Origin: a virus
Virus record (IMG/VR): IMGVR_UViG_3300046723_000260
Span: 1 to 64,000 of that record
DNA: 64,000 nucleotides
Strand: one strand, 5' to 3'
Under the pieces are notes generated by a model. The model was not told the origin of the DNA. It saw only the letters and a list, made by a program, of their open reading frames with translations, and ran no database searches. How positions within the stretch are numbered: the stretch's first letter is position 1; each line of letters begins with the position of its first letter. Made by a program: the position numbers and the translations under genes. Below are positions 1 through 64,000 of this stretch, piece by piece.

Positions 1-411
1 ATCTCGGACTACCCGGTCGAGGAGGGCGGCTTCCAGAGCTACGACAAGGTGCAGCTCCCGTTCGAGTGCCGGGTCCGGATCACGTCGAGCGGGTCGAGCG
101 GCGACCGCGCCGCGCTGCTCGCCGCCCTCGACCAGATCGCGAACTCGCTCGACCTCTACGACGTCGTCACGCCGGAGCGGGTCTACACCTCGGTCAACGT
201 CCACCACATGGACTACCGGCGAACCGCGACGAACGGCGTCGGCCTCCTGGTGGTCGACCTCTGGCTCGTCGAGGTCCGCGTCACGGCGACGGCGACCTTC
301 ACCAACACGCAGCAGCCCGGCGACTCGGGCCAGCAGGGCGTCGGCAACGTCCAGCCGCAGGCGCCGTCTGGCGGCTTCGACGAGGCCGGGTTCGTCGGCG
401 GGGTGCAGTGA
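1..411 (+). CDS. Dit-like baseplate/tail protein, 5' truncated
   Basis: The frame is already open at base 1, so the start codon lies upstream of the window and 136 residues are visible. The opening residues ISDYPVEEGGFQSYDKV resemble the N-terminal domain of Dit-like distal tail proteins of contractile phages. That domain usually sits just before the baseplate plug, as here. The last 35 residues are a Gly/Gln/Pro-rich tail. The TGA shares its A with the ATG of the plug gene, so the two are translationally coupled. The family assignment is by pattern and gene order and is fairly likely. Confidence 0.6.
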   Translation: MSDYPVEEGGFQSYDKVQLPFECRVRITSSGSSGDRAALLAALDQIANSLDLYDVVTPERVYTSVNVHHMDYRRTATNGVGLLVVDLWLVEVRVTATATFTNTQQPGDSGQQGVGNVQPQAPSGGFDEAGFVGGVQ

Positions 412-716
412 TGCAGATCGTCCCGCTCCAGCCGATCGCGAACCAGAGCGTGCAGGTCCAGCTCGGCGACCAGGCCTGCACGCTCGGGATCCAGCAGCTC
501 GCCTACGGGCTGTTCATGACCGTCACGGTCGGCGGCGCGCTGATCATCGCCGGCGTGATCTGCGAGAACCGCAACCGGATCGTCCGCTCGGCCTACCTCG
601 GATTCTCCGGCGACCTCGCGTTCGAGGACACGCAGGGCGCCGCCGACCCGGTCTACACGGGCCTCGGGACGCGCTTCCTGCTGGCGTGGCTCGAGCCCGC
701 CGACCTCGCGGGGTGA
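411..716 (+). CDS. Baseplate plug protein (Pam3 gp18-like)
   Basis: This 101-residue protein opens MQIVPLQPIANQSVQVQLG. It carries the hydrophobic strand block and ICENRNRIV segment typical of the small plug subunit that closes the bottom of simple cyanophage Pam3-type baseplates. It starts by ATGA overlap with the preceding gene and is followed one base after its stop by the hub gene. The order plug, hub, spike, wedge, J is the classic small-myovirus baseplate order and supports the call. Confidence 0.7.
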   Translation: MQIVPLQPIANQSVQVQLGDQACTLGIQQLAYGLFMTVTVGGALIIAGVICENRNRIVRSAYLGFSGDLAFEDTQGAADPVYTGLGTRFLLAWLEPADLAG

Positions 717-717
717 C

Positions 718-1743
718 ATGGTCACCAAGATCACCGTCAACCCGCTGCCGAAGAACGCGCTGCCCACGACGCCGGCGCCGCAGGCGTCGTTCGTCCGCCG
801 GCTCCTGGAGGTTTCGGTCAAGCTCGGCGGCGGCGGGAAGACCAACACGCCGTCGACGTTCTCGGAGAGCGGCACCGACACGGTGACGCTGTCGGGGCTG
901 CGGACCTCGGCGCGGATCCAGAACTCGGGGGCGCCGTCGGGGGCGAGCGCGACGATCCAGGTCTGGGGCATGAGCCCGAGCCTGATGAACCAGCTCGCGA
1001 CGCTCGGGATGGTCTACAACATCGTCGAGAAGAACGAGCTGACGCTGCTCGCCGGCGACGCGACCGCGGGCATGAGCCCGGTGTTCTCCGGGACGGTGGT
1101 CGCGGCCTACACGCAGTTCGACCAGGCCCCGGACGTCGCCTGCCGGTTCGACTGCAACTCCGGGCTCGGCGCCTCGACCGCGCCGGCCGCGGCGACGAGC
1201 TACGCCGGCTCGACCGACGTCGCGACCATCATGTCGAGCTTCGCGAAGCAGATGAACGTCGGGTTCGAGAACAACGGCGTCAACGTCAAGCTGTCGGCCC
1301 CCTACTTCTGGGGCAACGTCCGCGAGCAGGTCCGCGACGCCGCCGAGGCCGCCAACGTCAACGCCGAGGTGATCGAAGGCAAGCTCTGCATCTGGCCGAA
1401 GGGCGGCAACCGCAACACGACGACGGTGCCGGAGATCGGCGCGGCGACCGGGATGATCGGCTACCCGGCCTACACGCAGAACGGCATGATCGTGAAGACG
1501 ATCTTCTCCCCGAAGATCTCGTTCGGCGGGCTCGTCCACGTCACCTCGACGCTGTTCTCGGCGGCGGCGCAGTCGAAGTCGGCGAACGCCTCCCAGGTGC
1601 TGCCGCAGGACGGCAACTGGGCGATCTACAAGATCGACCACGCGCTCGACGCCTTCATGCCGGGCGGCCAGTGGATGAGCACGGTCTACGGCTACAACCC
1701 GAAGTACCCGAGGCCGACGGTGCCCGGCCCGGTGCTGTCGTGA
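718..1743 (+). CDS. Baseplate hub protein
   Basis: A 341-residue protein between the plug and spike genes. It has the beta-rich hub composition (TDTVTLSGLRTSARIQNSG; ATIQVWGMSP near residue 80), many short strands and no signal peptide. Hub subunits form the trimeric base on which the spike sits. The C-terminus ends PRPTVPGPVLS, and its stop codon overlaps the GTG of the spike gene. The role is inferred mainly from gene order and overall resemblance to gp27-like hubs of simple myophages. Confidence 0.6.
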   Translation: MVTKITVNPLPKNALPTTPAPQASFVRRLLEVSVKLGGGGKTNTPSTFSESGTDTVTLSGLRTSARIQNSGAPSGASATIQVWGMSPSLMNQLATLGMVYNIVEKNELTLLAGDATAGMSPVFSGTVVAAYTQFDQAPDVACRFDCNSGLGASTAPAAATSYAGSTDVATIMSSFAKQMNVGFENNGVNVKLSAPYFWGNVREQVRDAAEAANVNAEVIEGKLCIWPKGGNRNTTTVPEIGAATGMIGYPAYTQNGMIVKTIFSPKISFGGLVHVTSTLFSAAAQSKSANASQVLPQDGNWAIYKIDHALDAFMPGGQWMSTVYGYNPKYPRPTVPGPVLS

Positions 1744-2714
1744 GCAACGACGCCTTCGGCTACGGCCAGCAGGGTCCGGGCGACGCCGCGGACGACTTCA
1801 ACATCACCACGTTCCTCGTCCGGCAGATGATGCTGCGGATGCGGACGATGGTCCCGGTCGTGGTCAAGGCCGTGACCGGGGGAGGAGCGGCGGCGGCCCC
1901 GCCGACGGTCGACGTCCAGCCGCTGGTCAACCAGGTCGACGGCAACGGCAACCCGCAGCCGCACGGCACGGTCCACGGGATCCCGGTGCTCCGGATCCAG
2001 GGCGGCGACTCGGCGATCGTGATCGACCCGAAGGTCGACGACGTCGGCTACGTCGCGGTGTCGGACCGCGACATGTCCACGATCAAGAAGACCAAGAAGC
2101 CGTCGAACCCCGGCTCGTGGCGGAGCTACGACCTCGCCGACGGCGTCTACGTCGGCGGCCTGTTCGGGGCGGCGCCGACGCAGTACGCGCTGTTCGACGA
2201 CAGCGGCATGAAGTTCCTGGACCGCAACGGCAACACGATCCTCGGGTCGTCGTCCGGGCTGGACGTCACGCCGAAGACGGGCCAGCCCGTGACGATCCAC
2301 GGCGACGAGGTGGTCACCGGCAACCTGACCGTCGACGGCACCGGGCACATCGTCGGCAACGTGACGCTAGACGGCGCGCTCGGCGTGACCGGGAAGGCCA
2401 CGGTCGGCTCGTTCGAGATCGGCACCGGAGCGACGATCACGCGCATCCTGACCGGGACCAAGACTACCAACTTCGGCGGCGCCATCACCACCGGGACCAT
2501 CACGACCACGACTCTGACGGTGACCGGGGCCAGGGCCGGCGACTACGTCGCGGTCGGCCTCAACGGAGGTCCCGGCAACGGGCTCATGACGCTTTACGCC
2601 TGGGTGTCATCGAACGACACGGTCACGCTCGGGCTCGGCAACCCATACTTCGGGGCGTCATCGCTCCCGGTCAGCACCTCAACGTACAATGTGATAGTCA
2701 TCGGGACGACGTGA
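1740..2714 (+). CDS. Baseplate spike protein (Gp138 N-terminal domain type)
   Basis: The GTG start at 1740 overlaps the hub TGA (GTGA). The 324-residue product has an N-terminal OB-like domain: residues 60-150 include GTVHGIPVLRIQGGDSAIVI and a DVGYVAVSDRD segment, as in Gp138 or gpV-like spike proteins. A repetitive beta region follows (TGNLTVDGTGHIVGNVTLDG), which would form the trimeric needle shaft. The last 70 residues are a distinct globular beta domain. It should form the membrane-piercing tip below the hub. Confidence 0.7.
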   Translation: MSNDAFGYGQQGPGDAADDFNITTFLVRQMMLRMRTMVPVVVKAVTGGGAAAAPPTVDVQPLVNQVDGNGNPQPHGTVHGIPVLRIQGGDSAIVIDPKVDDVGYVAVSDRDMSTIKKTKKPSNPGSWRSYDLADGVYVGGLFGAAPTQYALFDDSGMKFLDRNGNTILGSSSGLDVTPKTGQPVTIHGDEVVTGNLTVDGTGHIVGNVTLDGALGVTGKATVGSFEIGTGATITRILTGTKTTNFGGAITTGTITTTTLTVTGARAGDYVAVGLNGGPGNGLMTLYAWVSSNDTVTLGLGNPYFGASSLPVSTSTYNVIVIGTT

Positions 2715-2721
2715 GGGTGTG

Positions 2722-3105
2722 ATGGCAGAAACGATTCTCCTCGACACCGTGACATGGGACCTGGTCCTCGACGCGAACGGCAACATCGCGCACGCGAAGG
2801 AGCCGTACTCGCTGGCGCAGGACGCCGCCTCGGCGATCAAGACGTTCGCCGGCGAGTGCTACTGGGACACGACGGTCGGCGTCCCCTACATGACGCAGAT
2901 CCTCGCGCAGTCGAACCCGCTGGCGCTGATCAAGCAGCTCTTCGAGGACGCGGCGCTGACGGTCCCGGGGGTCGGCGCGGCGACGTGCTTCATCGAATCG
3001 GTCAACGACCGCGGCATCTCCGGGCAGATCCAGGTCCGGGCGGTGGCGAACATGCAAACCTCGACCGCGCAGTTCCAGACCATCAACCCGCAGACGGGAG
3101 CCTGA
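2722..3105 (+). CDS. Baseplate wedge protein, gp25-like
   Basis: The 127-residue product has the layout of gp25/gpW-type wedge subunits: a strand (TWDLVLDANGNIAHA), a helix (SLAQDAASAIKTFAGECYWD), a conserved turn and a C-terminal ISGQIQVRAVA strand. These subunits link the baseplate to the first sheath ring. ATG 2722 is preferred over GTG 2719. It is followed directly by baseplate J. Confidence 0.7.
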   Translation: MAETILLDTVTWDLVLDANGNIAHAKEPYSLAQDAASAIKTFAGECYWDTTVGVPYMTQILAQSNPLALIKQLFEDAALTVPGVGAATCFIESVNDRGISGQIQVRAVANMQTSTAQFQTINPQTGA

Positions 3106-3106
3106 G

Positions 3107-4522
3107 ATGGCGAACATTCCCGGCACCAACGTCCCGGCCGTCACGTGGGGAACGAACGGCTTCCAGATGCCGCCCGGGCCGGACGTCCTCGCCGGCGTCC
3201 AGGCCGACATCAGCGCGGCGTTCGGCGCGACGCTGAACTACTCGCTCAACACGCCGCAGGGCCAGATCGCATCGAGCGAGGCGGCGCTGATCAACAACTT
3301 CAACTCGACCTTCGTCTACTACACGAACCAGGTCGACCCGGCCTACGCCAGCGGGCGGATGCAGGACGCCATCGGCCGCATCTACTTCCTGGAGCGGCTC
3401 GGCGCGACCTCGACCGCGCTGCAGGTCGCCTGCGTCGGAACGGTCGGCCTCGCGATCCCCGGCGGCGCGACGGTCCAGGACGCCTCCGGCAACGTCTACG
3501 CGGCGACCGTCGGCGGGACGATCCCGGCGGCCGGCACGGTCACGCTGCAGTTCAACAACCTCGTCGCCGGGCCGACCTCGGTGCCCGGCACGGTCTCGAT
3601 CTACCAGACGATCCCCGGGTGGGACACGGCGACCGTGGTCTCCGGAACGATCGGCAGCGACGCCGAGAGCCGGTCGTCGTTCGAGGAGCGCCGCCAGCAG
3701 TCGGTGGCGCAGAACTCGGTCGGGATGCTGTCGTCGATCCTCGGCTCGGTGCTCAACGTCGCCGGCGTCACCGACGCCTACGCGATCGAGAACGTCAGCG
3801 GCTCGCCGGTCACGATCTTCGGGCAGACCCTCGTCGCGCACTCGATCTACGTCGCGGCGCTCGGCGGCACCGACCTCGACGTCGCGACGGCGATCTGGCG
3901 AAAGAAGGCGCCGGGCTGCGACTACAACGGCAACACGACGGTGGTCGTGACCGACAGCAACTCCGGCTACAACCCGCCGCTGCCGACCTACTCGGTGAAG
4001 TTCACGCGGCCGCCGCAGCTCCGGGTGCTGTTCGCGGTGAACATCCTCAACAGCTCGCTGGTGCCGGCCGACGCGGTGACGCAGATCCAGAACGCGATCT
4101 CGTCCGCCTTCGTCGGCGGCGACGGCGGCCAGCGGGCGCGGATCGGGTCGAAGATCCTGGCGAGCCGGTTCTACGCGCCGGTCATCGCGCTCGGCTCCTG
4201 GGCGGAGATCATCTCGATCCTGCTCGGCTCGGCCAACACCGCGGCGGCCTCGTTCACGGGCGCGATCGCCGGGACGACGCTCACGGTCAGCGGCGTGACC
4301 GGGGTCGTGGCGATCGGGCAGACCGTGATCGACGCGACCGGCAACGTGCTGCCGGGGACGGTGATCCTGAGCGGCTCCGGCACGACCTGGACGGTCAGCA
4401 TCTCGCAGACCGTCGGCTCCGAGGCGATGCAGGGCGCGGTCGCGACCGCGACCTCGGTGCAGGTCCAGATCAACCAGGCGCCGGTCGTCGACGCCGTCGA
4501 CATCCAGGTGACGCTGACGTGA
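3107..4522 (+). CDS. Baseplate J-like protein
   Basis: A 471-residue baseplate J-family protein, a wedge component that carries tail fibres. Typical features are the N-terminal FQMPPGPDVLAGVQADI segment, the SSEAALI helix, the DPAYASGRMQDAIGRIYFLER block near residue 80-100 and the SDAESRSSFEERRQQSVA motif near residue 185-200. The C-terminal part (residues 350-450) contains an extra SGVTGVVAIGQTV beta repeat, possibly an inserted Ig-like domain. The stop overlaps the GTG of the next gene. Confidence 0.85.
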   Translation: MANIPGTNVPAVTWGTNGFQMPPGPDVLAGVQADISAAFGATLNYSLNTPQGQIASSEAALINNFNSTFVYYTNQVDPAYASGRMQDAIGRIYFLERLGATSTALQVACVGTVGLAIPGGATVQDASGNVYAATVGGTIPAAGTVTLQFNNLVAGPTSVPGTVSIYQTIPGWDTATVVSGTIGSDAESRSSFEERRQQSVAQNSVGMLSSILGSVLNVAGVTDAYAIENVSGSPVTIFGQTLVAHSIYVAALGGTDLDVATAIWRKKAPGCDYNGNTTVVVTDSNSGYNPPLPTYSVKFTRPPQLRVLFAVNILNSSLVPADAVTQIQNAISSAFVGGDGGQRARIGSKILASRFYAPVIALGSWAEIISILLGSANTAAASFTGAIAGTTLTVSGVTGVVAIGQTVIDATGNVLPGTVILSGSGTTWTVSISQTVGSEAMQGAVATATSVQVQINQAPVVDAVDIQVTLT

Positions 4523-5187
4523 GCGGCCCCCCGTACCCGCACCCGAGCCCGGCGCCGGGCAGCAACGCGATCGGCTCGTTCGTCATCGGCGTCTCGCCGA
4601 TCGGGACGATCAACCCGTTCGACGTCTGGACGACGGTCATCAGCCAGTACGCCAACTCGCCGATCCTGGATCAGCTCGTCGTCAACCTCGCGGCGTACTT
4701 CGACCAGACCAAGAACTTCGACGACTTCTATGACAACATCTGGAACATCGACACGGCGGTCGGCCACGGCCTCGACGTGCTCGGGCGCATCCTCGGCGTG
4801 AGCCGGACGCTGACCGTCGTCTCGACGCCGTTCTTCGGCTTCGAGCAGCAGGTCCCGACGGTCGACACGTGGGGGCCGCAGGGCCTCGGCACGTTCTTCT
4901 CGGGGACGTCGGCGACCTCGAACTTCAACCTGACCGACCAGGCGTACCGGACGCTGCTGTTCGCGAAGGCGTTCGCCAACGTCATCGACGGCTCGATCCC
5001 GTCGATCAACCAGCTCCTGCTGAACCTGTTTCCGAACCGGGGAAACGCTTACGTGATAGACAGCGGGGGGATGGCGCTGATCTATCGATTCGTGTTCATC
5101 CTGTCGCCGGTCGAGGCCGCGATCATCACGCAGAGCGGGGTGATCCCGAAGCCGGTCGGCGTGTTCTCGACCGTCGTGCAGTCGTGA
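4519..5187 (+). CDS. DUF2612-like baseplate protein
   Basis: Starts at a GTG overlapping the J stop codon (GTGA) and encodes 222 residues. The stretch LAAYFDQTKNFDDFYDNIWNI and the following GHGLDVLGRILGVSR match DUF2612 proteins, which take the place of tail protein I in these baseplates. The C-terminal FANVIDGSIPSINQLLLNLF helix is also typical. It probably joins J to the fibre encoded next door. Confidence 0.65.
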   Translation: MSGPPYPHPSPAPGSNAIGSFVIGVSPIGTINPFDVWTTVISQYANSPILDQLVVNLAAYFDQTKNFDDFYDNIWNIDTAVGHGLDVLGRILGVSRTLTVVSTPFFGFEQQVPTVDTWGPQGLGTFFSGTSATSNFNLTDQAYRTLLFAKAFANVIDGSIPSINQLLLNLFPNRGNAYVIDSGGMALIYRFVFILSPVEAAIITQSGVIPKPVGVFSTVVQS

Positions 5188-5197
5188 GGGGAAAGCG

Positions 5198-6124
5198 ATG
5201 AAGGCGTCGGACATCCCGTCGAAATTCCAGGTCCCGTTCGGCAACAGCGCGCTCGGCGCGGACATCCGCGCGATCCCGCTGACCACGGCGGACCCGAACG
5301 CGGCGTCGCTGCAGGCGGGCTTCCCGCCGCCGACGTTCACGCCGGTCGGCGCCGGAGGGGCCGCGCCCGACGGCCGCGACTTCAACGGCCTGTTCAACCA
5401 GTCGACCGCCTGGGACCGCTGGTTTTCGGCCGGCGGCCCGGTCGCGTGGGACTCAGGCTTCTCGGCCGCGATCGGCGGCTACCCGCTCGGCGCGATCGTG
5501 CGCTCGCTGACGATCCCGGCGAGCTCGTGGATCTCGACCGCCGACGACAACGTGACCAACCCCGACGCCGGCGGCGCGGGCTGGAGCGCCTACGGCCCCT
5601 CGACGGGGGACGTGAGGCTGACGCTGAAGGCCGCCGCCGACTACGGCTGGCTGATGCTCAACGACGGCACGGTCGGCAACGCCGGGAGCGGGGCGGGCTA
5701 CGCCAACGCCAACGCGTCGGCGCTGTTCAACCTGCTGTGGGGGCTCAACGCGACCTACGTCCTGATCTTCACCAGCGGCGGCGGGGCCTCGACCCGCGGC
5801 GGCTCCGCGGCGGCGGACTTCTCGGCCCTGAAGCGGATCTCCCTGCCGATCCAGCTCGGGCGGGCGTTCGCCGCCGCCGGGGCCGGCTCCGGGCTGACCA
5901 GCCGCGTCGCGGCGCAGTTCCTCGGCGAGGAGGCGCACCAACTGACCATCCCCGAGCTCGCCGCGCACACCCACCCGTCGCTCGCCATCATCACCCTGAA
6001 CTTCGGCACCCCGAGCACGCCGGTCAACCTCGCGACCACGGGCACCACCGGCTCGACCGGCAACGACCAGCCGCACAACAACATGCAGCCGTCGACGTTC
6101 TGGAACGCGATGATCAAACTGTGA
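5198..6124 (+). CDS. Tail fibre with collar-like C-terminus
   Basis: A 308-residue protein. The N-terminal half begins MKASDIPSKFQVPFGNSA and carries the PPDGRDFNGLFNQ-like attachment motif seen in fibres that dock to this type of baseplate. The C-terminal part has the collar signature: GEEAHQLTIPELAAHTHP followed by DQPHNNMQPSTFWNAMIKL. A purine-rich site (GGGGAAAG) precedes the ATG. It is likely the first of three fibre or adhesin genes and may contact the host surface. Confidence 0.7.
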   Translation: MKASDIPSKFQVPFGNSALGADIRAIPLTTADPNAASLQAGFPPPTFTPVGAGGAAPDGRDFNGLFNQSTAWDRWFSAGGPVAWDSGFSAAIGGYPLGAIVRSLTIPASSWISTADDNVTNPDAGGAGWSAYGPSTGDVRLTLKAAADYGWLMLNDGTVGNAGSGAGYANANASALFNLLWGLNATYVLIFTSGGGASTRGGSAAADFSALKRISLPIQLGRAFAAAGAGSGLTSRVAAQFLGEEAHQLTIPELAAHTHPSLAIITLNFGTPSTPVNLATTGTTGSTGNDQPHNNMQPSTFWNAMIKL

Positions 6125-6132
6125 GGACGACC

Positions 6133-8142
6133 ATGAAGCGGATCCTCCTGGCGCTCGCGACCCTCCTGTGGGCGGGGCTTCCCGCCGCCGCGCAGGTCAC
6201 GTGCCCGACCTTCACCTTCGGCCTCGTCCTGACGGCGGGCCAGTGGCAGGCGTGCTTCGACGCCAAGCAGAACGCACTCGGCTACACGCCGGTCAACAAG
6301 GCCGGCGACGTCATGGTCGGCCGCCTGGTGACGACGGCCTCGACGACGCTCGCGGCGGGCTTCAACATCCCGCACGGCGCGGCGCCGTCCGCGCCGGTCA
6401 ACGGCGACCTCTGGACGACGACGACCGGGCTCTACGTCCAGATCAACGGCGTGACGGTCGGCCCGCTCTCCACCACCGCCGCGCCGACGTTCACGCCGAC
6501 GGTCACGATCAGCGGGGCGCTCGCCGACCAGCAGAGCGCGCTGGTGATCACGTCGACGTTGCCGGCGGTTCCGACCAACCAGCAGAACGGCGTCAACTTC
6601 ACCATCACGAGCGCCGGAACGGCGGCGCAGACCCAACGCGGAATGCTCATAACGCTGGCCGCCGGCTACACCGGATCGACCAACTCGCAGGGGCTCGGCG
6701 TTTTGAACTCCGTGGCCGGAACGGCTTCGACGCTGATCCCCGCCGCCGGGAGCGTCAACGCGCTCGGCAACATGGGCATAGTCGGCAACACCGGCAGCAC
6801 GACGACCGGCCTCAACGTCGGCGTCGACGGCATCGCGAGCGGCGGCAACATCAACGTCGGCCTGCTCGGCCTCGCTCAAAACGCCAAGAACTCCGCGACC
6901 AACATCGGCGTGGTAGGCAGCGCGATCAACACCGGCTCGAGCCCGGTCATGGTCGGCGGCTGGTTCTCGCTGAACCAGACCACCGTGCCGACCGTGTCGG
7001 CCGGCCTGATCGCGGACAACGGGGCGCAGGCGCTTCCGGTCGCGCTGTTCCAGGTCAACGGGGTAACCAAAACACAAATCACGTCGGCAGGCGTGGTGGA
7101 CATCACAGGGCCGGCAGGCAGCGGCGTGGCGGCGTTGATCGTCCGGCCTGACAACGCGACCGGCATCAACTTTGTGGTCCAGAGAAGCGCTGGCGGCGGA
7201 GGCACGGTGACCTTCGGCACGAGCAGCAACCACAACCTCACGTTCATGACGAACGCGACCGAATGGATGAGCCTGAGCGCCACCGGCACGTTCCTGATCG
7301 GCACGTCCACGTCGCGCTACACGCAGTTCACGCAGAGCGCGGGCGCGGTCACCGCGTCGCAGTTTCGATACGACGACAGCGCGCTGCACATCATGCAGCA
7401 GATACAGAACAACGGCGTCTTGGCCGCGGGACAGGGCGCGACCATCAACTTCGAGTACGGGACGGGCGGCGTGGCCACGGGCACCGCCGGGCGCCTCTAC
7501 TTCCCGTCCACCGACACCTGGGCCGCCGCCGGAAACCGATCCGCGCAGTTCCAGGTCGACGTGATCCAGGCCAACACCCTCACCCCGGCCCTGCAGCTCA
7601 CCAGCACGGCGTTCAACACCAACGGCTACGCCCGCTTCGGCAGCTTGTCGGCCCCGACTAACACCACGGCCGGGGACGTGACGGGAATCCGGTTTTTCGG
7701 AACGTCGGTCAACTTGGTCACCATCACCCAGCCGGCCGCCGGCTCGACCCTGACGATCCTCAACGGCAAGACGTTCACGGTCAACAAGTCGATCACCCTC
7801 GACGGCACCGACTCGACGACGATGACGTTCCCGAGCGTCTCGGCGACGATCCCGCGGACCGTGGCGAGCGGCGCGAAGGCGCTCGCGACCGGCGCGATCT
7901 CGTCGGCGACCTGCACGTCGGCGCAGACCGCGAGCGCGACCGGAACGCTGACGAGCGACGCGATCGAAGCGACGTTCAGCGCCGACCCGACCGGGACGGT
8001 CGGCTACCAGGCGGCGACGACGGGCATGCTGACGATCATGGCCTACCCCACGGCTGACACGGTGAACTTCAAGGTCTGCAACAACACCGGCTCCTCGATC
8101 ACGCCGGGGGCCGTGACGCTCAACTGGGCCGTGCTCCGATGA
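6133..8142 (+). CDS. Large tail fibre/adhesin with signal-like N-terminus
   Basis: The 669-residue product begins with a basic-hydrophobic segment, MKRILLALATLLWAGLPAAAQ, that reads as a Sec signal peptide. A short helix-loop (GQWQACFDAKQNALGYTPVNKAGD) follows; that motif is widespread at the start of phage fibre shafts. Residues 100-560 are low-complexity Thr/Ala/Gly beta repeats. The last 60 residues form a distinct tip with a Cys pair (ATCTSAQTAS and FKVCNNTG). Its place after the collar fibre supports a receptor-binding role. A secreted start on a fibre is unusual. Confidence 0.6.
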   Translation: MKRILLALATLLWAGLPAAAQVTCPTFTFGLVLTAGQWQACFDAKQNALGYTPVNKAGDVMVGRLVTTASTTLAAGFNIPHGAAPSAPVNGDLWTTTTGLYVQINGVTVGPLSTTAAPTFTPTVTISGALADQQSALVITSTLPAVPTNQQNGVNFTITSAGTAAQTQRGMLITLAAGYTGSTNSQGLGVLNSVAGTASTLIPAAGSVNALGNMGIVGNTGSTTTGLNVGVDGIASGGNINVGLLGLAQNAKNSATNIGVVGSAINTGSSPVMVGGWFSLNQTTVPTVSAGLIADNGAQALPVALFQVNGVTKTQITSAGVVDITGPAGSGVAALIVRPDNATGINFVVQRSAGGGGTVTFGTSSNHNLTFMTNATEWMSLSATGTFLIGTSTSRYTQFTQSAGAVTASQFRYDDSALHIMQQIQNNGVLAAGQGATINFEYGTGGVATGTAGRLYFPSTDTWAAAGNRSAQFQVDVIQANTLTPALQLTSTAFNTNGYARFGSLSAPTNTTAGDVTGIRFFGTSVNLVTITQPAAGSTLTILNGKTFTVNKSITLDGTDSTTMTFPSVSATIPRTVASGAKALATGAISSATCTSAQTASATGTLTSDAIEATFSADPTGTVGYQAATTGMLTIMAYPTADTVNFKVCNNTGSSITPGAVTLNWAVLR

Positions 8143-9239
8143 CGAAACGCCTCGCCCTCGCCGCGGCTCTCGCGCTCCTGGCGGCCGCGCCGGCCGCGCC
8201 GCAGTCGGTGTCGTTTCCGGGGCCGGGCCTCGGGGCTCCGACCGCCTGCAACACCACGCTGGTGTTCCTCACGACCACCGGGGCGAACACCTGGCTCAAC
8301 AACACCGGCTGCGCGACGTTCCAGATCGACTGCGTCGGCGGCGGCGCATCGGGGGCCGGCGGTCCCGCCGCCTCGAACGGTCGCCCCGGCGGCGGCGGCG
8401 GAGGCTGGACCAAGTCGACCGGCGTGACGGTACTCGGCGGCGCGACGGTCAACTACACCGTCGCCACGGGCGGCAGCGCCACGACCGGGACCACGGGCAA
8501 CGTCGGCGGAGACACCTTCTTCAACGACACGGTGTTCCCGTCCGCCGGATCGAACAAATGCGGGGCCAAAGGCGGGGCGGCCAACAGCAGCGACACCGGA
8601 GGCCTCGGCGGCTCGGCGACCGCCGCGTACGGCGGCGCGGGCGGCGGCACCCTCAACCCCGGCGCGTCGTTCGCCAAAGCGGGCGGTCAGGGTGGCACTT
8701 CCAGTTCGGTCTCGAACAACCAAGGCGGCGGAGGGGGCGGCGCGGGCGGGCCGAACGGCACGGGCGGCGCGGGCGGCGGCAGCACCGTCCTGACGGCGGG
8801 CGGCGGCGGCGGCGGCAACGGCGGCGGCTCGGCAGGAGCCGGGCCGACCGCCGGGACCACGGGCGGCAACGGCGGCGACAACTCCGGAGCCACCGGGCAC
8901 GGCGTCGGCACCGGCACGACCTGCGGGGCGGGCAGCAACGGCGGCGGCGGCTCGGGCGGCGGATCAAACTCTGGCGTGAACGTCGGCTGCGCCGGCGGCG
9001 GCGGCACCGAGTTCGACGGCAGCCACGGCGGCGGCGGCGGCGGCGGCGGAGCCGGCATTTTCATCAGCGGGACCGGAAGCACCAACGGCGGGCCGGGTGC
9101 CAATTACGGCGGCGCCGGCGGCGGCGGCTCAAGCCGCGGCGGCGCCGGCACGGCGACCAGCGGCGCTGGCGCCCCGGGCCTGATCGTCATCACGCCGATC
9201 TCGGCGAACGACAACTTCGAGCTGGCGAGGGCGGCCTGA
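8139..9239 (+). CDS. Glycine-rich fibre/adhesin with signal-like N-terminus
   Basis: A 366-residue protein whose ATG overlaps the previous stop (ATGA). After a signal-like start (MTKRLALAAALALLAAAPAA) and a DCVGGGASGAGG segment, residues 70-345 are built of glycine runs split by short Thr/Ser/Asn patches. This pattern is known from phage tip adhesins that fold as polyglycine-II sheets. The C-terminal APGLIVITPIS strand is common at the end of such proteins. It most likely sits at the fibre tip and sets host specificity. Confidence 0.55.
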   Translation: MTKRLALAAALALLAAAPAAPQSVSFPGPGLGAPTACNTTLVFLTTTGANTWLNNTGCATFQIDCVGGGASGAGGPAASNGRPGGGGGGWTKSTGVTVLGGATVNYTVATGGSATTGTTGNVGGDTFFNDTVFPSAGSNKCGAKGGAANSSDTGGLGGSATAAYGGAGGGTLNPGASFAKAGGQGGTSSSVSNNQGGGGGGAGGPNGTGGAGGGSTVLTAGGGGGGNGGGSAGAGPTAGTTGGNGGDNSGATGHGVGTGTTCGAGSNGGGGSGGGSNSGVNVGCAGGGGTEFDGSHGGGGGGGGAGIFISGTGSTNGGPGANYGGAGGGGSSRGGAGTATSGAGAPGLIVITPISANDNFELARAA

Positions 9240-9472
9240 TGGGCGCGACCGAGGAAACCGCGAAGGCCGCCTCCGGGTTCATGGAGGCGATGAAGGGCCA
9301 GCCGCTGAGCCTCGCGCTCGTGGTGATGAACATCTGCTTGATGGGCCTGATGTGGAAGGTTTACACCAAGGCCGACGAGACCCGGCAGGCCCAGATGAAG
9401 ATGATCTTCGAGGCGCAGCGCGAGGTGCAGCAACTCCTCGTCAAATGCGTCATACCACCGGAGGGAAAGTGA
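9239..9472 (+). CDS. Small single-TM protein, holin-like
   Basis: A 77-residue protein with a short polar N-terminus, one hydrophobic span at about residues 20-38 (LSLALVVMNICLMGLMWKV) and a charged C-terminal helix. Both ends overlap neighbours (ATGA). Its position just before the endolysin suggests a holin, antiholin or membrane accessory of lysis. Sequence alone cannot separate these roles. Confidence 0.5.
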   Translation: MGATEETAKAASGFMEAMKGQPLSLALVVMNICLMGLMWKVYTKADETRQAQMKMIFEAQREVQQLLVKCVIPPEGK

Positions 9473-10344
9473 TGGCACATCCGTACCAAGAGCTCGCGGC
9501 GGAGTACGAATCCTGGGTGGCGAACTGCCGGCCGAGGCCGGAGCGCGAGCACGAGATCGACCAGGTCGCCCGCGGGCTCTTGCGCGGGCTCCAGCACTTC
9601 GACGCGATCGCGGCGGAGACCGGCATCCCGGTCGTCGTCATGGCGACGATCTGCCACCGCGAGTACGGCGAGAACGGCGCGATGTTCAACCGCAACCCGG
9701 CGCAGGGCGATCCCCTGACGCACCCCTCGACGCACGTCCCGGCGGGGCGGCCGCCGAGCGACCACTGGCCGGTCACCTGGGAGGTCGCGGCGCTCGACGC
9801 TTTCACGGTCTGCGACCGGCTCAACGTCAACAGCGCGCCGTGGTCGCTGCCCTACGCCTGCTGGAAGTGGGAATACTACAACGGCGGCGGCAGCCGGGCG
9901 CACGGCATCCGCACGCCCTACGTCGTCGGCGGCACGAACCTCCAGCAGCGCGGCAAGTACGTCAGCGACCACAACTGGGACCCGACCGCGATGGACCAGC
10001 AGCTCGGCTGCCTGCCGATCGCCATGCGGATGATCGAGCTGGAGCCGCGGCTGGCGTTCGGCGAGGCGGTCGAGCCCGCGGCCGAGCCCGCGGAGCCGGA
10101 GGTCGCGGCGGCCCCGCCCGCGGTCGGCGCGCACCTGACCGGGGTCAAGTGGGTGCAGGCCTCGCTCAACGTGGTGGAGAACCTCGACGCGCCGCTCACG
10201 GTCGACGGCAGCTTCGGCCGGCTGACCCGCGCCGCGGTGCGGAAATTCCAGCAGGAGCACGGCATGCCGGACACCGGCTACGTCGACGAGGCGTTCTGCG
10301 CGGCGATGGACGCCGCCCTTGCCGCGAATCGGCCGGCCACGTAG
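9472..10344 (+). CDS. Endolysin: lysozyme-like domain plus peptidoglycan-binding domain
   Basis: The 290-residue protein has a catalytic domain in residues 1-190. The HREYGENGAMFNRNPAQGD block supplies a probable catalytic Glu, and a GGTNLQQRGKYVSDHNWDP segment matches a phage lysozyme family. An Ala/Pro/Glu linker (200-220) leads to a PG_binding_1-type domain (residues 225-285: VDGSFGRLTRAAVRKFQQEHG). It would cut cell-wall glycan once holins open the membrane. There is no signal peptide, consistent with holin-dependent release. Confidence 0.75.
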   Translation: MAHPYQELAAEYESWVANCRPRPEREHEIDQVARGLLRGLQHFDAIAAETGIPVVVMATICHREYGENGAMFNRNPAQGDPLTHPSTHVPAGRPPSDHWPVTWEVAALDAFTVCDRLNVNSAPWSLPYACWKWEYYNGGGSRAHGIRTPYVVGGTNLQQRGKYVSDHNWDPTAMDQQLGCLPIAMRMIELEPRLAFGEAVEPAAEPAEPEVAAAPPAVGAHLTGVKWVQASLNVVENLDAPLTVDGSFGRLTRAAVRKFQQEHGMPDTGYVDEAFCAAMDAALAANRPAT

Positions 10345-10353
10345 GAGGGGAAA

Positions 10354-10668
10354 ATGGCCGAAGAAACATCACCCCCGACGAGCGTCCCGACGGTGAAGCC
10401 GTCGAGGCCGATCTGGCTCCCGGACACGCAGGGCTTCCTCGCGATGGCGATCATCATCGTCGTCTCGTTCCTCGCGGTCATGCTGCTTTTCAAGAGCAGC
10501 GCGATGGACGACAAGGTCGCGGGCGCGTTCATGACGCTGCTCGGCGTGATGACCGGCTGCCTCAAGGACGTCTACAGCTACTTCTTCGGTTCGAGCTCGG
10601 GCTCGGCGAAGAAGGACGACGTGATCTCGGCGATCGCGGTAACGCCGACGCCGCCGCAGGAAAAGTGA
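10354..10668 (+). CDS. Putative holin (two hydrophobic segments)
   Basis: The 104-residue product has a Pro/Ser/Thr N-terminus, a strong hydrophobic segment at residues 28-46 (GFLAMAIIIVVSFLAVMLL) and a second, weaker one at 60-80. Its tail is charged. An AGGAGGGG ribosome site lies just before the ATG. Directly following the endolysin, it is the best holin candidate of the block. Confidence 0.5.
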   Translation: MAEETSPPTSVPTVKPSRPIWLPDTQGFLAMAIIIVVSFLAVMLLFKSSAMDDKVAGAFMTLLGVMTGCLKDVYSYFFGSSSGSAKKDDVISAIAVTPTPPQEK

Positions 10669-10670
10669 AA

Positions 10671-11210
10671 ATGTTTCACGTGAAACACTTTTGTGCCGCG
10701 CTCCTGATCGCGCTCTTGCTGCCCGGCGTCGCGCTCGCCCAGGTCAAGAGGGCGGTCTCGCCGCTCGCCGCGCCGGCGAGCAACGACGTCGGCGACGTCC
10801 TGACGCGGATCGCGGCGAAGGGCACCGCGGACATCGAGGCCGCGGACTCCCTCGCCGCGGCGATCGACCCCGACACCGGGCAGATGCGCGACGAGATCGC
10901 GCACACTTGCTTCGTCGCGATGATCAAGTTCATCGGCAAACTGCCGAAGCCGGACAGCCAGCCGCCGGGGCCCGCGGTGATCTTCGAGCGCGTCCGCCTC
11001 GCCCGCCTGACGGCGCAGGCCGGGCTCCCGACCTACCTGCGGATCGGCTGCGCGCCGCTCGTGCAGGATGAGACGCTGCTGTTCGTCCGCCTCGCGGCGA
11101 TGGTCGGCGTCACGGTCGGGACCGGCGGCCTCGCGGCCCCGGCGATCCCGGGCCTCGCCGGCGGGCTGCTGCCGGCGTTGCCCGTGCTGAACCTGCTGCC
11201 GATCAGGTGA
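10671..11210 (+). CDS. Exported or membrane protein of the lysis block
   Basis: A 179-residue protein beginning MFHVKHFCAALLIALLLPGVALAQ, which reads as a signal peptide. The mature part has two Cys (HTCFVAM, RIGCAPL) and a hydrophobic Gly/Ala/Leu/Pro-rich C-terminus. Its first residues are dictated by a parS palindrome in the DNA. It could be a spanin-like or other periplasmic protein; the function is not recognised. Confidence 0.5.
   Translation: MFHVKHFCAALLIALLLPGVALAQVKRAVSPLAAPASNDVGDVLTRIAAKGTADIEAADSLAAAIDPDTGQMRDEIAHTCFVAMIKFIGKLPKPDSQPPGPAVIFERVRLARLTAQAGLPTYLRIGCAPLVQDETLLFVRLAAMVGVTVGTGGLAAPAIPGLAGGLLPALPVLNLLPIR
10672..10687. promoter_or_regulatory. Perfect parS-type ParB binding site
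   Basis: The 16 bases TGTTTCACGTGAAACA form an uninterrupted palindrome equal to the consensus bacterial chromosomal parS site. It overlaps the start codon region of the exported-protein gene and forces the peptide MFHVKH. A looser outer pair (AAAAGTG at 10661-10667 and CACTTTT at 10686-10692) surrounds it. No ParB with a DNA-binding helix-turn-helix is encoded in the window, so host ParB is the likely ligand. Confidence 0.75.
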
Positions 11211-11214
11211 GCCG

Positions 11215-11634
11215 ATGTCCGCGCGGCGCTCCTCCGGCAGGCCCAGGCGTCGCGACGACGGCGTCCTGACCCCCGACACCGGGGTGCGAATGTCCCTGAC
11301 GCAGGTCGGCTTGTTCGGCGCGGGCATCTTCGTGGTCGCCGTCGGCTACGCCTTCATGGTCTGGAACCAGACCTCGACGAGCAAGGACGTCTCCGACATC
11401 AAGACGACCCAGGCGTCCTCGCTGATCACCCTGCAGACCGTCGCGCGGGACCAGGAGGAGAAGCGCCAGGCGCTCGCCCAGGAGTTCATCAAGAGCAACC
11501 AGAAGATCGCCGACAGCATCGGGCAGCTCACGACGCTGACGGCGGTGACGCAGGAGCGCCAGAAGGCCAGCGACGAGAAGCTCGAGCGAGTCCTCGGCCA
11601 GATCGGCACCGCCCTCCAGCCCAAGGCCCGATGA
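11215..11634 (+). CDS. Membrane-anchored coiled-coil protein (i-spanin-like)
   Basis: The 139-residue protein has a basic start, one membrane span at about residues 30-49 (GLFGAGIFVVAVGYAFMVW) and a long helical, charged C-terminal part (residues 55-135). That N-in, C-out layout is typical of inner-membrane spanins. ATG 11290 is an alternative start that keeps the span. The outer-membrane lipoprotein partner was not identified. Confidence 0.45.
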   Translation: MSARRSSGRPRRRDDGVLTPDTGVRMSLTQVGLFGAGIFVVAVGYAFMVWNQTSTSKDVSDIKTTQASSLITLQTVARDQEEKRQALAQEFIKSNQKIADSIGQLTTLTAVTQERQKASDEKLERVLGQIGTALQPKAR

Positions 11635-11677
11635 AGAATCGTGGTATTTGAACGCGCCCTCGGGGGGGTGTTCAAAA

Positions 11678-12064
11678 ATGCCGCTCAACAATTCCTGGAT
11701 GGGAATGTGGCAGATCATCGTGTCTGTCGCGTTGGCGGTGGGCATCGGCCTGATCGGCATGTTCTGGTCGCTGGCCGACCCGCGCTCCGACATCAAGGAC
11801 ATCAAGAACAACTACGTCACGCTGCGCGAGCACAACGACCTCGTGACGCGGATGACCGACGGCTTCCGGCGGCTCGAAGCGGAAAGCGTCGAGCAGCGAA
11901 AAGAGCTGGCGACGAAGGTCGAAACAGAGTCCCACGCGCACACCGACGACGCGACGCGGGCGGCGCTGGTCGGGCGGCTCGACGCGATGCAGCGGCAGAT
12001 CGACCTGCTGATCTCGCGGTCGCTGATCCAGCCGCCGCCGAACGCGAGCGTCCCGCCGCGCTAA
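11678..12064 (+). CDS. Membrane-anchored coiled-coil protein
   Basis: From ATG 11678 (a G-run lies upstream) the gene encodes 128 residues. A hydrophobic span at about residues 8-26 (WQIIVSVALAVGIGLIGMFW) is followed by a helical region rich in Glu, Lys and Arg. The layout repeats that of the preceding gene. It ends the rightward block; the 39-bp gap to the convergent gene holds only GC-rich short dyads with no clear T-run. Confidence 0.45.
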   Translation: MPLNNSWMGMWQIIVSVALAVGIGLIGMFWSLADPRSDIKDIKNNYVTLREHNDLVTRMTDGFRRLEAESVEQRKELATKVETESHAHTDDATRAALVGRLDAMQRQIDLLISRSLIQPPPNASVPPR

Positions 12065-12103
12065 GGGCGCGCGCCTTGGGGTGGCAGCCTCGCCAGGACG
12101 CGC

Positions 12104-12499
12104 CTAAAGCCCGATCCGGTACGCCCATAGGGCCTGGAAGCCGGAAAGCGAGCGTACGGGGCTTATTTCGAGAACGGGACCCACCCGGACGCGGGCCAAA
12201 CCGTTCGACCCGATCGCCTTCGCCGCCGCCGGGGTCAGGTCGATCACCCGCCCCCGGGGGAGGTGGGGACTCCGGTCGACGATCTCGACGACGACGCTCC
12301 GCCCGTTGGCGAGGTTCTCGACCCTCGCCAACGAGCCGCAGGGGAGCGAGGGATGGGCCGCCAGCATCGCGACCGGGGAAAACCGTTTCCCCGGGCACGC
12401 CACGGCGTAGTCGACGTAGGTCGAGGCGACGCCGGTCTCGGCCGCCGCCGGAGCGGCGGCCAGGAGAAGCCCCACCATGCCGCCTAACGGTACTTTCAC
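12104..12499 (-). CDS. RlpA-like double-psi beta-barrel protein, exported
   Basis: The 131-residue product starts at a GTG overlapping the preceding stop (GTGA). It has a signal-like start (VKVPLGGMVGLLLAAAPAAAE), then GVASTY, LAAHPSLPCGSLARVENLANGRS, VVEIVDRSP and GRVIDLTPAAAKAIG. These are the hallmarks of the RlpA double-psi barrel, including the Asp of the DRSP motif. RlpA proteins cut or bind peptidoglycan. It faces the lysis genes across the convergent gap and may assist wall cutting at entry or lysis. Confidence 0.7.
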   Translation of the reverse strand: MKVPLGGMVGLLLAAAPAAAETGVASTYVDYAVACPGKRFSPVAMLAAHPSLPCGSLARVENLANGRSVVVEIVDRSPHLPRGRVIDLTPAAAKAIGSNGLARVRVGPVLEISPVRSLSGFQALWAYRIGL

Positions 12500-12936
12500 G
12501 ACTCGCCGATCACCTTCCGCGCCTCGCGGAGGATGCGGGAGACCTGGTAGCCGCGGACGGCCTCCTCCTCGACGCGGCGGCAGAAGACCGTCCCGCACCG
12601 CCTGATCTCGTCGGCGAACGCCACCGCCTCCTCGCGCGTCTGCTCGGCGCGGCGGACGTGGTCGTTGGCGATCTTGACGACGTCGTCGGCGATGACGTTG
12701 AAGCCCTGGAGGAATCCCTTGCCCGACAGGACTCCGACCTGCGGCATCGCGCGGTCCTTCTTGATCGCGGCGACGATCTCGTCGAGCAGCGCGTCGAGCT
12801 GCTTCACGCTCCCGGAGACGAGTTCGCCGTCCGGCACCGGCGCCTCGGGCTCTACGACCTTGATCTCGCGGGCGAGGTTGTCCAGGTCCACGACCGGCTC
12901 GGTCGTCGCTTTGAAGTCGTCCACAGTCATCGACAT
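12496..12936 (-). CDS. Acidic helical hypothetical protein
   Basis: A 146-residue protein with a helical, charged composition; no family is recognised. ATG 12936 follows AAGGGAAA at good spacing. An in-frame ATG at 12990 would add 18 residues, also after AAGGGAAA, but those codons are AT-ending, unlike the body of the gene, so the shorter start is preferred. Cys 119 and 124 (RRCGTVFCRR) may form a pair. It is coupled to the RlpA-like gene. Confidence 0.5.
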   Translation of the reverse strand: MSMTVDDFKATTEPVVDLDNLAREIKVVEPEAPVPDGELVSGSVKQLDALLDEIVAAIKKDRAMPQVGVLSGKGFLQGFNVIADDVVKIANDHVRRAEQTREEAVAFADEIRRCGTVFCRRVEEEAVRGYQVSRILREARKVIGES

Positions 12937-13076
12937 TTGGTTTTCCCTTTCCGTTTGCGAAGCAACAGCGTTCAGATTATAAAACGGCATCGAGGCTTTC
13001 CCTTGGCTTCGACTTCTTCAGTCATTCCCCCGTTTGAAGAGGCGACGGCGCCGGTCCTGCCCACCGGCGCCGTTTC

Positions 13077-13517
13077 TCATTTCGCCTTCCGCGCCGCGAC
13101 CGGGTCGAGCAGCTCGACCGCCTGCCCGGTCCACTCCGGATGCCCGCGCTTGGCGATCTGCTTCTTGATCAGCTCGATCTCGTCGGCGGAGAGCTCCACG
13201 GGATAAACCGCCTTGAAGACCTTCTGCGCGAGCGTCCACCGCTTGAGCTGCTCGGTGGCGTCGAGGTTCTGCTCCGGCTGCAGCAGCGAGCCGAGCGCGA
13301 GCCGGCCGAGCGTCACCGGGAATTCCCGCTTGCACTTCGGCGGCGGGCCGGGGTCGAAGTCGCCGCACTCGCGCAGCGGGTCGCCGGTCGAGGGATCGAC
13401 GAGCTGGGCCTGGAAGTTGATGCCCTTCGGCGCGGCCTCCTCGGCCTTCGCCGACATCGCCGGGACGAGCATCATCGGCACGACCAGCCACATCAGAATC
13501 AACGCGATCAGGTTCAT
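13077..13517 (-). CDS. Exported hypothetical protein
   Basis: 146 residues with an N-terminal signal peptide (MNLIALILMWLVVPMMLVPAMSAKAEE). The mature part has a Cys pair (LRECGDFDPG, PPKCKREF) suggesting one disulfide. It is not recognised beyond small exported proteins seen in similar alphaproteobacterial phages. Its start overlaps the stop of the upstream 62-residue gene. Confidence 0.55.
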   Translation of the reverse strand: MNLIALILMWLVVPMMLVPAMSAKAEEAAPKGINFQAQLVDPSTGDPLRECGDFDPGPPPKCKREFPVTLGRLALGSLLQPEQNLDATEQLKRWTLAQKVFKAVYPVELSADEIELIKKQIAKRGHPEWTGQAVELLDPVAARKAK

Positions 13518-13702
13518 TCGACTTTTCCTTCCTTCGCTTCGAGTTGTTGCAGCGTCGCCAGCACCGCCTCCATGTGCTGCATGTGCAGGTCGGCGACCCC
13601 CTGCGTCATGTTTCTTCGCGCGACTTGGTGCGGATAAACCCGGCGGCGCATCTTGAGCTCGTATTCGACCTCGGCGATCTGGGACTTGACGGATACGCTC
13701 AT
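13514..13702 (-). CDS. Small helical hypothetical protein
   Basis: From ATG 13702 the product is 62 residues, all helical (SVKSQIAEVEYELKMRRR and MEAVLATLQQLEAKEGK). Four-base overlaps link it to genes on both sides, so it is part of a tightly coupled leftward operon. No known family. Confidence 0.5.
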   Translation of the reverse strand: MSVSVKSQIAEVEYELKMRRRVYPHQVARRNMTQGVADLHMQHMEAVLATLQQLEAKEGKVE

Positions 13703-13881
13703 GTCGGAACTCCGCATTTCGGACAACCGTGCAGCCACTCGCCGGCGATCTTTCGGGTGCGCCAGCCGTCGCGCTTCGCGGCGCTCCAGACCTCGGCGAA
13801 CTCCGCGCCCGGGTCGCCCTCGAAGACCTCGTCGCACGAATCGCACTCGATCAGAATTTTCCCGCCCTGCCGGTCGATCAT
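13699..13881 (-). CDS. Small zinc-ribbon protein
   Basis: 60 residues with two CxxC pairs, CDSC near residue 13-16 and CPKC near residue 53-56, the pattern of a small zinc ribbon. The acidic middle contains a Trp-rich AEVWSAAKRDGW segment. It starts by overlap with the next gene of the operon. It may bind nucleic acid or a protein partner. Confidence 0.5.
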   Translation of the reverse strand: MIDRQGGKILIECDSCDEVFEGDPGAEFAEVWSAAKRDGWRTRKIAGEWLHGCPKCGVPT

Positions 13882-13884
13882 GGT

Positions 13885-14058
13885 TCACCACGCCTCGTCG
13901 CTGACGTAGGTTGCTTCCTCCTCGCGCGTCGGAGCGCGGTACTGCCACTCGCCCGAGGACGCGCGCCGGCGCATGGCGACCGTGCAGGCGTCGAGCGTCC
14001 GGCCGTCGACGGCGATCTTCGGGCCGAGGATCACGACCGAGGTCCATTCGAGCGTCAT
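13885..14058 (-). CDS. Small hypothetical protein
   Basis: 57 residues from ATG 14058, which overlaps the stop of the upstream gene (ATGA). It begins MTLEWTSVVILGPKIAVDGR and ends acidic and aromatic. No family recognised; the tight packing and coupled start support it as a gene. Confidence 0.45.
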   Translation of the reverse strand: MTLEWTSVVILGPKIAVDGRTLDACTVAMRRRASSGEWQYRAPTREEEATYVSDEAW

Positions 14059-14249
14059 GATTCAAACTCCTCCGGAGCTATCCCGGCGAAAATGGCGGTG
14101 CGAAGTTCCTGCTCGACGATGGAGCTTTGCGTGCGCTTCGCGATCTGCTCGATCTCGAACCCGCAGCCGGCGGGAATCCCGTCGAGCTTCAAACGGATCG
14201 CGCGGCGCATGCGCTCGAGGTCGTCCAGCGAATACTGACGACGTTCCAT
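14055..14249 (-). CDS. Small helical hypothetical protein
   Basis: 64 residues, starting MERRQYSLDDLERMRRAIRL, with two charged helices. Its ATG overlaps the stop codon of the HNH-like gene, so the two are coupled. No function is recognised. Confidence 0.45.
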   Translation of the reverse strand: MERRQYSLDDLERMRRAIRLKLDGIPAGCGFEIEQIAKRTQSSIVEQELRTAIFAGIAPEEFES

Positions 14250-14578
14250 CACTTGCTCCTGTTGAAGTTGTTCCAGAGCCGGATCGCGAGCGCGAACGGG
14301 TCGAGCCCGGCCGCCTCCCAGAATTGACGCTCGCCGACGCGGTGCTGCGCCTCCGGTCCCTCGCGGTGGCAGTCGGCGCAGAGCGGGACGGCCCAGCGGT
14401 CGCTCGGCCGCTCGTTTCCGCCCGCCGGGCGCTTGCCGTGGGGCAGCGACCCCATCTTGACGTGCGCGGCCTCGGAGAGCGGCGGGCCGCCGCAGACGCA
14501 GCACGGCTGCCGCCTGACGTAGTTGAGGAACGCCGGGGACGTCTCGCGCGGCTCGCGCTGGCGGAGGGCTTCGGTCAT
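14249..14578 (-). CDS. DUF968-like HNH-type recombination nuclease
   Basis: The 109-residue protein has a zinc-HNH layout: CCVCG near residue 26-30, EAAHVKMG near 37-44, and DRWAVPLCADCHREG near 61-75. This is the DUF968 or Ref-like pattern found in phage recombination operons. Family members are RecA-associated or HNH nucleases. Two genes for exonuclease and annealing functions lie upstream in the same operon, which fits a role in recombination or replication. Confidence 0.6.
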   Translation of the reverse strand: MTEALRQREPRETSPAFLNYVRRQPCCVCGGPPLSEAAHVKMGSLPHGKRPAGGNERPSDRWAVPLCADCHREGPEAQHRVGERQFWEAAGLDPFALAIRLWNNFNRSK

Positions 14579-14976
14579 GGCTTCCTCGGCTTGTGACCTG
14601 CGGCGTAATCATGCGCCTCCGGGTTGCCGGAGCCGATCAGCGCCGGCCAGGACGCCTGCTTGGTCTCGACCTCCGCGCCGAACCGCTCCAGCGCCTGCCG
14701 GACGACGGGCCAGCGCGCGGCGACCTCCTGCGAGAGTCCGATCATCGCGCCGGTGTGATAGCCGAGCGTGGACCGCGTCCGCTTCATCGCGACGACGCGC
14801 TGCTCCAGCGAGACGAGCGCGGCGGACGGGACGTGGTCGAGCCTCGCGCGGAGGTCGGCGGCGATCGCCTTCAGGAGGTCGAGATCGACGGCAGCGGCGC
14901 CGGTGCGACGCCAGAGCGCGATCAGGTTCTCGACCGCTTCGAGCTTCTCCTGAATGGTGAAGACGTGCAGCGTCAT
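14575..14976 (-). CDS. Hypothetical protein
   Basis: 133 residues, mainly helical. The N-terminus MTLHVFTIQEKLEAVENLIALW and the LDLLKAIAADLRARLDHV segment suggest a small helical bundle. Start and stop overlap neighbours by four bases. No recognised family. Confidence 0.45.
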   Translation of the reverse strand: MTLHVFTIQEKLEAVENLIALWRRTGAAAVDLDLLKAIAADLRARLDHVPSAALVSLEQRVVAMKRTRSTLGYHTGAMIGLSQEVAARWPVVRQALERFGAEVETKQASWPALIGSGNPEAHDYAAGHKPRKP

Positions 14977-15299
14977 GCCTCGTCCCCGAACAGCAAAACG
15001 AGATGGGGGACCAGCGCGGCGCAGCTTTCCGAGACGAAAACGGTCTTCGGGCCAGCGAGAACCTTCGCGAGGTCTTCATCGGGACCCATGATCGCAGCGA
15101 GCGGATCGGAACCTAACGCCACCCCAAGGCCGGCTCGGCGTTTCAGCGCGTCGAGTACGAACCCTCCGCGTCGGATCGTGATCTCGTAGAACGAGACGTC
15201 GCCATGAGCGAGCTGGGCCTTGCCGCAGACGGCACAAGCCCCGAGCGCGACGAGCTGCTTCTCCTTGATACCCGGTAGCGCCTTCAGGTCATCCTGCAT
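14973..15299 (-). CDS. Hypothetical protein with one CxxC
   Basis: From ATG 15299 the product is 108 residues. CAVCGKAQLAHGD near residue 22-34 suggests half of a metal site, followed by a strand-rich FYEITIRRGGFVLDA segment. The stop overlaps the next gene. The start lies within the last codons of the upstream DUF1367-like gene, again indicating coupling. No function is recognised. Confidence 0.45.
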   Translation of the reverse strand: MQDDLKALPGIKEKQLVALGACAVCGKAQLAHGDVSFYEITIRRGGFVLDALKRRAGLGVALGSDPLAAIMGPDEDLAKVLAGPKTVFVSESCAALVPHLVLLFGDEA

Positions 15300-15861
15300 C
15301 AACGTTCTCCTTTTTCGGTGCGGGCAAAGCGCGGCGGCGCGGCGGAGCCTCGATCGCGGCCTCGCGCTCAAGATCCTCGCGGGCGAGCCCGATCATCGCC
15401 GCGATCAGGTCGAGCACGTCGCGCTTGCTCTGCTCGAACTCGTCGCGGAGCATGGAACTGAGCGCCTGGGACTTGGCGACGCGGACGTGGACGTGGCGAC
15501 CGGAGACGGTGATCCGGGCGTACTCGTCGAATCGCCGCAGCGCCTTCGCGAAGACCTTGGCGTCCTTCGGCGTGTCGAAGCCGTAGTGCGTGTGGCTGCA
15601 GTAATTGCACTCGACCAAGCACCACCGGCGAAGATGGTCCGCCGTCGGGAATATCTTCGCGACGTTCTCCGGGAGGTTGTCCCAGCCGCCGGCGACGGAG
15701 GCGAAGTAGTGGTTGTGCGAGCGCATCGACCGCTGCTCGACGAGCGTCAGCGGGTACTCCTCGCCGACGGCGAACTGCCGCTCGCACAGCGGCAGGAAGC
15801 GCGGCAGCGGCACCATCGAGCCGGCGTCGGTCCAGACGAAGACGACCGGGCGAATCTTCAC
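15289..15861 (-). CDS. DUF1367-like protein
   Basis: The 190-residue product starts at a GTG that overlaps the exonuclease stop (GTGA). The segments CERQFAVGEEYPL, RSHNHYFASVAGGWDNLPE and PTADHLRRWCLVE match the DUF1367 family common in phage recombination regions. Its biochemical function is unknown. A central CNYCSHTHYG may bind metal. Its neighbours suggest a role with homologous recombination of incoming DNA. Confidence 0.55.
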   Translation of the reverse strand: MKIRPVVFVWTDAGSMVPLPRFLPLCERQFAVGEEYPLTLVEQRSMRSHNHYFASVAGGWDNLPENVAKIFPTADHLRRWCLVECNYCSHTHYGFDTPKDAKVFAKALRRFDEYARITVSGRHVHVRVAKSQALSSMLRDEFEQSKRDVLDLIAAMIGLAREDLEREAAIEAPPRRRALPAPKKENVDAG

Positions 15862-16517
15862 AGCATCCCCCGCAGCTTTGCGTAGAGCCGGTGCAGCTCG
15901 TGGTCGAAGACCTCCGCGGCGGCGGCGACCTCGGCGATCGCGGCCTCGTTGCGCTTCACGGTGAAACTGCGCGGCGGCATCCCCTCGTAGAACAGCAGGA
16001 GGTCGACCGCGTCGAGGTCGCAGACCCACTGCGTCCAGCGGACCTGCGCCAGATGCTCCGACGGGATCGAGGCGGTCGGCTCCAGCAGCGGGATCAACAG
16101 GTGCGGCGCGACGGTCTTGATCTCGAGCCCGCGCGAACGCCGCGAGAGCAGGCCGTCCGGACTGCACCCGACGAAGCGCCCGGAGGGAAGCCGCCGGCGG
16201 ACGAAGCCGACGCGCTCGACGGTGATCAAGTACGATCGCTCGTAGTGCTCGCGGGCGAGCGGCTCCATGTCGTTGCCGCGCTGCATCGCCGCGGTGACGA
16301 TCTTGCCCTCGGCGGGCTTGCCGGTCATCAGCTCGCCGGCGAGCTTCCGCATGTACTCGACGCGGGTCTTCGCGTCGGCGTCGCGGAGCACCATCGCGGC
16401 GCACGAGGCGGTGGGCGTTCCGAGCCGGAGCTCGTACCAATCCGGCGAGCCCTGTTCGACCTCGTCGAAGAACTCGACCTCGGGCGGCGGCTTCTTTTTC
16501 AGCGCGGCTCTAGCCAC
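15858..16517 (-). CDS. YqaJ/lambda-type recombination exonuclease
   Basis: The 219-residue protein has the YqaJ viral recombinase layout. QGSPDWYELRLGTPTASCAAMVL at residues 22-44 is followed by a PD-(D/E)XK core: GNDMEPLAREHYE near 80-92, GCSPDGLL near 115-122 and LEIKTV near 130. Such enzymes chew the 5' strand of double-stranded DNA to expose single strands for the annealing protein. The ERF gene is directly upstream, giving a classic exonuclease-annealase pair. Confidence 0.8.
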   Translation of the reverse strand: MARAALKKKPPPEVEFFDEVEQGSPDWYELRLGTPTASCAAMVLRDADAKTRVEYMRKLAGELMTGKPAEGKIVTAAMQRGNDMEPLAREHYERSYLITVERVGFVRRRLPSGRFVGCSPDGLLSRRSRGLEIKTVAPHLLIPLLEPTASIPSEHLAQVRWTQWVCDLDAVDLLLFYEGMPPRSFTVKRNEAAIAEVAAAAEVFDHELHRLYAKLRGML

Positions 16518-17403
16518 CTGCCTGCTCCTTGATCAGCCGCTTGAGCGTGGTGATCGCCCTGCCGAAGTCGACCGCCGGCAGGTCGGCGATCTTCTCGATC
16601 TTCCACGGCTTGCAGAACGCGAGGCTGCTCTTGCCGAGAGCTTCGAGCGCCTCGACGATCTCGTCCTGCTGCTTCTGCGAGATCAGCGGGACGTCGCCCT
16701 CGACGACCGTGCCATCGACGACCGTCGCGCGGTTGCCGTCGTTGTCCATGCCCTCGATCTGGATGTCGAAGATCATGCACTTGAGGAAGCGCCGCGCGTA
16801 GGTGACGCTCGACCCGGAGCCCTGCGCCAGCGTCTTCGTCCCCTCGCCCTTCGGGCCTTTGTGGTCCATGCCGACGTCCATCTCGTAGCGCCGCGTTTGG
16901 CCGTCGGCGTGCGAGACGTCGCAGACGACGAGGTAGTGCTCGGGCAGCTTCGAGGCGCCGCCGCCGTAGGAGAGCGTGAAGCCGTTGCCGCGGATGAACG
17001 GGTCGACCTGCTTGCTGATGTCCTCCAGCTTCGCCCACCACGACTTCGTGTGCTTGTTGTAGGACTTGCGCTTGATCGAGATCGCGCTGATCTGCTGCTG
17101 CGCCTTCAGCATCGAGGCGTTGAAGGCGTGGGCGGCGACGCGGTCCTGCTCCTCGCGGATCATCGCCAGAATCTCCTTGGCGATCGCGACGTCCTTGCCG
17201 TCCTTGATCTGGCGGAGCTGGTCGATCAGCGCGTTCGGCGCGGGCACCCGCTCGACCTTGGCGAGCTGTCCCTTGTTGACGGCTGGCTGCGCCACGCCGC
17301 TCCCGGTCGTCGGTCGCCGCGGCTTCGGTCCCGGTTCGGGTTGGTGACCTCCGAGCAGGTCTGGTTGCTTTTCGGCGGTGGCGGTGGCGGTCTTGCGAGC
17401 CAT
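16510..17403 (-). CDS. ERF-family single-strand annealing protein
   Basis: The 297-residue protein has a variable Pro/Thr N-terminus. An ERF core follows at about residues 85-225: AFNASMLKAQQQISAI, KSWWAKLEDISKQVDPFIRGNG and the GSGSSVTYARRFLK motif. ERF proteins coat and anneal single strands made by the partner exonuclease. The last 60 residues are helical and may contact the exonuclease. An operator-like dyad lies just upstream at 17423-17438. Confidence 0.8.
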   Translation of the reverse strand: MARKTATATAEKQPDLLGGHQPEPGPKPRRPTTGSGVAQPAVNKGQLAKVERVPAPNALIDQLRQIKDGKDVAIAKEILAMIREEQDRVAAHAFNASMLKAQQQISAISIKRKSYNKHTKSWWAKLEDISKQVDPFIRGNGFTLSYGGGASKLPEHYLVVCDVSHADGQTRRYEMDVGMDHKGPKGEGTKTLAQGSGSSVTYARRFLKCMIFDIQIEGMDNDGNRATVVDGTVVEGDVPLISQKQQDEIVEALEALGKSSLAFCKPWKIEKIADLPAVDFGRAITTLKRLIKEQAGG

Positions 17404-17422
17404 TTCGAATCTCCCTGTTTGA

Positions 17423-17438
17423 GTGGAAAAGTTTACCC
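17423..17438. promoter_or_regulatory. Operator-like site, degenerate copy
   Basis: GTGGA-AAAGTT-TACCC sits between the HIRAN and ERF genes. The left arm and spacer match the other operator-like dyads at 18984 and 19321; the right arm is degenerate. It could tune the ERF-exonuclease part of the operon. Confidence 0.3.
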
Positions 17439-17789
17439 TACCGGCGGGCCGATCTCCACGAGCGGCCAGTTGTTACTCCCCTTGTGAAGTCGGGCGTCGA
17501 TCGAGAGCCCCTGCGTCTGCTGGGCGTTGCCGCCGCCCTCGTCGAACCCCATGACGGAGACGAGCTTGCCGTTGACGTCGATGAACCGCGCGAGCGTCGC
17601 GTTCTGCTTGCTGGAGACGTAGCCGAGGTGCGTCCCGCGCGCCCAGACCTGGACGGCGTTCGTGTCGAATTGGTTGCTCGGTTCGCGGACCAGCGTCAGC
17701 GGTTCGTTGTTCGGCAGGTCGGAGACGAGCCCTATCGTGCCGCGGTGCTTCATGCCGACGAGCGCGTAGCGCAGCGTTCTCTCCGTCAT
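17433..17789 (-). CDS. HIRAN-domain protein
   Basis: From ATG 17789 the gene encodes 118 residues, almost all a HIRAN domain: YALVGMKHRG, LTLVREPSNQFDTNAVQVW and GTHLGYVSSKQNATLARFID. HIRAN domains bind DNA ends or stalled forks in repair enzymes such as HLTF. A free-standing HIRAN next to annealing and exonuclease genes suggests loading of the recombination proteins at 3' ends. Confidence 0.75.
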   Translation of the reverse strand: MTERTLRYALVGMKHRGTIGLVSDLPNNEPLTLVREPSNQFDTNAVQVWARGTHLGYVSSKQNATLARFIDVNGKLVSVMGFDEGGGNAQQTQGLSIDARLHKGSNNWPLVEIGPPVG

Positions 17790-17841
17790 AGCGTGATCCC
17801 TCCATCGGACGACGTCTTCCAAAGGTACGGCGAGCGGCTGT

Positions 17842-18789
17842 TCACCGAGTCACCCCTTTTCGTTTCCAGCCGATCTCCGCGCCCTCCATCGGCTCGTCGT
17901 GGTGGGTCGAGCGGGCGAAGGCGCGGACCGCCTTCTCGACCTCGCCGTCGTTGAAGAACGGGAACAGCTTCGCGGCCGACAGCAGCCGGCGGTCGACGAC
18001 GTAGGCGTAGGGCTCCTTCGCGGTGGTGAGCAGGACGCCGGCGCCCTCCTCGGTGACGCCGCGGGTCCGCACGAGGTCGGCGGGCTTCGCCAGCGTGGCG
18101 ATGCGGGCGTCGGTCGCGTCCTCGGCGGAGGCTTGCGACTGGACCGCGGAGGCGGCGGCACGGGCGGCGGCCTCGTCGGCGGCTTGCGCCGCGGCCTGGG
18201 CGGCGGCCTGCTTCTCGGCGATCTTCTCGGCGTTGCGGGCGCGCTCGGCGGCGCGCTGCGCCTCCTCGGCCTCCCGGGCGAGCCGCTCGGCCGCGGCCCG
18301 CTCCCTGCGCGCCTTCTCCTCGGCCTCCCGGGCGACGCGCTGCCGCTCCAGCTCGGCCAGCCGGAGCCGCTCGCGCTCGGCGGCCTCCTTGCGGGCTTGG
18401 TGGTCGTCGATCAGCCGCTGCAGTTGGTCGATCCACCCCGGGGTCGTTCGGCGCTCCTGCTTGTCGGCGGGCTGGATGATCTTCTGCAAACCCTTGAAGA
18501 ACGAGTTGATCGCGTTTTGGCGGCGGAGGTGCGGCTCGACCTCGACGACGCGGGTCTGCTCCATCCGCGCGTCGAGGTCGCGGAACCGCTTGATCAGCGC
18601 GCCGACCTGGAGCGCGGTCGCGTCGTCCTCGACCGGGTCACCGACCCGCAACGCCGCCACGCTGGCGAGGTTTTCGAGCGTGGTCTTCAGCCCGGCATAT
18701 TCGTCGTTGAGCCGCTCGGTCTCGATCCGGGCGTAGTCGACGCCGGTGTTGTCGCCGATCCCGGCGCGGGGGTTCGCAAGTTCGTTCAT
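17842..18789 (-). CDS. Coiled-coil early protein
   Basis: 315 residues. The N-terminal 110 residues are globular (DDEYAGLKTTLENLASVAAL-like helices and FRDLDARMEQTR). Residues 115-225 are an Ala/Glu/Arg-rich coiled coil, and residues 235-315 form a C-terminal domain (VTEEGAGVLLTTAKEPYAYVVD, LFPFFNDGEVEKAVRAFA). The layout is seen in phage early proteins next to recombination genes; the molecular role is unknown. Confidence 0.6.
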   Translation of the reverse strand: MNELANPRAGIGDNTGVDYARIETERLNDEYAGLKTTLENLASVAALRVGDPVEDDATALQVGALIKRFRDLDARMEQTRVVEVEPHLRRQNAINSFFKGLQKIIQPADKQERRTTPGWIDQLQRLIDDHQARKEAAERERLRLAELERQRVAREAEEKARRERAAAERLAREAEEAQRAAERARNAEKIAEKQAAAQAAAQAADEAAARAAASAVQSQASAEDATDARIATLAKPADLVRTRGVTEEGAGVLLTTAKEPYAYVVDRRLLSAAKLFPFFNDGEVEKAVRAFARSTHHDEPMEGAEIGWKRKGVTR

Positions 18790-18801
18790 GGTCTCTTCCT
18801 T

Positions 18802-18942
18802 TCAGGATGCGGCGGCGACGACGAGGAGGGCGGCGACGGCGGTCGCGAACGCCAGCGACCAGGCGACCGTCGCGTAGGTGCGCCGATCCTCCCGCTCGAT
18901 CCGCGGGAGGTTGAAGCCGTGGTTATTGCTGGGTTTGGTCAT
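18802..18942 (-). CDS. Small membrane protein, first gene of leftward early operon
   Basis: 46 residues with a polar Asn-rich start (MTKPSNNHGF), a charged ERED segment and one C-terminal membrane span (VAWSLAFATAVAALLVV). It is the first gene downstream of the candidate leftward promoter at 18979-19007. No family recognised. Confidence 0.5.
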   Translation of the reverse strand: MTKPSNNHGFNLPRIEREDRRTYATVAWSLAFATAVAALLVVAAAS

Positions 18943-18978
18943 TTCCGTCCGCCCCTGGTTCGGTTGCGCCGTGAGACC

Positions 18979-19007
18979 GTATTAGGGAAAAGTTTCCACA
19001 GAGTAAA
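18979..19007 (-). promoter_or_regulatory. Candidate sigma-70 promoter for leftward early operon
   Basis: On the minus strand TTTACT (19007-19002) is separated by exactly 17 bases from TAATAC (18984-18979). The 18802-18942 gene follows 37 bases downstream. An operator-like dyad occupies the spacer, so repression by a bound regulator is plausible. Confidence 0.55.
18984..18999. promoter_or_regulatory. Operator-like dyad inside the leftward promoter
   Basis: AGGGA-AAAGTT-TCCAC fits the GTGGA-N6-TCCAC pattern with a perfect right arm and two changes in the left arm. It also contains the tight inverted repeat GGAAA-AG-TTTCC. It overlaps the promoter spacer and shares its consensus with sites at 17423, 19321 and 34605. 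Confidence 0.45.
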
Positions 19008-19055
19008 GAGGGGTCGGCTTGTGCGGGCGCGGTTTTTGGGGGATATAGAGTCCCC

Positions 19056-19379
19056 ATGACGATCGACCAGACGATCCGCTCGAACCTGCTCGCCATCGCG
19101 AGGGCCTACGCCAGGCGGCAGAAGCTGAGTCTAAGCACGGTCGGGCGGCAGTTTTACGGGAACCAGTCGTTCTTCGTGACGTTGCGGAAGCGGGATGGGA
19201 TCTCGATAACGCCCCCGAAGCTGGACGGCCTTTTGCAAGCCTTCTCCGACCGCTGGCCGGAGGGCTTGCCGTGGCCGGAAACCGCCCCGGTGACGATGGA
19301 GCGCCGGCCGCGAAAGAACGGTGGAAAAGAATCCACCCGATCGCTCGACGCTAGTGCGCCGGCCGAGCGAATCGCCTAA
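19056..19379 (+). CDS. Helix-turn-helix regulator (Cro-like)
   Basis: 107 residues. Residues 8-50 (LLAIARAYARRQKLSLSTVG then RQFYGNQSFFVTLRKR) have the helix-turn-helix pattern of small Cro-type repressors. The C-terminal 35 residues are basic and probably flexible. It is the first rightward gene, divergent from the recombination operon and beside the operator-like dyad, so it is the prime candidate for the early switch. GATATAGAG just upstream could be its -10 box, giving a short leader. Confidence 0.55.
   Translation: MTIDQTIRSNLLAIARAYARRQKLSLSTVGRQFYGNQSFFVTLRKRDGISITPPKLDGLLQAFSDRWPEGLPWPETAPVTMERRPRKNGGKESTRSLDASAPAERIA
19321..19336. promoter_or_regulatory. Operator-like dyad GTGGA-N6-TCCAC
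   Basis: GTGGA-AAAGAA-TCCAC is a perfect dyad, extended by one more G-C pair on each side (19320-19337). It lies in the 3' end of the regulator gene, 55 bases ahead of the next gene. Because it is coding sequence it could be chance, but it matches the site at 34605 exactly in both arms. Confidence 0.35.
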
Positions 19380-19391
19380 AACCGCGGCGCG

Positions 19392-19625
19392 ATGAGCGCC
19401 GCCATGACCAACCACGACGACGAGCCCCTGACCACCTTCGAGGTGCCGCTGAACGACGACGCCGTCGAGCGGCTCCTCGCGCTGGCCAAGGCGACCAAGA
19501 CGCCGCCGCAGATCCTCCTCGCGTCGCTGCTCGACGAGCTGCTGCGCGACGAGGCGGAGGCCAACGGCAACGCCTCGGACGAGATCGCGTCTAAGATCAA
19601 AGGCGCGCAAGGCAAGCTGCATTAA
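19392..19625 (+). CDS. Small acidic protein, ribbon-helix-helix-like
   Basis: 77 residues (ATG 19404 is an alternative start). TTFEVPLNDDAVERLLALAKATKT followed by a second helix, LLASLLDELLRDEAEA, gives the strand-helix-helix order of ribbon-helix-helix regulators. The acidic C-terminal helix is not typical, so a DNA-binding role is tentative. Confidence 0.4.
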   Translation: MSAAMTNHDDEPLTTFEVPLNDDAVERLLALAKATKTPPQILLASLLDELLRDEAEANGNASDEIASKIKGAQGKLH

Positions 19626-19682
19626 CCGGCCCACGCCGCCACGCCGGAATTAAGTGGTGGCATCATTCGGAGCTAGAACCCG

Positions 19683-19829
19683 ATGTCTGAAAAGCGAAAA
19701 GAAGTCGAAGCGATGATCGACAAGGCGGCGAAGGCCAACTCGGCCGACGAGGCCATGAAATACGCACAAGCCGCGCTCAACTCTGCGAACGCGCTGTGCT
19801 CGTTGAAGACCGCCGAACGGCAAGACTAG
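19683..19829 (+). CDS. Small helical protein
   Basis: 48 residues, MSEKRKEVEAMIDKAAKANS then DEAMKYAQAALNSANALCSL. Two Ala-rich amphipathic helices are seen. A CGGAG site ten bases before the ATG supports translation. Function unknown. Confidence 0.45.
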   Translation: MSEKRKEVEAMIDKAAKANSADEAMKYAQAALNSANALCSLKTAERQD

Positions 19830-19857
19830 GCAAAACCCCCAACCGGAGAACACTTTG

Positions 19858-20307
19858 ATGGCGCGGACACCAGCGAAGAACGGCAAGGCGAGCGAGGCGA
19901 TGGCCACGACCTTGATGCTGCCGAAGACGAAGACCCTCACGAGCCTGCTCGACACGAAGGGAACGCAGCTCAAGCGCGCGAGCAACGCGACCGGCGTCTA
20001 TCGGCAGGCGGTCGGCACCGCGAAGGAGAAGGACCACCTCGACACATGGGCGTGGGCCACGGCGAGCAAGATGGCGGAGATGCAGGACGACACCCTCCAC
20101 GTCCGCTACTTCCACCTGCTGCACTACCTGGAGGAGCTCGGCGTCACCAAGCGCGCGACCGCCCAGGAGGAGATGTTCTCCGCCGGCGAGACCGGGCCGA
20201 AGCTCGGCGACGAAGACGACGGCGACGAGCACTCGACCACGAAGCGGATCGGCCGCGCCGCCCGCCAGGTCGCGGAGGCCGCCGGGGCGACGCTCGCGTC
20301 GGACTGA
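19858..20307 (+). CDS. Hypothetical early protein
   Basis: 149 residues from ATG 19858, preceded by GGAGAAC. The N-terminal 60 residues are basic, the middle is helical (LDTWAWATASKMAEMQDD and LHVRYFHLLHYLEELGV), and a patch DEDDGDEHS precedes a basic Ala-rich end. It lies two bases before RusA and may act with it. No family recognised. Confidence 0.45.
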   Translation: MARTPAKNGKASEAMATTLMLPKTKTLTSLLDTKGTQLKRASNATGVYRQAVGTAKEKDHLDTWAWATASKMAEMQDDTLHVRYFHLLHYLEELGVTKRATAQEEMFSAGETGPKLGDEDDGDEHSTTKRIGRAARQVAEAAGATLASD

Positions 20308-20309
20308 AC

Positions 20310-20870
20310 GTGGAGCAGGCGACCTTCCCCATCCTGCGAAGGCCGGCCCTGGTCCCGGGGCCGGTCTTTCTTTCGTTCGAGTGGACCGGCAAGCCGCCGC
20401 ACAAGGCGCGGCACCGCTTCCGAATCGTGATCCCGAAGAGCGCCTGGAGCTACCCGCGGGATCCGCGCGCGCCGAGGTTCATGACCGAGGCCGGCGTCAA
20501 GCAGATCTGGGTCCAGCCCTACGGCGACCCCGACACCGAGAAGCACGAGGCGGCGATCCGGGAGTACGCCGCGCTGCTGATGCGGGGGCGCGAGCCGTCG
20601 ACGCGCCCGCTGGCGCTGCTGCTCCACGTCTTCCGGCCGATCCCGGAGAGCTACTCGCGGCGGGAGCGCGAGGACGCGCTCGCCGGCGCGCTGCTGCCGA
20701 CGCCGCGGCCCGACGCCGACAACTACATGAAGCTCGTGAAGGACGCGATGAACGAGGTCGTCTACCGCGACGACGCCCAGGTCGTCGACGAGCGGTGCCT
20801 CAAGGTCTACTCGGACCAGCCGGCGCTCCGGATCGAGCTGCGCGAGTTCGTCGAGCCGGAATCAACTTGA
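20310..20870 (+). CDS. rusA: RusA-family Holliday junction resolvase
   Basis: The 186-residue protein starts at GTG 20310. The C-terminal half has the RusA signature PRPDADNYMKLVKDAMNEVV followed by YRDDAQVVDERCLKVYSD. The Asp residues of DADN and of the DDAQV segment are the metal-binding catalytic acids of the family. It cuts four-way junctions during replication or recombination and complements the annealase pair of the leftward operon. The N-terminal 50 residues extend beyond the usual 120-residue core. Confidence 0.85.
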   Translation: MEQATFPILRRPALVPGPVFLSFEWTGKPPHKARHRFRIVIPKSAWSYPRDPRAPRFMTEAGVKQIWVQPYGDPDTEKHEAAIREYAALLMRGREPSTRPLALLLHVFRPIPESYSRREREDALAGALLPTPRPDADNYMKLVKDAMNEVVYRDDAQVVDERCLKVYSDQPALRIELREFVEPEST

Positions 20871-20881
20871 AAATTCAAGTT
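20862..20881. repeat. Inverted repeat at the end of rusA
   Basis: AACTTGAA and TTCAAGTT (20864-20871 and 20874-20881) form an 8-bp dyad with a two-base centre over the rusA stop codon. The flank TCAACTTGAAA recurs, inverted, at 41683-41693. The rest of the gap to 21007 has a GGACGG/CCGTCC hairpin at 20902-20921 but no clear T-run. It may be a regulator site for the methyltransferase gene. Confidence 0.35.
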
Positions 20882-21007
20882 TTCAAGGTTGGGAATAGCG
20901 GGGACGGCGGCGGGACCGTCCGGTGGACTTAGACCGGCGACTCGGAGAAGGATGGAGAAGATTCCCCACGGGCGCAGCGCGCTCGATTCTTTTGACCGGG
21001 AGCGGCG

Positions 21008-21988
21008 ATGACTCAACTGATCAAATATGACGCGGCGCGCAAGGCGTTGGCGGAGGCGAGGCGCGTCGACGAGGTCAAGACCATCCGGGACAAAGCCGTC
21101 GCAGTCGCGGCCTACGCCAAACAAGCCAAGGATACGCAGCTTATCGACCATGCCACCGACATCCGGCTTCGTGCGGAACGTCGTGCCGGCGAACTGTTGC
21201 TGGCGATGGAAAAGAACAAAGGGGCGCGAGGCGGGGGCAAAAAAGACGCGCCACGCGGTCGTCTTAAACAACCGCGTGATGTAACGCCAAAACTCGCCGA
21301 GATCGGCATCAGCAAATCGCAATCCGCGAACTGGCAGCGGCTCGCCAAACTCCCCGAAAAGGATTTCGAGAACAAGGTCGGCGCCGCCAAGCGGAAGGCC
21401 GTCAACGCGCTGGACGGCACGGCGAAGCGGGACCGCCAAGAGATGCGGGCCGAGGACGAGCGGCGCGTCGCCGCGCTCGCGCCCATCGCCGGCAAGTTTC
21501 GCGCGCTGGTGATCGACCCGCCGTGGGACTACGAGTGGCTGTCGGTCGCGGGACGCGCGAAGCCGGGCTACGCCACCATGAGCCACGAGCAGCTTCTCGC
21601 GCTCGACGTGGCGGCGTGGGCCGAAGAGAACAGCCACCTCTACCTCTGGACGACCAACAACTTCATGACGCGGGCGGTCGAGCTGATGGCCCGATGGGGT
21701 TTCGCGCACAAAACGGTCCTCACCTGGGTGAAGCCGAAGATTGGGCTCGGCTCGTACTTCCGCAACACGACGGAGCACGTCCTGTTCGGGGTCCGCGGCG
21801 AGCTGCGGACGCGATCGGATTCGATCCGCACGCACTTCGAGGCGCCGATGGGCGAGCACAGCGAGAAGCCGGAGAAGTTCTACGAGATCGTCCGAGCGGC
21901 CTCGCATGGCCCGTACGGCGAGTTATTCCAGCGCCAGGAACGCCCGGACTTCATCAACCTTTACCAGCCGAAGGCAGCGGCGGCATGA
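21008..21988 (+). CDS. MT-A70-type adenine-N6 DNA methyltransferase
   Basis: 326 residues. An N-terminal helical region (1-60, with [19 protein letters not shown]) and a basic [13 protein letters not shown] segment precede a catalytic domain at residues 150-320. That domain has [10 protein letters not shown] (the DPPW catalytic motif), [22 protein letters not shown] and [17 protein letters not shown]. This is the MT-A70 group that methylates adenine N6. It probably protects phage DNA from restriction or marks regulatory sites. It overlaps the next gene by four bases. Confidence 0.8.
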
Positions 21989-22533
21989 ACGACTTCGCCC
22001 GCGACGACGCGTGGCAGCGCGGAGTTCGGGACCGCCTGCTGGCGCCGTTCTACGCCAAGCGCGCGACCGGCGGGCGATACGTCTTCATCGACAAGGGCAA
22101 GATCGCCTCGAAGCTGCAGCGGCTCTACGCGGTCGACACGATCCTGCAAGGCGGCGACGGCGAGGCGATCTGCGTCGAGGAGAAGATCGTACGCTGGCCG
22201 GCCAAGCGCGGAACGCCCTACACGGCGTTTTCATTGGAGACGAAGAGCTGCACGGTACCGGGGCGGGAGGCACCTGGATGGATGTGGTACGGCGAGGCTG
22301 ACTACCTGCTCTACGCCTTCGAGACCGCCGCCGGCGGCCTCGACTGCCACCTGATCGACTTCCCCAAGCTGCAGGAGTGGTTCTGGAAGTGCGAGCGGGA
22401 CTTCCCGACGTTCGGTCCGCTCGCCACGCTCAACCGATCCGCCGGCCGCGTCGTTCCTATCGAGAGCGTCAGGGCGGCCATCCCTTGCTGGCGGTTTCCG
22501 GTCGAAGAGGAGGCGTCATGCCCCGCAACATGA
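21985..22533 (+). CDS. Putative PD-(D/E)XK-fold phage protein
   Basis: 182 residues from ATG 21985. [17 protein letters not shown] near residue 55-70 and [12 protein letters not shown] near 80-92 give acid-x-K motifs such as those in nuclease-fold proteins, and [13 protein letters not shown] follows. A strict catalytic set is not certain, so this may be a DNA-binding or nuclease-like accessory. It is coupled to the methyltransferase by ATGA overlap, which could mean a modification-linked role. Confidence 0.4.
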
Positions 22534-22727
22534 ACCGACGCGAGAACGAGAAGCGCGCCAAGGTCCGGCGCAGCTACGCGCTGGAGCGGTTCGAGCTCCG
22601 CGGGGAGCCGGAGCTTCGCGCGAACGCCGCCTCGCCGACCGCGATGGCGGTGAAGGTCAACCCGGACGCCGCGGCGATCGAGGCGTTCCTCGCCCAGCGG
22701 CGGGGGGGACAGGGGGGGACAAAATGA
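22518..22727 (+). CDS. Small basic protein upstream of the replication gene
   Basis: 69 residues, beginning [20 protein letters not shown]; basic, probably nucleic-acid binding. Its last codons run through the first iteron pair (22702-22721). It starts inside the preceding gene after GAGGAGG and ends in ATGA overlap with the replication gene. Confidence 0.45.
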   Translation: MPRNMNRRENEKRAKVRRSYALERFELRGEPELRANAASPTAMAVKVNPDAAAIEAFLAQRRGGQGGTK

Positions 22728-23036
22728 GCCGATCGACCACCCCAGTTTGCGATCTGATCGAGTCCCTCCTGTCCAGGGGGACGTCCCCCGAGAAGGCCAT
22801 AGACGCCGCTCGGGTTTTGGAGGTCTCAGGCACCAAGGAATGGGTCTCCGTAGAGGAGAAGCGCAAGCGGTGGCGGTTGAAGAAGGCTCGGCAACGCGCC
22901 GCGAAGAGGGGGGACAGCGGGGGGACACGAAAGCTGGACTCTATACTTACTGACTCTCCTAAGATTCAGAATCCAATTAAGAAAGACAGAAAGAAAGAGT
23001 CGCGTGTCCCCCCGTCCCCGGGGGACAGGGGGGACA
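22702..23036. other. Candidate replication origin: iterons and AT-rich block
   Basis: Copies of G(5-7)ACA lie at 22702-22711, 22712-22721, 22908-22916, 22919-22927, 23020-23027 and 23028-23036. Inverted copies lie at 23005-23013 and 23014-23019, and a palindromic copy GGGGGAC-GTCCCCC at 22776-22789. Paired copies are 10, 11 or 8 bases apart. Between the second and third groups, about 22930-23003 is strikingly AT-rich for this genome. Iterons beside an AT-rich strand-opening segment, within the replication gene, is the lambda O/ori design. Confidence 0.55.
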
Positions 23037-23497
23037 ACTCCGGATGGCCGGCGGACTACGAGGCGCTGTTCTGGCAGAACTTCCCGGAGCAGCGCAGATA
23101 CGACAAGCCGCAGGTGATGGCGTGGTTGGCGAAGGCGCGGCGCGAGAAGTCGGTGGAGTGGGTTGTGTTGTTCGACGGCGTGCTGCGGTACGCGGCGTCG
23201 AATCCGGGCGAGTTCGCGAAGGCTCCGCTGCCGTGGCTGCGAGGGCAGCGGTGGATGGGCATTTACAGGGACGGAGGATCACGTGGGAAAACAACTGGCG
23301 CGGCGACCGATCACATCGCTGCCGCCGCGGCTCGCCGCTTTGGCGGGGGCGGTCGGCACCGTGCGGCACCCGGGGCAGCCGGTCCGGTACAACATGCCGG
23401 AGGGGATGGCGATGAGCGGGATGGAGCGCCAGGAGGCGGCGAGCCTGCTTTCGACCTTGAGCTCCGCGCTGGACCCGACGGCGTCTTTCGGCGGTGA
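22724..23497 (+). CDS. Putative replication initiator (lambda O-like position)
   Basis: 257 residues. Residues 1-70 contain a helical, increasingly basic DNA-binding region (KRKRWRLKKARQRAAKRG). Residues 65-105 are a polar linker encoded by the iteron and AT-rich DNA. Residues 106-185 form a helical domain (YEALFWQNFPEQRRYDKPQV, WLAKARREKSVEWV, APLPWLRGQRW) like the C-terminal domain of phage replication proteins. Codons after about 23280 lose the G/C third-base preference and overlap the next gene by 215 bases, so the last 70 residues may be readthrough. Confidence 0.55.
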   Translation: MSRSTTPVCDLIESLLSRGTSPEKAIDAARVLEVSGTKEWVSVEEKRKRWRLKKARQRAAKRGDSGGTRKLDSILTDSPKIQNPIKKDRKKESRVPPSPGDRGDNSGWPADYEALFWQNFPEQRRYDKPQVMAWLAKARREKSVEWVVLFDGVLRYAASNPGEFAKAPLPWLRGQRWMGIYRDGGSRGKTTGAATDHIAAAAARRFGGGGRHRAAPGAAGPVQHAGGDGDERDGAPGGGEPAFDLELRAGPDGVFRR

Positions 23498-23879
23498 GGA
23501 CGGGCACTCGGCGAAGGGCGCGCTGCTCGCGAAGATGATCCACGGGCTCGGCGGCGCGGCGAACCAGAGCGAGACGGCGGCGACGGCGAAGATCGAGATG
23601 TACGCGGACGCGATCGAGGACCTGCCGGCGTGGGCGGTCGCGGAGGCGATCAAGCGGTGGGCGCGCGGTTCGTGCCCGCCGGAGATCTGCGAGAGTCCGA
23701 GGTTCGAGTTTCCCCCGGCGCCGGCGGTGCTGCGGCGGCTGGCGCAGAGCGACCTCGACCTGCCGCGCCGCTACGTCGAGATGCTTCGCAACCTGCTCGC
23801 GGCGCTGCCGATCGACGAGGCGATGAACCCGGAGCCGCGGCCGGCGGAGCCGGGCCTGCCGACGCTGCGGAGGATGTGA
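23283..23879 (+). CDS. Hypothetical protein downstream of the replication gene
   Basis: 198 residues from GTG 23283, which follows GGAGG at six bases; third-base G/C preference begins in this frame at this point. ATG 23412, also after GGAGGGG, would give 155 residues. The body is helical (MERQEAASLLSTLSSALDP, YADAIEDLPAWAVAEAIKRW). An analogous small protein often follows the initiator in phages with a replication helicase-loader role, but no motif proves that here. Confidence 0.5.
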   Translation: MGKQLARRPITSLPPRLAALAGAVGTVRHPGQPVRYNMPEGMAMSGMERQEAASLLSTLSSALDPTASFGGEDGHSAKGALLAKMIHGLGGAANQSETAATAKIEMYADAIEDLPAWAVAEAIKRWARGSCPPEICESPRFEFPPAPAVLRRLAQSDLDLPRRYVEMLRNLLAALPIDEAMNPEPRPAEPGLPTLRRM

Positions 23880-24703
23880 TGCGCTTGATCCGCGTCTTCC
23901 CACGAAAGACCAGGGCGACCCCGGACGACGACCTCGTTCGGTTCGGTCCTCCCGGGATGTTCGACGAGGCCGACGAGGTTCACGTCTCGGTGACGTTCAC
24001 CTACGACAAGCCCGTGGCCGAAGACCTCGCGGAGCAATGGCGGCACGTCGCGCCGGTCAAGATCGGCGGCGTGGCCTACGGCGACGACAGCCTGGAGTTC
24101 ATCCCGGGGCGCTACATCAAGCCGGGCTACACGATCACATCGCGCGGTTGCCCGCGCCGCTGCTGGTTCTGCGCGGTCTGGAAGAAATGGCCGGAGCCGA
24201 ACGTCCTCCCGATCGTGCCGGGCTGGAACGTGCTCGACGACAACCTGCTGGCTTGCCCGCGGCCGCACGTCGAGGCCGTGTTCGAGATGCTTCGCGAGCA
24301 GGACCGCCGCGTGGAGTTCACCGGCGGGCTCGAGGCCCTGTCGTTGCAGGACTACCAAGTCGACCTTCTCGCCAGCCTGAAGCCTCGACCGAATATGTTC
24401 TTCGCCTACGATCCGCAGGACGAGTTCGAGACGCTGGAGAGCGCCGCGCGCCGGCTCCTCGCCGCGGGCTTCACGAAGCAATCCCACCGGCTGCGGTCGT
24501 ACTGCATGATCGGCTACCCGAAGGACACGCTCGCGGCGGCGGAGAAGCGACTGCTCCAGCTCGTCGACGTCGGCTTCACGCCGTTCGCGATGCTGTGGCG
24601 CCCGGACAACTCGGCGCAGGAGAAGCACATGCCGGGTCCAGAATGGCACGCCTTCAAGCGCCGCTGGATGCGACCGGCAATAATTCATTCGAGGGCAGCT
24701 TGA
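23879..24703 (+). CDS. Radical SAM protein
   Basis: 274 residues. GYTITSRGCPRRCWFCAVW near residue 83-101 carries the CxxxCxxC iron-sulfur ligands of radical SAM enzymes. DDNLLACPRPHVEAVFEML, FTGGLEALSLQDYQVDLLA and SYCMIGYPKDTLAAAEKRL are the usual strands and helices of the partial barrel. The first 80 residues resemble the start of B12-binding radical SAM proteins but are too short for a full domain. It opens the cluster with DpdA and QueC and may remodel a 7-deazaguanine precursor or the inserted base; this is inference. Confidence 0.7.
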   Translation: MRLIRVFPRKTRATPDDDLVRFGPPGMFDEADEVHVSVTFTYDKPVAEDLAEQWRHVAPVKIGGVAYGDDSLEFIPGRYIKPGYTITSRGCPRRCWFCAVWKKWPEPNVLPIVPGWNVLDDNLLACPRPHVEAVFEMLREQDRRVEFTGGLEALSLQDYQVDLLASLKPRPNMFFAYDPQDEFETLESAARRLLAAGFTKQSHRLRSYCMIGYPKDTLAAAEKRLLQLVDVGFTPFAMLWRPDNSAQEKHMPGPEWHAFKRRWMRPAIIHSRAA

Positions 24704-25068
24704 TGGGCAAGACCGACGAGCTCGACAACCTGTTCGCCCCCGAGGAGGCGAAGCGCCGCCGCGACGATCGCGCGGCGATGATCGAGCGCAACGTGGAGCG
24801 CAGCGCGCGGGAGGCCGAGATCGAGGCGAAGCGCCGGCAGAGGGCGCGGGAGTTCCTGGCCGAGACCAACGAGCGGACCCGGCTCGCGGAGTACCGCAAG
24901 GCCGGGGTCGAACCGCCGCAGTACACGCGGGTCTCGCTCGGGCTGCTGCTTTCGCTCGGCTGGACGATCGAGGAGGTCGAGGGCCGGCGCGTCCTGGTCA
25001 AGCCGCCGACGCCGCCCGATCCTGGACCGCGGCGCGGCCGCGAGCATTATGAGAGGGAGCAGTCATGA
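24703..25068 (+). CDS. Charged coiled-coil hypothetical protein
   Basis: 121 residues; residues 10-65 are an Arg/Glu-rich coiled coil (AKRRRDDRAAMIERNVERSA). The C-terminal part has a small strand-rich segment (LGWTIEEVEGRRVLVKPP) and a Pro-rich end. Both ends overlap neighbours, linking the radical SAM gene to the DpdA gene in one transcript. No known function. Confidence 0.5.
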   Translation: MGKTDELDNLFAPEEAKRRRDDRAAMIERNVERSAREAEIEAKRRQRAREFLAETNERTRLAEYRKAGVEPPQYTRVSLGLLLSLGWTIEEVEGRRVLVKPPTPPDPGPRRGREHYEREQS

Positions 25069-25695
25069 ATGATCTATCTGTCCGGACGCGTCGTCGAAGA
25101 TCTTCCGGCCGCAGTCGGGTTCATGCTTACGCCGAACAGCGAGAAGAAATGGAAGCATTGGCCGCCGCGCAAGGGCGCGGATTCGCCGCGGAGCTGGGCC
25201 GCAGACAGCGGGCGATTCTCAGACCCGAAAAGCTATGCGGACGAGAAGTATCTCGGATGGCTTTCTACGTTCGAGCCGACGCAGTGCCTGTTCGCGACGG
25301 CCCCGGACGTGCTCGGCGACCATGCGGCGACGCTCGCGATGTCAGACCCGATCATGCCGCTAATCAGGGCGTTCGGCTTCAAGGTCGCCTTCGTGGCGCA
25401 AGACGGATTCGACACGGCGCCGTGGGACAAGTTCGACTGCCTGTTCCTGGGCGGGACCAACGCCTTCAAGCTCGGGGCCGCAGTGCCTGGAATCGTTTCG
25501 GAGGCCAGATCGCGGGGCAAGTGGGTGCACATGGGGCGGGCCAACTCCTACAAACGCCTGCGCGTGGCGGCGGCGATCGGTTGCCAATCGGCCGACGGCA
25601 CGTTCCTCAGATTCGGCCCGCGCCAGAACTCCGTAAGGCTCGGCCGATGGCTGGACAAGCTCCACGCCCAGCCGCTGCTGCCGAAGGGATTCTAA
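25069..25695 (+). CDS. dpdA: DpdA-type DNA 7-deazaguanine transglycosylase
   Basis: 208 residues, matching the short phage (DpdA2-like) form of the tRNA-guanine transglycosylase superfamily. Key stretches are AADSGRFSDPKSY near residue 45 (the DSG-F site that corresponds to the catalytic Asp region of TGT), FATAPDVLGDHAATL, FVAQDGFDTAPWD, LFLGGTNAFKLG and GKWVHMGRANSYKRL. The zinc-binding cysteines of tRNA enzymes are missing, as expected for the phage form. The enzyme swaps guanine in DNA for a preQ0-type base. The adjacent QueC supplies the precursor. Confidence 0.8.
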   Translation: MIYLSGRVVEDLPAAVGFMLTPNSEKKWKHWPPRKGADSPRSWAADSGRFSDPKSYADEKYLGWLSTFEPTQCLFATAPDVLGDHAATLAMSDPIMPLIRAFGFKVAFVAQDGFDTAPWDKFDCLFLGGTNAFKLGAAVPGIVSEARSRGKWVHMGRANSYKRLRVAAAIGCQSADGTFLRFGPRQNSVRLGRWLDKLHAQPLLPKGF

Positions 25696-25696
25696 G

Positions 25697-26245
25697 GTGA
25701 AAACGCTCGTGCTATTCTCCGGTGGCCTGGATAGCGCCGTCGTGCTCGCCTCCTGCGTCGCGGCGGGCGACGAGGTTCTCGCAGTCGGCTTCGACTACGG
25801 TCAGCCGCATGCGATCGAGCTCGACCGCGCCGCCTTCATCGCGCGCGGCATGAACGTTCCCTACGAGGAGGTCGAACTTCCCGCGATGCCGCTGGCCGAC
25901 GACGTGGTGTTCGCCGGCCGCAACATGGTGATGGCGGCGGCGGCCATCTCGATCGCCCACGCCAGGGGGTTCGACCGGATCGCCCTCGGCTGCAATGCCG
26001 ACGACCATCGCCGCTTCCGCGACTGCCGCCGCGACTTCTGGTCAGCCATGCGAAGGGCGGCGCGGGCCTACGACGTCGGCATCAGCGCGCCGCTCTTGCG
26101 GTCGAGTAAACGCGCGATCGTGAGGCGGGCCAAGGCCCTCGGCGTTCCCGTCGAGCAAACATGGTCATGCTACGAACCGCGGGGCGGAGAACCCTGCGGA
26201 GAATGTCTCGCCTGCAAACTGCGAAAGGCAGCCCTATGCTCTTGA
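25697..26245 (+). CDS. queC: QueC, 7-cyano-7-deazaguanine (preQ0) synthase
   Basis: 182 residues from GTG 25697, shorter than the usual 220-230. The ATP-binding SGGLDS loop is at residues 8-13, FDYGQPHAIEL near 32-42, GRNMVMAAAAISIAHA near 74 and FRDCRRDFW near 112. The zinc site is WSCYEPRGGEPCGECLACKLR at the C-terminus. QueC turns 7-carboxy-7-deazaguanine into preQ0 with ATP and ammonia. No queD or queE is present in the window, so the carboxy precursor must come from the host. Confidence 0.85.
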   Translation: MKTLVLFSGGLDSAVVLASCVAAGDEVLAVGFDYGQPHAIELDRAAFIARGMNVPYEEVELPAMPLADDVVFAGRNMVMAAAAISIAHARGFDRIALGCNADDHRRFRDCRRDFWSAMRRAARAYDVGISAPLLRSSKRAIVRRAKALGVPVEQTWSCYEPRGGEPCGECLACKLRKAALCS

Positions 26246-26751
26246 TCCTGCTCTACGTCGCGACCATCCCCGCGGCGAATTACATGATCGGCCACGTCGG
26301 CACGGTCTGCATCCCCAACGGCCCATGCCTGATTCCGGTTCTGCCGGGCGTCCTGGCGCCCAGCGGCGTGTTGATGATCGGGGTCGCCTTGCTGCTCCGC
26401 GACCTCGTGCAACGCCGCCTCGGCGCGGCGTGGTCGCTCGGTTGCGTCGCGGCGGGGACGGCGGCGTCGCTCCTGGTCGCGCCGCCGGCGCTCGCGGCGG
26501 CATCTGGAATCGCCTTCGCCCTGTCCGAGCTGACCGACTTCGCGGTATTCACGCCGCTCTACCGGCGGCGGCTGATCGCGGCTCTCGCTCTAAGCTGCCT
26601 AGCTGGCGCCGTCGTCGACAGCGCGTTGTTCCTATGGCTCGCGTTCGGCAGCCTAGACCACCTGGCCGGGCAGATCATCGGCAAGGTCTATGCGGTTGCG
26701 GCATTCGCGATCATCAGCCCCGCAAGATGGGGCACGGAGAAGACGCGATGA
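26236..26751 (+). CDS. YhhQ/VUT-family queuosine-precursor transporter
   Basis: 171 residues from ATG 26236, overlapping queC. About five to six hydrophobic segments are visible. IPAANYMIGHVG, GVLMIGVALLLRDLVQRRLG, FALSELTDFAVFTPLYRRR and VVDSALFLWLAFGSL match the YhhQ (VUT) family that imports preQ0, preQ1 or queuine. In this cluster it would raise the precursor pool for DpdA. It is a moderate-confidence family call with strong context. Confidence 0.75.
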   Translation: MLLILLYVATIPAANYMIGHVGTVCIPNGPCLIPVLPGVLAPSGVLMIGVALLLRDLVQRRLGAAWSLGCVAAGTAASLLVAPPALAAASGIAFALSELTDFAVFTPLYRRRLIAALALSCLAGAVVDSALFLWLAFGSLDHLAGQIIGKVYAVAAFAIISPARWGTEKTR

Positions 26752-26951
26752 CGCCGGACCAACTGAGCGACGACGACAAGCTTCTGATCCGCGGCATGAA
26801 CCACCGCGGCGCGATCTGCGAAGACACAGCGGGGCGCTACCGCCCGCTCAAGAGCAACGTCGCCGCGCTCCACTTCGACGGCCAGATGCTGGTCAACATG
26901 GTTTGGCTGCTGCGCCCGGAGGTGTCGCGGACCGAATCGGAGCGGGCATGA
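26748..26951 (+). CDS. Small hypothetical protein
   Basis: 67 residues, MTPDQLSDDDKLLIRGMNHR to LLRPEVSRTESERA. Its start overlaps the transporter stop and its stop overlaps the methyltransferase start (ATGA), so it is part of the modification operon. No known family. Confidence 0.5.
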   Translation: MTPDQLSDDDKLLIRGMNHRGAICEDTAGRYRPLKSNVAALHFDGQMLVNMVWLLRPEVSRTESERA

Positions 26952-28225
26952 GCGTCAGGATCATCGCCGGGGACTGCCTGGCGGAGCTTCGCAAGATGCC
27001 GCCCGAGAGCGTCCACTGCGTCGTGACGAGTCCGCCGTACTACGGCCTGCGAGACTACGGCGCGGCGGGCCAGATCGGTCTGGAGCCGGACTTCCGCGAC
27101 TACGTCGCGAGGCTGGTCGAGGTCTTCCGCGAGGTCCGCCGCGCGCTGCGCTCGGACGGGACGCTGTGGCTCAACCTCGGGGACAGCTACGCGACGGGCG
27201 CCGGCGGCGTCGGTGCCAGGCCTGGCGGCGGCGCGCAGGGCGATGCCTGGGCCGGTTATCGCGGCGGGCGAAACGGATCAGAAGGGAAGCATGCCTACGG
27301 CGAAAACAACGGAGGCGTCGGGCCGATGACGCAGCCGAACCGGATGCCGCAGCGCGGGCTGAAGCCGAAGGACCTCATGGGCATCCCGTGGCGCGTGGCG
27401 TTCGCTCTGCAGGACGACGGCTGGTGGCTGCGCCAGGACATCGTGTGGGCGAAGCCGAACCCGATGCCGGAGAGCGTCACCGACCGCTGCACGAAGTCGC
27501 ACGAGTACCTTTTCCTGCTTTCCAAGAGTCAAAGGTACCATTTCGACCAGGAGGCGATCCTCGAGCCGATCTCGGCGGCGACGGTCGAGCGGCTCTCGCA
27601 GCCGGCGCTGGAGGAGCAGCTCGGCTCGCTCCGCGTCCCGGGCAAGATCAACGGGCCGATGAAGGCGGTGAGCCGGAGCGGCAACGCGCAGGAGGGCGTC
27701 CGGAACAAGCGTTCGGTCTGGACCGTGACGACGATCCCGTTCTCCGAGGCGCACTTCGCGACCTTTCCGCCCGCGCTGATCGAGCCGTGCGTCAAGGCGG
27801 GGACGAGCGAGAAGGGATGCTGCGCGAGGTGCGGCTCGCCCTGGGCGCGGCTCCAGGAACGAACCGTCGGCGGCGTGAGCGTGACGGTGCCGGCGCAGGA
27901 GAGGTTCGCGCGGCGCCCCGACGGCGCTCCGCTGATGGGCGACAACGCCTTCACGCAGGACGAGACGGAGCGCGGCTCGTTCGCCGCCAAGAACGGCGTC
28001 GTCAGGAAGGCCGACGCGGGATGGGCGGCAAGCTGCGAGTGCGGCGCGGGCGTGACGCCCTGCACAGTGCTAGACCCGTTCGGCGGCGCCGGGACTACCG
28101 GCCTGGTCGCCGATCGGCTCGGCCGCGACGCGGTCCTGATCGAGATCAATCCGGAGTACGCCGACATGGCGCAACGCCGCATCGAGAAGGACGCCGGCCT
28201 GTTCGCCAGCGTGGCGGCCGAATGA
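26948..28225 (+). CDS. DNA methyltransferase, SPPY type (N4-cytosine or N6-adenine)
   Basis: 425 residues in beta-class order. VVTSPPYYGLRDYG near residue 25-38 is the catalytic SPPY motif. DLMGIPWRVAFALQDDGWWLRQDIVWAKPNP-type motifs occur around residue 140-180, and the SAM-binding DPFGGAGTTGLVADRLG is near residue 378. A Cys-rich insert (GCCARCGSPW, then CECGAG) looks like a split zinc ribbon between the lobes. Target base and site cannot be told from sequence. It is one of three methyltransferases in this island. Confidence 0.8.
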   Translation: MSVRIIAGDCLAELRKMPPESVHCVVTSPPYYGLRDYGAAGQIGLEPDFRDYVARLVEVFREVRRALRSDGTLWLNLGDSYATGAGGVGARPGGGAQGDAWAGYRGGRNGSEGKHAYGENNGGVGPMTQPNRMPQRGLKPKDLMGIPWRVAFALQDDGWWLRQDIVWAKPNPMPESVTDRCTKSHEYLFLLSKSQRYHFDQEAILEPISAATVERLSQPALEEQLGSLRVPGKINGPMKAVSRSGNAQEGVRNKRSVWTVTTIPFSEAHFATFPPALIEPCVKAGTSEKGCCARCGSPWARLQERTVGGVSVTVPAQERFARRPDGAPLMGDNAFTQDETERGSFAAKNGVVRKADAGWAASCECGAGVTPCTVLDPFGGAGTTGLVADRLGRDAVLIEINPEYADMAQRRIEKDAGLFASVAAE

Positions 28226-28911
28226 CCTGGACGCTGGCCTCCGGGCACGATCGCCGCGCGCTGGACGTGGTCGACGGCCTCGGCTGCTGCGCCGAGGCCG
28301 GGCCGCACTACTCGCGCCGCACGCCCGGCGCCCCGAGCTTCACCGGCGTCGGCCAGGAGATCGTGCTCGTGACCGACTGCGGCCGCGCGGTGTGGGCCGC
28401 CGTTCGCAACGAGCTGCCGGCCCCGGCCTTCACCGGATGGCGCTCCAGGCACGGCGACCTGTTCCGGGAGCTGAAGCGCCGCGAGCCAGGGCCGCCGAGC
28501 AAGCCGGGCTTCCTCTTCAGGAACATGATGTTTCGCAACCTCGGCGCCGGGCTGTCGTCGGACCTGATCCGGTCGGCGGTCGAGGAGACCTATCGGCAAT
28601 GGGCGCGGAGGTACGGGACGGTCCCGCCCGAGCGGTTGCGGACCGAGGTCGAGGTTGCGAAGGTCAAGTCCGCGAATCCCGGATACTGCTACCTGATGGC
28701 GGGCTGGGAGCGCGGGCAGATCGTCCGGGGAAAACTGCACCTTTGGGCGCCGATGAGGGAGGAAAGCCGTGACCGAGAAACAGGCCGCCGGTTCGATTCC
28801 GGGGCGGAAGCGGAGGAACGGGAGGGGCCGGGCCAAAAAACGCGCCGGCGAGGCTCCGCCGCGGATGGAGCGGGTCTCGCTCCCGCTCTCGAAGATCTAC
28901 CCCTGGCCTGA
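28222..28911 (+). CDS. Hypothetical protein of the modification island
   Basis: 229 residues from ATG 28222. Residues 1-180 look like a real domain, with AGPHYSRRTPGAPSFTGVGQ, WAAVRNELPAPAFTGWRSRHG and YLMAGWERG. The last 45 residues overlap the ParB-domain gene by 143 bases and are low-complexity, so the conserved part probably ends near LHLWAPMRE. No family is recognised. Confidence 0.5.
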   Translation: MTWTLASGHDRRALDVVDGLGCCAEAGPHYSRRTPGAPSFTGVGQEIVLVTDCGRAVWAAVRNELPAPAFTGWRSRHGDLFRELKRREPGPPSKPGFLFRNMMFRNLGAGLSSDLIRSAVEETYRQWARRYGTVPPERLRTEVEVAKVKSANPGYCYLMAGWERGQIVRGKLHLWAPMREESRDRETGRRFDSGAEAEEREGPGQKTRRRGSAADGAGLAPALEDLPLA

Positions 28912-29383
28912 CAATCCGCGGACCCACCCGCCGGCCCAGGTCGCGCTCCTCGCCGAGCTGATCAAGCGGTACGGCCCCGACCAGGACATCGTCGTCGACG
29001 AGGACGGCGTGATCCTCAAGGGCCACGGGCGGCTCCTCGCCGCGACGCTCGCCGGGCTGCGCGAGTTCCCGGTCACGCGCCGGACCGGCCTGTCGGAGGC
29101 CGACAAGACCGCGATGCGGATCCAGGACAACCAGGTCGCCCTGCTCTCGGGCTGGGACCGCGACCTCCTGCGCGGCCAGATCGGCGCGCTGCGGGCGGAC
29201 GGCTTCGACGTGAAGCTGCTCGGCTTCGGCGACACCCAGCTCGTGCAGTTCGAGACGCTGCCGGGGCCGCCCGGCGAGTTCCCGGCGTTCGGGGAGGACA
29301 TCCCGACGGCGTTCTGCTGCCCGAAGTGCGGGTACAAGTGGTCGGGCTCCGCCGCGCCGGGCAAGGCGACGGACGACGAATGA
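28769..29383 (+). CDS. ParB/Srx-domain protein (no DNA-binding HTH)
   Basis: 204 residues from GTG 28769, preceded by GGGAGGAAA. After a basic Arg/Lys/Gly start comes a ParB-like domain at residues 33-130: LPLSKIYPWPDNPRTHPP, then GVILKGHGRLLAATLAGL with the GHGR motif. The helix-turn-helix of partition ParB is absent. CPKCGYKW near the end hints at a zinc site. Such proteins accompany phage methyltransferases; nuclease or CTPase activity is not shown. Confidence 0.65.
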   Translation: MTEKQAAGSIPGRKRRNGRGRAKKRAGEAPPRMERVSLPLSKIYPWPDNPRTHPPAQVALLAELIKRYGPDQDIVVDEDGVILKGHGRLLAATLAGLREFPVTRRTGLSEADKTAMRIQDNQVALLSGWDRDLLRGQIGALRADGFDVKLLGFGDTQLVQFETLPGPPGEFPAFGEDIPTAFCCPKCGYKWSGSAAPGKATDDE

Positions 29384-31458
29384 CCGCGTGGTTCTGCCAA
29401 CGCGACGGGCGGACGGGAGCGATCAAACGCCGGTCGCTCGACTTGCATCCGTCGTTCACGATATGCGCGCAGGGGACCGGCGACGCCTTCGCTGGCGAGT
29501 ATTGGATCGAGGAAACGGGTGAGAGCATGATTCCCAAATCGCCGACCGCGCCCAGGCGCGGGGAGAAGCAGTTGTTCGACGGCGGCAAGCCGGAGTACCG
29601 CGTGCCGCTGGTCTCGGAGATCGCGGCGATGCCCTGGAACGGGATGACGGTCGCGACCACCTTCGCGGGCTGCGGCGGCTCGAGCCTCGGCTACCGGATG
29701 GCGGGCTTCCGCGTGGTCTGGGCGAACGAGTTCGTGCCGGTCGCCCAGGAGAGCTACCGGGCCAACATGGCGGCGGGGACCGTGCTGGACGGCCGCGACG
29801 TGCGCGAGATCGAGGCCGCGGAGATCCTGAAGGCCGCGAAGCTGAAGGTCGGCGAGCTGGACCTGTTCGACGGCTCGCCGCCGTGCCAGGCGTTCTCGAC
29901 CGCGGGCAAGCGCGAGCGGGGATGGGGCGAGGAGCGCCAGTACGCCCACGGGGCCAAGCAGAAGAACGAGGACCTGTTCTTCGAGTTCTGCCGGCTGCGC
30001 GACGGCCTGCAGCCGCGGGCGTTCGTGGCCGAGAACGTGTCGGGCCTCGTGAAGGGCGCGGCCAAGGGCTACTTCCTGGAGATCCTGCGGCGGCTGAAGG
30101 TCGGCTACCGGGTCGAGGCGCGGCTGCTCGACGCGCAGTGGCTCGGCGTCCCGCAGCAGCGCCAGCGGATCATCTTCGTCGGCGCGCGCGAGGACCTCGG
30201 GCTCGAGCCCGCGTTCCCGGCGCCGCTGCCGTACCGCTACAGCGTCCGCGACGCGCTGCCGTGGATCGGGCGGGCGACGCTCGACATGGGCGGCAGCTTC
30301 AAGCCCGCCGGCGGCGGCGACGTGACCAACCGCCCGGCGCCGACGATCATCTCCTCGACGTCGCACCACATGAAGGTCGAGGCCGAGATCGTGGTCGGGC
30401 GCGGCAGCAGGCGCAGGCGCGAGAGCGGCGAGCCGTTGAGCGCGGACGAGCCGAGCATGTCGGTGCTGGCCGACGGCGGGCGGAAGAACAGCTCGCAGTT
30501 CATGGTGCAGTACGCCAACGGGCAGCCGCCGCGGGACATCACCGACCTCCCGGCCCCGACGGTCACCGCGGGCCCCGGCGACGGCAGCGGCGGCGGCCCG
30601 CGCAACCACTTCAAGATCGTGAAGAACAAGAACGCCGCGCACCGCGGCAAGGGCCAGGAGTACCCCGAGGACGAACCGGCGCCGACTGTGATGGCGCGGC
30701 GGTCGAACTTCGATGCGGAGATCGTCTACCGGGGGCAGAACGGCGGCAAGGACTACGGCGAGCGCCGAAGGTCCGTCGACGAGCCAAGCGCGGCGATCTC
30801 CTCGCATGGCTACGGAGCGGCGGCGAAGCACCAAGTCCACGTCGAGGAGCGCGTCGTCCAGAACTCGCGCTACGACAAGCAGGTCGACGTGACGGACGGG
30901 CCCGCGCTCACCGTCGGCACCCACGGGCGGGCGAAGTCGTCGAACCATCTGGAGGTCGAGGTCCGCAAGATCGCCAACGGCGACACCGTCCCGGACAACG
31001 TCGCGGCGACGCTGGAGGGCTACGCCGTCGGGGAGGAGTGGGACAAGCTCAACCCGGGCCAGCAGTCCGACAAGTTCTTCTCGCTGGTGCGGCCCGACGC
31101 GGGGAAGCCTTGCCCGACCATCACGGCGATGGGCGTCGGCAGCGTCAACCAGGGATCGCCCGGCGGGACCGCCGCCGTCACGCACCCGACCGAGAAGCGC
31201 AAGTTCACGATCGAGGAGCTGAAGCGGATCTGCGCCTTCCCGGACGACTTCGTCCTGGTCGGCACCTACGGGCAGAGGTGGGAGCGCCTGGGCAACTCGG
31301 TGCCGCCGGTCATGATGCGGCACATCGCGGAGGCGGTCAGGGACCGGGTGTTGCTTCCCGCGCGAGCCGCCGCCAGAAGCGCCGCGCCCGCCGGACGTTC
31401 GCCTCCTCGTTCCACCAGCGGTTCACGCCGGAAGGGTGCGGGCAGATCGCGATCCTGA
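29380..31458 (+). CDS. Cytosine-C5 DNA methyltransferase with expanded recognition region
   Basis: 692 residues. Motifs run in order: FAGCGGSSLGYRMAG near 103, SPPCQAFSTAG near 165 (catalytic Cys), ENVSGL near 217, VPQQRQRIIFVG near 257 and LGNSVPPVMM near 635. The variable region (about 315-590) is very long and holds seven degenerate units with a P-A-P-T-like core (RPAPTI, EPSMSV, LPAPTV, EPAPTV, EPSAAI, GPALTV, KPCPTI), mostly 30-42 residues apart. The first 49 residues, before MIPKSPTAPRR, look like an added piece. The C-terminus overlaps the convergent gene by 122 bases. Confidence 0.85.
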   Translation: MTAWFCQRDGRTGAIKRRSLDLHPSFTICAQGTGDAFAGEYWIEETGESMIPKSPTAPRRGEKQLFDGGKPEYRVPLVSEIAAMPWNGMTVATTFAGCGGSSLGYRMAGFRVVWANEFVPVAQESYRANMAAGTVLDGRDVREIEAAEILKAAKLKVGELDLFDGSPPCQAFSTAGKRERGWGEERQYAHGAKQKNEDLFFEFCRLRDGLQPRAFVAENVSGLVKGAAKGYFLEILRRLKVGYRVEARLLDAQWLGVPQQRQRIIFVGAREDLGLEPAFPAPLPYRYSVRDALPWIGRATLDMGGSFKPAGGGDVTNRPAPTIISSTSHHMKVEAEIVVGRGSRRRRESGEPLSADEPSMSVLADGGRKNSSQFMVQYANGQPPRDITDLPAPTVTAGPGDGSGGGPRNHFKIVKNKNAAHRGKGQEYPEDEPAPTVMARRSNFDAEIVYRGQNGGKDYGERRRSVDEPSAAISSHGYGAAAKHQVHVEERVVQNSRYDKQVDVTDGPALTVGTHGRAKSSNHLEVEVRKIANGDTVPDNVAATLEGYAVGEEWDKLNPGQQSDKFFSLVRPDAGKPCPTITAMGVGSVNQGSPGGTAAVTHPTEKRKFTIEELKRICAFPDDFVLVGTYGQRWERLGNSVPPVMMRHIAEAVRDRVLLPARAAARSAAPAGRSPPRSTSGSRRKGAGRSRS

Positions 31459-31798
31459 AGGCCAACCCGGGAATCCAGACGAACGGCTTCAGCGCGCGCG
31501 GCAGGAAGAACGCCCGCGCGACGTGGTCGCCGAGCAGCACCACCGGGCGGTCGGAGAGGTCGCCGTTCATCATCATGCCGCCGGCGATCTCCTGCGCCTC
31601 GCGGAGCGGGAAGAGGTCGCCCTTCCCCGCCTTCCCGGGGAAGTCGGAGATCACGTTCACGCGCTCGAACAGGAGCGCGAAGTCGTCGGGCCCGAGGCCG
31701 CAAAGCTCGGCCAGCCGCCTTCCGCACCGCCCCGAAAGCGGCCGCGCCGGATCCGTGTTGGGACCCGGCGCTTGGCCGACGATCAGCGGTCTCCTCAC
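31337..31798 (-). CDS. Uracil-DNA-glycosylase-like protein
   Basis: 153 residues from GTG 31798, overlapping the preceding stop (GTGA). LIVGQAPGPNTDPARPLSGRCGRRLAEL resembles the GxxPG active-site loop of the UDG superfamily. RVNVISDF, RPVVLLGDHVARAFF and CPHPSGVNRWWNEE (the HPSG loop) follow in family order. It may remove uracil or another odd base, or serve as a fold-only relative. In a phage with modified guanine its substrate is an open question. Confidence 0.65.
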   Translation of the reverse strand: MRRPLIVGQAPGPNTDPARPLSGRCGRRLAELCGLGPDDFALLFERVNVISDFPGKAGKGDLFPLREAQEIAGGMMMNGDLSDRPVVLLGDHVARAFFLPRALKPFVWIPGLAFRIAICPHPSGVNRWWNEEANVRRARRFWRRLAREATPGP

Positions 31799-32082
31799 GA
31801 GGCGCACCAGCCGGCGAGGATCCAGCGATCCTCGCCGCACCGCGCGAGCATCGGGAGCGACCATTTGTCGTGGTGGTTCTCGAAGATCCACTCGGCGGCC
31901 TCGATGTCGCTGGCGAACTTCCGGTCGCACTTGACCACGCCGATGCCCGCGGTCCCGAGGTGCCCGGTGTAGGGGCCGTGGCCGTTCTCGTGCCGCTCGG
32001 CCGCCTGGTAGTCCTCCGCCTTCTTCACGGCCTCCGTCCAGGTCTTGGCGCAGACGACGTGGCTGCAGGTGTGCGCGCCCAC
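31795..32082 (-). CDS. Hypothetical protein
   Basis: 95 residues. HTCSHVVCAKTWTEAVKKAEDY starts a small alpha-beta domain, and residues 55-95 contain IEAAEWIFENHHDKW and an aromatic end. Cys 6 and 11 may pair. It overlaps the UDG-like gene by four bases. No function known. Confidence 0.45.
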   Translation of the reverse strand: MGAHTCSHVVCAKTWTEAVKKAEDYQAAERHENGHGPYTGHLGTAGIGVVKCDRKFASDIEAAEWIFENHHDKWSLPMLARCGEDRWILAGWCAS

Positions 32083-32085
32083 GGT

Positions 32086-32517
32086 TCACGCCTCCTGCGG
32101 CGCGACGAAGCGCGAGTAGTAGCGCCCGTCGCGGGTTTCGACCGACCAGCCCGGCATGCTGTGGCGGACGTAGTGGACCTTCGCCCGCATCGGGTGCGCC
32201 TCGATCCCGAACTTCTCGACGAGCTCCGCCATCGACGCGCCCTCGGGGCCGGACATGAACGTCGCGACGTCCAGCGCGGGGACCGGGCCGCCCTTCTTCG
32301 CCGGCGCGGCCTTCGCCTTCGGGGCCGCTTTCGCCTTCGGCTTGTTGGCCTTCGCCTTGGCGACCGTCTTCTTCCGCTTCTTCATCGTGCTCTCCTGTTT
32401 GGGCGCCGAAGCCTTGACCGGCGCGGTGATGACGGGCTTCGCGGGCTTGCCCGCGGTCAGTTCGTAGTTGCGCTCCCGCAGCTCGCGGAGGCGCTGAGCC
32501 TTCGGCCCGAGCTTCAT
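32086..32517 (-). CDS. Basic protein with C-terminal winged-helix-like domain
   Basis: 143 residues from ATG 32517, overlapping the upstream stop (ATGA). ATG 32385, after GGAGAG, would give 99 residues. The middle is a Lys/Ala/Pro-rich tract (residues 45-80) like a histone tail. Residues 85-140 (VATFMSGPEGASMAELVEKF then YVRHSMPGWSVETRDGRYYS) look like a small winged helix. It may bind and condense DNA. Confidence 0.45.
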   Translation of the reverse strand: MKLGPKAQRLRELRERNYELTAGKPAKPVITAPVKASAPKQESTMKKRKKTVAKAKANKPKAKAAPKAKAAPAKKGGPVPALDVATFMSGPEGASMAELVEKFGIEAHPMRAKVHYVRHSMPGWSVETRDGRYYSRFVAPQEA

Positions 32518-32984
32518 TGCAGCACCCTCCCCCCGACGAGCCCGTCGAAGATCGACACGCCCAGGCTCAGCTCCTTTTGATGCCACCGGCCGACCTTCGC
32601 CTTGCCCCTCGCGTCGCGGACGATGTCGTAGAATCCGGCGATCTCGGCCTCGCTCGGCAGGGCGCTCTGCGCCGTGATCCAGAGGACCTCCTTGCGGTCT
32701 GCCTCCTTCGACGGGACCAGCTTGTCGGTGTTCGTCCCGACCGGGCGGACGACCATCCAGCCCTCGGTGATGACGACGACGCGGCTGGCGCTTCGCGCCC
32801 GGCAGATGTTCCTCACCGCGAGGATCGCGATCTCCTTCTGGGCCTGCCCGCCCCACGGCGCGCCGACCGGGATCACCCCGTCGGGGCACTGGATCAGGAA
32901 CACCGGGATGTGTTCGCCCCTCGCGTCGAACGACCGCCTCGCGGTCTTCTTCGCCTGCTCGAACAGCTCAGACAGCGTCTTCAT
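32514..32984 (-). CDS. Hypothetical protein
   Basis: 156 residues with alternating strands and helices (IPVFLIQCPDGVIPVG, ASRVVVITEGWMVV, ALPSEAEIAGFYDIVRDARG). It starts with an amphipathic helix, MKTLSELFEQAKKTARRSFD. It is coupled to both neighbours. No family is recognised. Confidence 0.45.
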   Translation of the reverse strand: MKTLSELFEQAKKTARRSFDARGEHIPVFLIQCPDGVIPVGAPWGGQAQKEIAILAVRNICRARSASRVVVITEGWMVVRPVGTNTDKLVPSKEADRKEVLWITAQSALPSEAEIAGFYDIVRDARGKAKVGRWHQKELSLGVSIFDGLVGGRVLQ

Positions 32985-33196
32985 GCCGAAAAGCCCTCCA
33001 TGTAATCGACGTACAGAAAGGCGTTATTGGCTGGGTCAAACCACGACCGATCCTGCCCGGCCTCAAGTCTGGTCTTCGCCTGCTCGGCGTCGGCTTTCGT
33101 GCCGTAAACGACGCACCAAGTGTCGGTGCAGTTGTCGCCGACGTCCGTGACGTAGTCCTTAACGACGACCCATCGGCCTTCCGTCTTTCGTGCCAT
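32981..33196 (-). CDS. Small hypothetical protein
   Basis: 71 residues, MARKTEGRWVVVKDYVTDVG to NNAFLYVDYMEGFSA. A Cys pair (NCTDTWC) and a short helix are seen. Preceded by GGAGGAGG-type purines (AAGGAGGAGGAA), a strong ribosome site. Unknown function. Confidence 0.45.
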   Translation of the reverse strand: MARKTEGRWVVVKDYVTDVGDNCTDTWCVVYGTKADAEQAKTRLEAGQDRSWFDPANNAFLYVDYMEGFSA

Positions 33197-33206
33197 TTCC
33201 TCCTCC

Positions 33207-33698
33207 TTAGTTGAGCGCCTTCGCGCGGTGAACCTTGACCTTCGAGTACGGCTTCGCGCAGCCCCTCTGCCAAGGGAACAACCCCTCGCGGTCGGGCAGG
33301 ACGACCTGCATCACGCGGTACTTCTGGCGCTTCGCGCGGTGGTAGCTCGTCGCCTGGATCGTGTAGCGTTTCTTCACGCTCTCGGCGGCGTCGACGACGC
33401 AGGCCGGGCACTTGCCGCCCATCTCGACCAGCTCGCCGTCCTCGAACGGCTTGCCGCGCTCGAGCATCATCTTCGACAGCGCGTTGAGGATGTACTCGTC
33501 GTCGTAGAGTCCGACGATGAGCAGCTCCGGCAAGTTCCGGTCGCCGTTCCCGATGGTGTAGACGAAGGCGTCGTTCACCGGGTCCGACGACGGATCGCCG
33601 GGGAACACGCCGACCAGCGCGCGCCCGGTTCGCTCGATGTTGTCGAGCATCTGCTGGCGCACTTTCTCGATGTCTGAGTCGTTCTCGACGAACTTCAT
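33207..33698 (-). CDS. DUF4262 protein
   Basis: 163 residues. VNDAFVYTIGNGDRNLPELLIVGLYDD near residue 40-66 is the DUF4262 hallmark. GKCPACVVDA with a CxxC follows. The function of the family is unknown. ATG 33698 follows GGAAGG and overlaps the upstream stop. Confidence 0.65.
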   Translation of the reverse strand: MKFVENDSDIEKVRQQMLDNIERTGRALVGVFPGDPSSDPVNDAFVYTIGNGDRNLPELLIVGLYDDEYILNALSKMMLERGKPFEDGELVEMGGKCPACVVDAAESVKKRYTIQATSYHRAKRQKYRVMQVVLPDREGLFPWQRGCAKPYSKVKVHRAKALN

Positions 33699-33865
33699 CT
33701 GCGAGCCTTCCGTTTTTCGATGATGAGTCGCTGGACTTCCTTCCAAAACGCGCCAGCCGGCGTTCGTTCGTTGTTCATCCGCGCGAAGACGCAGTGAATC
33801 TCGGCGTCGCGTCCGTATCGCTCGATCATGTGGTCGGCGGTTTCGGATGCAGTTCGTCCCGTCAT
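33695..33865 (-). CDS. Small hypothetical protein
   Basis: 56 residues, MTGRTASETADHMIERYGRD to VQRLIIEKRKARR, helical and basic at the end. ATGA overlaps join it to genes on both sides. The DHMIERYGRDAEIHCVFAR stretch resembles small phage proteins of unknown role. Confidence 0.45.
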   Translation of the reverse strand: MTGRTASETADHMIERYGRDAEIHCVFARMNNERTPAGAFWKEVQRLIIEKRKARR

Positions 33866-34101
33866 CTGCGCGGTCTTTCCCTGTCATGCGCCGCGAGGAG
33901 AAGAGCCTCCGCGGGCGATAAGGCGGGGCCGAGGTAAGGCCCGCGCGCTGAGTAAACGTCGAGCCGATCACGGCGCGGCTTGACGTAGGCGATCAGGAGT
34001 TGACCCATCAGGATTCGCCCGTTCGAGATGGTGTAGGCGGGAGGCGGCCCCCGGAAATTTTCCGGGGGTTTCGCGCCGGCGTTCGTTCTGACCCAGCTCA
34101 C
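33862..34101 (-). CDS. Small hypothetical protein
   Basis: 79 residues from GTG 34101, overlapping the stop of the first gene of this operon (GTGA). An internal ATG before GQLLIAYVKPRRDRL is an alternative start. The last 30 residues (LGPALSPAEALLLAAHDRER) form a helix. Function unknown. Confidence 0.4.
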   Translation of the reverse strand: MSWVRTNAGAKPPENFRGPPPAYTISNGRILMGQLLIAYVKPRRDRLDVYSARGPYLGPALSPAEALLLAAHDRERPRR

Positions 34102-34559
34102 GCAGCACCCTTGACGGGAGGGGCGACCTCGACGAGGCGGAAGTCTTCCGCCGACAAGTCGCGCTTCAAACCGAACCAAGTGCGAGCGTCGCCGGTCGAG
34201 GCGATGAAGGTCCCGTTCCGCCCCTCGATCTTGAAGAGGACCGGCTTCTGCGAGCGGCTGTTCTTCAGCCCGACGATCGTCAGGACGCGCCCTCCGAACG
34301 TGACCGGCTTGTTCAGCCACTCAGCCTTCATCCCGAGGTACTCCGCGTTGTTCGAGTAGAACAGCGCCTCGGGCGTCGTCTTGTTTCCGCTCGCGTCCTT
34401 CAGGTTCTCGTCGATCAAGGTGAGGCGATAAGAGATCGTCCCGTTGATCGGGTCGACCGTCGCGCTGCGCTTGCCGGTCTTCAGACCGAACTTTTTGCAG
34501 ACCTCCTCGATCTCCTTGTCGAGCAGGGGCGCGATCGCGCGGAATTGTTTCAGGTCCAT
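34098..34559 (-). CDS. First gene of the leftward accessory operon
   Basis: 153 residues. MDLKQFRAIAPLLDKEIEEV begins a helical region, followed by a beta-rich domain (GTISYRLTLIDENLKDASG and VTFGGRVLTIVGLKNSRSQK) similar in layout to small nucleic-acid binding proteins of phages. Preceded by AAAGGAGCGACTT. No family recognised. Confidence 0.5.
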   Translation of the reverse strand: MDLKQFRAIAPLLDKEIEEVCKKFGLKTGKRSATVDPINGTISYRLTLIDENLKDASGNKTTPEALFYSNNAEYLGMKAEWLNKPVTFGGRVLTIVGLKNSRSQKPVLFKIEGRNGTFIASTGDARTWFGLKRDLSAEDFRLVEVAPPVKGAA

Positions 34560-34601
34560 AAGTCGCTCCTTTAGGGTTTCGATGCGCCTATTCCTGTCGT
34601 G

Positions 34602-34623
34602 CGCGTGGAAAGTTGTCCACGCG
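34602..34623. promoter_or_regulatory. Operator-like dyad in the second control region
   Basis: CGCGTGGA-AAGTTG-TCCACGCG has perfect 8-base arms. Its core GTGGA-N6-TCCAC equals the site at 19321. On the minus strand TGGACA (34619-34614) lies 18 bases ahead of AGGAAT, a weak promoter candidate for the leftward operon starting at 34559, so the dyad would cover the -35 box. Confidence 0.45.
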
Positions 34624-34634
34624 GGAACACTATT

Positions 34635-34679
34635 TCGGGCATGGGCAGTGCTCGACCCATGACCCTCGGCCATGCCCGA
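34635..34679. repeat. Inverted repeat with 10-base arms
   Basis: TCGGGCATGG (34635-34644) and CCATGCCCGA (34670-34679) are perfect complements around a 25-base loop, between the divergent genes starting at 34559 and 34743. No T-run follows. It could be a looped regulator site or a leader RNA hairpin. The rest of the 34560-34742 gap holds TATAGA at 34693-34698, a possible -10 box for the rightward genes. Confidence 0.4.
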
Positions 34680-34742
34680 TTCCGTGGACTCTATAGAGGG
34701 CGCACCGCACAGTTCCGGGGTAGCAAAAATGGGAGATTCAAG

Positions 34743-34919
34743 ATGGTTGAAAAACGCGAAACTACAGACGGACGTTTCGTTGAGGTCGCGCCGCGAGAGT
34801 GGTGGGACACTCAAGGCATCGACATCGTCCCGGAACGGGTTGTCGATGCCTATCTGGAGACCAAAAGCGACGTTGGAATCGTTGTGTTCAGAATGGAGGA
34901 CCTCGATGCAACCGTCTGA
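34743..34919 (+). CDS. Small hypothetical protein
   Basis: 58 residues, MVEKRETTDGRFVEVAPREW to VVFRMEDLDATV. Its 3' end overlaps the next gene by 14 bases. Base use is more AT-rich than in neighbours, suggesting late acquisition. Function unknown. Confidence 0.45.
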   Translation: MVEKRETTDGRFVEVAPREWWDTQGIDIVPERVVDAYLETKSDVGIVVFRMEDLDATV

Positions 34920-35271
34920 CCTGAGCCAATTCACCGGGACCGAACTATGGCATCGGCATCCTCTGAACCGGCGCTTCACCTACACCGACGGCGTCGCGTT
35001 CTTCGCCGAGCAGGCGAAGGCCTATTGGCTGCTCGACATCTTCGCGACCGAGCTCGCCGCCCCGCTCAAGCAGGCGGACGGGATGCTGTTCGTGACCTGC
35101 AAGGTCGAGGGCTCGAGCGCAGAGTTGTCGGCGGTGCGCGACGGCGGCGAGCCCCTGCTCTGGAGGCGGCGGATCGACTTCACCGACTGCCCCGAGGGGG
35201 AGTGGAAGTTCTACGTCGCGGAGGGCGGACCGGCGGGGTCGACCGTCATCATGCTCCCCTCTGAATACTGA
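34906..35271 (+). CDS. DUF6876-like protein
   Basis: 121 residues from ATG 34906, after AATGGAGG. LSQFTGTELWHRHPLNRRFTY, TDGVAFFAEQAKAYWLLDIFA and WKFYVAEG match the DUF6876 family, common on plasmids and phages with no known role. A terminator follows 19 bases after the stop. Confidence 0.6.
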   Translation: MQPSDLSQFTGTELWHRHPLNRRFTYTDGVAFFAEQAKAYWLLDIFATELAAPLKQADGMLFVTCKVEGSSAELSAVRDGGEPLLWRRRIDFTDCPEGEWKFYVAEGGPAGSTVIMLPSEY

Positions 35272-35669
35272 GCGGAGATCGAAGGAGACAAGGGCGGGGC
35301 CGAAAGCTCCGCCCTTTTGATTCTGTAGCCCCGCGACGGCTCGTTCTCGATCGCCCACCCGAGTTTGCCGAGCGAGAGGCGCGACGTCTTCAACGCATGT
35401 TGAATCTGGTTGCGCGAGGTCGCCTGCTCGCCCAGGACGCCGCTGAACAGATCGTCGAACGGCGTCCACCTCGGATACCGATCAACGAGGAAGCTGACCA
35501 GCTCGACCGCCCGCGGCGTCGCCTTGAGCGCGAGGCCGCCAGCGATCAGGCAGTTCGTGCGGAGGTCGGCGGTCAAGTCCGCCGACGGCAGCAACCCTCC
35601 GCAGCACGGACAAAGGTTCGACGGCTTCCGCGCCGCCAGATCGTCGATGTAGGCTTTGCGGCGGTTCAT
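35211..35669 (-). CDS. Winged-helix regulator with zinc-like N-terminus
   Basis: 152 residues. CPCCGGLL near residue 20 suggests a small metal site. Residues 50-120 (RAVELVSFLVDRYPRWTPFD, TSRNQIQHALKTSRLSLGKL, IENEPSRGYRIKR) have the OmpR/PhoB-type winged-helix order, including the GY wing. The C-terminal 30 residues pass through the terminator and overlap the convergent gene by 61 bases, so they may be dispensable. It sits at the early/late boundary and is a candidate late-gene regulator. Confidence 0.6.
   Translation of the reverse strand: MNRRKAYIDDLAARKPSNLCPCCGGLLPSADLTADLRTNCLIAGGLALKATPRAVELVSFLVDRYPRWTPFDDLFSGVLGEQATSRNQIQHALKTSRLSLGKLGWAIENEPSRGYRIKRAELSAPPLSPSISAQYSEGSMMTVDPAGPPSAT
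35290..35320. terminator. Rho-independent terminator
   Basis: AAGGGCGGGGC (35290-35300) pairs with GCTCCGCCCTT (35306-35316) around the loop CGAAA with one G-U pair, and TTTT follows. It ends the short rightward unit. Read from the other strand the hairpin lies inside the 3' end of the winged-helix gene. Confidence 0.7.
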
Positions 35670-35755
35670 TGCCCGTTCTCCAAAGTTATCCCCAGGCCGA
35701 ACGATAAGCCCAGCGCCGCCGGCTCGTACAGGGGGGGAAAGTAGAATTTTTTCCC

Positions 35756-35784
35756 TTCACCGCCGCGCGCGGCTCGGATAGGAT
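35756..35784 (+). promoter_or_regulatory. Candidate rightward promoter for the packaging operon
   Basis: TTCACC and TAGGAT are 17 bases apart; the transcript would start near 35791. Just upstream GGGAAA and TTTCCC (35735-35740, 35750-35755) form a dyad that could hold a regulator. Matches to consensus are moderate. Confidence 0.3.
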
Positions 35785-35845
35785 CCGGGGATGGATGCAA
35801 TTCACAAATTCCTCGTCGCCGCCGACGAGGCCGGGATGCCTTAAC

Positions 35846-35959
35846 ATGGTCAAAATTGCACAGCACATAGCCGCCACCTCGAGCAGCCTAGGCTTGTTTT
35901 CAGTTCGCCGCCCGCCGTGCGTTGAGTACCCGGCGGGCGGCGGTGTGTTCGCGCCATGA
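35846..35959 (+). CDS. Possible leader peptide before the packaging operon
   Basis: An open frame of 37 residues starting MVKIAQHIAATSSSLGLF overlaps the next start codon (ATGA) and reads through the strong hairpin at 35906-35942. Another 17-codon frame starts at 35791 (MDAIHKFLVAADEAGMP) and may be a relic. Neither has a clear ribosome site. The 35670-35955 gap otherwise holds only control elements. Confidence 0.25.
   Translation: MVKIAQHIAATSSSLGLFSVRRPPCVEYPAGGGVFAP
35906..35942. repeat. Very stable hairpin ahead of the packaging operon
   Basis: CGCCGCCCGCCG (35906-35917) and CGGCGGGCGGCG (35931-35942) pair over 12 bases without mismatch around a 13-base loop. It lies 13 bases before ATG 35956. 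No T-run follows, so it is more likely an RNA control element (translation or pausing) than a simple terminator. Confidence 0.5.
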
Positions 35960-36135
35960 GCGAAACCTTCCACATCGACATCGCGGTTTGCCAGGACGCC
36001 GGCGGCTTCTACGCCGCGGTCTTCATCGACGGCGTGCTCGAACGCGAGTCGCCTCGCGGGACAAGAGAGCAGGCGCAAGAGTGGGCCGACTTTATCCAGG
36101 CGATGGCCGAGAGCCTCAAGAACAGGAAACATTGA
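35956..36135 (+). CDS. Small HicB-like/DUF-type protein
   Basis: 59 residues: FHIDIAVCQDAGGFYAAVFIDG is the strand-turn-strand of a small HicB-like ferredoxin fold, then a helix REQAQEWADFIQAMAESL. No toxin partner is adjacent. It starts the long rightward late operon and its stop overlaps the glycosyltransferase ATG. Confidence 0.4.
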   Translation: MSETFHIDIAVCQDAGGFYAAVFIDGVLERESPRGTREQAQEWADFIQAMAESLKNRKH

Positions 36136-37187
36136 TGACCGTCGAAGCCTGCCGAGAGATCGAGCGCCTGCGCGACGAGGGCGTCGCGCTCAACGCCGCG
36201 GGCGACGCCGCGGGCGCGGTCAAGGCATGGACCGAGATGGCGAAGTTCCAGCGACGGGTCGCGCCGAGCGGGATCCGCTACCTCCGCGGCGAGAGCTGGA
36301 CGAACGGCTTCGGCCACCTCGCGCTGCTCGACATGTGGGCGAAGCGCCGGGCGTTGGGCTTCAGCGAGGAGCGCCACGTCATCGTCACGCGCCCGGGGAT
36401 CATCGCGAACCCGTTCTACCTCTCGCTCTGGGCGCCCTGGTTCGAGATCACCGACGCGGCGCCACCCGACGCGATCCTGCGCGAAGACTACCCGATGGTG
36501 ATCGAGGTCAGCGGCGCGTTTCTGGAGCTGCACCACGCGGCGGCCAGGATCGAGGCAACGTGGCGAGAGCTGTGCATTCCGCGCTATCACCCGATCATCA
36601 CGATGCCGAAAGACCTGATCGAGCGCGGCCGCGAGCGGATCGCCCGCGACGGCGTCCGCGACTGGTTCGTCGGCATGCACCTCCGCCAGGGCGGCCCCCA
36701 CGACGAGGACTCGGTCCGCAACGTCGCCGACGAGCAGACCTACGCGCCGGCGGTCGAGTTCATCCGCCAGGCCGGCGGCAGCGTCCTGCGAATCGGAGAG
36801 CGCCCGCTGGCGCGGCCGATCCCGGGCGTCGTCGACTACGGCGGGGCGGGCGACTGGCCGGACTGCTTCGTGATCTCGCAGAGCCGGTTCTTCCTCGGCA
36901 CCAACTCCGGGCCGAGCGTCGTCGCCGGGACCTTCGGCGTGCCGCTGCTGATCGCGAACCACGCGCCGGCGGGCGGCCTGTTCCCGTACCGCGCCACGCT
37001 GGTCCGCAAGCGGGTGGTCGAACGCGTCCCCGGTTTCAGCGACGGCCGTCCCCTCTCGACCGAGGCGTGGCAATGCAAGAACCTCTGGACGACGTCCCAG
37101 CTCGAAGCGGAAGGGCTTCGGCTCGTCGACTGCACCGCCGCGGAGATCGTCGCAGGCGTGGCGAAGATGCTACAGGAGACCTCATGA
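36135..37187 (+). CDS. TIGR04372-like glycosyltransferase
   Basis: 350 residues. A short N-terminal TPR-like helix pair (residues 1-45) precedes NGFGHLALLDMWAKRRALGF, WFVGMHLRQGG (GxHLRxGG near residue 175) and SQSRFFLGTNSGPSVVAGTFGVPLLIANHAP near 255. The last is the nucleotide-sugar binding end of a GT-B-like fold. TIGR04372 proteins are putative glycosyltransferases of bacterial surface clusters. In a phage it may alter host surface sugars or decorate virion proteins. Confidence 0.65.
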   Translation: MTVEACREIERLRDEGVALNAAGDAAGAVKAWTEMAKFQRRVAPSGIRYLRGESWTNGFGHLALLDMWAKRRALGFSEERHVIVTRPGIIANPFYLSLWAPWFEITDAAPPDAILREDYPMVIEVSGAFLELHHAAARIEATWRELCIPRYHPIITMPKDLIERGRERIARDGVRDWFVGMHLRQGGPHDEDSVRNVADEQTYAPAVEFIRQAGGSVLRIGERPLARPIPGVVDYGGAGDWPDCFVISQSRFFLGTNSGPSVVAGTFGVPLLIANHAPAGGLFPYRATLVRKRVVERVPGFSDGRPLSTEAWQCKNLWTTSQLEAEGLRLVDCTAAEIVAGVAKMLQETS

Positions 37188-37429
37188 GCCCGGTCGTGAT
37201 CGCGCTGCTCGGCGGCCTACACTGCTCGCTCCCGCCGCTCGACTTCCGCACGTTCTACTCGCGCTTCTACGCGTCGCCGGGCGACCGCCATTGGTTCGTC
37301 CGCGACGCGGAGGACCGCGGGACCGCCGCTCGCCGCCTCGCCGACGCGCTGGCCGACTTCGCGGACTACCGCGCCGGCCGCGCCGACAAGTGCCGCGACG
37401 GAATCATGGTGCCGGAGGACATCCCGTGA
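37184..37429 (+). CDS. Small hypothetical protein
   Basis: 81 residues: a hydrophobic start (MSPVVIALLGGLHCSLPPLD), then FYSRFYASPGDRHWFVRDAE and a helix RRLADALADFADYRAG. It overlaps both neighbours by four bases. Unknown function. Confidence 0.45.
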   Translation: MSPVVIALLGGLHCSLPPLDFRTFYSRFYASPGDRHWFVRDAEDRGTAARRLADALADFADYRAGRADKCRDGIMVPEDIP

Positions 37430-37674
37430 AGATCGAACTGATCCTCTCCGACCGGCGCGGCCGCAGCTTCGTCGTGCGAGTGGAAGAGCCGAAGCTGATG
37501 CCCTTGGATCCGCGCGACAATCCGCGGACGCTCAAGATCGACGGCCTGCGCGACCTGACAGTGGAGAACGACGACGGCAGCTTCTTTCGGTTCGTGCCGG
37601 CGGCGCCCTGGCCGCACACGTTTCGGCAGAGGCTCCGCTGGCTCTTGGCGTGGCGGCGTTTGGAGGAGGACTGA
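37426..37674 (+). CDS. Small hypothetical protein
   Basis: 82 residues from GTG 37426. Strand-rich (MKIELILSDRRGRSFVVRVE, LTVENDDGSFFRFVP) with a basic Trp-rich C-terminal helix (RQRLRWLLAWRRLEED). Unknown function. Confidence 0.45.
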   Translation: MKIELILSDRRGRSFVVRVEEPKLMPLDPRDNPRTLKIDGLRDLTVENDDGSFFRFVPAAPWPHTFRQRLRWLLAWRRLEED

Positions 37675-37677
37675 CTG

Positions 37678-37950
37678 ATGAGCGAAGTCACCGAACAAGA
37701 CGTAGCCAACGTCGTGCTCGACCTTCTCACGCGGGCCGTCGTGTCCATATTCCGGTCCCAGCAGTTCGAGAACGCCGAGATGTTGGCCGCCAGCCTCACC
37801 GGCGTGTGCGGCGTCGCCATGATCGACCTGCTGATCGAGAAGTTCGACGTCGAGCCGGAGCAAGCGATCGCGCTGGTGCGCTCGAGCTTCGAGACGCGGG
37901 CGACCGAGATGGCGGAAGCGGTGGCCAAGCACAGGAGCAAGGCGAAATGA
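37678..37950 (+). CDS. Helical hypothetical protein
   Basis: 90 residues, all helix (VTEQDVANVVLDLLTRAVVS, AEMLAASLTGVCGVAMIDLL, EQAIALVRSSFETRATEMAE). It may be a small adaptor. ATGA overlap with the next gene. Confidence 0.5.
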   Translation: MSEVTEQDVANVVLDLLTRAVVSIFRSQQFENAEMLAASLTGVCGVAMIDLLIEKFDVEPEQAIALVRSSFETRATEMAEAVAKHRSKAK

Positions 37951-38174
37951 CCGGAGAACTCGACATCGCCCGCCGCAAGTTCGTCGACGAAGTCGTGAGC
38001 GGCAAGACCCGAAAGATTGGAGCGCCCGTCGAAGGCATCCGCGAGCCAGAACCGAGCGAGCATCCCGACGAGCGGATGAACCTCACGATCAAGGACGTGG
38101 GACGGTGGGAGCCGGAATCGTCCGGTCGCGCGAAAAACAATCAGGGAAACGATGGCGATGCCGGTCGGCGGTAG
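37947..38174 (+). CDS. Small polar hypothetical protein
   Basis: 75 residues from ATG 37947, MTGELDIARRKFVDEVVSGK to GRAKNNQGNDGDAGRR; polar and probably partly disordered. It overlaps the start of the terminase-like gene by 23 bases. Unknown function. Confidence 0.4.
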   Translation: MTGELDIARRKFVDEVVSGKTRKIGAPVEGIREPEPSEHPDERMNLTIKDVGRWEPESSGRAKNNQGNDGDAGRR

Positions 38175-38586
38175 GCGAGAGGGTGCAGGCCGCAAACGCG
38201 GCGGCAAGAACAAGCGCACGGTGGAGCTTGAGCTTGCCACGGCGCGCGAGATCGACTCGGCGCGGATCAGCGGGCGCGAGCTGGCGAAAGACGTGCTCGA
38301 CCGGCTGATGAGGATCGCCGAGGGCGCGGCATCGCTGCACAAGCCGAACGAGGCGGGCCAAGGCGGCGACTGGTCGCTCTTCGGCGAGTGGTTCGACCGC
38401 ACGGCGTGGGTGGCGAAGGAGCTGGCGAAGTACCAGAGCCCGCAGCTCCGCGCGGTCGTGGTGTCGATGCCCGGCTCGCCGGTGCCGGAGCCGAAGGTGG
38501 TCGAGGGCAAGGTGCTCAACATGAAGGACCCGCGCGTCGTCGCGGCGGCCTACGTGCGGTTGGTGAAGACGACGGCGAGGAGCTGA
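38152..38586 (+). CDS. Putative small terminase subunit
   Basis: 144 residues. The start MAMPVGGRREGAGRKRGGKN carries the GGRxGAGRK motif common in small terminase subunits. A helical body follows (RELAKDVLDRLMRIAEGAAS, WVAKELAKYQSPQLRAVVV). Small terminases recognise the packaging site and load the motor. The large subunit lies 1.4 kb downstream past a run of tiny genes. The call rests on motif and position only. Confidence 0.45.
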   Translation: MAMPVGGRREGAGRKRGGKNKRTVELELATAREIDSARISGRELAKDVLDRLMRIAEGAASLHKPNEAGQGGDWSLFGEWFDRTAWVAKELAKYQSPQLRAVVVSMPGSPVPEPKVVEGKVLNMKDPRVVAAAYVRLVKTTARS

Positions 38587-38602
38587 ACTAGGGGAGGCCG
38601 CG

Positions 38603-38677
38603 ATGCAAAGCGCCGCAGCAGAATGGTTTGTCGTAGCTGGCTTATTCGCCATAGCGGTTGCAATTCTTATCAAGTGA
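38603..38677 (+). CDS. Tiny single-TM protein
   Basis: 24 residues, MQSAAAEWFVVAGLFAIAVA then ILIK: one membrane span. GGGGAGG six bases before the ATG is a strong ribosome site. Such tiny membrane peptides can act on host membrane enzymes. Unknown function. Confidence 0.45.
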   Translation: MQSAAAEWFVVAGLFAIAVAILIK

Positions 38678-38687
38678 GGTCGCTGAA

Positions 38688-38840
38688 ATGCCCATCTCTA
38701 CCGAGATAGACGCGCCAATGGCGAAGAACAAAGACGACGAACTCGTTACAATTTCGCGCTCATATCTGCTTTTGCTTTGGAGGCAATTGGACGAATTGCG
38801 AGAACGTGTCGCAAACTCGCCCCTCATCGAGTCAAAGTAG
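38688..38840 (+). CDS. Small hypothetical protein
   Basis: 50 residues: MPISTEIDAPMAKNKDDELV then an amphipathic helix ISRSYLLLLWRQLDELRERV. More AT-rich than the flanking genes. Unknown function. Confidence 0.45.
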   Translation: MPISTEIDAPMAKNKDDELVTISRSYLLLLWRQLDELRERVANSPLIESK

Positions 38841-38849
38841 GCCGCCCAC

Positions 38850-39017
38850 ATGAGAACCGCTGCTGAATTAGAAGCCCTAGCTGTGGCTCAAGCCGTCGCC
38901 GCCGAGCGGGAGCGGTGCGCTAAGATTGCGGAGGACGAATATCGTGACGAACGCTGGCACGGCTATTATCGCCATGCGGGTATCGTCATCGCAGACAAAA
39001 TCCGAAACGCAAAGTAA
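38850..39017 (+). CDS. Small protein with VAAERERCAKIAE module
   Basis: 55 residues. LAVAQAVAAERERCAKIAED is an amphipathic helix also found in the gene at 39663, as a module often seen in phage genes of unknown role. The C-terminus is HAGIVIADKIRNAK. Stop followed by the repeat CAAAGTAAGCC context. Confidence 0.5.
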   Translation: MRTAAELEALAVAQAVAAERERCAKIAEDEYRDERWHGYYRHAGIVIADKIRNAK

Positions 39018-39026
39018 GCCGCTACG

Positions 39027-39191
39027 ATGGACCCAAATCTCCCGCACCATTGGCAGATCGTTGAGACGGCGACCATGCGCGTCGTTGCCGACAATCTCAC
39101 GCACGACCAAGCTTTGAATCAGTGCGAATATCTTGAGCCGCACCCTGAAACGACAGGCTTCCGCTACGTCATGCAGCCGGTTCGCAACTGA
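39027..39191 (+). CDS. Small hypothetical protein
   Basis: 54 residues, MDPNLPHHWQIVETATMRVV and ALNQCEYLEPHPETTGFRYV; a small alpha-beta fold. It lies in the tiny-gene cluster. Unknown function. Confidence 0.45.
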   Translation: MDPNLPHHWQIVETATMRVVADNLTHDQALNQCEYLEPHPETTGFRYVMQPVRN

Positions 39192-39201
39192 GGCCGATCA
39201 G

Positions 39202-39327
39202 ATGACCCGCGTTCAAAAAGCTTCAAAGCTTCTCGATAATCTCGGCTTCGTTTTGCTGTTCGGGAAAGTGTCGGACGCCGAGCTAGTCAAGATCGTGTTG
39301 TGGATCAAAGATCAGTTGAAGGAGTAG
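39202..39327 (+). CDS. Tiny helical protein
   Basis: 41 residues, MTRVQKASKLLDNLGFVLLF and VSDAELVKIVLWIKDQLKE, two amphipathic helices. Unknown function. Confidence 0.4.
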   Translation: MTRVQKASKLLDNLGFVLLFGKVSDAELVKIVLWIKDQLKE

Positions 39328-39334
39328 CCCCCCC

Positions 39335-39517
39335 ATGCAGATCGCCGCAGACCTCGACATAATCAGCAATCAAACCGCGTTCCTAAAACGGATCGCGGAG
39401 GCGCTGAGCATGACCGGGAATGGCACCCTCGGGGGCCAGATCAGTATGACGGCGCGGAATATCGAATTAGCTGCTGCGGCGATTGCCGAAAAGAACTCCA
39501 CTGCAAACGCAAAGTAG
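39335..39517 (+). CDS. Small helical protein
   Basis: 60 residues, MQIAADLDIISNQTAFLKRI to AIAEKNSTANAK. Its last codons and the bases after (AACGCAAAGTAGGCC) repeat those at the end of the gene at 38850. Unknown function. Confidence 0.45.
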   Translation: MQIAADLDIISNQTAFLKRIAEALSMTGNGTLGGQISMTARNIELAAAAIAEKNSTANAK

Positions 39518-39526
39518 GCCAATAAA

Positions 39527-39676
39527 ATGCGCTCGTTCGTAGCGGTGCTGCTTCTCGCCGTCCCGGCGATCTGGTGGACGCCGAAGCAGCACCACGGCTG
39601 GGCGAGCGCGCCGCCGAAGTATTGCGCGCAATTCCCGTGCTACGAAAACCGGGCGAGGCTGCATGGCAGACGATAA
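39527..39676 (+). CDS. Small exported or membrane peptide
   Basis: 49 residues, MRSFVAVLLLAVPAIWW then a Cys pair (YCAQFPCYENR). Reads as a signal-anchor start with a short periplasmic tail. It overlaps the following gene by 14 bases. Unknown function. Confidence 0.45.
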   Translation: MRSFVAVLLLAVPAIWWTPKQHHGWASAPPKYCAQFPCYENRARLHGRR

Positions 39677-39944
39677 GTTCGGGGTCAAAGCCGCCGTCGC
39701 CGCGGAGCGCGAGCGGTGCGCCAAGATCGCCGAGGCCCGCGAGGACGACCCGTTCAAACTCTTCGGCGAGGTCGCGACGCTGATCAGGTCGGGCAACCCC
39801 ATGACGACGGTCAAGCCGGTGCCCCTGCTCTGCGTGATCGGCTGGCATAGCTGGACGCGCGGCCGCGAGCCGATCAAGCTGGGCGGCCCGGTCTATCGCT
39901 GCCGCCATTGCGCGGCGACGAAGGGGCGCTACGAGGCCGGCTGA
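39663..39944 (+). CDS. Hypothetical protein with CxxC end
   Basis: 93 residues. AAVAAERERCAKIAEARED at residues 9-27 matches the module in the 38850 gene. The C-terminus WHSWTRGREPIKLG then YRCRHCAATKG suggests a metal-binding turn. It overlaps the terminase start (ATGA). Unknown function. Confidence 0.5.
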   Translation: MADDKFGVKAAVAAERERCAKIAEAREDDPFKLFGEVATLIRSGNPMTTVKPVPLLCVIGWHSWTRGREPIKLGGPVYRCRHCAATKGRYEAG

Positions 39945-41602
39945 TGGACTGGAAGCACCCAGACTACGCCGCGATCTTCGCCGAGCGGATGGCCAACCTG
40001 CACCGCATCCGCGAGAACCCCGAGGTCAGCGTCCCGGTGCTCAAGGAGAAGTACCGCGACAACATCGCGGACTTCATCGCCGACTGGGGCGTGACGTTCG
40101 ACCCGAGAAACCCGGAGCGCGACCTCCCCGCCGTCGTGCCGTTCGTGCTGTTCCCGAAGCAGCGCGAGTGGGTCGAGTGGCTGATCCGGCACTGGCACGG
40201 CCAGACGCCCGGCCTGGTCGAGAAGTCGCGCGACGTCGGCGCGACGTGGCTCGCGGCGTGCACGGCCTGCTCGCTCTGCATCTTCAACGAGGGGCTCGCG
40301 ATCGGCTTCGGCTCGCGCAAGGAGGAGTACGTCGACCGCCTGGGCACCTTGAAGCCGATCCTGCCGAAGGCGCGGATGTTCATGGAGCACCTCCCCGTCG
40401 AGTTTCGCGGCGGCTGGCAGTCGTGGCGGGACGCGCCGTTCATGCGGATCAACTTCCCCTCGACCGGCTCGCTGATCATGGGCGAGGCCGGCGACCAGAT
40501 CGGCCGCGGCGACCGCGCCTCGATCTACTTCGTCGACGAGAGCGCCCACCTCGAGCGGCCCGACCTCGTCGAGATGTCGCTGTCGCAGACGACCAACTGC
40601 CGGATCGACATGAGCTCGGTGAACGGGATGAACAACCCGTTCGCGAGGAAGCGCCACGAGGGCAAGGTCGACGTCTTCGTGTTCGACTGGCGCGACGACC
40701 CGCGGAAGGATCAGGCGTGGTACGACGCGCTCTCGAAGGGCGAGGACGAGGGCGGCCGCGGGCTCGACCCGGTCACGATCGCCCAGGAGGTCGACCGCGA
40801 CTACTCGGCCTCGGTCTCCGGCATCGTGATCCCCGGCGAGTGGGTGCGCGCGGCGATCGGCGCCCGCGAGCGGCTCGGCCTGCCGAAGGGCGGGCGCAAG
40901 CTGCTGGCGCTCGACGTCGCCGACGAGGGCGTCGACCAGAACGCGGCGGTCGGCTGCACCGGCATCGAGATCGACTTCGCCGAGCAGTGGTCGGGCAAGG
41001 GCGGCGACATCTTCGGCACGGTCGCCAAGGCGTTCGCGATCTGCGACGAGCACGGCTACCCGGGGCTGCGCTACGACGCCGACGGCCTCGGGGCGGGCGT
41101 CCGCGGCGACGCGCGGGTGCTGAACGAGCAGCGCCGCAGCGCGCGGGCGCGCGAGCTGCCCGTGGTCGGCTTCCGCGGCTCCGAGGCCCCGTTCGATCCG
41201 GACGCCGCGGTCGAGGGCACGCTCGGGCGCGAGGGCGAGAAGGGGCGGACCAACAAGGACTTCTTCGCCAACCGCAAGGCGCAGGCGTGGTGGGAGCTGC
41301 GCCGGCTGTTCCGCAACACGCACCGATGGGTGACGACCGGCAAGGCGTCGAGCCCCGACGAGATCATCTCGATCGACCCGGCGATGCCGCTGCGCTCGAA
41401 GCTGGTCAGCGAGCTGAGCCAGGCGACGATGGCGTTCAACGGCCAGGGCAAGATGGTGATCGACAAGCAGCCCGACGGCATGAAGAGCCCGAACCTCGCC
41501 GACGGCGTCGTGATCCGGAAGGCGCGGATGGAGCGCGGCCCGCTGCGGATCACGCCGGAGATCCTGGCGGCGGTGTCGGGCGGGCGCAGGAGGATGCGGT
41601 GA
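39944..41602 (+). CDS. terL: Terminase large subunit
   Basis: 552 residues. VEKSRDVGATWLAACTACS near residue 92-110 is the Walker A-like ATPase loop, and IYFVDESAHLERPDL near 195 the Walker B/catalytic Glu. The C-terminal nuclease part holds LLALDVADEGVDQN near 320 and LRYDADGLGAGVRG near 375, with the expected acidic metal ligands. It drives DNA into the head and cuts at the end of packaging. The start overlaps the upstream stop. Confidence 0.9.
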   Translation: MDWKHPDYAAIFAERMANLHRIRENPEVSVPVLKEKYRDNIADFIADWGVTFDPRNPERDLPAVVPFVLFPKQREWVEWLIRHWHGQTPGLVEKSRDVGATWLAACTACSLCIFNEGLAIGFGSRKEEYVDRLGTLKPILPKARMFMEHLPVEFRGGWQSWRDAPFMRINFPSTGSLIMGEAGDQIGRGDRASIYFVDESAHLERPDLVEMSLSQTTNCRIDMSSVNGMNNPFARKRHEGKVDVFVFDWRDDPRKDQAWYDALSKGEDEGGRGLDPVTIAQEVDRDYSASVSGIVIPGEWVRAAIGARERLGLPKGGRKLLALDVADEGVDQNAAVGCTGIEIDFAEQWSGKGGDIFGTVAKAFAICDEHGYPGLRYDADGLGAGVRGDARVLNEQRRSARARELPVVGFRGSEAPFDPDAAVEGTLGREGEKGRTNKDFFANRKAQAWWELRRLFRNTHRWVTTGKASSPDEIISIDPAMPLRSKLVSELSQATMAFNGQGKMVIDKQPDGMKSPNLADGVVIRKARMERGPLRITPEILAAVSGGRRRMR

Positions 41603-41664
41603 TGGGCAAGCTCGTTCGCCGCTCGCTTGACCGGCGCTCTCGCGCCGTGCGACGGTCGCCGCAA

Positions 41665-41693
41665 TCAAGTTGATTCCTTTCCTTTCAAGTTGA
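41665..41693. promoter_or_regulatory. Tandem TCAAGTTGA sites
   Basis: TCAAGTTGA occurs at 41665-41673 and 41685-41693, 20 bases apart (two helical turns). The second is centred in the palindrome TTTCAA-G-TTGAAA (41683-41695). They precede the helix-turn-helix gene at 41708 and share an 11-base word, inverted, with the repeat at 20862. Confidence 0.35.
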
Positions 41694-41707
41694 AACCGGA
41701 GCGGGCC

Positions 41708-42037
41708 GTGGGCAGCGCCAAGAGCGGCAGGACGAGCCAGTTCACGCTCCAGCAGCAGGACGAGATCGTCCGCGCCTACGTCCGCGGCATGAAGACCGCC
41801 GCGATCTGCGAGCAGTTCGGCTGCTCGAACTCCTACCCGGGGCAGCTCGCGCGCAGGCGCGGCCACCCGGGCCGGGTGTCGCAGAAGACCCGGGACGTGC
41901 TCAGCGCCGCGGCCCGCCGGCGAGAGCGTCCCTCGCCGCCGCCGGTCGTGGCGGCGCACACTCAGGGCGGCCGCACGACCGTCGAGCGCCAGGGCATCAC
42001 GCTGCCGCGGCTGAAATGCCTGGAGGAGGATCTATGA
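41708..42037 (+). CDS. Helix-turn-helix protein between terminase and portal
   Basis: 109 residues from GTG 41708, after GGAG at seven bases. FTLQQQDEIVRAYVRGMKTA then AICEQFGCSNSYPGQLARRR is the resolvase/transposase-type helix-turn-helix. The C-terminal half is basic and unstructured. It may bind the DNA near its own tandem sites or serve packaging. A longer start at TTG 41690 is possible. Confidence 0.5.
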   Translation: MGSAKSGRTSQFTLQQQDEIVRAYVRGMKTAAICEQFGCSNSYPGQLARRRGHPGRVSQKTRDVLSAAARRRERPSPPPVVAAHTQGGRTTVERQGITLPRLKCLEEDL

Positions 42038-42108
42038 GGCGGGAGATCGTCCGCGCGGCGCTGCTGTTCGTCGCGCTGGTCGCGCTGAACGTGTTCTTCG
42101 GAGGCTGA
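42034..42108 (+). CDS. Tiny single-TM protein
   Basis: 24 residues, MRREIVRAALLFVALVALNV then FFGG, with one membrane span. GGAGGAGG lies six bases before the ATG, and the start overlaps the upstream stop. Unknown function. Confidence 0.4.
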   Translation: MRREIVRAALLFVALVALNVFFGG

Positions 42109-42112
42109 GCCG

Positions 42113-45100
42113 ATGGGATGGGGCGGGGCGCGTCCGGGAGCCGGCCGCAAGAAACCGAAGGCGCCGGCGACGCCGCCGCTCAAGCCCAAGCCGACTCCGG
42201 AGATGCGCGAGGCGGAGCGCCGCTCGGTCGCCGCCATGCACGAGATGATCGAGGCGTCCCGCGCGGCGGCCTCGTCGGCCCGCGAGAAGCAGGCGCACCT
42301 CAACCCGTTCGCCATCCGCCCGGACCTGTTCCCGCCGCCCGCCGTCCCGAAGGCCAAGGGGATGCGGCTCGCGATGGACGACGCGACCAACTGGGCGTCG
42401 AACGCCTGGGCGGCCTCCGGCGCGGTGCTCGGCGCGGCGCAAGAGGGGCTGATGTTCCTCGGCTACCCGTACCTCTCGGAGCTGGCGCAGCGCCCGGAGT
42501 ACCGGACCTTCGCGGAGACCATCGCGACGGAGGCGACCCGGAAGTGGATCAAGCTGAAGGGCTCGAAGGCCGAGGAGGAGGCCGAGGAGAAGGGCGCGAC
42601 CCCGGAGCAGGCGCAGGACGAGCAGGCCGAGGCCGACGACAAGAACGACAAGATCAAGGATCTGGAGGGCTACCTCAACCAGCTCCAGGTCCGCGACCAC
42701 TACGCCAAGATCGCGCTGCACGACGGGCTGTTCGGGCGGAGCCACCTCTACTACGACTTCGGCACCGATCTCGGCGATGACGAGCTCAAGACGCCGATCG
42801 GCAACGGTCGCGACGAGCTGACCAAGGCGAAGGTCACGACGGGATCGCTGAAGCGGCTGAGCGTGATCGAGCCGGTCTGGACCTACCCGACGACCTACAA
42901 CGCGAGCAACCCGCTGGCGCCCGACTGGTACAACCCGCAGGTCTGGTACGTGCTCGGGCGCGAGATCCACGCGAGCCGCATCCCGCGGTTCGTGAGCCGC
43001 GAGGTGCCGGACATCCTCAAGCCGGCGTACTCGTTCGGCGGGCTCTCGCTGACGCAGCTCGCCAAGCCCTACGTCGACATCTGGCTGACGACGCGGGCGA
43101 GCGTCGGGCAACTGATCCACGCGTTCTCGGTCATGGTGCTGATGACCGACCTGGAGAGCATCCTGCAGCCGGGCATCGCGACCTCGCTGCTGGCGCGCGT
43201 CAACCTGTTCAACGCGCTGCGCGACAACCAGGGGACGTTCGTCCTCAACAAGGAGACCGAGGAGTTCAAGAACGTCAGCGCGCCGCTCTCGGGCTTGCAC
43301 GAGCTCCAGGCCCAGGCGCAGGAGCACATGATGAGCGTCGCCCGCATCCCGGCGGTGAAGTTCACCGGGATGCAGCCGCAGGGGCTCAACGCGTCGAGCG
43401 AGGGCGAGATCAGGGCGTTCTACGACACCATCGAGGCGTTCCAGAACGCGTTCTTCCGCCCGAAGCTCAACACGACGCTCGACTTCGCGATGATCTCGCT
43501 GTGGGGCGCGCGCGACGAGGAGATCGTCTACGACTTCGAGCCGCTGTGGGCGCTGAGCGAGAAGGAGAAGGGCGAGCTTCGCAAGGCCGACGCGGAGACC
43601 GACCAGATCCGGATCGACACCGGCGTCGTTAGCTCGGAGGAGGTCCGCGCCAAGGTCGCGGCCGATCCGGACTCCGGCTTCGACAACCTCGACCCCAACG
43701 ACGTGCCCGACCTCCTGGAGGAGGAGGCGCAGGGCCTGCAGCCCGAAGGCGGGCGGCCGCAGCCGATCGCGCAGGGCGACCCGACCGGCGAAGTCAGCGA
43801 GGGAGGCGGGGCTAACGACGCCGTGGTCCCTTTCGGCGGCGGCGCTGACGAGGCGGGCTTCGAGGAATCGAAGCATCCCCGGGACGACGGCGGCAAGTTC
43901 ACGAGCGGCTCCGGCGGCGGCAAGGGCGTTCCGCACGCGCCGCAGTTCGGCCTCCAGCACGGCAAGTTCACCGCGCCCGGCGGCGGCTCGTCGTCGTCGT
44001 CCTGGTTCACCGGGTTCGGCGCGAAGAAGACCAACGTCGGGGAGCCGATCGACGTCTCGAAGATGAAGAAGGTCGGCGCCCAGATGGGCTCGAACCCGGG
44101 CGGCGTGTTCGAGGGCGAGGGCGGCGAGAAGTTCTACGTCAAGCGGGGCAAGTCGAAGGCCCACGTCCGCAACGAGATGGTCGCCGCGGCGCTCTACGAC
44201 CTGGCCGGCACGCCGACGCTGAAGTACCGGCCGGTCGAGGGCGGCGAGCACGTCGCGACCGAGATGGCGAAGCTCGACAAGGACAACGCGGCGAAGCTGT
44301 CGAAGGCCGAGCGGGCCGAGGCGGCGCGCGACTTCGCGGTCCACGCGTGGCTCGCCAACTGGGACGCGGTCGGCACCGGCGGCGACAACCTCGGCACCGT
44401 GCGCGGCGTGCCGACGGCGCTGGACCTCGGCGGCGCGCTGGAGTTCCGGGCGCAGGGCGCTCCGAAGGGCAAGGCGTTCGGCACGAAGGTCGGCGAGCTC
44501 GACACGCTGCGCGACGGCAGCAACCACGACGCGGCGAAGATGTTCGGCGACATGACGCCGGCGCAGATGCGCGAATCGGCGCGGTACGTCGCGGCGATCG
44601 GCGACCAGAAGATCAAGGACGCGGTCGAGAAGAACGGCGGCGACGCGGCGCTGGCCGAGAAGCTGATCAAGCGGCGCGACGACATCGCGGAGCGGATGAA
44701 GACGTTCGGCGAGGACGGCGACCCGGAGAGCCCGGACGGCACGATGGTCGTCCCCGCCGGCGGCAAGATGCCGATCAAGAAGCTGAACGGCGTGGCGTTC
44801 AAGCCGTGGCGGCCGCCGGCCGACTGGGCCGCGGTCGACGGCCAGGCCGAGATCGACGAGCCCGAGTTCTTCGTGACGCCGGGCAAGCGCGCCTCGACCG
44901 GCGTGATCGTGCGCGAGGCCGACGGGCGGGTGTGGCTGATCCAGCCGCGCAACGGCTACGGCGGCTACGAGGGGACGTTCCCGAAGGGCGGGCTCGAGAA
45001 GGGGCTGTCGCTGCAGGCCAACGCGATCAAGGAAACCTGGGAGGAGAGCGGGCTCAAGGTGAAGATCACCGGGTTCGCCGGCGACCACGAGGGCGACGCC

Positions 45101-47197
45101 TCGACGACGCGCTACTACCACGCCGAGCGCGAGGGCGGCGACCCGTCGCAGCACGACGACGAGAGCGAGGGCGTCGTGCTGGTCCCGGAGAGCAAGGCGG
45201 CGGGCTTCCTCAACCGCAAGCGCGACCAGGCGGTGCTGGCGCACGACGAGGCGAACTTCGAGGAGAGCAAGCACCCGCGCGACGCGGAGGGCAAGTTCGC
45301 CACGACCGCGGGAGGCGGCGGCGGGCCGAAGGAGTTCGCGAAGGAGCTGAAGAAGATCGTCGGCAAGCACGGCGAGGGCGGCTCGTTCGAGAGCGCCGAG
45401 AAGAAGGCGGTCGCCGCGCTGAAGAACAACGTCGGCGAGGAAGATCTGGAGGCGGCGCTGTCGCCGGTCGAGGCGCACGAGCTGAAGAAGGCGCACGGCG
45501 GCTCGCTCGCCAAGGCGATGCAGAACCTGGCCGAGGAACACGGCATCGGCGGGGAATCGCTCGCGGAGGAGCCTGATGATGAGGAGGAGGGCTCCCTCTC
45601 CGCGAAGCAGATCGAGGATCTCCCGCTGCTCGGCAAGGCGATGCAGTTCGTCCACGGCGGCGGGGTACCGCTGACGAACGCCGAAGCGACGACTTTGGCG
45701 AGCGAGATGGGAATGGAGATGCAGGACGTGTGGGACATGGTCGAAACGACCCCGCCCGATCTTACGCCATCGCTGGAAACGAAAGCTCCGGCGGCGACCT
45801 CTAGCGGCGGCAAGAAGACCGCGTTCGGCGGCCTGTGGAAGGTCGGCGTCGGTGCGCCGGGATCGGCCGAGGAGTTCGGCCACAACGTCGGGCACGTCCT
45901 CGGGAAGCCGACCAACGCGGGCTCGACCTACCGCACGATGCTCGGCTTCATGATGAAGAACGCCGCGAAGCACGGCATGCCCGAGATGGCCGAGAAGCTG
46001 AAGGACAAGCTCGGCGAGGCGTTCTTCCTGGCCGGCAACAAGGCGGCGCAGCAAGGCGAGGGCGCGGCCGCGGCGAAGGCGTTCAAGAAGGCGGCCGAGT
46101 TGGGATACCTCGGCGGCTCGCCGGCGGCGCCGCTCCTCGCACCCGCCGAGAAGGCGGTCGCGGCGGCGGCGAAGGCTCCGACCCCGAAGGCCGCGGCGAA
46201 GGCGGCGGAGGAGGTCAAGCCGAGCAGCTTCCCGGCCCCGACGGCGCAGGAGCTGGAGAAGGCGAAGAAGTCGGTGCAGCTCCAGTCCGCGTACGTGCCG
46301 GGCTTCAACGAGCTGCAGCAGATGAACGGGGCGATGACCGTGGTCCCGGAGGTGAACAAGCTCGTCAACGAGTTCAACGCCAAGTACGAGGGCAAGACGC
46401 TGACCGACGCCGGCGCGCTGGCGCAGAAGGTCAACGACTTCAAGACGCTCGGGGCGAAGGTCGCGGCGCTGAAGGCTTACGTGCAGCAGAACCAGACCGA
46501 GCTGCAAAAGAAGCAGGCGGCGAAGCAGAAGGAGGCGGCGGCCGAGCAGGCGAAGAAGGCCGCGGCGGAGAAGGAGAAGCTCAAGGCGCAGCACGCCGAG
46601 GTCACGAAGGAGCTCGGCATCACCGAGCCGGCCGAGCTGGAAGCCTTCGACGCGTTCGTCGACCACTTCGGCGGCACGAAGAACGCGCTCGACAAGTTCA
46701 AGTCGTGGACGGCGGAGGCGCAATACGCGGCGGCGAAGAACCCCGGCCACGGCTTCGAGAAGCTCTCCGGCTTCGAGATGGGCTGCATCAAGGCGTACAC
46801 CGGGCCGCAGTCCGGCTGGATCAACACGGCGATCCGCGACGACGCGATGACGCCGGCGCAGTTCATGTTCGAGAAGGTCCTCAACGCCGCGATCGACAAG
46901 CTGCCGAAGCAGACCAAGCCGACGAAGCGCGGACTCTCGCTCGACGCGGCGACGCAGGGGAAGCTCAAGCCCGGCGTGATCTGGACGCACCGCAACTTCG
47001 CGAGCAGCAGCTCGAGCGGATGGGGCGGCAACACCAAGCTGCACATCACGACCAGCGGCAAGGGCGGCGCATACGTCGACCCGATCTCGTCCCACAAGGG
47101 CGAGGACGAGACGCTGTTTAAGAGCAACCTGAAGCTCTATATTGAGAAGGTCGAGAACAAGGGCGGCGTGCTGCAGGTTTATTGCAAAGAGATGTGA
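42113..47197 (+). CDS. Portal fused to kinase-like, Nudix and ADP-ribosyltransferase domains
   Basis: 1694 residues in one frame. Residues 1-80: basic linker with GARPGAGRKK. About 85-520: DUF1073-type portal (NWASNAWAASGAVLGAAQEG, ARIPAVKFTGMQPQGLNASS). About 580: FEESKHPRDDGGKF tag. About 645-865: kinase-like fold (GGEKFYVKRGKSKAHVRNEM, HAWLANWDAVGTGGDNLG, LDLGGALEFRAQG). About 925-1045: Nudix domain with KETWEESGL, but Leu at the first Glu of the box. About 1049: second tag, FEESKHPRDAEGKF. Then helical and coiled-coil regions to about 1540. About 1560-1694: ADP-ribosyltransferase-like end (SGFEMGCIKAYTGPQSGWIN, Arg of TKRGLS, FASSSSSG, ExE of KGEDETLF). Extra parts probably enter the host with DNA. 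Confidence 0.75.
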   Translation: MGWGGARPGAGRKKPKAPATPPLKPKPTPEMREAERRSVAAMHEMIEASRAAASSAREKQAHLNPFAIRPDLFPPPAVPKAKGMRLAMDDATNWASNAWAASGAVLGAAQEGLMFLGYPYLSELAQRPEYRTFAETIATEATRKWIKLKGSKAEEEAEEKGATPEQAQDEQAEADDKNDKIKDLEGYLNQLQVRDHYAKIALHDGLFGRSHLYYDFGTDLGDDELKTPIGNGRDELTKAKVTTGSLKRLSVIEPVWTYPTTYNASNPLAPDWYNPQVWYVLGREIHASRIPRFVSREVPDILKPAYSFGGLSLTQLAKPYVDIWLTTRASVGQLIHAFSVMVLMTDLESILQPGIATSLLARVNLFNALRDNQGTFVLNKETEEFKNVSAPLSGLHELQAQAQEHMMSVARIPAVKFTGMQPQGLNASSEGEIRAFYDTIEAFQNAFFRPKLNTTLDFAMISLWGARDEEIVYDFEPLWALSEKEKGELRKADAETDQIRIDTGVVSSEEVRAKVAADPDSGFDNLDPNDVPDLLEEEAQGLQPEGGRPQPIAQGDPTGEVSEGGGANDAVVPFGGGADEAGFEESKHPRDDGGKFTSGSGGGKGVPHAPQFGLQHGKFTAPGGGSSSSSWFTGFGAKKTNVGEPIDVSKMKKVGAQMGSNPGGVFEGEGGEKFYVKRGKSKAHVRNEMVAAALYDLAGTPTLKYRPVEGGEHVATEMAKLDKDNAAKLSKAERAEAARDFAVHAWLANWDAVGTGGDNLGTVRGVPTALDLGGALEFRAQGAPKGKAFGTKVGELDTLRDGSNHDAAKMFGDMTPAQMRESARYVAAIGDQKIKDAVEKNGGDAALAEKLIKRRDDIAERMKTFGEDGDPESPDGTMVVPAGGKMPIKKLNGVAFKPWRPPADWAAVDGQAEIDEPEFFVTPGKRASTGVIVREADGRVWLIQPRNGYGGYEGTFPKGGLEKGLSLQANAIKETWEESGLKVKITGFAGDHEGDASTTRYYHAEREGGDPSQHDDESEGVVLVPESKAAGFLNRKRDQAVLAHDEANFEESKHPRDAEGKFATTAGGGGGPKEFAKELKKIVGKHGEGGSFESAEKKAVAALKNNVGEEDLEAALSPVEAHELKKAHGGSLAKAMQNLAEEHGIGGESLAEEPDDEEEGSLSAKQIEDLPLLGKAMQFVHGGGVPLTNAEATTLASEMGMEMQDVWDMVETTPPDLTPSLETKAPAATSSGGKKTAFGGLWKVGVGAPGSAEEFGHNVGHVLGKPTNAGSTYRTMLGFMMKNAAKHGMPEMAEKLKDKLGEAFFLAGNKAAQQGEGAAAAKAFKKAAELGYLGGSPAAPLLAPAEKAVAAAAKAPTPKAAAKAAEEVKPSSFPAPTAQELEKAKKSVQLQSAYVPGFNELQQMNGAMTVVPEVNKLVNEFNAKYEGKTLTDAGALAQKVNDFKTLGAKVAALKAYVQQNQTELQKKQAAKQKEAAAEQAKKAAAEKEKLKAQHAEVTKELGITEPAELEAFDAFVDHFGGTKNALDKFKSWTAEAQYAAAKNPGHGFEKLSGFEMGCIKAYTGPQSGWINTAIRDDAMTPAQFMFEKVLNAAIDKLPKQTKPTKRGLSLDAATQGKLKPGVIWTHRNFASSSSSGWGGNTKLHITTSGKGGAYVDPISSHKGEDETLFKSNLKLYIEKVENKGGVLQVYCKEM

Positions 47198-47199
47198 CG

Positions 47200-47523
47200 A
47201 TGGTCGAGCGAATCGACGCCACGCAGATGCTCCTGACGCCGGAGGAGGCCGCGCAGTTCGACGCGCAGGCCGCGGCGCAGGCGAGCGGATCCGCGAGCAA
47301 GGCCGAGGCGCGCTACCAGAACGAGCCGCGCGGCGAGGAGAGGTGCGACAAGTGCTCGATGTTCGTCGCGGGCTTCCCCACGGACCCCGGCGGCTTCTGC
47401 ACGAAGGTCACGTCGTTCCGCGGCGGCCCGCTCGGCACGATCTTCGCGGACGGCTGGTGCAGGTTCTTCGAGCCGGACCCGCTCGCGGAGGAGCAGCCCG
47501 AGGACTTCGCGGACTTGAAATGA
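47200..47523 (+). CDS. Cys-rich small protein, HiPIP-like pattern
   Basis: 107 residues. RCDKCSMFV, GGFCTKV and GWCRFFEP give a CxxC...C...C spacing like small iron-sulfur (high-potential) phage proteins that sit next to MuF genes. The N-terminal 45 residues are Ala/Gln/Glu helices. It overlaps the next gene by four bases. A metal centre is likely; its role in the head is unknown. Confidence 0.5.
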   Translation: MVERIDATQMLLTPEEAAQFDAQAAAQASGSASKAEARYQNEPRGEERCDKCSMFVAGFPTDPGGFCTKVTSFRGGPLGTIFADGWCRFFEPDPLAEEQPEDFADLK

Positions 47524-48305
47524 TCGCCAAGTCGGCCGCGCGCGCGATTCGCCCGAACGCCGGGATCGAGGCGGCGTACCGCAAGCGGCTCCGCCTCCTG
47601 CTGGAGGAGATGCGGCGCTCGGTCGAGCACTGGATCGAGGCCGCCTACCGGGACAACCCGCCGATCGCGATGGACTCGCCGGCCTCCGACCTCGACCGCG
47701 AGATGCGAAGGCTGTCGCGGCAATGGCGGCGGCGGTTCAACGAGGCTGCGCCGGAGATCGCGGCGCTGTTCGCGAGGCGCGCGCGAGGAGGAGCCGACGC
47801 GACGCTGCTGCGGATGCTCAAGCAGGCCGGCTTCACGGTCCCGTTCCGGATGACCAAGGGCATGCGCGACGTGGTCGACGCGACGGTCGCGGAGAACGTC
47901 TCGCTGATCCGCTCGATCCCGGAGAAGTACCTCGGCGACGTCCAGACGTCGGTGATGCAGAGCGTCAAGGCCGGCCGCGACCTCGCGACGCTGTCGAAGG
48001 ACCTTCGCAAGAACTACGGCGTGAGCTACCGGCGCGCGGCGCTGATCGCCCGCGACCAGAACAACAAGGCCACGAGCGCGCTGATGCGGGTCCGCCAGGT
48101 CGACCTCGGGCTCGAGAAGGGCGTGTGGCTGCACTCGCACGCCGGCAAGGAGCCGCGGCCGACCCACCTCGCCAACCACGGCAAGAAGTTCGACCTCAAG
48201 GAGGGCTGGTTCGACCCCGACCCGCGCGTCCGCAAGCGCATCCTGCCCGGCGAGCTGATCAACTGCCGCTGCGTCTGGAAGCCCGTCGTCCCGGGGCTGA
48301 CGTGA
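47520..48305 (+). CDS. MuF-type head morphogenesis protein
   Basis: 261 residues. ALIARDQNNKATSALMRVRQVDLGLEKG followed by HSHAGKEPRPTHLANHGKKF and ILPGELINCRCVWKPV is the MuF (SPP1 gp7-like) signature. It is a minor head protein located with the portal, thought to be injected or to aid DNA ejection. The N-terminal 100 residues are a helical domain. Confidence 0.85.
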   Translation: MIAKSAARAIRPNAGIEAAYRKRLRLLLEEMRRSVEHWIEAAYRDNPPIAMDSPASDLDREMRRLSRQWRRRFNEAAPEIAALFARRARGGADATLLRMLKQAGFTVPFRMTKGMRDVVDATVAENVSLIRSIPEKYLGDVQTSVMQSVKAGRDLATLSKDLRKNYGVSYRRAALIARDQNNKATSALMRVRQVDLGLEKGVWLHSHAGKEPRPTHLANHGKKFDLKEGWFDPDPRVRKRILPGELINCRCVWKPVVPGLT

Positions 48306-48496
48306 CCTCCGTCCTCCACATGAACCTGCTGCGGTTCCGGTGCGCCTACGCCCCCGGATTCCTCGGCGTGAGCGAGGAGGAGATCGACGCGATGAAGCGC
48401 GGCGCGCTGCCGGCGGAGCGCGTCGCCGAGATCGTCAAGGTCGCGGAAGTCGCCGCCGAGGGGCTGCGCGAGTCGCCCGTCCAGGGGACGTGCTGA
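48302..48496 (+). CDS. Small hypothetical protein
   Basis: 64 residues from GTG 48302, overlapping the MuF stop (GTGA). GFLGVSEEEIDAMKRGALPA and VAEIVKVAEVAAEGLRE are helical. An 80-base gap follows with GGGGAGAG before the next ATG. Unknown function. Confidence 0.4.
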   Translation: MTSVLHMNLLRFRCAYAPGFLGVSEEEIDAMKRGALPAERVAEIVKVAEVAAEGLRESPVQGTC

Positions 48497-48576
48497 CGCG
48501 GCGGCGTGACAGGTCGCGGCTTTGATGTTAAAGACTCAGCCATCGAATCGGCCTTCGCGATCCTGGGGAGAGCTTC

Positions 48577-49053
48577 ATGTCGAATTTTTCCGGTCCGCTT
48601 TTGGTTGGCACGGTCGCGGGCACCTACAAGAGCGCGGGCGTCCTCGCCGCGGCGGGCCGCCGCGCGATGGTCTACGAGGCCGAGTTCGGCCAGACCGCGG
48701 CGCTGGCCTCGACCGACTGCCAATGCCAGTGGGACCTTTCCCGGATCGCCAGCACCAACACGATGGCCGCGACCGCGGTGGCGATGAACCTTCTGGACCC
48801 CGCCGACATCGCCGCGACGACGCTGTTCTACAACACCGTGACCACCGAGCCGCCGAACATCACGACCGTCGGCCTCGGCCTCAACCTGAAGAACTGGGCG
48901 ATCAACCAGCGCGGAAGCTACCGCTGGCGCGCGCTCGACGACGGCGACAACATCATCGTCGCCTCCGGCGCCTCGCAGGGCCTCGCGCTCCGGGTGCTGT
49001 CCTCGAACTTCACCGGCTCCGCGGTCGGGACGTTGAGCATCATCGAGCGGTGA
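48577..49053 (+). CDS. Putative structural protein (decoration-like)
   Basis: 158 residues, beta-rich and Ala/Thr/Ser-rich (MSNFSGPLLVGTVAGTYKSA, MVYEAEFGQTAALASTDCQC, LRVLSSNFTGSAVGTLSIIER). It has a strong ribosome site and isolated coding context, as expected for a protein made in quantity. Likely a virion surface or decoration protein; not recognised by family. Confidence 0.45.
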   Translation: MSNFSGPLLVGTVAGTYKSAGVLAAAGRRAMVYEAEFGQTAALASTDCQCQWDLSRIASTNTMAATAVAMNLLDPADIAATTLFYNTVTTEPPNITTVGLGLNLKNWAINQRGSYRWRALDDGDNIIVASGASQGLALRVLSSNFTGSAVGTLSIIER

Positions 49054-49057
49054 TCGC

Positions 49058-49357
49058 TTGCCTCGGCTCGTAAGGCTGAAGCCGGGAGCGGTCTCCCAAT
49101 ACTTCGACGAGCCCGGCCAGTCCGGCCGGGTTCGCGAGATCCACTCCTCGACCTGCTCGCACTGCCAGCACATGACCGAGTTTCCGTCGATGCGGCGGAT
49201 GATGGAGTTCGTCGAGATCTGCCGCGGCTGCATGAAGCTGATCTGCCTCGGCTGCGTCGGGAAGCCCTGCGTCCCCTTCGAGAAACGTGTGGACATCAAG
49301 GAGCGGGAGGACGAGCTCCACGCGAAACTCGTGCGCGAGGGCTGGCGCTGCTATTAG
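49058..49357 (+). CDS. Conserved Cys-rich phage protein
   Basis: 99 residues with TTG 49058 as start. GAVSQYFDEPGQSGRVREIH, STCSHCQHMTEFPSMRRMME, CRGCMKLICLGCVGKPC and the end LVREGWRCY form a double zinc-ribbon pattern. Closely similar proteins are familiar in the structural regions of phages of Rhizobiales. The function is unknown. Confidence 0.6.
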   Translation: MPRLVRLKPGAVSQYFDEPGQSGRVREIHSSTCSHCQHMTEFPSMRRMMEFVEICRGCMKLICLGCVGKPCVPFEKRVDIKEREDELHAKLVREGWRCY

Positions 49358-49399
49358 AATGCCCCCCGATATTCTTTTCCACGCGAGGGCAAACATTCC

Positions 49400-49981
49400 A
49401 TGTCGACCTGCGACCACTGCGCGCTCTGGCTGGTGCGCCGAGAGACCGGCTACGACGGCGGCGAGATCGTCGTCACCTGGTTCGACCCCGACGGCCGCGG
49501 CAAGTGCCTGGGACCGCTCAAGGGCGTCCTGACCGAGCCGGAGTTCGGCTGCAACTCGTTCCAGGATGGCGGTCCGCTGATCGAGACCTCCCGCAAGGGC
49601 GGCCACCCGTGGCAGCACGCGACGCCGATCCCGTGCCCCGACTGCCGCAAGCCCGGCTGCGGCTTCGTCGCGCCCGGCGAATGCACGGCGATCGGCTGCC
49701 CCGGGACCGACAAGTGCCTCGGGCTCGGCAGCGCCAACGACGGGGCCGACGGCCGCTGCGTCGGCACCGGGACCGTGCTGCGCTACGACGACGGCTTCGT
49801 CGGCGACAACCGCACGAAGAAGCACCCGAAGGAATCGGAGCGGGTCGAGCCGAGGTCGTGCCAGCGGTGCGCCAGGCCGGTCGAGACGACGTGGCTGCAC
49901 TGCCCCCACTGCGGGCAGAACCTGCACGAGGAGGGGAAGACCGAGGTCCTCAACGACGTCCTGACCGGAGGCATCACGTGA
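49400..49981 (+). CDS. Multi-zinc-ribbon protein
   Basis: 193 residues with repeated Cys pairs: CDHC near 4-7, CPDCRKPGC near 79, CTAIGCPGTDKC near 95, CQRCARP near 155 and CPHCGQNL near 169. The C-terminal pair is a classic zinc ribbon. The region between holds aromatic loops. It overlaps the start of the fusion gene at 49978, so the two are coupled and may act together. Confidence 0.5.
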   Translation: MSTCDHCALWLVRRETGYDGGEIVVTWFDPDGRGKCLGPLKGVLTEPEFGCNSFQDGGPLIETSRKGGHPWQHATPIPCPDCRKPGCGFVAPGECTAIGCPGTDKCLGLGSANDGADGRCVGTGTVLRYDDGFVGDNRTKKHPKESERVEPRSCQRCARPVETTWLHCPHCGQNLHEEGKTEVLNDVLTGGIT

Positions 49982-52320
49982 GAAGCGAGCACTTCTGGAG
50001 CTGGTTCGACGGCCACGCGGTGCCGCGGCTCAAGGGCGGCAACCCGCAGATGAACCGGGTCAACACGTTCCGGGCGATGTTCGAGCACCTCGACGGCTTC
50101 GAGGAGCCGCTGATCGTCGAGACCGGCTGCATCGAGGAGCCGGACAACTGGGTCGGCAACGGCTGCTCGACCATCATGTTCGACAAGTACGCGGACTTCG
50201 CCGGCGGCTTCGTCAGGTCGGTCGACATCGACCGGGGGAAGGCTTCGCGGGCCAACGCGCTGACCGGCGAGCGCACGACCGTCGCCTGCGCCGACAGCGT
50301 CGCGTTCTTGAAGGCGCTGGGCGCGCAGCCGGAAATTCCGGCGCTGGTCTACCTCGACGCGTCGCACCTCAACTGGCAGGTCGAGACCGAGGCGCAGGTC
50401 CACCACTTCCTGGAGCTGAAGGCGATCTGGCCGCGGCTGGCGCCCGACACGATGGTCGCGGTCGACGACAGCCCGGCGATCCTCGACGAGAACGGCCGGC
50501 TGATCATCTGCGGCAAGGGCGGGCTCGTCGCCCGGCACGCCGGCGAGGTCGGCGCGGCGCTGGCGTTCACCGAGTACCAGAGCGGCTGGACCGGCTTCCC
50601 CGGCTCGCCGGAGCGCACCGACGAGGCGGCCGAGGAGATCCTCGGGCGCGCGCGGTGGCTCCTGGAGAACGGCGAGTGGGCGAAGGCGCACCCGCTCTAC
50701 CGCTCGGTCCTGGTCCGCACCCCGCCGCCCTGGAACGGCGTCCAGCGCGTCATGCACGGCGAGGCTTGCGCGTTCTTCGCGCGGCTCGCGCTCCAGCACG
50801 AGCGGCCCGGCGCCGCGTTCGACTGGTTCAAGCGGGCGCTGGAGGCCGACCCGATGGCGGCCGACTACCGCGTCGAGCTGGTCAACAAGGCGATGCTGCC
50901 GCTCGGCATGACCGGCGCGGCGAAGTCGGAGGCCGAGCGGGCGACCAAGATCGAGCCGTCGAACCAGTACGCCTGGCGGACGCTCGGCCTGGTCGAGGGA
51001 AGGCTGAACAACGCGGCGAAGAGCCTCGCCGCGCACGAGGAGCAGGCGCGGCTGACCGGGCGGTCGACCGTGGCGCTGCTCGACGTGGTCGCGACGCTCG
51101 TCGACGTCGAGCGGTACGAGGAGGCGGCGACGCTGCTCAACGAGGTCGAGGCGCGCGACCCGAACGACGCGATGATGGGCGACGTCCGGCAGTGCCAGGC
51201 GATGATCCTGGCGCGGCACGGCGACCACGAGGCGGCGATCCAGCTCTTCGAGGACGCGATCGAGATCGGCTGCTGCGACCCGACGCTCTGCCACTTCCAC
51301 CTCTCGCTGTCGCTGCACTCGATCGGGCGCTACCGCGAGGGCTGGGCGCACCACTCGATGCGGGCGAAGAACGCGAGCGACCCGGCGCTGTTCGTGCCGA
51401 TGCGGCGGTTCGACCGGCCGCTCTTCACGCTCGACGCGCCGCCGTCGACGGTCCACGTCCACGCCGAGGCGGGAGCGGGCGACAACATCGCGATGCTGCG
51501 CTACCTGCCGCTGCTCCGGGAGATGGGCCACAAGGTCCGCTACGAGTGCCGCGACGAGCTGCTCGAGCTGGCGCGCTTCAGCCTGCCCGGCGTCGAGGTC
51601 GTGCCGATGGCGAAGGACTACCCCGGCAGCCTGGGGCTGCGGGACTTCGACCTGCACTGCCCGGTCGGCGAGCTGCCGCACGCGTTCGGGACCGAGGTCG
51701 ACACGGTGCCGTGGAGCGGTCCGTACCTCTCGGCCGACCCGGGGTGGGCCGAGCGGTTCGCCGAGCACAAGGGCAAGATCGGCCTCGCGTGGTCGTCCGG
51801 CATCCGCCCGGAGGGCATCTGGCTCAAGCGGTACGGCGAGCTGAAGTCGCTGAAGTTCAGGGACGTCGGTCGGCTGCTTTGGCAGGGCGACGGGTGGACC
51901 AAGCGGGCGTGGGAGAGGATGGTGTCGCTCCAGGTCGGATCGGGCCGCGAGGAGAACGACAAGCTGCTCCTCGCCGACGTGCTGAGCGAGAGCCCGACGT
52001 GGGCGGAGACCGCGGGGCTGCTCGCGAACCTCGACCTCGTCATCACGCCGGACACCGGGCTCGCGCACCTCGCCGGCGCGATGGGCAAGCGCACGATCCT
52101 GCTGATGCACTGCCACAACAGCGGCTGGCACTTCATGTGCGAGCGGCCCGGCGCGTTTTGGAACGAGCGCAGTCCGTGGTATCCGAGCGTCACCGTCGTC
52201 CGCCAGCGCGAATCGGGGCGGTGGGACGACGTCGTCGATCGCGCGCTCGGGATGGTCGAGCTGTGGGAGCGGACGCATGACCACGCAGAGGTGGCGGAGC
52301 CGGCGGGACCGGGAGCCTGA
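49978..52320 (+). CDS. Fusion: methyltransferase-like, TPR and glycosyltransferase domains
   Basis: 780 residues from GTG 49978, after GGAG. Residues about 40-170 read as a Rossmann methyltransferase (LIVETGCIEEPDNWVGNGCS, VRSVDIDRGKASRANAL, LVYLDASHLNWQVE, VAVDDSP). About 215-445 are TPR helices (GAAFDWFKRALEADPMAADY and related). About 490-770 are a GT9/OGT-like glycosyltransferase (HVHAEAGAGDNIAMLRYLPL, KIGLAWSSGIRPEG, LVITPDTGLAHLAGAMGK). It could attach sugars to virion or host proteins. Its placement among head genes suggests a virion target; this is inference. Confidence 0.7.
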   Translation: MRSEHFWSWFDGHAVPRLKGGNPQMNRVNTFRAMFEHLDGFEEPLIVETGCIEEPDNWVGNGCSTIMFDKYADFAGGFVRSVDIDRGKASRANALTGERTTVACADSVAFLKALGAQPEIPALVYLDASHLNWQVETEAQVHHFLELKAIWPRLAPDTMVAVDDSPAILDENGRLIICGKGGLVARHAGEVGAALAFTEYQSGWTGFPGSPERTDEAAEEILGRARWLLENGEWAKAHPLYRSVLVRTPPPWNGVQRVMHGEACAFFARLALQHERPGAAFDWFKRALEADPMAADYRVELVNKAMLPLGMTGAAKSEAERATKIEPSNQYAWRTLGLVEGRLNNAAKSLAAHEEQARLTGRSTVALLDVVATLVDVERYEEAATLLNEVEARDPNDAMMGDVRQCQAMILARHGDHEAAIQLFEDAIEIGCCDPTLCHFHLSLSLHSIGRYREGWAHHSMRAKNASDPALFVPMRRFDRPLFTLDAPPSTVHVHAEAGAGDNIAMLRYLPLLREMGHKVRYECRDELLELARFSLPGVEVVPMAKDYPGSLGLRDFDLHCPVGELPHAFGTEVDTVPWSGPYLSADPGWAERFAEHKGKIGLAWSSGIRPEGIWLKRYGELKSLKFRDVGRLLWQGDGWTKRAWERMVSLQVGSGREENDKLLLADVLSESPTWAETAGLLANLDLVITPDTGLAHLAGAMGKRTILLMHCHNSGWHFMCERPGAFWNERSPWYPSVTVVRQRESGRWDDVVDRALGMVELWERTHDHAEVAEPAGPGA

Positions 52321-52417
52321 CCGGCGGGAGCTCCGCGAGATCGCCGAGAGCCCGCACAACCGGCGGCTCAACGCCGAGCTGATGCGCGCGCTGCGGCGCA
52401 AGAAGCGGAGGCGGTGA
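52277..52417 (+). CDS. Small Arg-rich protein
   Basis: 46 residues, MTTQRWRSRRDREPDRRELR to LMRALRRKKRRR; strongly basic, probably nucleic-acid or membrane binding. It starts inside the 3' end of the fusion gene. Unknown function. Confidence 0.4.
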   Translation: MTTQRWRSRRDREPDRRELREIAESPHNRRLNAELMRALRRKKRRR

Positions 52418-52423
52418 GGTGCG

Positions 52424-53092
52424 ATGCCCCTGGTCGACTCCAACCAAGCCTCGCTCTGGGACGGCAGCAGCGACCTCTCGCTCTATCGCGCCTGGGTCAA
52501 CAACCTGCCGGTCGGCTACCAGCGGATGGCCGACGGCAGCAGCCCGTTCATCGGCAACGACGCGAAGGCGCTGATCGCGGCGCTGGAGAGCCGCGGCCTG
52601 CTCAAGACGCACCGGCTCGTGCTGATCGGCGCGGGCTTCGGCTTCGTCCACGACGAGTTCCTCGCGGCGGGTTATGGGCCGACCGCCGACGGCACGGCGA
52701 ACGGCAAGCTGCTGAGCGTCGACACCTCGACCTACATCCAGGCCAACCTCAATGGCAACGCGCGCGTCCCGATCCTGAACGCCGACGTGAACGCGGCGAC
52801 CGGGCGCCGGACGGTGCGCCAGCAGTTCGGCAGCAACAACGCCGCGGTCGACTGGATCGTCACCGAGGACGTGCTCGGCACGCTGATCGGCGCCGGGCCG
52901 ACGCCGGGCGGCAACAACGAGATCGTGCCGCTCTGCCAGAACCTCCGCACATTCACCGCCAACGTCGCGCACTGGATCAGCCCGCTGACGGCGAGCAGCG
53001 ACCCGCGCCTCAACTGGAAGGCGATGAGCGAGTGGAAAGCCTGGGTCGCGCCTGACCTGGTGATCCAGCGCGGCACCTCGGCGGTGCTGTAA
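52424..53092 (+). CDS. Putative structural/assembly protein
   Basis: 222 residues. HRLVLIGAGFGFVHDEFLAAGYG near residue 62-84 is a Gly-rich strand-loop-helix like a nucleotide- or SAM-binding turn. LNGNARVPILNADVNAATGRR and TSAVL close the protein. The gene is coupled by stop-start overlap with the repeat protein. Role unknown. Confidence 0.45.
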   Translation: MPLVDSNQASLWDGSSDLSLYRAWVNNLPVGYQRMADGSSPFIGNDAKALIAALESRGLLKTHRLVLIGAGFGFVHDEFLAAGYGPTADGTANGKLLSVDTSTYIQANLNGNARVPILNADVNAATGRRTVRQQFGSNNAAVDWIVTEDVLGTLIGAGPTPGGNNEIVPLCQNLRTFTANVAHWISPLTASSDPRLNWKAMSEWKAWVAPDLVIQRGTSAVL

Positions 53093-56000
53093 TGGCATTG
53101 CCGACGACGATCACTGGAATCAGTACGGCGGCCGCTTGTGCGGGTCCATTTATTTCGAGCGGCGGGAATGTCTATTTCTTCGGCGTTGATGGAACGACCG
53201 CCACAACATTGCAGGCTTACAAAGCAACTGACCCGACGAGTTCGTTTTCCTCGATAGCGACGTGCGACGGATCGACCATCGTCACGACCAGCATCAACGT
53301 AATTAGTGCTTTTCAAGTCGGGGACACGATCCACATTTGCTTCGGGGGTCAGGCTTCTTCGACAACGGCCGGTTTTGGATATTGTGCTTTCGACATGTCA
53401 TCCGACGCCTTCTCTGTTTCCACGCCGGAAGGCCCCGCTCACAGCAGTTTGGACACAAGAACGTCAGGCGGAACTCTACAATTCGGAATATCCTGCATCG
53501 TCCGCTCCGGCGGCGAGGTTGTCGCCTTCTTCAGCGGTGCTCGCGTTGCCTCGATGGGCAACAGTTGGGCGCAGACTTACTACTCCCGGCGCACCGGAGT
53601 AAACACATGGTCTGCGAACACGCAGGTCAGTGCAGGCGGCGCAATAGACTTTACATTGCCGGAAGCGCTGTTGGGAGCATCTGATGAATTGCACTTTTGC
53701 TATGCGGCGAGCAGTGGAAATATATTCAGACAAAGGGCGCTAACGTCTGGAAATTCGTTGCAAACTGAGGGAAGCGTCTCCTTGGCAGTAACCGAAACCC
53801 AAGGAAATTCCTACGACCAGTCTGGAACAAGAAAGGTCATCGTCGCTGCTGGGACAAGCACGACCTCGAATGTCTATTTTGACGGTGGGAACACACCGAC
53901 GCTCAATACCTCCAACGGCGGCGATGGCACGTTCTCTATTCCTGAGAGGGTTTTTCATGATGGAACGACCGCATATTTGGTGGTGCGCCGGACGACCACG
54001 ACCGGTCTTGCCATCATAAGCTCCACAGACGGCGGGGCAACTTGGTCTGCGATCACGAACATATTTAGCGCCAGCATCACTCAGGCAGACTCCAACCTGT
54101 CCATCGATGGCAACGTCTTCACTCGCGGTTCCTCTGTCGTCATTCCCTATGTCGTCAATGACGGCGGCACGTTGAAGTACAACGAGTATTTGATCCGGTC
54201 GCTCGCCAGCCCGAGCGGCTGGAACGATCAATGGCCGCGCGCGCTTCCGATCGTCGCGAGAAACCGCCAGCGAGCCTCCGCGTTCCTTCGCGGCGACGAC
54301 GGCATCTACAACGTGATGGCGCCGCCTCCCGCCGCGCCGCCGTTCGGGTACGATCCGCCGCCGGTCCATCACCGCAAGCCGTACAACCGCGCGGCCGCGG
54401 GCATGCGCGGCAGCGACGGCACCGACGCGCCGAAGATCAACTTCTTCGACCACGGATTCCCGGTGCAGCCGCCGCAGCCTCCCCGCCGGCCGCCGACTCG
54501 ATCCGCCGCCGCGATCATGCCGAGCGTCAACGTCGACGCGGTCTTCCAGAGCTGGCGCAACGCCGGGTGGGAAGTGCAAGCGCCGCAACCTCCGCATCGC
54601 CGCCCGGAGCGCGGCGCCGCGATCTTGGAAGGAGACGACGGCACCGAAGCCCCGTTCGTTCCGCCATTCTCGCCGCCGCCGCCGCTCGACATGCCGACCC
54701 AGCTCCGCGCGAGGCCGATCAGGCTCGTCGACAAGGCGCAGCAAGACCCGCAGGCCGCGTTCCAGAACTTCGTCGGCTTCGGCTTCGAGGTCGCGCCGCC
54801 CGTGGCGAAGGGCAAGCGCACGGTGACCGTCGACGACGCGTCGCTCGATCCGCAGAACGCGTTCCAGTTCTTCCGCGACGCCGGGTTCGTCGCGACCTTC
54901 CCGCAGCCGCCGCACCCGAGGCCTGAAAGGTTCGGCGCGATCGCCCGAGGCAGCGACGGCACCGAGGGGCGCTTCCAATTCTGGATCAACGACGGCTGGG
55001 AGATCGCCCCGCACCAGCCCGGCCATCCGCGGCGCGAGCGGGCCGGCGCGATCCTCGAAGGCGACGACGGGAACGAGGGCGTCTTCGCGCAGTTCGTCCC
55101 GCTCGGCTGGCCGGTCCAAGATCCGCAGCCCCGGCATCCGAGGCCGGAGCGCGCCGCCGCCGCGATGACCGGCGACGACGGGATCCAGGCGACGTTCACG
55201 CTGACCGCGGCTCAGCCCGTCCTCTTCGAGCCGACGTTGCCGACGGTCAAGGCGCGGCCGAGGATCACGGCGGACGACGCGTCGCTCGATCCGCAGCAGC
55301 CCTACGCCGCGTTCTTCCCGCTCGGCTTCCAGGTCCAGGACTGGCAACCGCCGCATCCCCGTCCCGAGCGCGCCGCGGCGACGTTGGAGGGCGACGACGG
55401 AATCGAGGGGACGTTCGTCCTGACCGCGGCGCAGCCGACGCTGTTCGAGCCGGCGCTGCCGACGCTCCGCGCCCGCCCGAGGATCACCGTCGACGACGCC
55501 TCGGTCGACCCGCAGCAGCCGTTCGCGCAGTTCTTCGCGATGGGGTTCGAGCCGACGCAGTCGCAGCCGCTCCACCCGCGCCGCGAGAAGGCCGGGGCCG
55601 CGATGCGCGGCGACGACGGCTCGGCCGGCGTCTATCAGTTCTGGCGCAACTCCGGCTGGGAGGTTCAGCCTCCGCAGCCGCCCCATCCCCGGCCCGAGCG
55701 TTCGGGCGCGCTCGCCCGCGGCGAGGACGGCACCGAGGGCGTCCAGATCAACTTCGTCGCGCACGGCTGGCCGACTCAACACGTCCAGCCGCCTCACCCG
55801 CGCCCGGAGCGCGCTGCCGCGGTCATGCTCGGCGACGACGGCGACCAGGCGGTCTACCAGCCGACCTTCACGCCGGCGTGGTGGGAGGTCCAGACCCCGA
55901 TGCTGCGGCGCCGCCCGCCGCTGACGGTGGACGACGCCTCGCTCGACCCTCTCAACGCGTTCCAGGCGTTCGCCGCGATGGGATTCGAGCCGGCGCTGCC

Positions 56001-57480
56001 GCTGGTCCGCGTCCGGCGCCGCGTGCTGTCGGACAGGTGGACGTACGACCCGCTCCAGCCGTTCGCGCGGTTCTTCGACGCCGGCTTCTCGCCGACCTAT
56101 CCGCAGCCGCCGCACCCTCGACCGGAGAGGGGAGCGGCGATCCTGGAGGGCGACGACGGCTCGGAGGGCACGTTCACGGCGTGGCGGAACGCCGGGTGGG
56201 AGGTGCAACCTCCTCAACCCCCGCACCCCCGCCGCGAGCGCGCGGGCTCGATCGCGCGGGGGCTCGACGGGACCGATTCGCCGTTCGCGCAGTTCGTCAA
56301 CCACGGCTGGCCGATCCAGCCGCCGCAGCCTCCCCATCCGCGCCCGGAGCGCGCCGGCGCGTTGTTCGGGGGCGACCCTGGCAACGAGGCGGCCTTCGCG
56401 CAATTCTTCGCCCACGGCTTCCCCGTCCAGCCTGTGCAGCCTCCCCACCCTCGACCGGAGCGGGGCGGGGCGATCATGCGGGGGGACGACGGGACCCAGG
56501 CGATCTTCCAGTTCATCGTGACGCCGATCTCGGTGTTCGAGACGACCCCGCCGCTGCTGCCGCGCCCGACCGGATGGCGGGCCGCGGCGCTGATGCGCGG
56601 AGACGACGGCACGCAGGCGACCTTCGCCCGGTTCTTCGACCACGGCTGGGCGGTCCAGCACCCGCAGCCTCCGCACCCGCGGCGCGAGCGATGGGCCGGG
56701 CTGATCCAGGGCGACGTCGAGCCGCACTTCCGGTGGCTGCCGTGGCCGTACCTCGGGTTCGAGCCGACGCCGCCGCTCGCCGCGTTCCGGCGCCATCCGG
56801 GCGGGGCGATCGCGCAGGGCTCGTTCGTCGAGGCGGTCCTGGTGCAGGCCGCGGTCGCGTTCGGCTGGCAGATGGTCGACGCGCAGCTTCGCCGGCCGCC
56901 GACGCGGCGCGGCGCGGCGCTCCGGATCGACGACGTGATCTCGCGGCTCCTCGCGACGCCGACGCACGGCTGGCCGGTCCAGCCTTGGCAGCCGCCGCGG
57001 CCGAGGTGGTGGCGCGCGGGTTCGACCGCCGCGGGCGACCAGGGGACGCAGCGCCCGTTCGCGCTTTGGCGCAACGACGGATGGGAGGTCGCGCCGCCGA
57101 TGCTGCGCCGGCCGCCGCGCCGCGAGCGGTTCGCCGTCCCCGACGTCTTCAGCCCGGCGGTCGCGCCGCCGGCGTTCACCTGGCAAGGCGAGATGCCGTT
57201 CCAGCCGCCGCACCCGCGGCGCGCGCTCGACGACCGCTCGTGGGCCTGGCAGGGCTGGCTGATCCGGAGGCGCGCGCACGTCGCGAAGTGCCTCGCGTTC
57301 GACGAGGCGGTCTGGGAGTCCGAGCCGACGAGCGTGAGCGTCGCGAAGTGCTTTGCCTCTGACGCCGCGGCGTGGCAATCGGAGCCCGCGGCCGCCCGAG
57401 GCTTCGAGTCCATCTGCATCGACAGTGCGGTATGGTCGTGCCAAGCCTCCGATTCTGGACCGGAGCCAGACGACGCATGA
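53092..57480 (+). CDS. Giant repeat protein with sialidase-like N-terminal region
   Basis: 1462 residues. Residues 1-380 are beta-rich and Ser/Thr-rich; SSTDGGATWSAITN near 310-323 is an Asp-box, as in sialidase/BNR propellers, though only one clear copy was seen. From about residue 400 to 1385 come roughly twenty repeats of 36-38 residues with the core PPQPPHPRPERAGAI then GDDGTEG and an aromatic F-x-x-F...GW-E-V segment. The last 80 residues differ. Base use in the first kilobase is clearly more AT-rich than in the repeats. It may be a surface appendage or long linker; not recognised. Confidence 0.6.
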   Translation: MALPTTITGISTAAACAGPFISSGGNVYFFGVDGTTATTLQAYKATDPTSSFSSIATCDGSTIVTTSINVISAFQVGDTIHICFGGQASSTTAGFGYCAFDMSSDAFSVSTPEGPAHSSLDTRTSGGTLQFGISCIVRSGGEVVAFFSGARVASMGNSWAQTYYSRRTGVNTWSANTQVSAGGAIDFTLPEALLGASDELHFCYAASSGNIFRQRALTSGNSLQTEGSVSLAVTETQGNSYDQSGTRKVIVAAGTSTTSNVYFDGGNTPTLNTSNGGDGTFSIPERVFHDGTTAYLVVRRTTTTGLAIISSTDGGATWSAITNIFSASITQADSNLSIDGNVFTRGSSVVIPYVVNDGGTLKYNEYLIRSLASPSGWNDQWPRALPIVARNRQRASAFLRGDDGIYNVMAPPPAAPPFGYDPPPVHHRKPYNRAAAGMRGSDGTDAPKINFFDHGFPVQPPQPPRRPPTRSAAAIMPSVNVDAVFQSWRNAGWEVQAPQPPHRRPERGAAILEGDDGTEAPFVPPFSPPPPLDMPTQLRARPIRLVDKAQQDPQAAFQNFVGFGFEVAPPVAKGKRTVTVDDASLDPQNAFQFFRDAGFVATFPQPPHPRPERFGAIARGSDGTEGRFQFWINDGWEIAPHQPGHPRRERAGAILEGDDGNEGVFAQFVPLGWPVQDPQPRHPRPERAAAAMTGDDGIQATFTLTAAQPVLFEPTLPTVKARPRITADDASLDPQQPYAAFFPLGFQVQDWQPPHPRPERAAATLEGDDGIEGTFVLTAAQPTLFEPALPTLRARPRITVDDASVDPQQPFAQFFAMGFEPTQSQPLHPRREKAGAAMRGDDGSAGVYQFWRNSGWEVQPPQPPHPRPERSGALARGEDGTEGVQINFVAHGWPTQHVQPPHPRPERAAAVMLGDDGDQAVYQPTFTPAWWEVQTPMLRRRPPLTVDDASLDPLNAFQAFAAMGFEPALPLVRVRRRVLSDRWTYDPLQPFARFFDAGFSPTYPQPPHPRPERGAAILEGDDGSEGTFTAWRNAGWEVQPPQPPHPRRERAGSIARGLDGTDSPFAQFVNHGWPIQPPQPPHPRPERAGALFGGDPGNEAAFAQFFAHGFPVQPVQPPHPRPERGGAIMRGDDGTQAIFQFIVTPISVFETTPPLLPRPTGWRAAALMRGDDGTQATFARFFDHGWAVQHPQPPHPRRERWAGLIQGDVEPHFRWLPWPYLGFEPTPPLAAFRRHPGGAIAQGSFVEAVLVQAAVAFGWQMVDAQLRRPPTRRGAALRIDDVISRLLATPTHGWPVQPWQPPRPRWWRAGSTAAGDQGTQRPFALWRNDGWEVAPPMLRRPPRRERFAVPDVFSPAVAPPAFTWQGEMPFQPPHPRRALDDRSWAWQGWLIRRRAHVAKCLAFDEAVWESEPTSVSVAKCFASDAAAWQSEPAAARGFESICIDSAVWSCQASDSGPEPDDA
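54300..57250 (+). repeat. Coding tandem repeats of about 110 bases
   Basis: Within the giant gene about twenty units encode variants of QPPHPRPER, then A-G-A-I-x-x-GDDG, then an aromatic segment ending GWxVQ. Several units are expanded by a VDDASLDPQ block (near 54830, 55275, 55490 and 55930). Protein-level identity is higher than DNA identity, so the repeats are old and under selection rather than fresh duplications. Confidence 0.8.
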
Positions 57481-57770
57481 ACACCTACCAGATCGACACC
57501 TCGATCAAGCTGCAGGGCATCTTCGTCGACGACGTCGGCCTGACCGCCGACCCGACGACGATCGCGCTGTTCGTCCGGCCTCCCGCCGGCGCGGTGCGGA
57601 CGTTCAACTTCCCGGCGGACGTCACGAAGGACCGCACCGGCGTCTACTCGATCGTCATCACGCCGGAGATCTCCGGGCAGTGGACTTACCAATGGCAGGG
57701 CGCCGGGGCGGTGGTCGCGACCTCGCCCGAGACGCCGTTCAAGATCGCGCCGACGACGCTGATCTCGTGA
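57477..57770 (+). CDS. Small Ig-like beta protein
   Basis: 97 residues, starting by ATGA overlap. LKLQGIFVDDVGLTA-type strands, TFNFPADVTKDRTGVYSIVI and PEISGQWTYQWQGAGAVVA resemble an immunoglobulin-like or bacterial surface beta domain of phage virions. Likely a decoration or fibre accessory. Confidence 0.5.
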   Translation: MNTYQIDTSIKLQGIFVDDVGLTADPTTIALFVRPPAGAVRTFNFPADVTKDRTGVYSIVITPEISGQWTYQWQGAGAVVATSPETPFKIAPTTLIS

Positions 57771-57801
57771 CCGGCGAGGGAATCGGTGCTATCCATCGGC
57801 G

Positions 57802-57984
57802 ATGGGCCGGCTGAAATTCCTTCGGCGGTGGTTGCGGAGCGGGGTTTGCTACTCGCTCGTCGCCGCGCCGTGGCTCGCCGCCCCGATCGAGCGGTTCGCG
57901 CCCGGCGTCTATCCGTTCGGCCGCGAGCCCGTCCCGACCGACGAGGATCGCAAGCGCAGGCAGCGCGGCGCGGCGCGAACATGA
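57802..57984 (+). CDS. Small basic protein
   Basis: 60 residues, MGRLKFLRRWLRSGVCYSLV then APWLAAPIERFAPGVYPFGR. One hydrophobic patch and basic ends. The stop overlaps the protease ATG by four bases. Unknown function. Confidence 0.4.
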   Translation: MGRLKFLRRWLRSGVCYSLVAAPWLAAPIERFAPGVYPFGREPVPTDEDRKRRQRGAART

Positions 57985-60194
57985 TCACGAACCCGAGCTC
58001 CGGACCTCCCGCCGGCCTCCGCAAGCTGGTCGACGACATGCGCCAGCGCGGCATCGCCGACGACATGACGCCGGAGGACTGGGCGGCGATGCGGCGCGGC
58101 TTCAGCCAGTGGATGAGCGAGGAGGAGCGCGAGGGGGAGGAGCACGGCGAGGACGCCGAGTTCAAGGAATCGGATCACCCGCGCGACAACACCGGAAAGT
58201 TCGGATCGGGCGGCGGCGGCAAGACGTCGAGCAAGGATCCTGCCAGGGAGGGCCGGATCGCCGCCGGCTTCAAGGGCGGCACGCCCGGCGAGCAGGGCGA
58301 GATCGCGGCGAAGACCGACGCGGCGGCGGTCGAGCATTCCAAGAAGGCCGGGCTGGCGATCATCAAGCGGATCAAGCGCGACTCGTTCCTCGGCAAGTAC
58401 GCCAGCTCGGACGACGAGTACGGCAACGACCCGTTCACGGTCAGGAAGGACGGCTCGGTCGAGGTCTCGATGCGCGACGTCGGCCAGTGGGTCAACCCGC
58501 CCGGCAAGGAGCGCGAGGAGGACTACGACTGGAAGGTCCCGACCAAGGAAACCGAGGCCAAGGTCAAGGCGGCGGTCGCGTCGATGGAGAAGGAGCTCGG
58601 CGTCAAGATCAGCGTGAGCGGCGGCGAGAAGAGCTACACGTATTTCCGGATCTCCGCGCCGAAGGCCGGCGATGAGTCGGTGGCGACTGATTCGGCCCTT
58701 CGCCTCGCGCTCGACCGCGAATCGATCCGCGAGAAGTCGAAGGACGGGCACCTCCACGTCGCCCGCACGCCGATCTCGAAGGCGACCGTCAACCCGTACC
58801 GCGGCGCGGAGATTCCGAACTGCGAGGAGCTCGGCCTCGACCCCGAGGAGATCTACTACCTGCTGCGCGATCCGGACGAGCTGGCGAAGGCCGCGGCGAG
58901 CTTCAACGGCAAGCCTTTGCTGCGTAAACACGTGCCCGTCAGCGCCGAGGACCACGCCGCGCACGACACCATCGGCGCGGTGATGAACGACGCCGCGTTC
59001 GAGGATCCGTACCTCAAGGCGAGCCTCTCGGTTTGGCCGCAGGACGACATCGACGACATCGAGTCGGAGGCGAAGAAGGAGCTGTCGAGCGGCTACCACT
59101 ACCGCGCCGAGATGACTCCCGGAAATTTCCGTGGTATGCGCTACGACGGGGTGATGAGGGACATCGTTGGAAACCACGTCGCCCTGGTGAAAGATGGACG
59201 CGCCGGCCCGGACGTCGTGGTCGGTGACAGCATGGAGAGCCTCATGGCCAAGCCGACCCGTTTCGCCGCCCTCACCCTCGGCCTGGTCGCCGCCAACGTC
59301 GCACCGCTGATCGCCAAAGACTCGAAGATCGAGCTGCCGAAAGGCCTGTTCTCTTCGATCACCACCAAGAACTTCCAGACGAAAAGGACCGAGCTGCTCG
59401 GCGGCGTCCGCGCCGCGCTCGACGGCAAGCTCCGCAAGGGCCTCGCGCTCGACGCCAGCATGGAGCAGGTCGGCAAGGTGATGGACAACGTCGCCGGGCT
59501 GTTCGGCGAGAAGGGCGGCGACGAATCGGTCTCCGAGGAGCAGCACAACGCGATGGAGGCCGCGGCCCACGGCGAGAGCAACCTCGGCATCCCGAAGAGC
59601 GTCGGCGAGGAGTTCGAGAAGGCCGACAAGGGCAAGTCGTTCGACGCCGAGCCGTTGAAGAACTTCCTGCGCGAGAAGGGCATGGGCGAGGACGACATCA
59701 AGGCGGCGTTCGACATGCTGCCGAAGCCCGGCACGGACGCGTCCGAGGAGGAGCAGGCCGAGAAGACCGAGGAGGAGAAAAAGGCCGCGGTCAGCGAGGC
59801 CGTCGAGAAGGAGCGCAAAGCTATGGACGAGAAACTCAAGGGCATGGTCACGAAGACCGCGATGGACGAGGCGATCAAGGCCGCCGCGAAGACCACGCGC
59901 GAGACCGAGCGCGGCATCCGCGCCGCCCTGGACTTCGTCCGCCCCTACGTCGGCGAGCTCGCCTCGTCGCTGGCGCTCGACAGCGCCGACGACGTCTACC
60001 GCCACGCCGCGGTGGCGATGAAGATCGACGGCGCGAAGGACATCCACCCGTCGGCGCTGCCGACGCTGATCAAGATGCTGCCGAAGCCCGGCGCGCGCCA
60101 GACCGAGCACACCTCGATCGCGCAGGACGAGGCGACGGTGACCGACTTCGAGAAACGCTTCCCGAACGCCACCCGGATCCAGCCCGGCGCCTGA
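57981..60194 (+). CDS. DUF2213-type prohead protease fused to scaffold-like region
   Basis: 737 residues. Near residue 60 is FKESDHPRDNTGKF, the same tag as in the portal fusion. Residues 75-225 are an extra alpha-beta domain of unknown type. About 235-410 is the DUF2213 core (LHVARTPISKATVNPYRGAE, LLRKHVPVSAEDHAAHD, ELSSGYHYRAEMTPG, GNHVALVKDGRAG). The remaining 320 residues are Glu/Lys-rich helices like a scaffold. Protease-scaffold fusions organise capsid assembly and are then cut. It lies just upstream of the decoration and capsid genes. Confidence 0.75.
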   Translation: MITNPSSGPPAGLRKLVDDMRQRGIADDMTPEDWAAMRRGFSQWMSEEEREGEEHGEDAEFKESDHPRDNTGKFGSGGGGKTSSKDPAREGRIAAGFKGGTPGEQGEIAAKTDAAAVEHSKKAGLAIIKRIKRDSFLGKYASSDDEYGNDPFTVRKDGSVEVSMRDVGQWVNPPGKEREEDYDWKVPTKETEAKVKAAVASMEKELGVKISVSGGEKSYTYFRISAPKAGDESVATDSALRLALDRESIREKSKDGHLHVARTPISKATVNPYRGAEIPNCEELGLDPEEIYYLLRDPDELAKAAASFNGKPLLRKHVPVSAEDHAAHDTIGAVMNDAAFEDPYLKASLSVWPQDDIDDIESEAKKELSSGYHYRAEMTPGNFRGMRYDGVMRDIVGNHVALVKDGRAGPDVVVGDSMESLMAKPTRFAALTLGLVAANVAPLIAKDSKIELPKGLFSSITTKNFQTKRTELLGGVRAALDGKLRKGLALDASMEQVGKVMDNVAGLFGEKGGDESVSEEQHNAMEAAAHGESNLGIPKSVGEEFEKADKGKSFDAEPLKNFLREKGMGEDDIKAAFDMLPKPGTDASEEEQAEKTEEEKKAAVSEAVEKERKAMDEKLKGMVTKTAMDEAIKAAAKTTRETERGIRAALDFVRPYVGELASSLALDSADDVYRHAAVAMKIDGAKDIHPSALPTLIKMLPKPGARQTEHTSIAQDEATVTDFEKRFPNATRIQPGA

Positions 60195-60240
60195 ACCGGC
60201 CTGAACGCGAACCCGTAAGACCTCTGAGGAGAGCCAAGAC

Positions 60241-61209
60241 ATGAGCGGCACCGGCGGCTTCCAAACGCAAGTCACTTCGCAGCCCGCACCGGCGGTCGCC
60301 GGCGACTTCGCCAGCCAGAACCCGTACTTCTCGTACGACGCGGGCGACGGCGGCCTCGTCGCGGGATCGGCCGGCGTCACGATCGGCCGCTTCGCGTGGG
60401 TCTACCCGCCGCTCGACAGCGACAACGCCCCGCAGGTCGCGCTCAACAGCGGCTGGGGTCCGGTCACGGGCTTCGTGCACCGCGAGCAGCAGGGCCTGAT
60501 CACGAACTTCCTCGGCTTCGCCGGCATGGTGATCCCGAAGGGCTTCCAGATGACGCTGATGAACGGCGGCGACTTCTGGGTGGTCAACGACGGCTCGACG
60601 ACGGCGCAGATGGGCCAGAAGGCGTTCGCGAACCTCAACACCGGCCAGGTCTCGTTCGGCACGGCGGGCTCGCCGCCGAGCAGCGCGACCGACTCCGGCG
60701 GCGCGGTGGTCAACACCACGCTGACCCTGGTCGGCGGCGTCGTCGACAACGTCCTGACCGTCGCCTCGGTCTCGGCCGGCGTCGTCTACCCGGGAGCGGT
60801 CCTGAGCTCGAACGCGGTCGGCGTCGTCCAGCCGTACGGCTCGGGCGGCACGACCGGCACCGGCGGCGCGGGCACCTACCTGCTCAGCATCGGCGAGCAG
60901 ACCGTCGCGGCGGGCACCACGATCGGCGGCAACTACGGCGTCTACACCGTGGGAACCGCCACCGGCACGTTCACGGTCGGCATGCTGCTCACCGGCGGCA
61001 CGACGCTGCCGACCGTCCCGCCCCCGGCCCTGACGGTCCTGATCTCGGGCACCGGCGGCAACGGCTCGACGTTCGCGACCTCCGGCGGAGCCGTCGCGCA
61101 GACCTCCCACGCCCTCGTGGGCAGCTCCTCGGTCGAGACGAAATGGTACGCGATGTCGCAAGGCATCGCGGGCGAGCTGATCAAGATCAGCGACCACCCG
61201 ACCGGCTGA
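60241..61209 (+). CDS. Capsid decoration/cement protein
   Basis: 322 residues, beta-rich. FASQNPYFSYDAGDGGLVAG, GRFAWVYPPLDSDNAPQVAL and GFVHREQQGLITNFLGFAG resemble capsid cement proteins encoded just ahead of the capsid gene. The middle has a Gly/Thr-rich inserted region (residues 145-280). AGGAGAG precedes the ATG. Expected in high copy on the head. Confidence 0.6.
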   Translation: MSGTGGFQTQVTSQPAPAVAGDFASQNPYFSYDAGDGGLVAGSAGVTIGRFAWVYPPLDSDNAPQVALNSGWGPVTGFVHREQQGLITNFLGFAGMVIPKGFQMTLMNGGDFWVVNDGSTTAQMGQKAFANLNTGQVSFGTAGSPPSSATDSGGAVVNTTLTLVGGVVDNVLTVASVSAGVVYPGAVLSSNAVGVVQPYGSGGTTGTGGAGTYLLSIGEQTVAAGTTIGGNYGVYTVGTATGTFTVGMLLTGGTTLPTVPPPALTVLISGTGGNGSTFATSGGAVAQTSHALVGSSSVETKWYAMSQGIAGELIKISDHPTG

Positions 61210-61258
61210 CCGGCGTAGGACAACTCGGCCCAGAGAACACATCGCACAGGAGCCCACG

Positions 61259-62353
61259 ATGAACCTCCAAGAAGCCCGCGCCCAGTTCCAGGCCGACAAG
61301 CCGATGCTGGCGGCGCGCGGCGTCGTCCTTCCGGGCGTCGACCGCTACCTCACGCCGGCGGAGAAGGCGGACTTCCGGATCGCGATGGACGCCATCCCGG
61401 GCCTCGCCACCGACCCGTCCTCGGCGATCCCGGCGATCCTGACCACCGCGATCGACCCGCAGGTCATCCACGTGGTGTTCTCGCCGCTGGCCTTCGGCAA
61501 GATCCTCGGCGAGCAGAAGCGCGGCGACTGGCTCGAGGAAACCCGGATGTTCCCGGTCGTCGAGATGACCGGCGAGGTGTCGAGCTACGGCGACTTCAAC
61601 AACAACGGCCGCGCCGGCATCAACATGAACTGGCCGCAGTTCCAGTCGTACCTGTTCCAGACCTTCGTGCGCTACGGCGAGCGCGAGCTGGAGCGGGCCG
61701 GCCTCGGCAAGATCAACTACGTCAGCGAGCTCGACATCGCGGCGGCCTCGCTCCTCAACCGCTTCCAGAACCTGACCTACGCCTTCGGCGTCCAGACGCT
61801 GCAGAACTACGGGATCATCAACAACCCGTACCTGTCGGCGTACCTGACGCCGGCGACCAAGGCGGCGGGCGGCACGGCCTGGTTCACCGCGGGCGGCTCG
61901 CCGAACGCGACGGCGAACGAGGTCTACAACGACGTCGTCGCGCTGTGGCAGCAGGTCATCGCGCAGACGCAGGGCGCGGTCGACATGAACCAGAAGGCGA
62001 CGCTCGCGCTGTCGCCGCAGAGCGCGCTCGCGACCAAGTTCGCGAACTCGTTCGGCGTCTACGTCTCCGAGCTGCTGAAGACCGGCTTCCCGAACATGAA
62101 GGTCGAGCAGGCTCCGCAGTACGGCACGCAGACCGCGACCAACCCGCAGGGCGCCTCGACCGCGGGCAACGTCGTGCAGCTCATCCTCGACGACGTCGAC
62201 GGCCAGCAGGTCGCCTACGCCGCGTTCAACGAGAAGCTGCGCGCGCACAAGATCATCCCGGAGCCGTCGGCCTGGCAGCAGAAGAAGACCAGCGGCTCGT
62301 GGGGAACGATCACGCGGATGCCGGTCGGCATCTCGCAGATGATCGGCATCTAG
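61259..62353 (+). CDS. Major capsid protein (DUF2184-like)
   Basis: 364 residues. RYLTPAEKADFRIAMDAIPG, IPAILTTAIDPQVIHVVFSP and ETRMFPVVEMTGEVSSYGDF match the DUF2184 major capsid family with an HK97-type fold. KVEQAPQYGTQT and the end TRMPVGISQMIGI also fit. It sits after protease and cement genes and has an AGGAGCCC ribosome site. Confidence 0.8.
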   Translation: MNLQEARAQFQADKPMLAARGVVLPGVDRYLTPAEKADFRIAMDAIPGLATDPSSAIPAILTTAIDPQVIHVVFSPLAFGKILGEQKRGDWLEETRMFPVVEMTGEVSSYGDFNNNGRAGINMNWPQFQSYLFQTFVRYGERELERAGLGKINYVSELDIAAASLLNRFQNLTYAFGVQTLQNYGIINNPYLSAYLTPATKAAGGTAWFTAGGSPNATANEVYNDVVALWQQVIAQTQGAVDMNQKATLALSPQSALATKFANSFGVYVSELLKTGFPNMKVEQAPQYGTQTATNPQGASTAGNVVQLILDDVDGQQVAYAAFNEKLRAHKIIPEPSAWQQKKTSGSWGTITRMPVGISQMIGI

Positions 62354-62506
62354 GAAATACCTGGAGGGGCTCGGCACGACTCGCGAGGTCTCCGGCGCGG
62401 ACTTATAGGGGTCCGCCGAACCGGGCGACACCGCCGCCCACGAAGGGCGGACAGGACGTCCGGGGAAGGTTCTGAGAACCGGCCCCGTAGCTTTGAGGAG
62501 AGACTG
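62354..62506. other. Hairpin-containing gap after the capsid gene
   Basis: No gene is seen. GCGGAC (62397-62402) pairs with GTCCGC (62411-62416), and GGTTCT-G-AGAACC forms a tight dyad at 62468-62480 flanked by GGGG and CCCC. No T-run follows, so these are more likely mRNA-stabilising structures or partial terminators below the abundant capsid message. Confidence 0.35.
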
Positions 62507-63088
62507 ATGGCGGCAGCGGCGAGGAAGCTCCAACCGACGACGGCGAAGGTCGAGACCCGGGCGGCGCCGCGCGCCTCCGGGGCGACGGTCACGGTCGGCT
62601 GCAAGGTCGGGCTCGGGATGTACCTGCAGCTCCAGAACAGGCGCGAGGAGACCGAGGACACGCCGGGCGGCACGCGCAAGCGCGTCTACCACGACAAGGT
62701 CGGCGTCCGTTACCACGTCGCCGGCCCGGAGCGGCCGCGCGGCTCGCCGCCGGCGGGCTACAAGATGCCGATCGTCGTCTCCGGCGCGGCGCTGACCTCC
62801 AACATCCCGGCCGACTTCTGGGACAAGTGGCTGGAGCAGAACAAGGACGCGCCCTACGTCACCGGCGGCTTCGTGTTCGCGCACTCGCGGCGCTCCGACG
62901 TCGCGGACGAGGCGCGCGAGAAGGTCGGCCTGACGACCGGGCTCGAGCCGCTCAACCCCGAAAACGACGCGCGGATGCCGAAGCCGATCGGCTCGGGCGT
63001 CGGCGGCATCAACGTCGCGGACGAGATGCGGCCGCGCCTGCGGAGCGCCCAGGAAGAGCTGGAGGAGGCGGACGCGGACAGCGTCTGA
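62507..63088 (+). CDS. Head-associated hypothetical protein
   Basis: 193 residues. The N-terminal 60 residues are basic and Ala/Thr-rich. KMPIVVSGAALTSNIPADFWDKWLEQNK near the middle is a common motif of phage proteins encoded just after capsid genes. The end is acidic (LEEADADSV). GAGGAGAG precedes the ATG. Function unknown. Confidence 0.5.
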   Translation: MAAAARKLQPTTAKVETRAAPRASGATVTVGCKVGLGMYLQLQNRREETEDTPGGTRKRVYHDKVGVRYHVAGPERPRGSPPAGYKMPIVVSGAALTSNIPADFWDKWLEQNKDAPYVTGGFVFAHSRRSDVADEAREKVGLTTGLEPLNPENDARMPKPIGSGVGGINVADEMRPRLRSAQEELEEADADSV

Positions 63089-63097
63089 ACTCCCTCG

Positions 63098-63184
63098 ATG
63101 GCGGGCAAGGTCAGGGAGTTCTGGGAGCTTAAGAAGGGCCATCCCCTGGTCGCGAGCGGGCACCTCCTGCTGAAGGAGGACTGA
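63098..63184 (+). CDS. Tiny hypothetical protein
   Basis: 28 residues, MAGKVREFWELKKGHPLVAS then GHLLLKED. It fills the gap between two head genes and has an acceptable start. Unknown function. Confidence 0.3.
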   Translation: MAGKVREFWELKKGHPLVASGHLLLKED

Positions 63185-63187
63185 GCC

Positions 63188-63667
63188 GTGGCCGCGGTCG
63201 TCACCTACAGCTACGCGACGTGGACCGGGATGTTTCCCGAGTTCTCCGGCTGCACCGACGCGCAGGGCCTGGGCTTCTTCAACCGCGCGACGCTGATGTT
63301 CACCAACACGCAGGGCAACCCGGCGTTCTGCGACGGCAACATGGAGGCGCTGCTCTACCTCCTGACCTCGCACGTCGCCTGGCTGAACGCGCCGCGCGAC
63401 GCGAGCGGCAACCCGGCGGCGAGCGGCCAGCCCGCGCCGAGCGTGGTCGGTCGGATCTCCAACGCCAGCGAGGGCTCGGTCTCGGTCGCGACCGAGTGGA
63501 ACGGCTCCGGCTCGCCGTCGCAGGCCTGGTTCCTGCAGACCCGGTACGGCGCGGAGTTCTGGCAGGCGACGGCGCAGTACCGCGCCGCGCGCTACCAGGC
63601 GCGGCCGACCGTGGTCGGCGACGTCGCCTTCCCGGGGCCGGGCTTCGTCCGCGGCGGGAGGTGGTGA
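63188..63667 (+). CDS. DUF4054-type head-tail connector
   Basis: 159 residues from GTG 63188, after AAGGAGGA. TWTGMFPEFSGCTDAQGLGF, ALLYLLTSHVAWLNAPRDAS, VVGRISNASEGSVSVATEW and GAEFWQATAQYRAARY match DUF4054 head-completion proteins that attach below the portal. ATGA overlap with the next gene. Confidence 0.75.
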   Translation: MAAVVTYSYATWTGMFPEFSGCTDAQGLGFFNRATLMFTNTQGNPAFCDGNMEALLYLLTSHVAWLNAPRDASGNPAASGQPAPSVVGRISNASEGSVSVATEWNGSGSPSQAWFLQTRYGAEFWQATAQYRAARYQARPTVVGDVAFPGPGFVRGGRW

Positions 63668-64000
63668 TGCGGCTCTCCGGGGGCGAGAAGTTCGAGGCGG
63701 CGATCCGCGACATCGCGTCGAAGCTCGCCGGCGGGGCGTCGACGCTCCGGGTCGGCTTCCTGGAGGGAGCGACCTACCCGGCGCGGCCCAAGGCGGCGCT
63801 CCGGAAGGCGTACGCGAAGAAAAAGACCGCGGGAGCCATCGAGGGCAGCCCCGGGACGATCAACGTCGCCAGCGTCGCGTTCTTCCAGGAGTTCGGCACC
63901 GGGACGATCCCGCCGCGGCCGTTCTTCCGGACCATGATCCGCGAGAAGAACGCGGAGTGGGGTCCGGCGTTCGCGACCCAGCTTCGGCTCACCGACTACG
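63667..64000 (+). CDS. HK97 gp10-like head-tail protein, 3' truncated
   Basis: 111 residues are visible; the frame is open at the window end. STLRVGFLEGATYPARPKAA, VAFFQEFGTGTIPPRPFFRT and MIREKNAEW are typical of gp10-like or neck-completion proteins. The remaining tail genes should follow outside the window. Confidence 0.6.
   Translation, partial: MRLSGGEKFEAAIRDIASKLAGGASTLRVGFLEGATYPARPKAALRKAYAKKKTAGAIEGSPGTINVASVAFFQEFGTGTIPPRPFFRTMIREKNAEWGPAFATQLRLTDY

What the first reader, a model, noticed from the sequence alone, without database searches (positions are those of the whole stretch)
42113..47197. Portal protein carrying kinase-like, Nudix and ADP-ribosyltransferase domains
One uninterrupted frame runs from a DUF1073-type portal through a kinase-like fold (HAWLANWD, DNLG, LDLGGALEF), a Nudix domain (KETWEESGL) and a C-terminal ART-like domain (Arg of RGLS, Ser-rich strand, ExE of KGEDETLF). 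Polyvalent phage proteins are known, as are injected ADP-ribosyltransferases (T4 Alt). A portal as the carrier, plus a Nudix enzyme able in principle to handle ADP-ribose or NAD products, would be a delivery device built into the head vertex. The Nudix box lacks its first Glu, so that domain may be altered or inactive.
Basis: partly seen in the sequence, partly recalled or inferred. Interest (0 to 1): 0.88.

Follow-up and report, generated by a model that had tools for sequence, protein, structure and literature searches.

The report
Phage portal carrying three effector enzymes
This phage's DNA-entry (portal) protein carries on its tail a HipA/CtkA-like kinase, a Nudix hydrolase and an ADP-ribosyltransferase; relatives carry the same kit, some with a known anti-immunity enzyme, so the head is probably loaded with host-attacking or defence-blocking enzymes before infection.

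Summary
ORF 42113-47197 (+) is one 1694-aa frame with a portal core, a kinase-like domain, a Nudix domain and a C-terminal ADP-ribosyltransferase (ART). It is not an artefact: codon periodicity is uniform, overlapping IMG/VR contigs agree, and three diverged relatives (L006, L022, L036) have portal-kinase-Nudix-ART in one frame. The ART and kinase models are confident; nearest solved structures are Tre1 (ART) and CtkA (kinase). The Nudix box lacks its first Glu in every relative too, while its three core glutamates are invariant, so inactivity is not indicated. The kinase family has hundreds of relatives, mostly unrecognised by Pfam, and recurs with ART and/or Nudix on portal, MuF, minor capsid and head-protease carriers. 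In Yersinia phage fHe-Yen8-01 the three domains are recorded as particle-associated. Three relatives add Acb1, an anti-CBASS enzyme. HPRDxxGKF linkers separate modules and recur in this phage's head maturation protease. Best reading: a virion-carried polyvalent effector, probably cut free in the head and ejected with the DNA to modify host proteins and blunt defence. Portal-ART and portal-Nudix fusions were already described (PMC9503650); new are the kinase, the recurring trio, the Acb1 link and the shared linker. Cleavage, ejection and activity remain inferred.

The parts
42113..47197 (+). Portal-effector polyprotein, 1694 aa
   Evidence: Single open frame, uniform GC3; same frame in L002/L003/L004; same architecture in L006, L022, L036
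42470..43609 (+). Portal core (Phage_portal_3/DUF1073), aa 120-499
   Evidence: Pfam PF06381 E=1.4e-75; phrog_146 E=1.2e-98; only match to this protein in the record
43874..43900 (+). Linker motif HPRDDGGKF (aa 588), portal/kinase boundary
   Evidence: Regex and repeat search
44030..44752 (+). HipA/CtkA-like kinase domain, aa 640-880 (K677, E688, D751, N759, D771)
   Evidence: 61-sequence alignment; HipA_C in 17/61; pLDDT 95.5 model; best PDB match CtkA E=1.5e-5
44795..45253 (+). Nudix domain, aa 895-1047 (box E974, E977, E978)
   Evidence: Pfam PF00293 E=4.7e-12; profile vs PDB Ap4A hydrolase 1.2e-11; KExxEE invariant in 21 sequences
45272..45298 (+). Linker motif HPRDAEGKF (aa 1054), after the Nudix domain
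45302..46549 (+). Unnamed helical/spacer region, aa 1064-1479; parts shared with L006 and L022 ahead of the ART
   Evidence: phmmer 'mid' and 'mid2' matches; no credible Pfam family
46550..47194 (+). ADP-ribosyltransferase domain with helical lead-in, aa 1480-1694 (R1606, S1631, E1664, E1666)
   Evidence: Profile vs PDB Tre1 E=1.3e-19; pLDDT 93.5 model; Foldseek Tre1 TM(target) 0.81-0.88; catalytic columns
57786..60194 (+). Head maturation protease (DUF2213); candidate processing enzyme
   Evidence: phrog_2229 E=3.3e-108; PF09979 E=5.3e-48
58176..58202 (+). HPRDNTGKF motif (aa 131) in the head maturation protease, same as in the portal polyprotein
47142..48305 (+). ORF holding the MuF head-morphogenesis protein (domain in its 3' part)
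   Evidence: PF04233 E=2.7e-13; phrog_324 E=2.4e-80
39908..41602 (+). Large terminase
   Evidence: phrog_2 E=1.4e-23

Best explanation
It is a virion-carried polyvalent effector built on the portal. The N-terminal third forms the ordinary portal ring. The roughly 1,100-residue C-terminal tail, up to twelve copies, hangs inside the head and carries a HipA/CtkA-like protein kinase, a Nudix hydrolase and a Tre1-like ART, separated by HPRDxxGKF-(Ser/Gly) linkers. The most likely course: at maturation the phage's own DUF2213 head protease cuts near some linkers; the freed enzymes stay with the packaged DNA and enter the host with it. There the ART and kinase modify host proteins, and the Nudix enzyme removes a nucleotide or ADP-ribose-type molecule. 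Together they pre-empt host defence and favour takeover before any phage gene is expressed. Shown: frame, folds (two predicted), conserved active-site residues, recurrence on several head carriers, linker positions, presence of a head protease. Inferred: lumenal position (portal C-termini generally face the head interior; own knowledge), cleavage, ejection, catalysis, targets.
For: Domain and frame evidence. Same order portal-kinase-Nudix-ART in L006, L022, L036; portal-kinase-Nudix in L005, L035, L037, L038; portal-kinase-ART in L046, L056, L122; portal-ART in L015, L031, L115. The kinase rides on other head carriers too: Nudix-kinase-DUF2213 protease (L051), MuF-kinase-ART (L148), minor capsid 2-kinase-ART (L133); Pfam tallies show head carriers in further kinase ORFs. 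On a FastTree tree of 129 kinase domains portal linkage needs 4 changes (at least 3 forced by starred branches), Nudix 9, ART 27. In Yersinia phage fHe-Yen8-01 a 2146-aa kinase+ART protein and the nearby Nudix protein are both recorded as particle-associated; a paper on other Finnish Yersinia phages uses that term for LC-MS/MS-detected virion proteins. Acb1 (anti-CBASS) lies in the polyproteins L006, L036, L038 (E=1e-29 to 9e-38). HPR motif in 36 of 62 portal ORFs against 8 of 3005 ORFs without a scored domain, and in this phage's own head protease.
Against: No virion proteomics for this uncultured phage. No cleavage site is known; the motif could simply be a linker. The particle-associated relatives are separate proteins, not portal fusions, and their label is a deposited annotation with no paper found. 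Some loci are redundant copies of the same contigs, so motif counts are inflated. Pfam scores the window's own ART below its cut-off. Acb1 is not found in this record, though that search had no positive control.
Confidence: 0.76

Rival explanations
1. The enzymes act in the producing cell late in infection, before or instead of ejection: for example they protect the portal or terminase from immune sensors that recognise these proteins, or exclude other phages, while the portal is being made.
For: PMC9503650 raises this possibility for ARTs encoded near portal and terminase genes. From my own knowledge, Avs-type defences sense portal and terminase proteins.
Against: The same domains ride on MuF, protease and minor capsid proteins, and homologues are recorded as particle-associated; neither is needed for a purely late role.
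Confidence: 0.12
2. The C-terminal domains are fused cargo with no catalytic role, kept as structural filler or as binding modules inside the head.
For: The Nudix box is non-canonical at position 7 (Glu replaced) and position 15 (Lys for Arg); two ART relatives (L052, L058) lack the first Glu of ExE.
Against: Kinase K, D, N, D residues are invariant in 61 sequences, KExxEE in 21 of 21, ART Arg and second Glu in all 26-27; Acb1 shares the polyprotein in relatives.
Confidence: 0.08
3. The long frame is an assembly or sequencing artefact joining separate genes.
For: None found; separate-gene versions exist in other phages such as Mecenats66.
Against: Codon periodicity is uniform, overlapping contigs agree, and diverged relatives keep the fusion in frame.
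Confidence: 0.01

Closest known systems
Phage polyvalent effector proteins and head-carried NAD/ADP-ribose enzymes (PMC5512222, PMC9503650)
   Same: Multi-enzyme proteins linked to head proteins, including ART and Nudix domains fused to portal or MuF; packaging and injection proposed
   Different: The kinase group described in PMC5512222 is a Ser/Thr/Tyr type that lost its C-terminal subdomain; the passages I read do not mention a HipA/CtkA-like kinase, the kinase-Nudix-ART trio on a portal, or the HPR linker
T4 Alt (injected ART)
   Same: ART predicted to be carried in the head and to act at the start of infection
   Different: Alt is a separate protein; here the ART is the end of a portal polyprotein and is closest to Tre1 among solved structures
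Gene row of Morganella phage Mecenats66, Pseudomonas phage Dolphis, Yersinia phage fHe-Yen8-01
   Same: Kinase+ART protein, small protein, Nudix protein encoded in a row; the Yersinia ones recorded as particle-associated
   Different: Separate genes, not fused to the portal
Tre1 (type VI effector ART; 6DRE/6DRH)
   Same: Closest solved fold to the ART (TM 0.81-0.88 on target, about 2 A)
   Different: 24% identity; acts in bacterial competition; target of the phage enzyme unknown
HipA and CtkA kinases
   Same: Weak HipA_C profile hits; CtkA is the best PDB fold; kinase catalytic residues kept
   Different: TM only about 0.5, no credible sequence-level PDB match; here part of a virion protein
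Acb1 anti-CBASS protein
   Same: Present in the portal polyproteins of relatives L006, L036, L038
   Different: Not found in this record

Membership tests
Phage portal (Phage_portal_3/DUF1073) | Profile match over the whole portal core, encoded between terminase and MuF | tested here: met
   PF06381 3-357/357, E=1.4e-75; phrog_146 E=1.2e-98; neighbours terminase and MuF
Phage portal (Phage_portal_3/DUF1073) | Forms a twelve-fold ring at one head vertex | not testable with these tools
   Established for portals in general; not shown here
Nudix hydrolases | Profile match above the curated cut-off | tested here: met
   46.5 bits against 21.1
Nudix hydrolases | Canonical box Gx5Ex7REUxEExGU | tested here: not met
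   Position 7 is Leu (family trait), position 15 Lys; G1, E16, E19, E20, G22 kept in 21/21. A variant box: the claim is limited to a Nudix-fold relative by profile and PDB matches, activity unproven
ADP-ribosyltransferases (R-S-E class) | ART fold | tested here: met
   Tre1 rank 1, about 2 A, E=3.4e-12
ADP-ribosyltransferases (R-S-E class) | Arg, Ser-rich strand, ExE | tested here: met
   R1606, S1631, E1664 and E1666 in conserved columns
ADP-ribosyltransferases (R-S-E class) | Transfers ADP-ribose from NAD | not testable with these tools
   Needs an assay
HipA/CtkA-like kinases | HipA-type profile match | tested here: inconclusive
   HipA_C in 17 of 61 relatives, best E=0.0013; the window domain itself none
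HipA/CtkA-like kinases | Kinase fold of the HipA/CtkA kind | tested here: met
   CtkA ranks 1-7, E=1.5e-5 to 1.6e-4, TM(query) 0.48-0.56; moderate similarity only
HipA/CtkA-like kinases | Catalytic K, E, D, N, D | tested here: met
   K38, D112, N120, D132 invariant, E49 at least 90%
Polyvalent effector proteins | Several effector domains in one polypeptide | tested here: met
   Kinase, Nudix, ART
Polyvalent effector proteins | Packaged in the virion and injected | not testable with these tools
   Homologues recorded as particle-associated in fHe-Yen8-01

The most novel reading that the evidence does not exclude
Kinase, Nudix and ART are a dedicated, mobile three-enzyme counter-defence kit that tailed phages load into the head by plugging HPRDxxGKF-tagged modules into whichever head protein is at hand, with the head maturation protease cutting the modules loose, so that enzymatic immune evasion precedes gene expression.
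Probability: 0.35. Interest if true: 0.78.

Novelty: new variant of a known kind. Interest (0 to 1): 0.62.

Why it matters
It brings out a large phage kinase-like family that Pfam mostly does not recognise, ties it repeatedly to ART and Nudix enzymes on several head proteins, and links the same polyproteins to a proven anti-immunity enzyme (Acb1). That makes the general proposal of head-carried polyvalent effectors testable: predicted cut regions, a candidate protease, and culturable phages with the same enzymes as separate genes.

Tried and rejected
Frame artefact: rejected. Inactive Nudix because of the missing first Glu: not supported, family trait with intact KExxEE. Kinase by sequence against the PDB: only chance matches, best a surface-layer protein. 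Acb1 in the window's own record: no match, but the control did not ring. Literature: no paper on fHe-Yen8-01 in the library; no paper holding HipA, phage, portal protein and Nudix together; the Mecenats66 paper does not name ORF50-52 in its main text. DNA repeats in the ORF are mostly Lys/Ala/Glu-codon noise apart from the duplicated HPR linker.

Full report
What was checked. The window lies in a 72,242-base virus record. The frame 42113-47197 (+) encodes 1694 residues between a large terminase (39908-41602) and an ORF holding a MuF protein (47142-48305). It is the only match to itself in the record, so the one portal of this kind carries the extra domains. GC at third codon positions stays at 0.89-0.99 along the whole frame, and overlapping contigs L002, L003 and L004 read the same frame. 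Those contigs may sample the same population. The independent evidence is that L006 (2407 aa), L022 (2558 aa) and L036 (1728 aa) have portal, kinase, Nudix and ART in the same order and frame, while being only 59-65% identical to the window in the kinase and 34-36% in the ART.

Domains. Portal: PF06381 aa 120-499, E=1.4e-75. Nudix: PF00293, E=4.7e-12, with Ap4A hydrolase as the best PDB match of the family profile, E=1.2e-11. ART: below the Pfam cut-off alone, but a five-sequence profile finds Tre1 at 1.3e-19, then Vis and SpvB. The model has pLDDT 93.5 and Foldseek ranks Tre1 first at about 2 A. Arg1606 and Glu1666 are invariant in 26-27 sequences; Ser1631 and Glu1664 are at least 90% conserved. 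Kinase: no credible Pfam hit of its own; 17 of 61 relatives hit HipA_C, best E=0.0013. The model has pLDDT 95.5 and its best PDB match is CtkA of Helicobacter pylori, which I know as a HipA-like kinase, E=1.5e-5, TM about 0.5. Lys677, Asp751, Asn759 and Asp771 are invariant in 61 sequences and Glu688 nearly so. In the viral structure library the same fold appears in proteins named portal, ADP-ribosyltransferase and Nudix.

The Nudix box. Across 21 relatives that position is Leu (16), Ile (3), His (1) or Asp (1), with Lys at the usual Arg; the core KExxEE is kept in 21 of 21. This is a variant family, not a decayed copy.

Recurrence. The kinase has 374 confirmed relatives in IMG/VR and 70 in GTDB genomes. 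Among ORFs containing it, Pfam finds ADPrib_exo_Tox in 17 of 51 genome ORFs and 16 of 39 viral ORFs, NUDIX in 6 and 13, Phage_Mu_F in 8 and 2, portal in 1 and 9, minor capsid 2 in 2 and 1, and DUF2213 in 1 viral ORF. Named examples: L051 Nudix-kinase-head protease, L148 MuF-kinase-ART, L133 minor capsid-kinase-ART. These sets were chosen by the kinase, not by carrier, so the carriers are not built in by the search; but many ORFs have no recognised carrier, and contig-edge ORFs make some absences false. On a FastTree tree of 129 kinase domains the portal label needs 4 changes (at least 3 forced by well-supported branches; shuffled mean 14.5), the Nudix label 9 and the ART label 27. The ART is thus gained and lost often.

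Packaging evidence. In Yersinia phage fHe-Yen8-01 the kinase+ART protein (kinase 1568-1791, ART 1963-2117) and the Nudix protein two genes on are recorded as phage particle associated. No paper on this phage was found. A paper on other Finnish Yersinia phages applies that term to proteins found in virions by LC-MS/MS, so the label probably rests on proteomics, but this is inference. Mecenats66 and Dolphis show the same gene row; ST4 has a similar row whose annotated ART my profile did not match.

Function hint. Three relatives (L006, L036, L038) carry Acb1 (PF23474, E=1.3e-29, 3.5e-33, 9e-38) in the same polyprotein. Acb1 is known (own knowledge) to destroy the cyclic nucleotides that trigger CBASS. 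This favours counter-defence for the kit as a whole; it does not prove the role of each enzyme.

Linkers. HPRDDGGKF and HPRDAEGKF stand at the portal/kinase boundary and after the Nudix domain. The motif is found in 36 of 62 portal-containing ORFs against 8 of 3005 ORFs without a scored domain (loci partly redundant). The only other window ORF with it is the DUF2213 head maturation protease, aa 131, and L051's protease fusion has it too. I infer a module tag, possibly near a cut site. P1 DarA and DdrB are precedents for processing before packaging.

Mechanism and verdict. See best explanation: confidence 0.76 that it is a virion-carried effector, about 0.5 that it is cut, about 0.6 that it is ejected, about 0.45 that counter-defence is the main purpose. 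Portal-ART and portal-Nudix fusions and the packaging idea are already published. New here, as far as the held library shows: the HipA/CtkA-like kinase and its breadth, the recurring kinase-Nudix-ART trio on several head carriers, the Acb1 link, and the linker shared with the protease. It is a new variant of a known kind.

Noticed in passing
L022:5398-13071: Portal interrupted by an intein-like insertion (Intein_splicing E=2.7e-6, Hint_2); similar split portals in L026, L028, L029, L030 and L042 were not examined.
   Followed up: partly
window 47200-47520 (+): Small ORF after the portal with a HiPIP-like cysteine pattern (Pfam HIPIP E=0.005, below cut-off); a similar Cys motif lies inside the L022 portal polyprotein.
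   Followed up: partly
L018:7588-8598: Portal tail carrying a topoisomerase IB domain (E=7e-19): the cargo slot takes other enzymes.
   Followed up: no
L152, L153, L171, L175: Kinase+Nudix proteins of 555-755 aa in Pseudomonas syringae-group genomes; L152 also shows an ART-like ExE stretch by eye. Context not examined.
   Followed up: no
L123:7416-8702: The same kinase fused to a dual-specificity phosphatase-like domain in Rhodobacter; four genome ORFs hit such phosphatase families.
   Followed up: no
window 49504-52317 (+): ORF with TPR repeats and weak methyltransferase and glycosyltransferase 9 matches between head genes.
   Followed up: no
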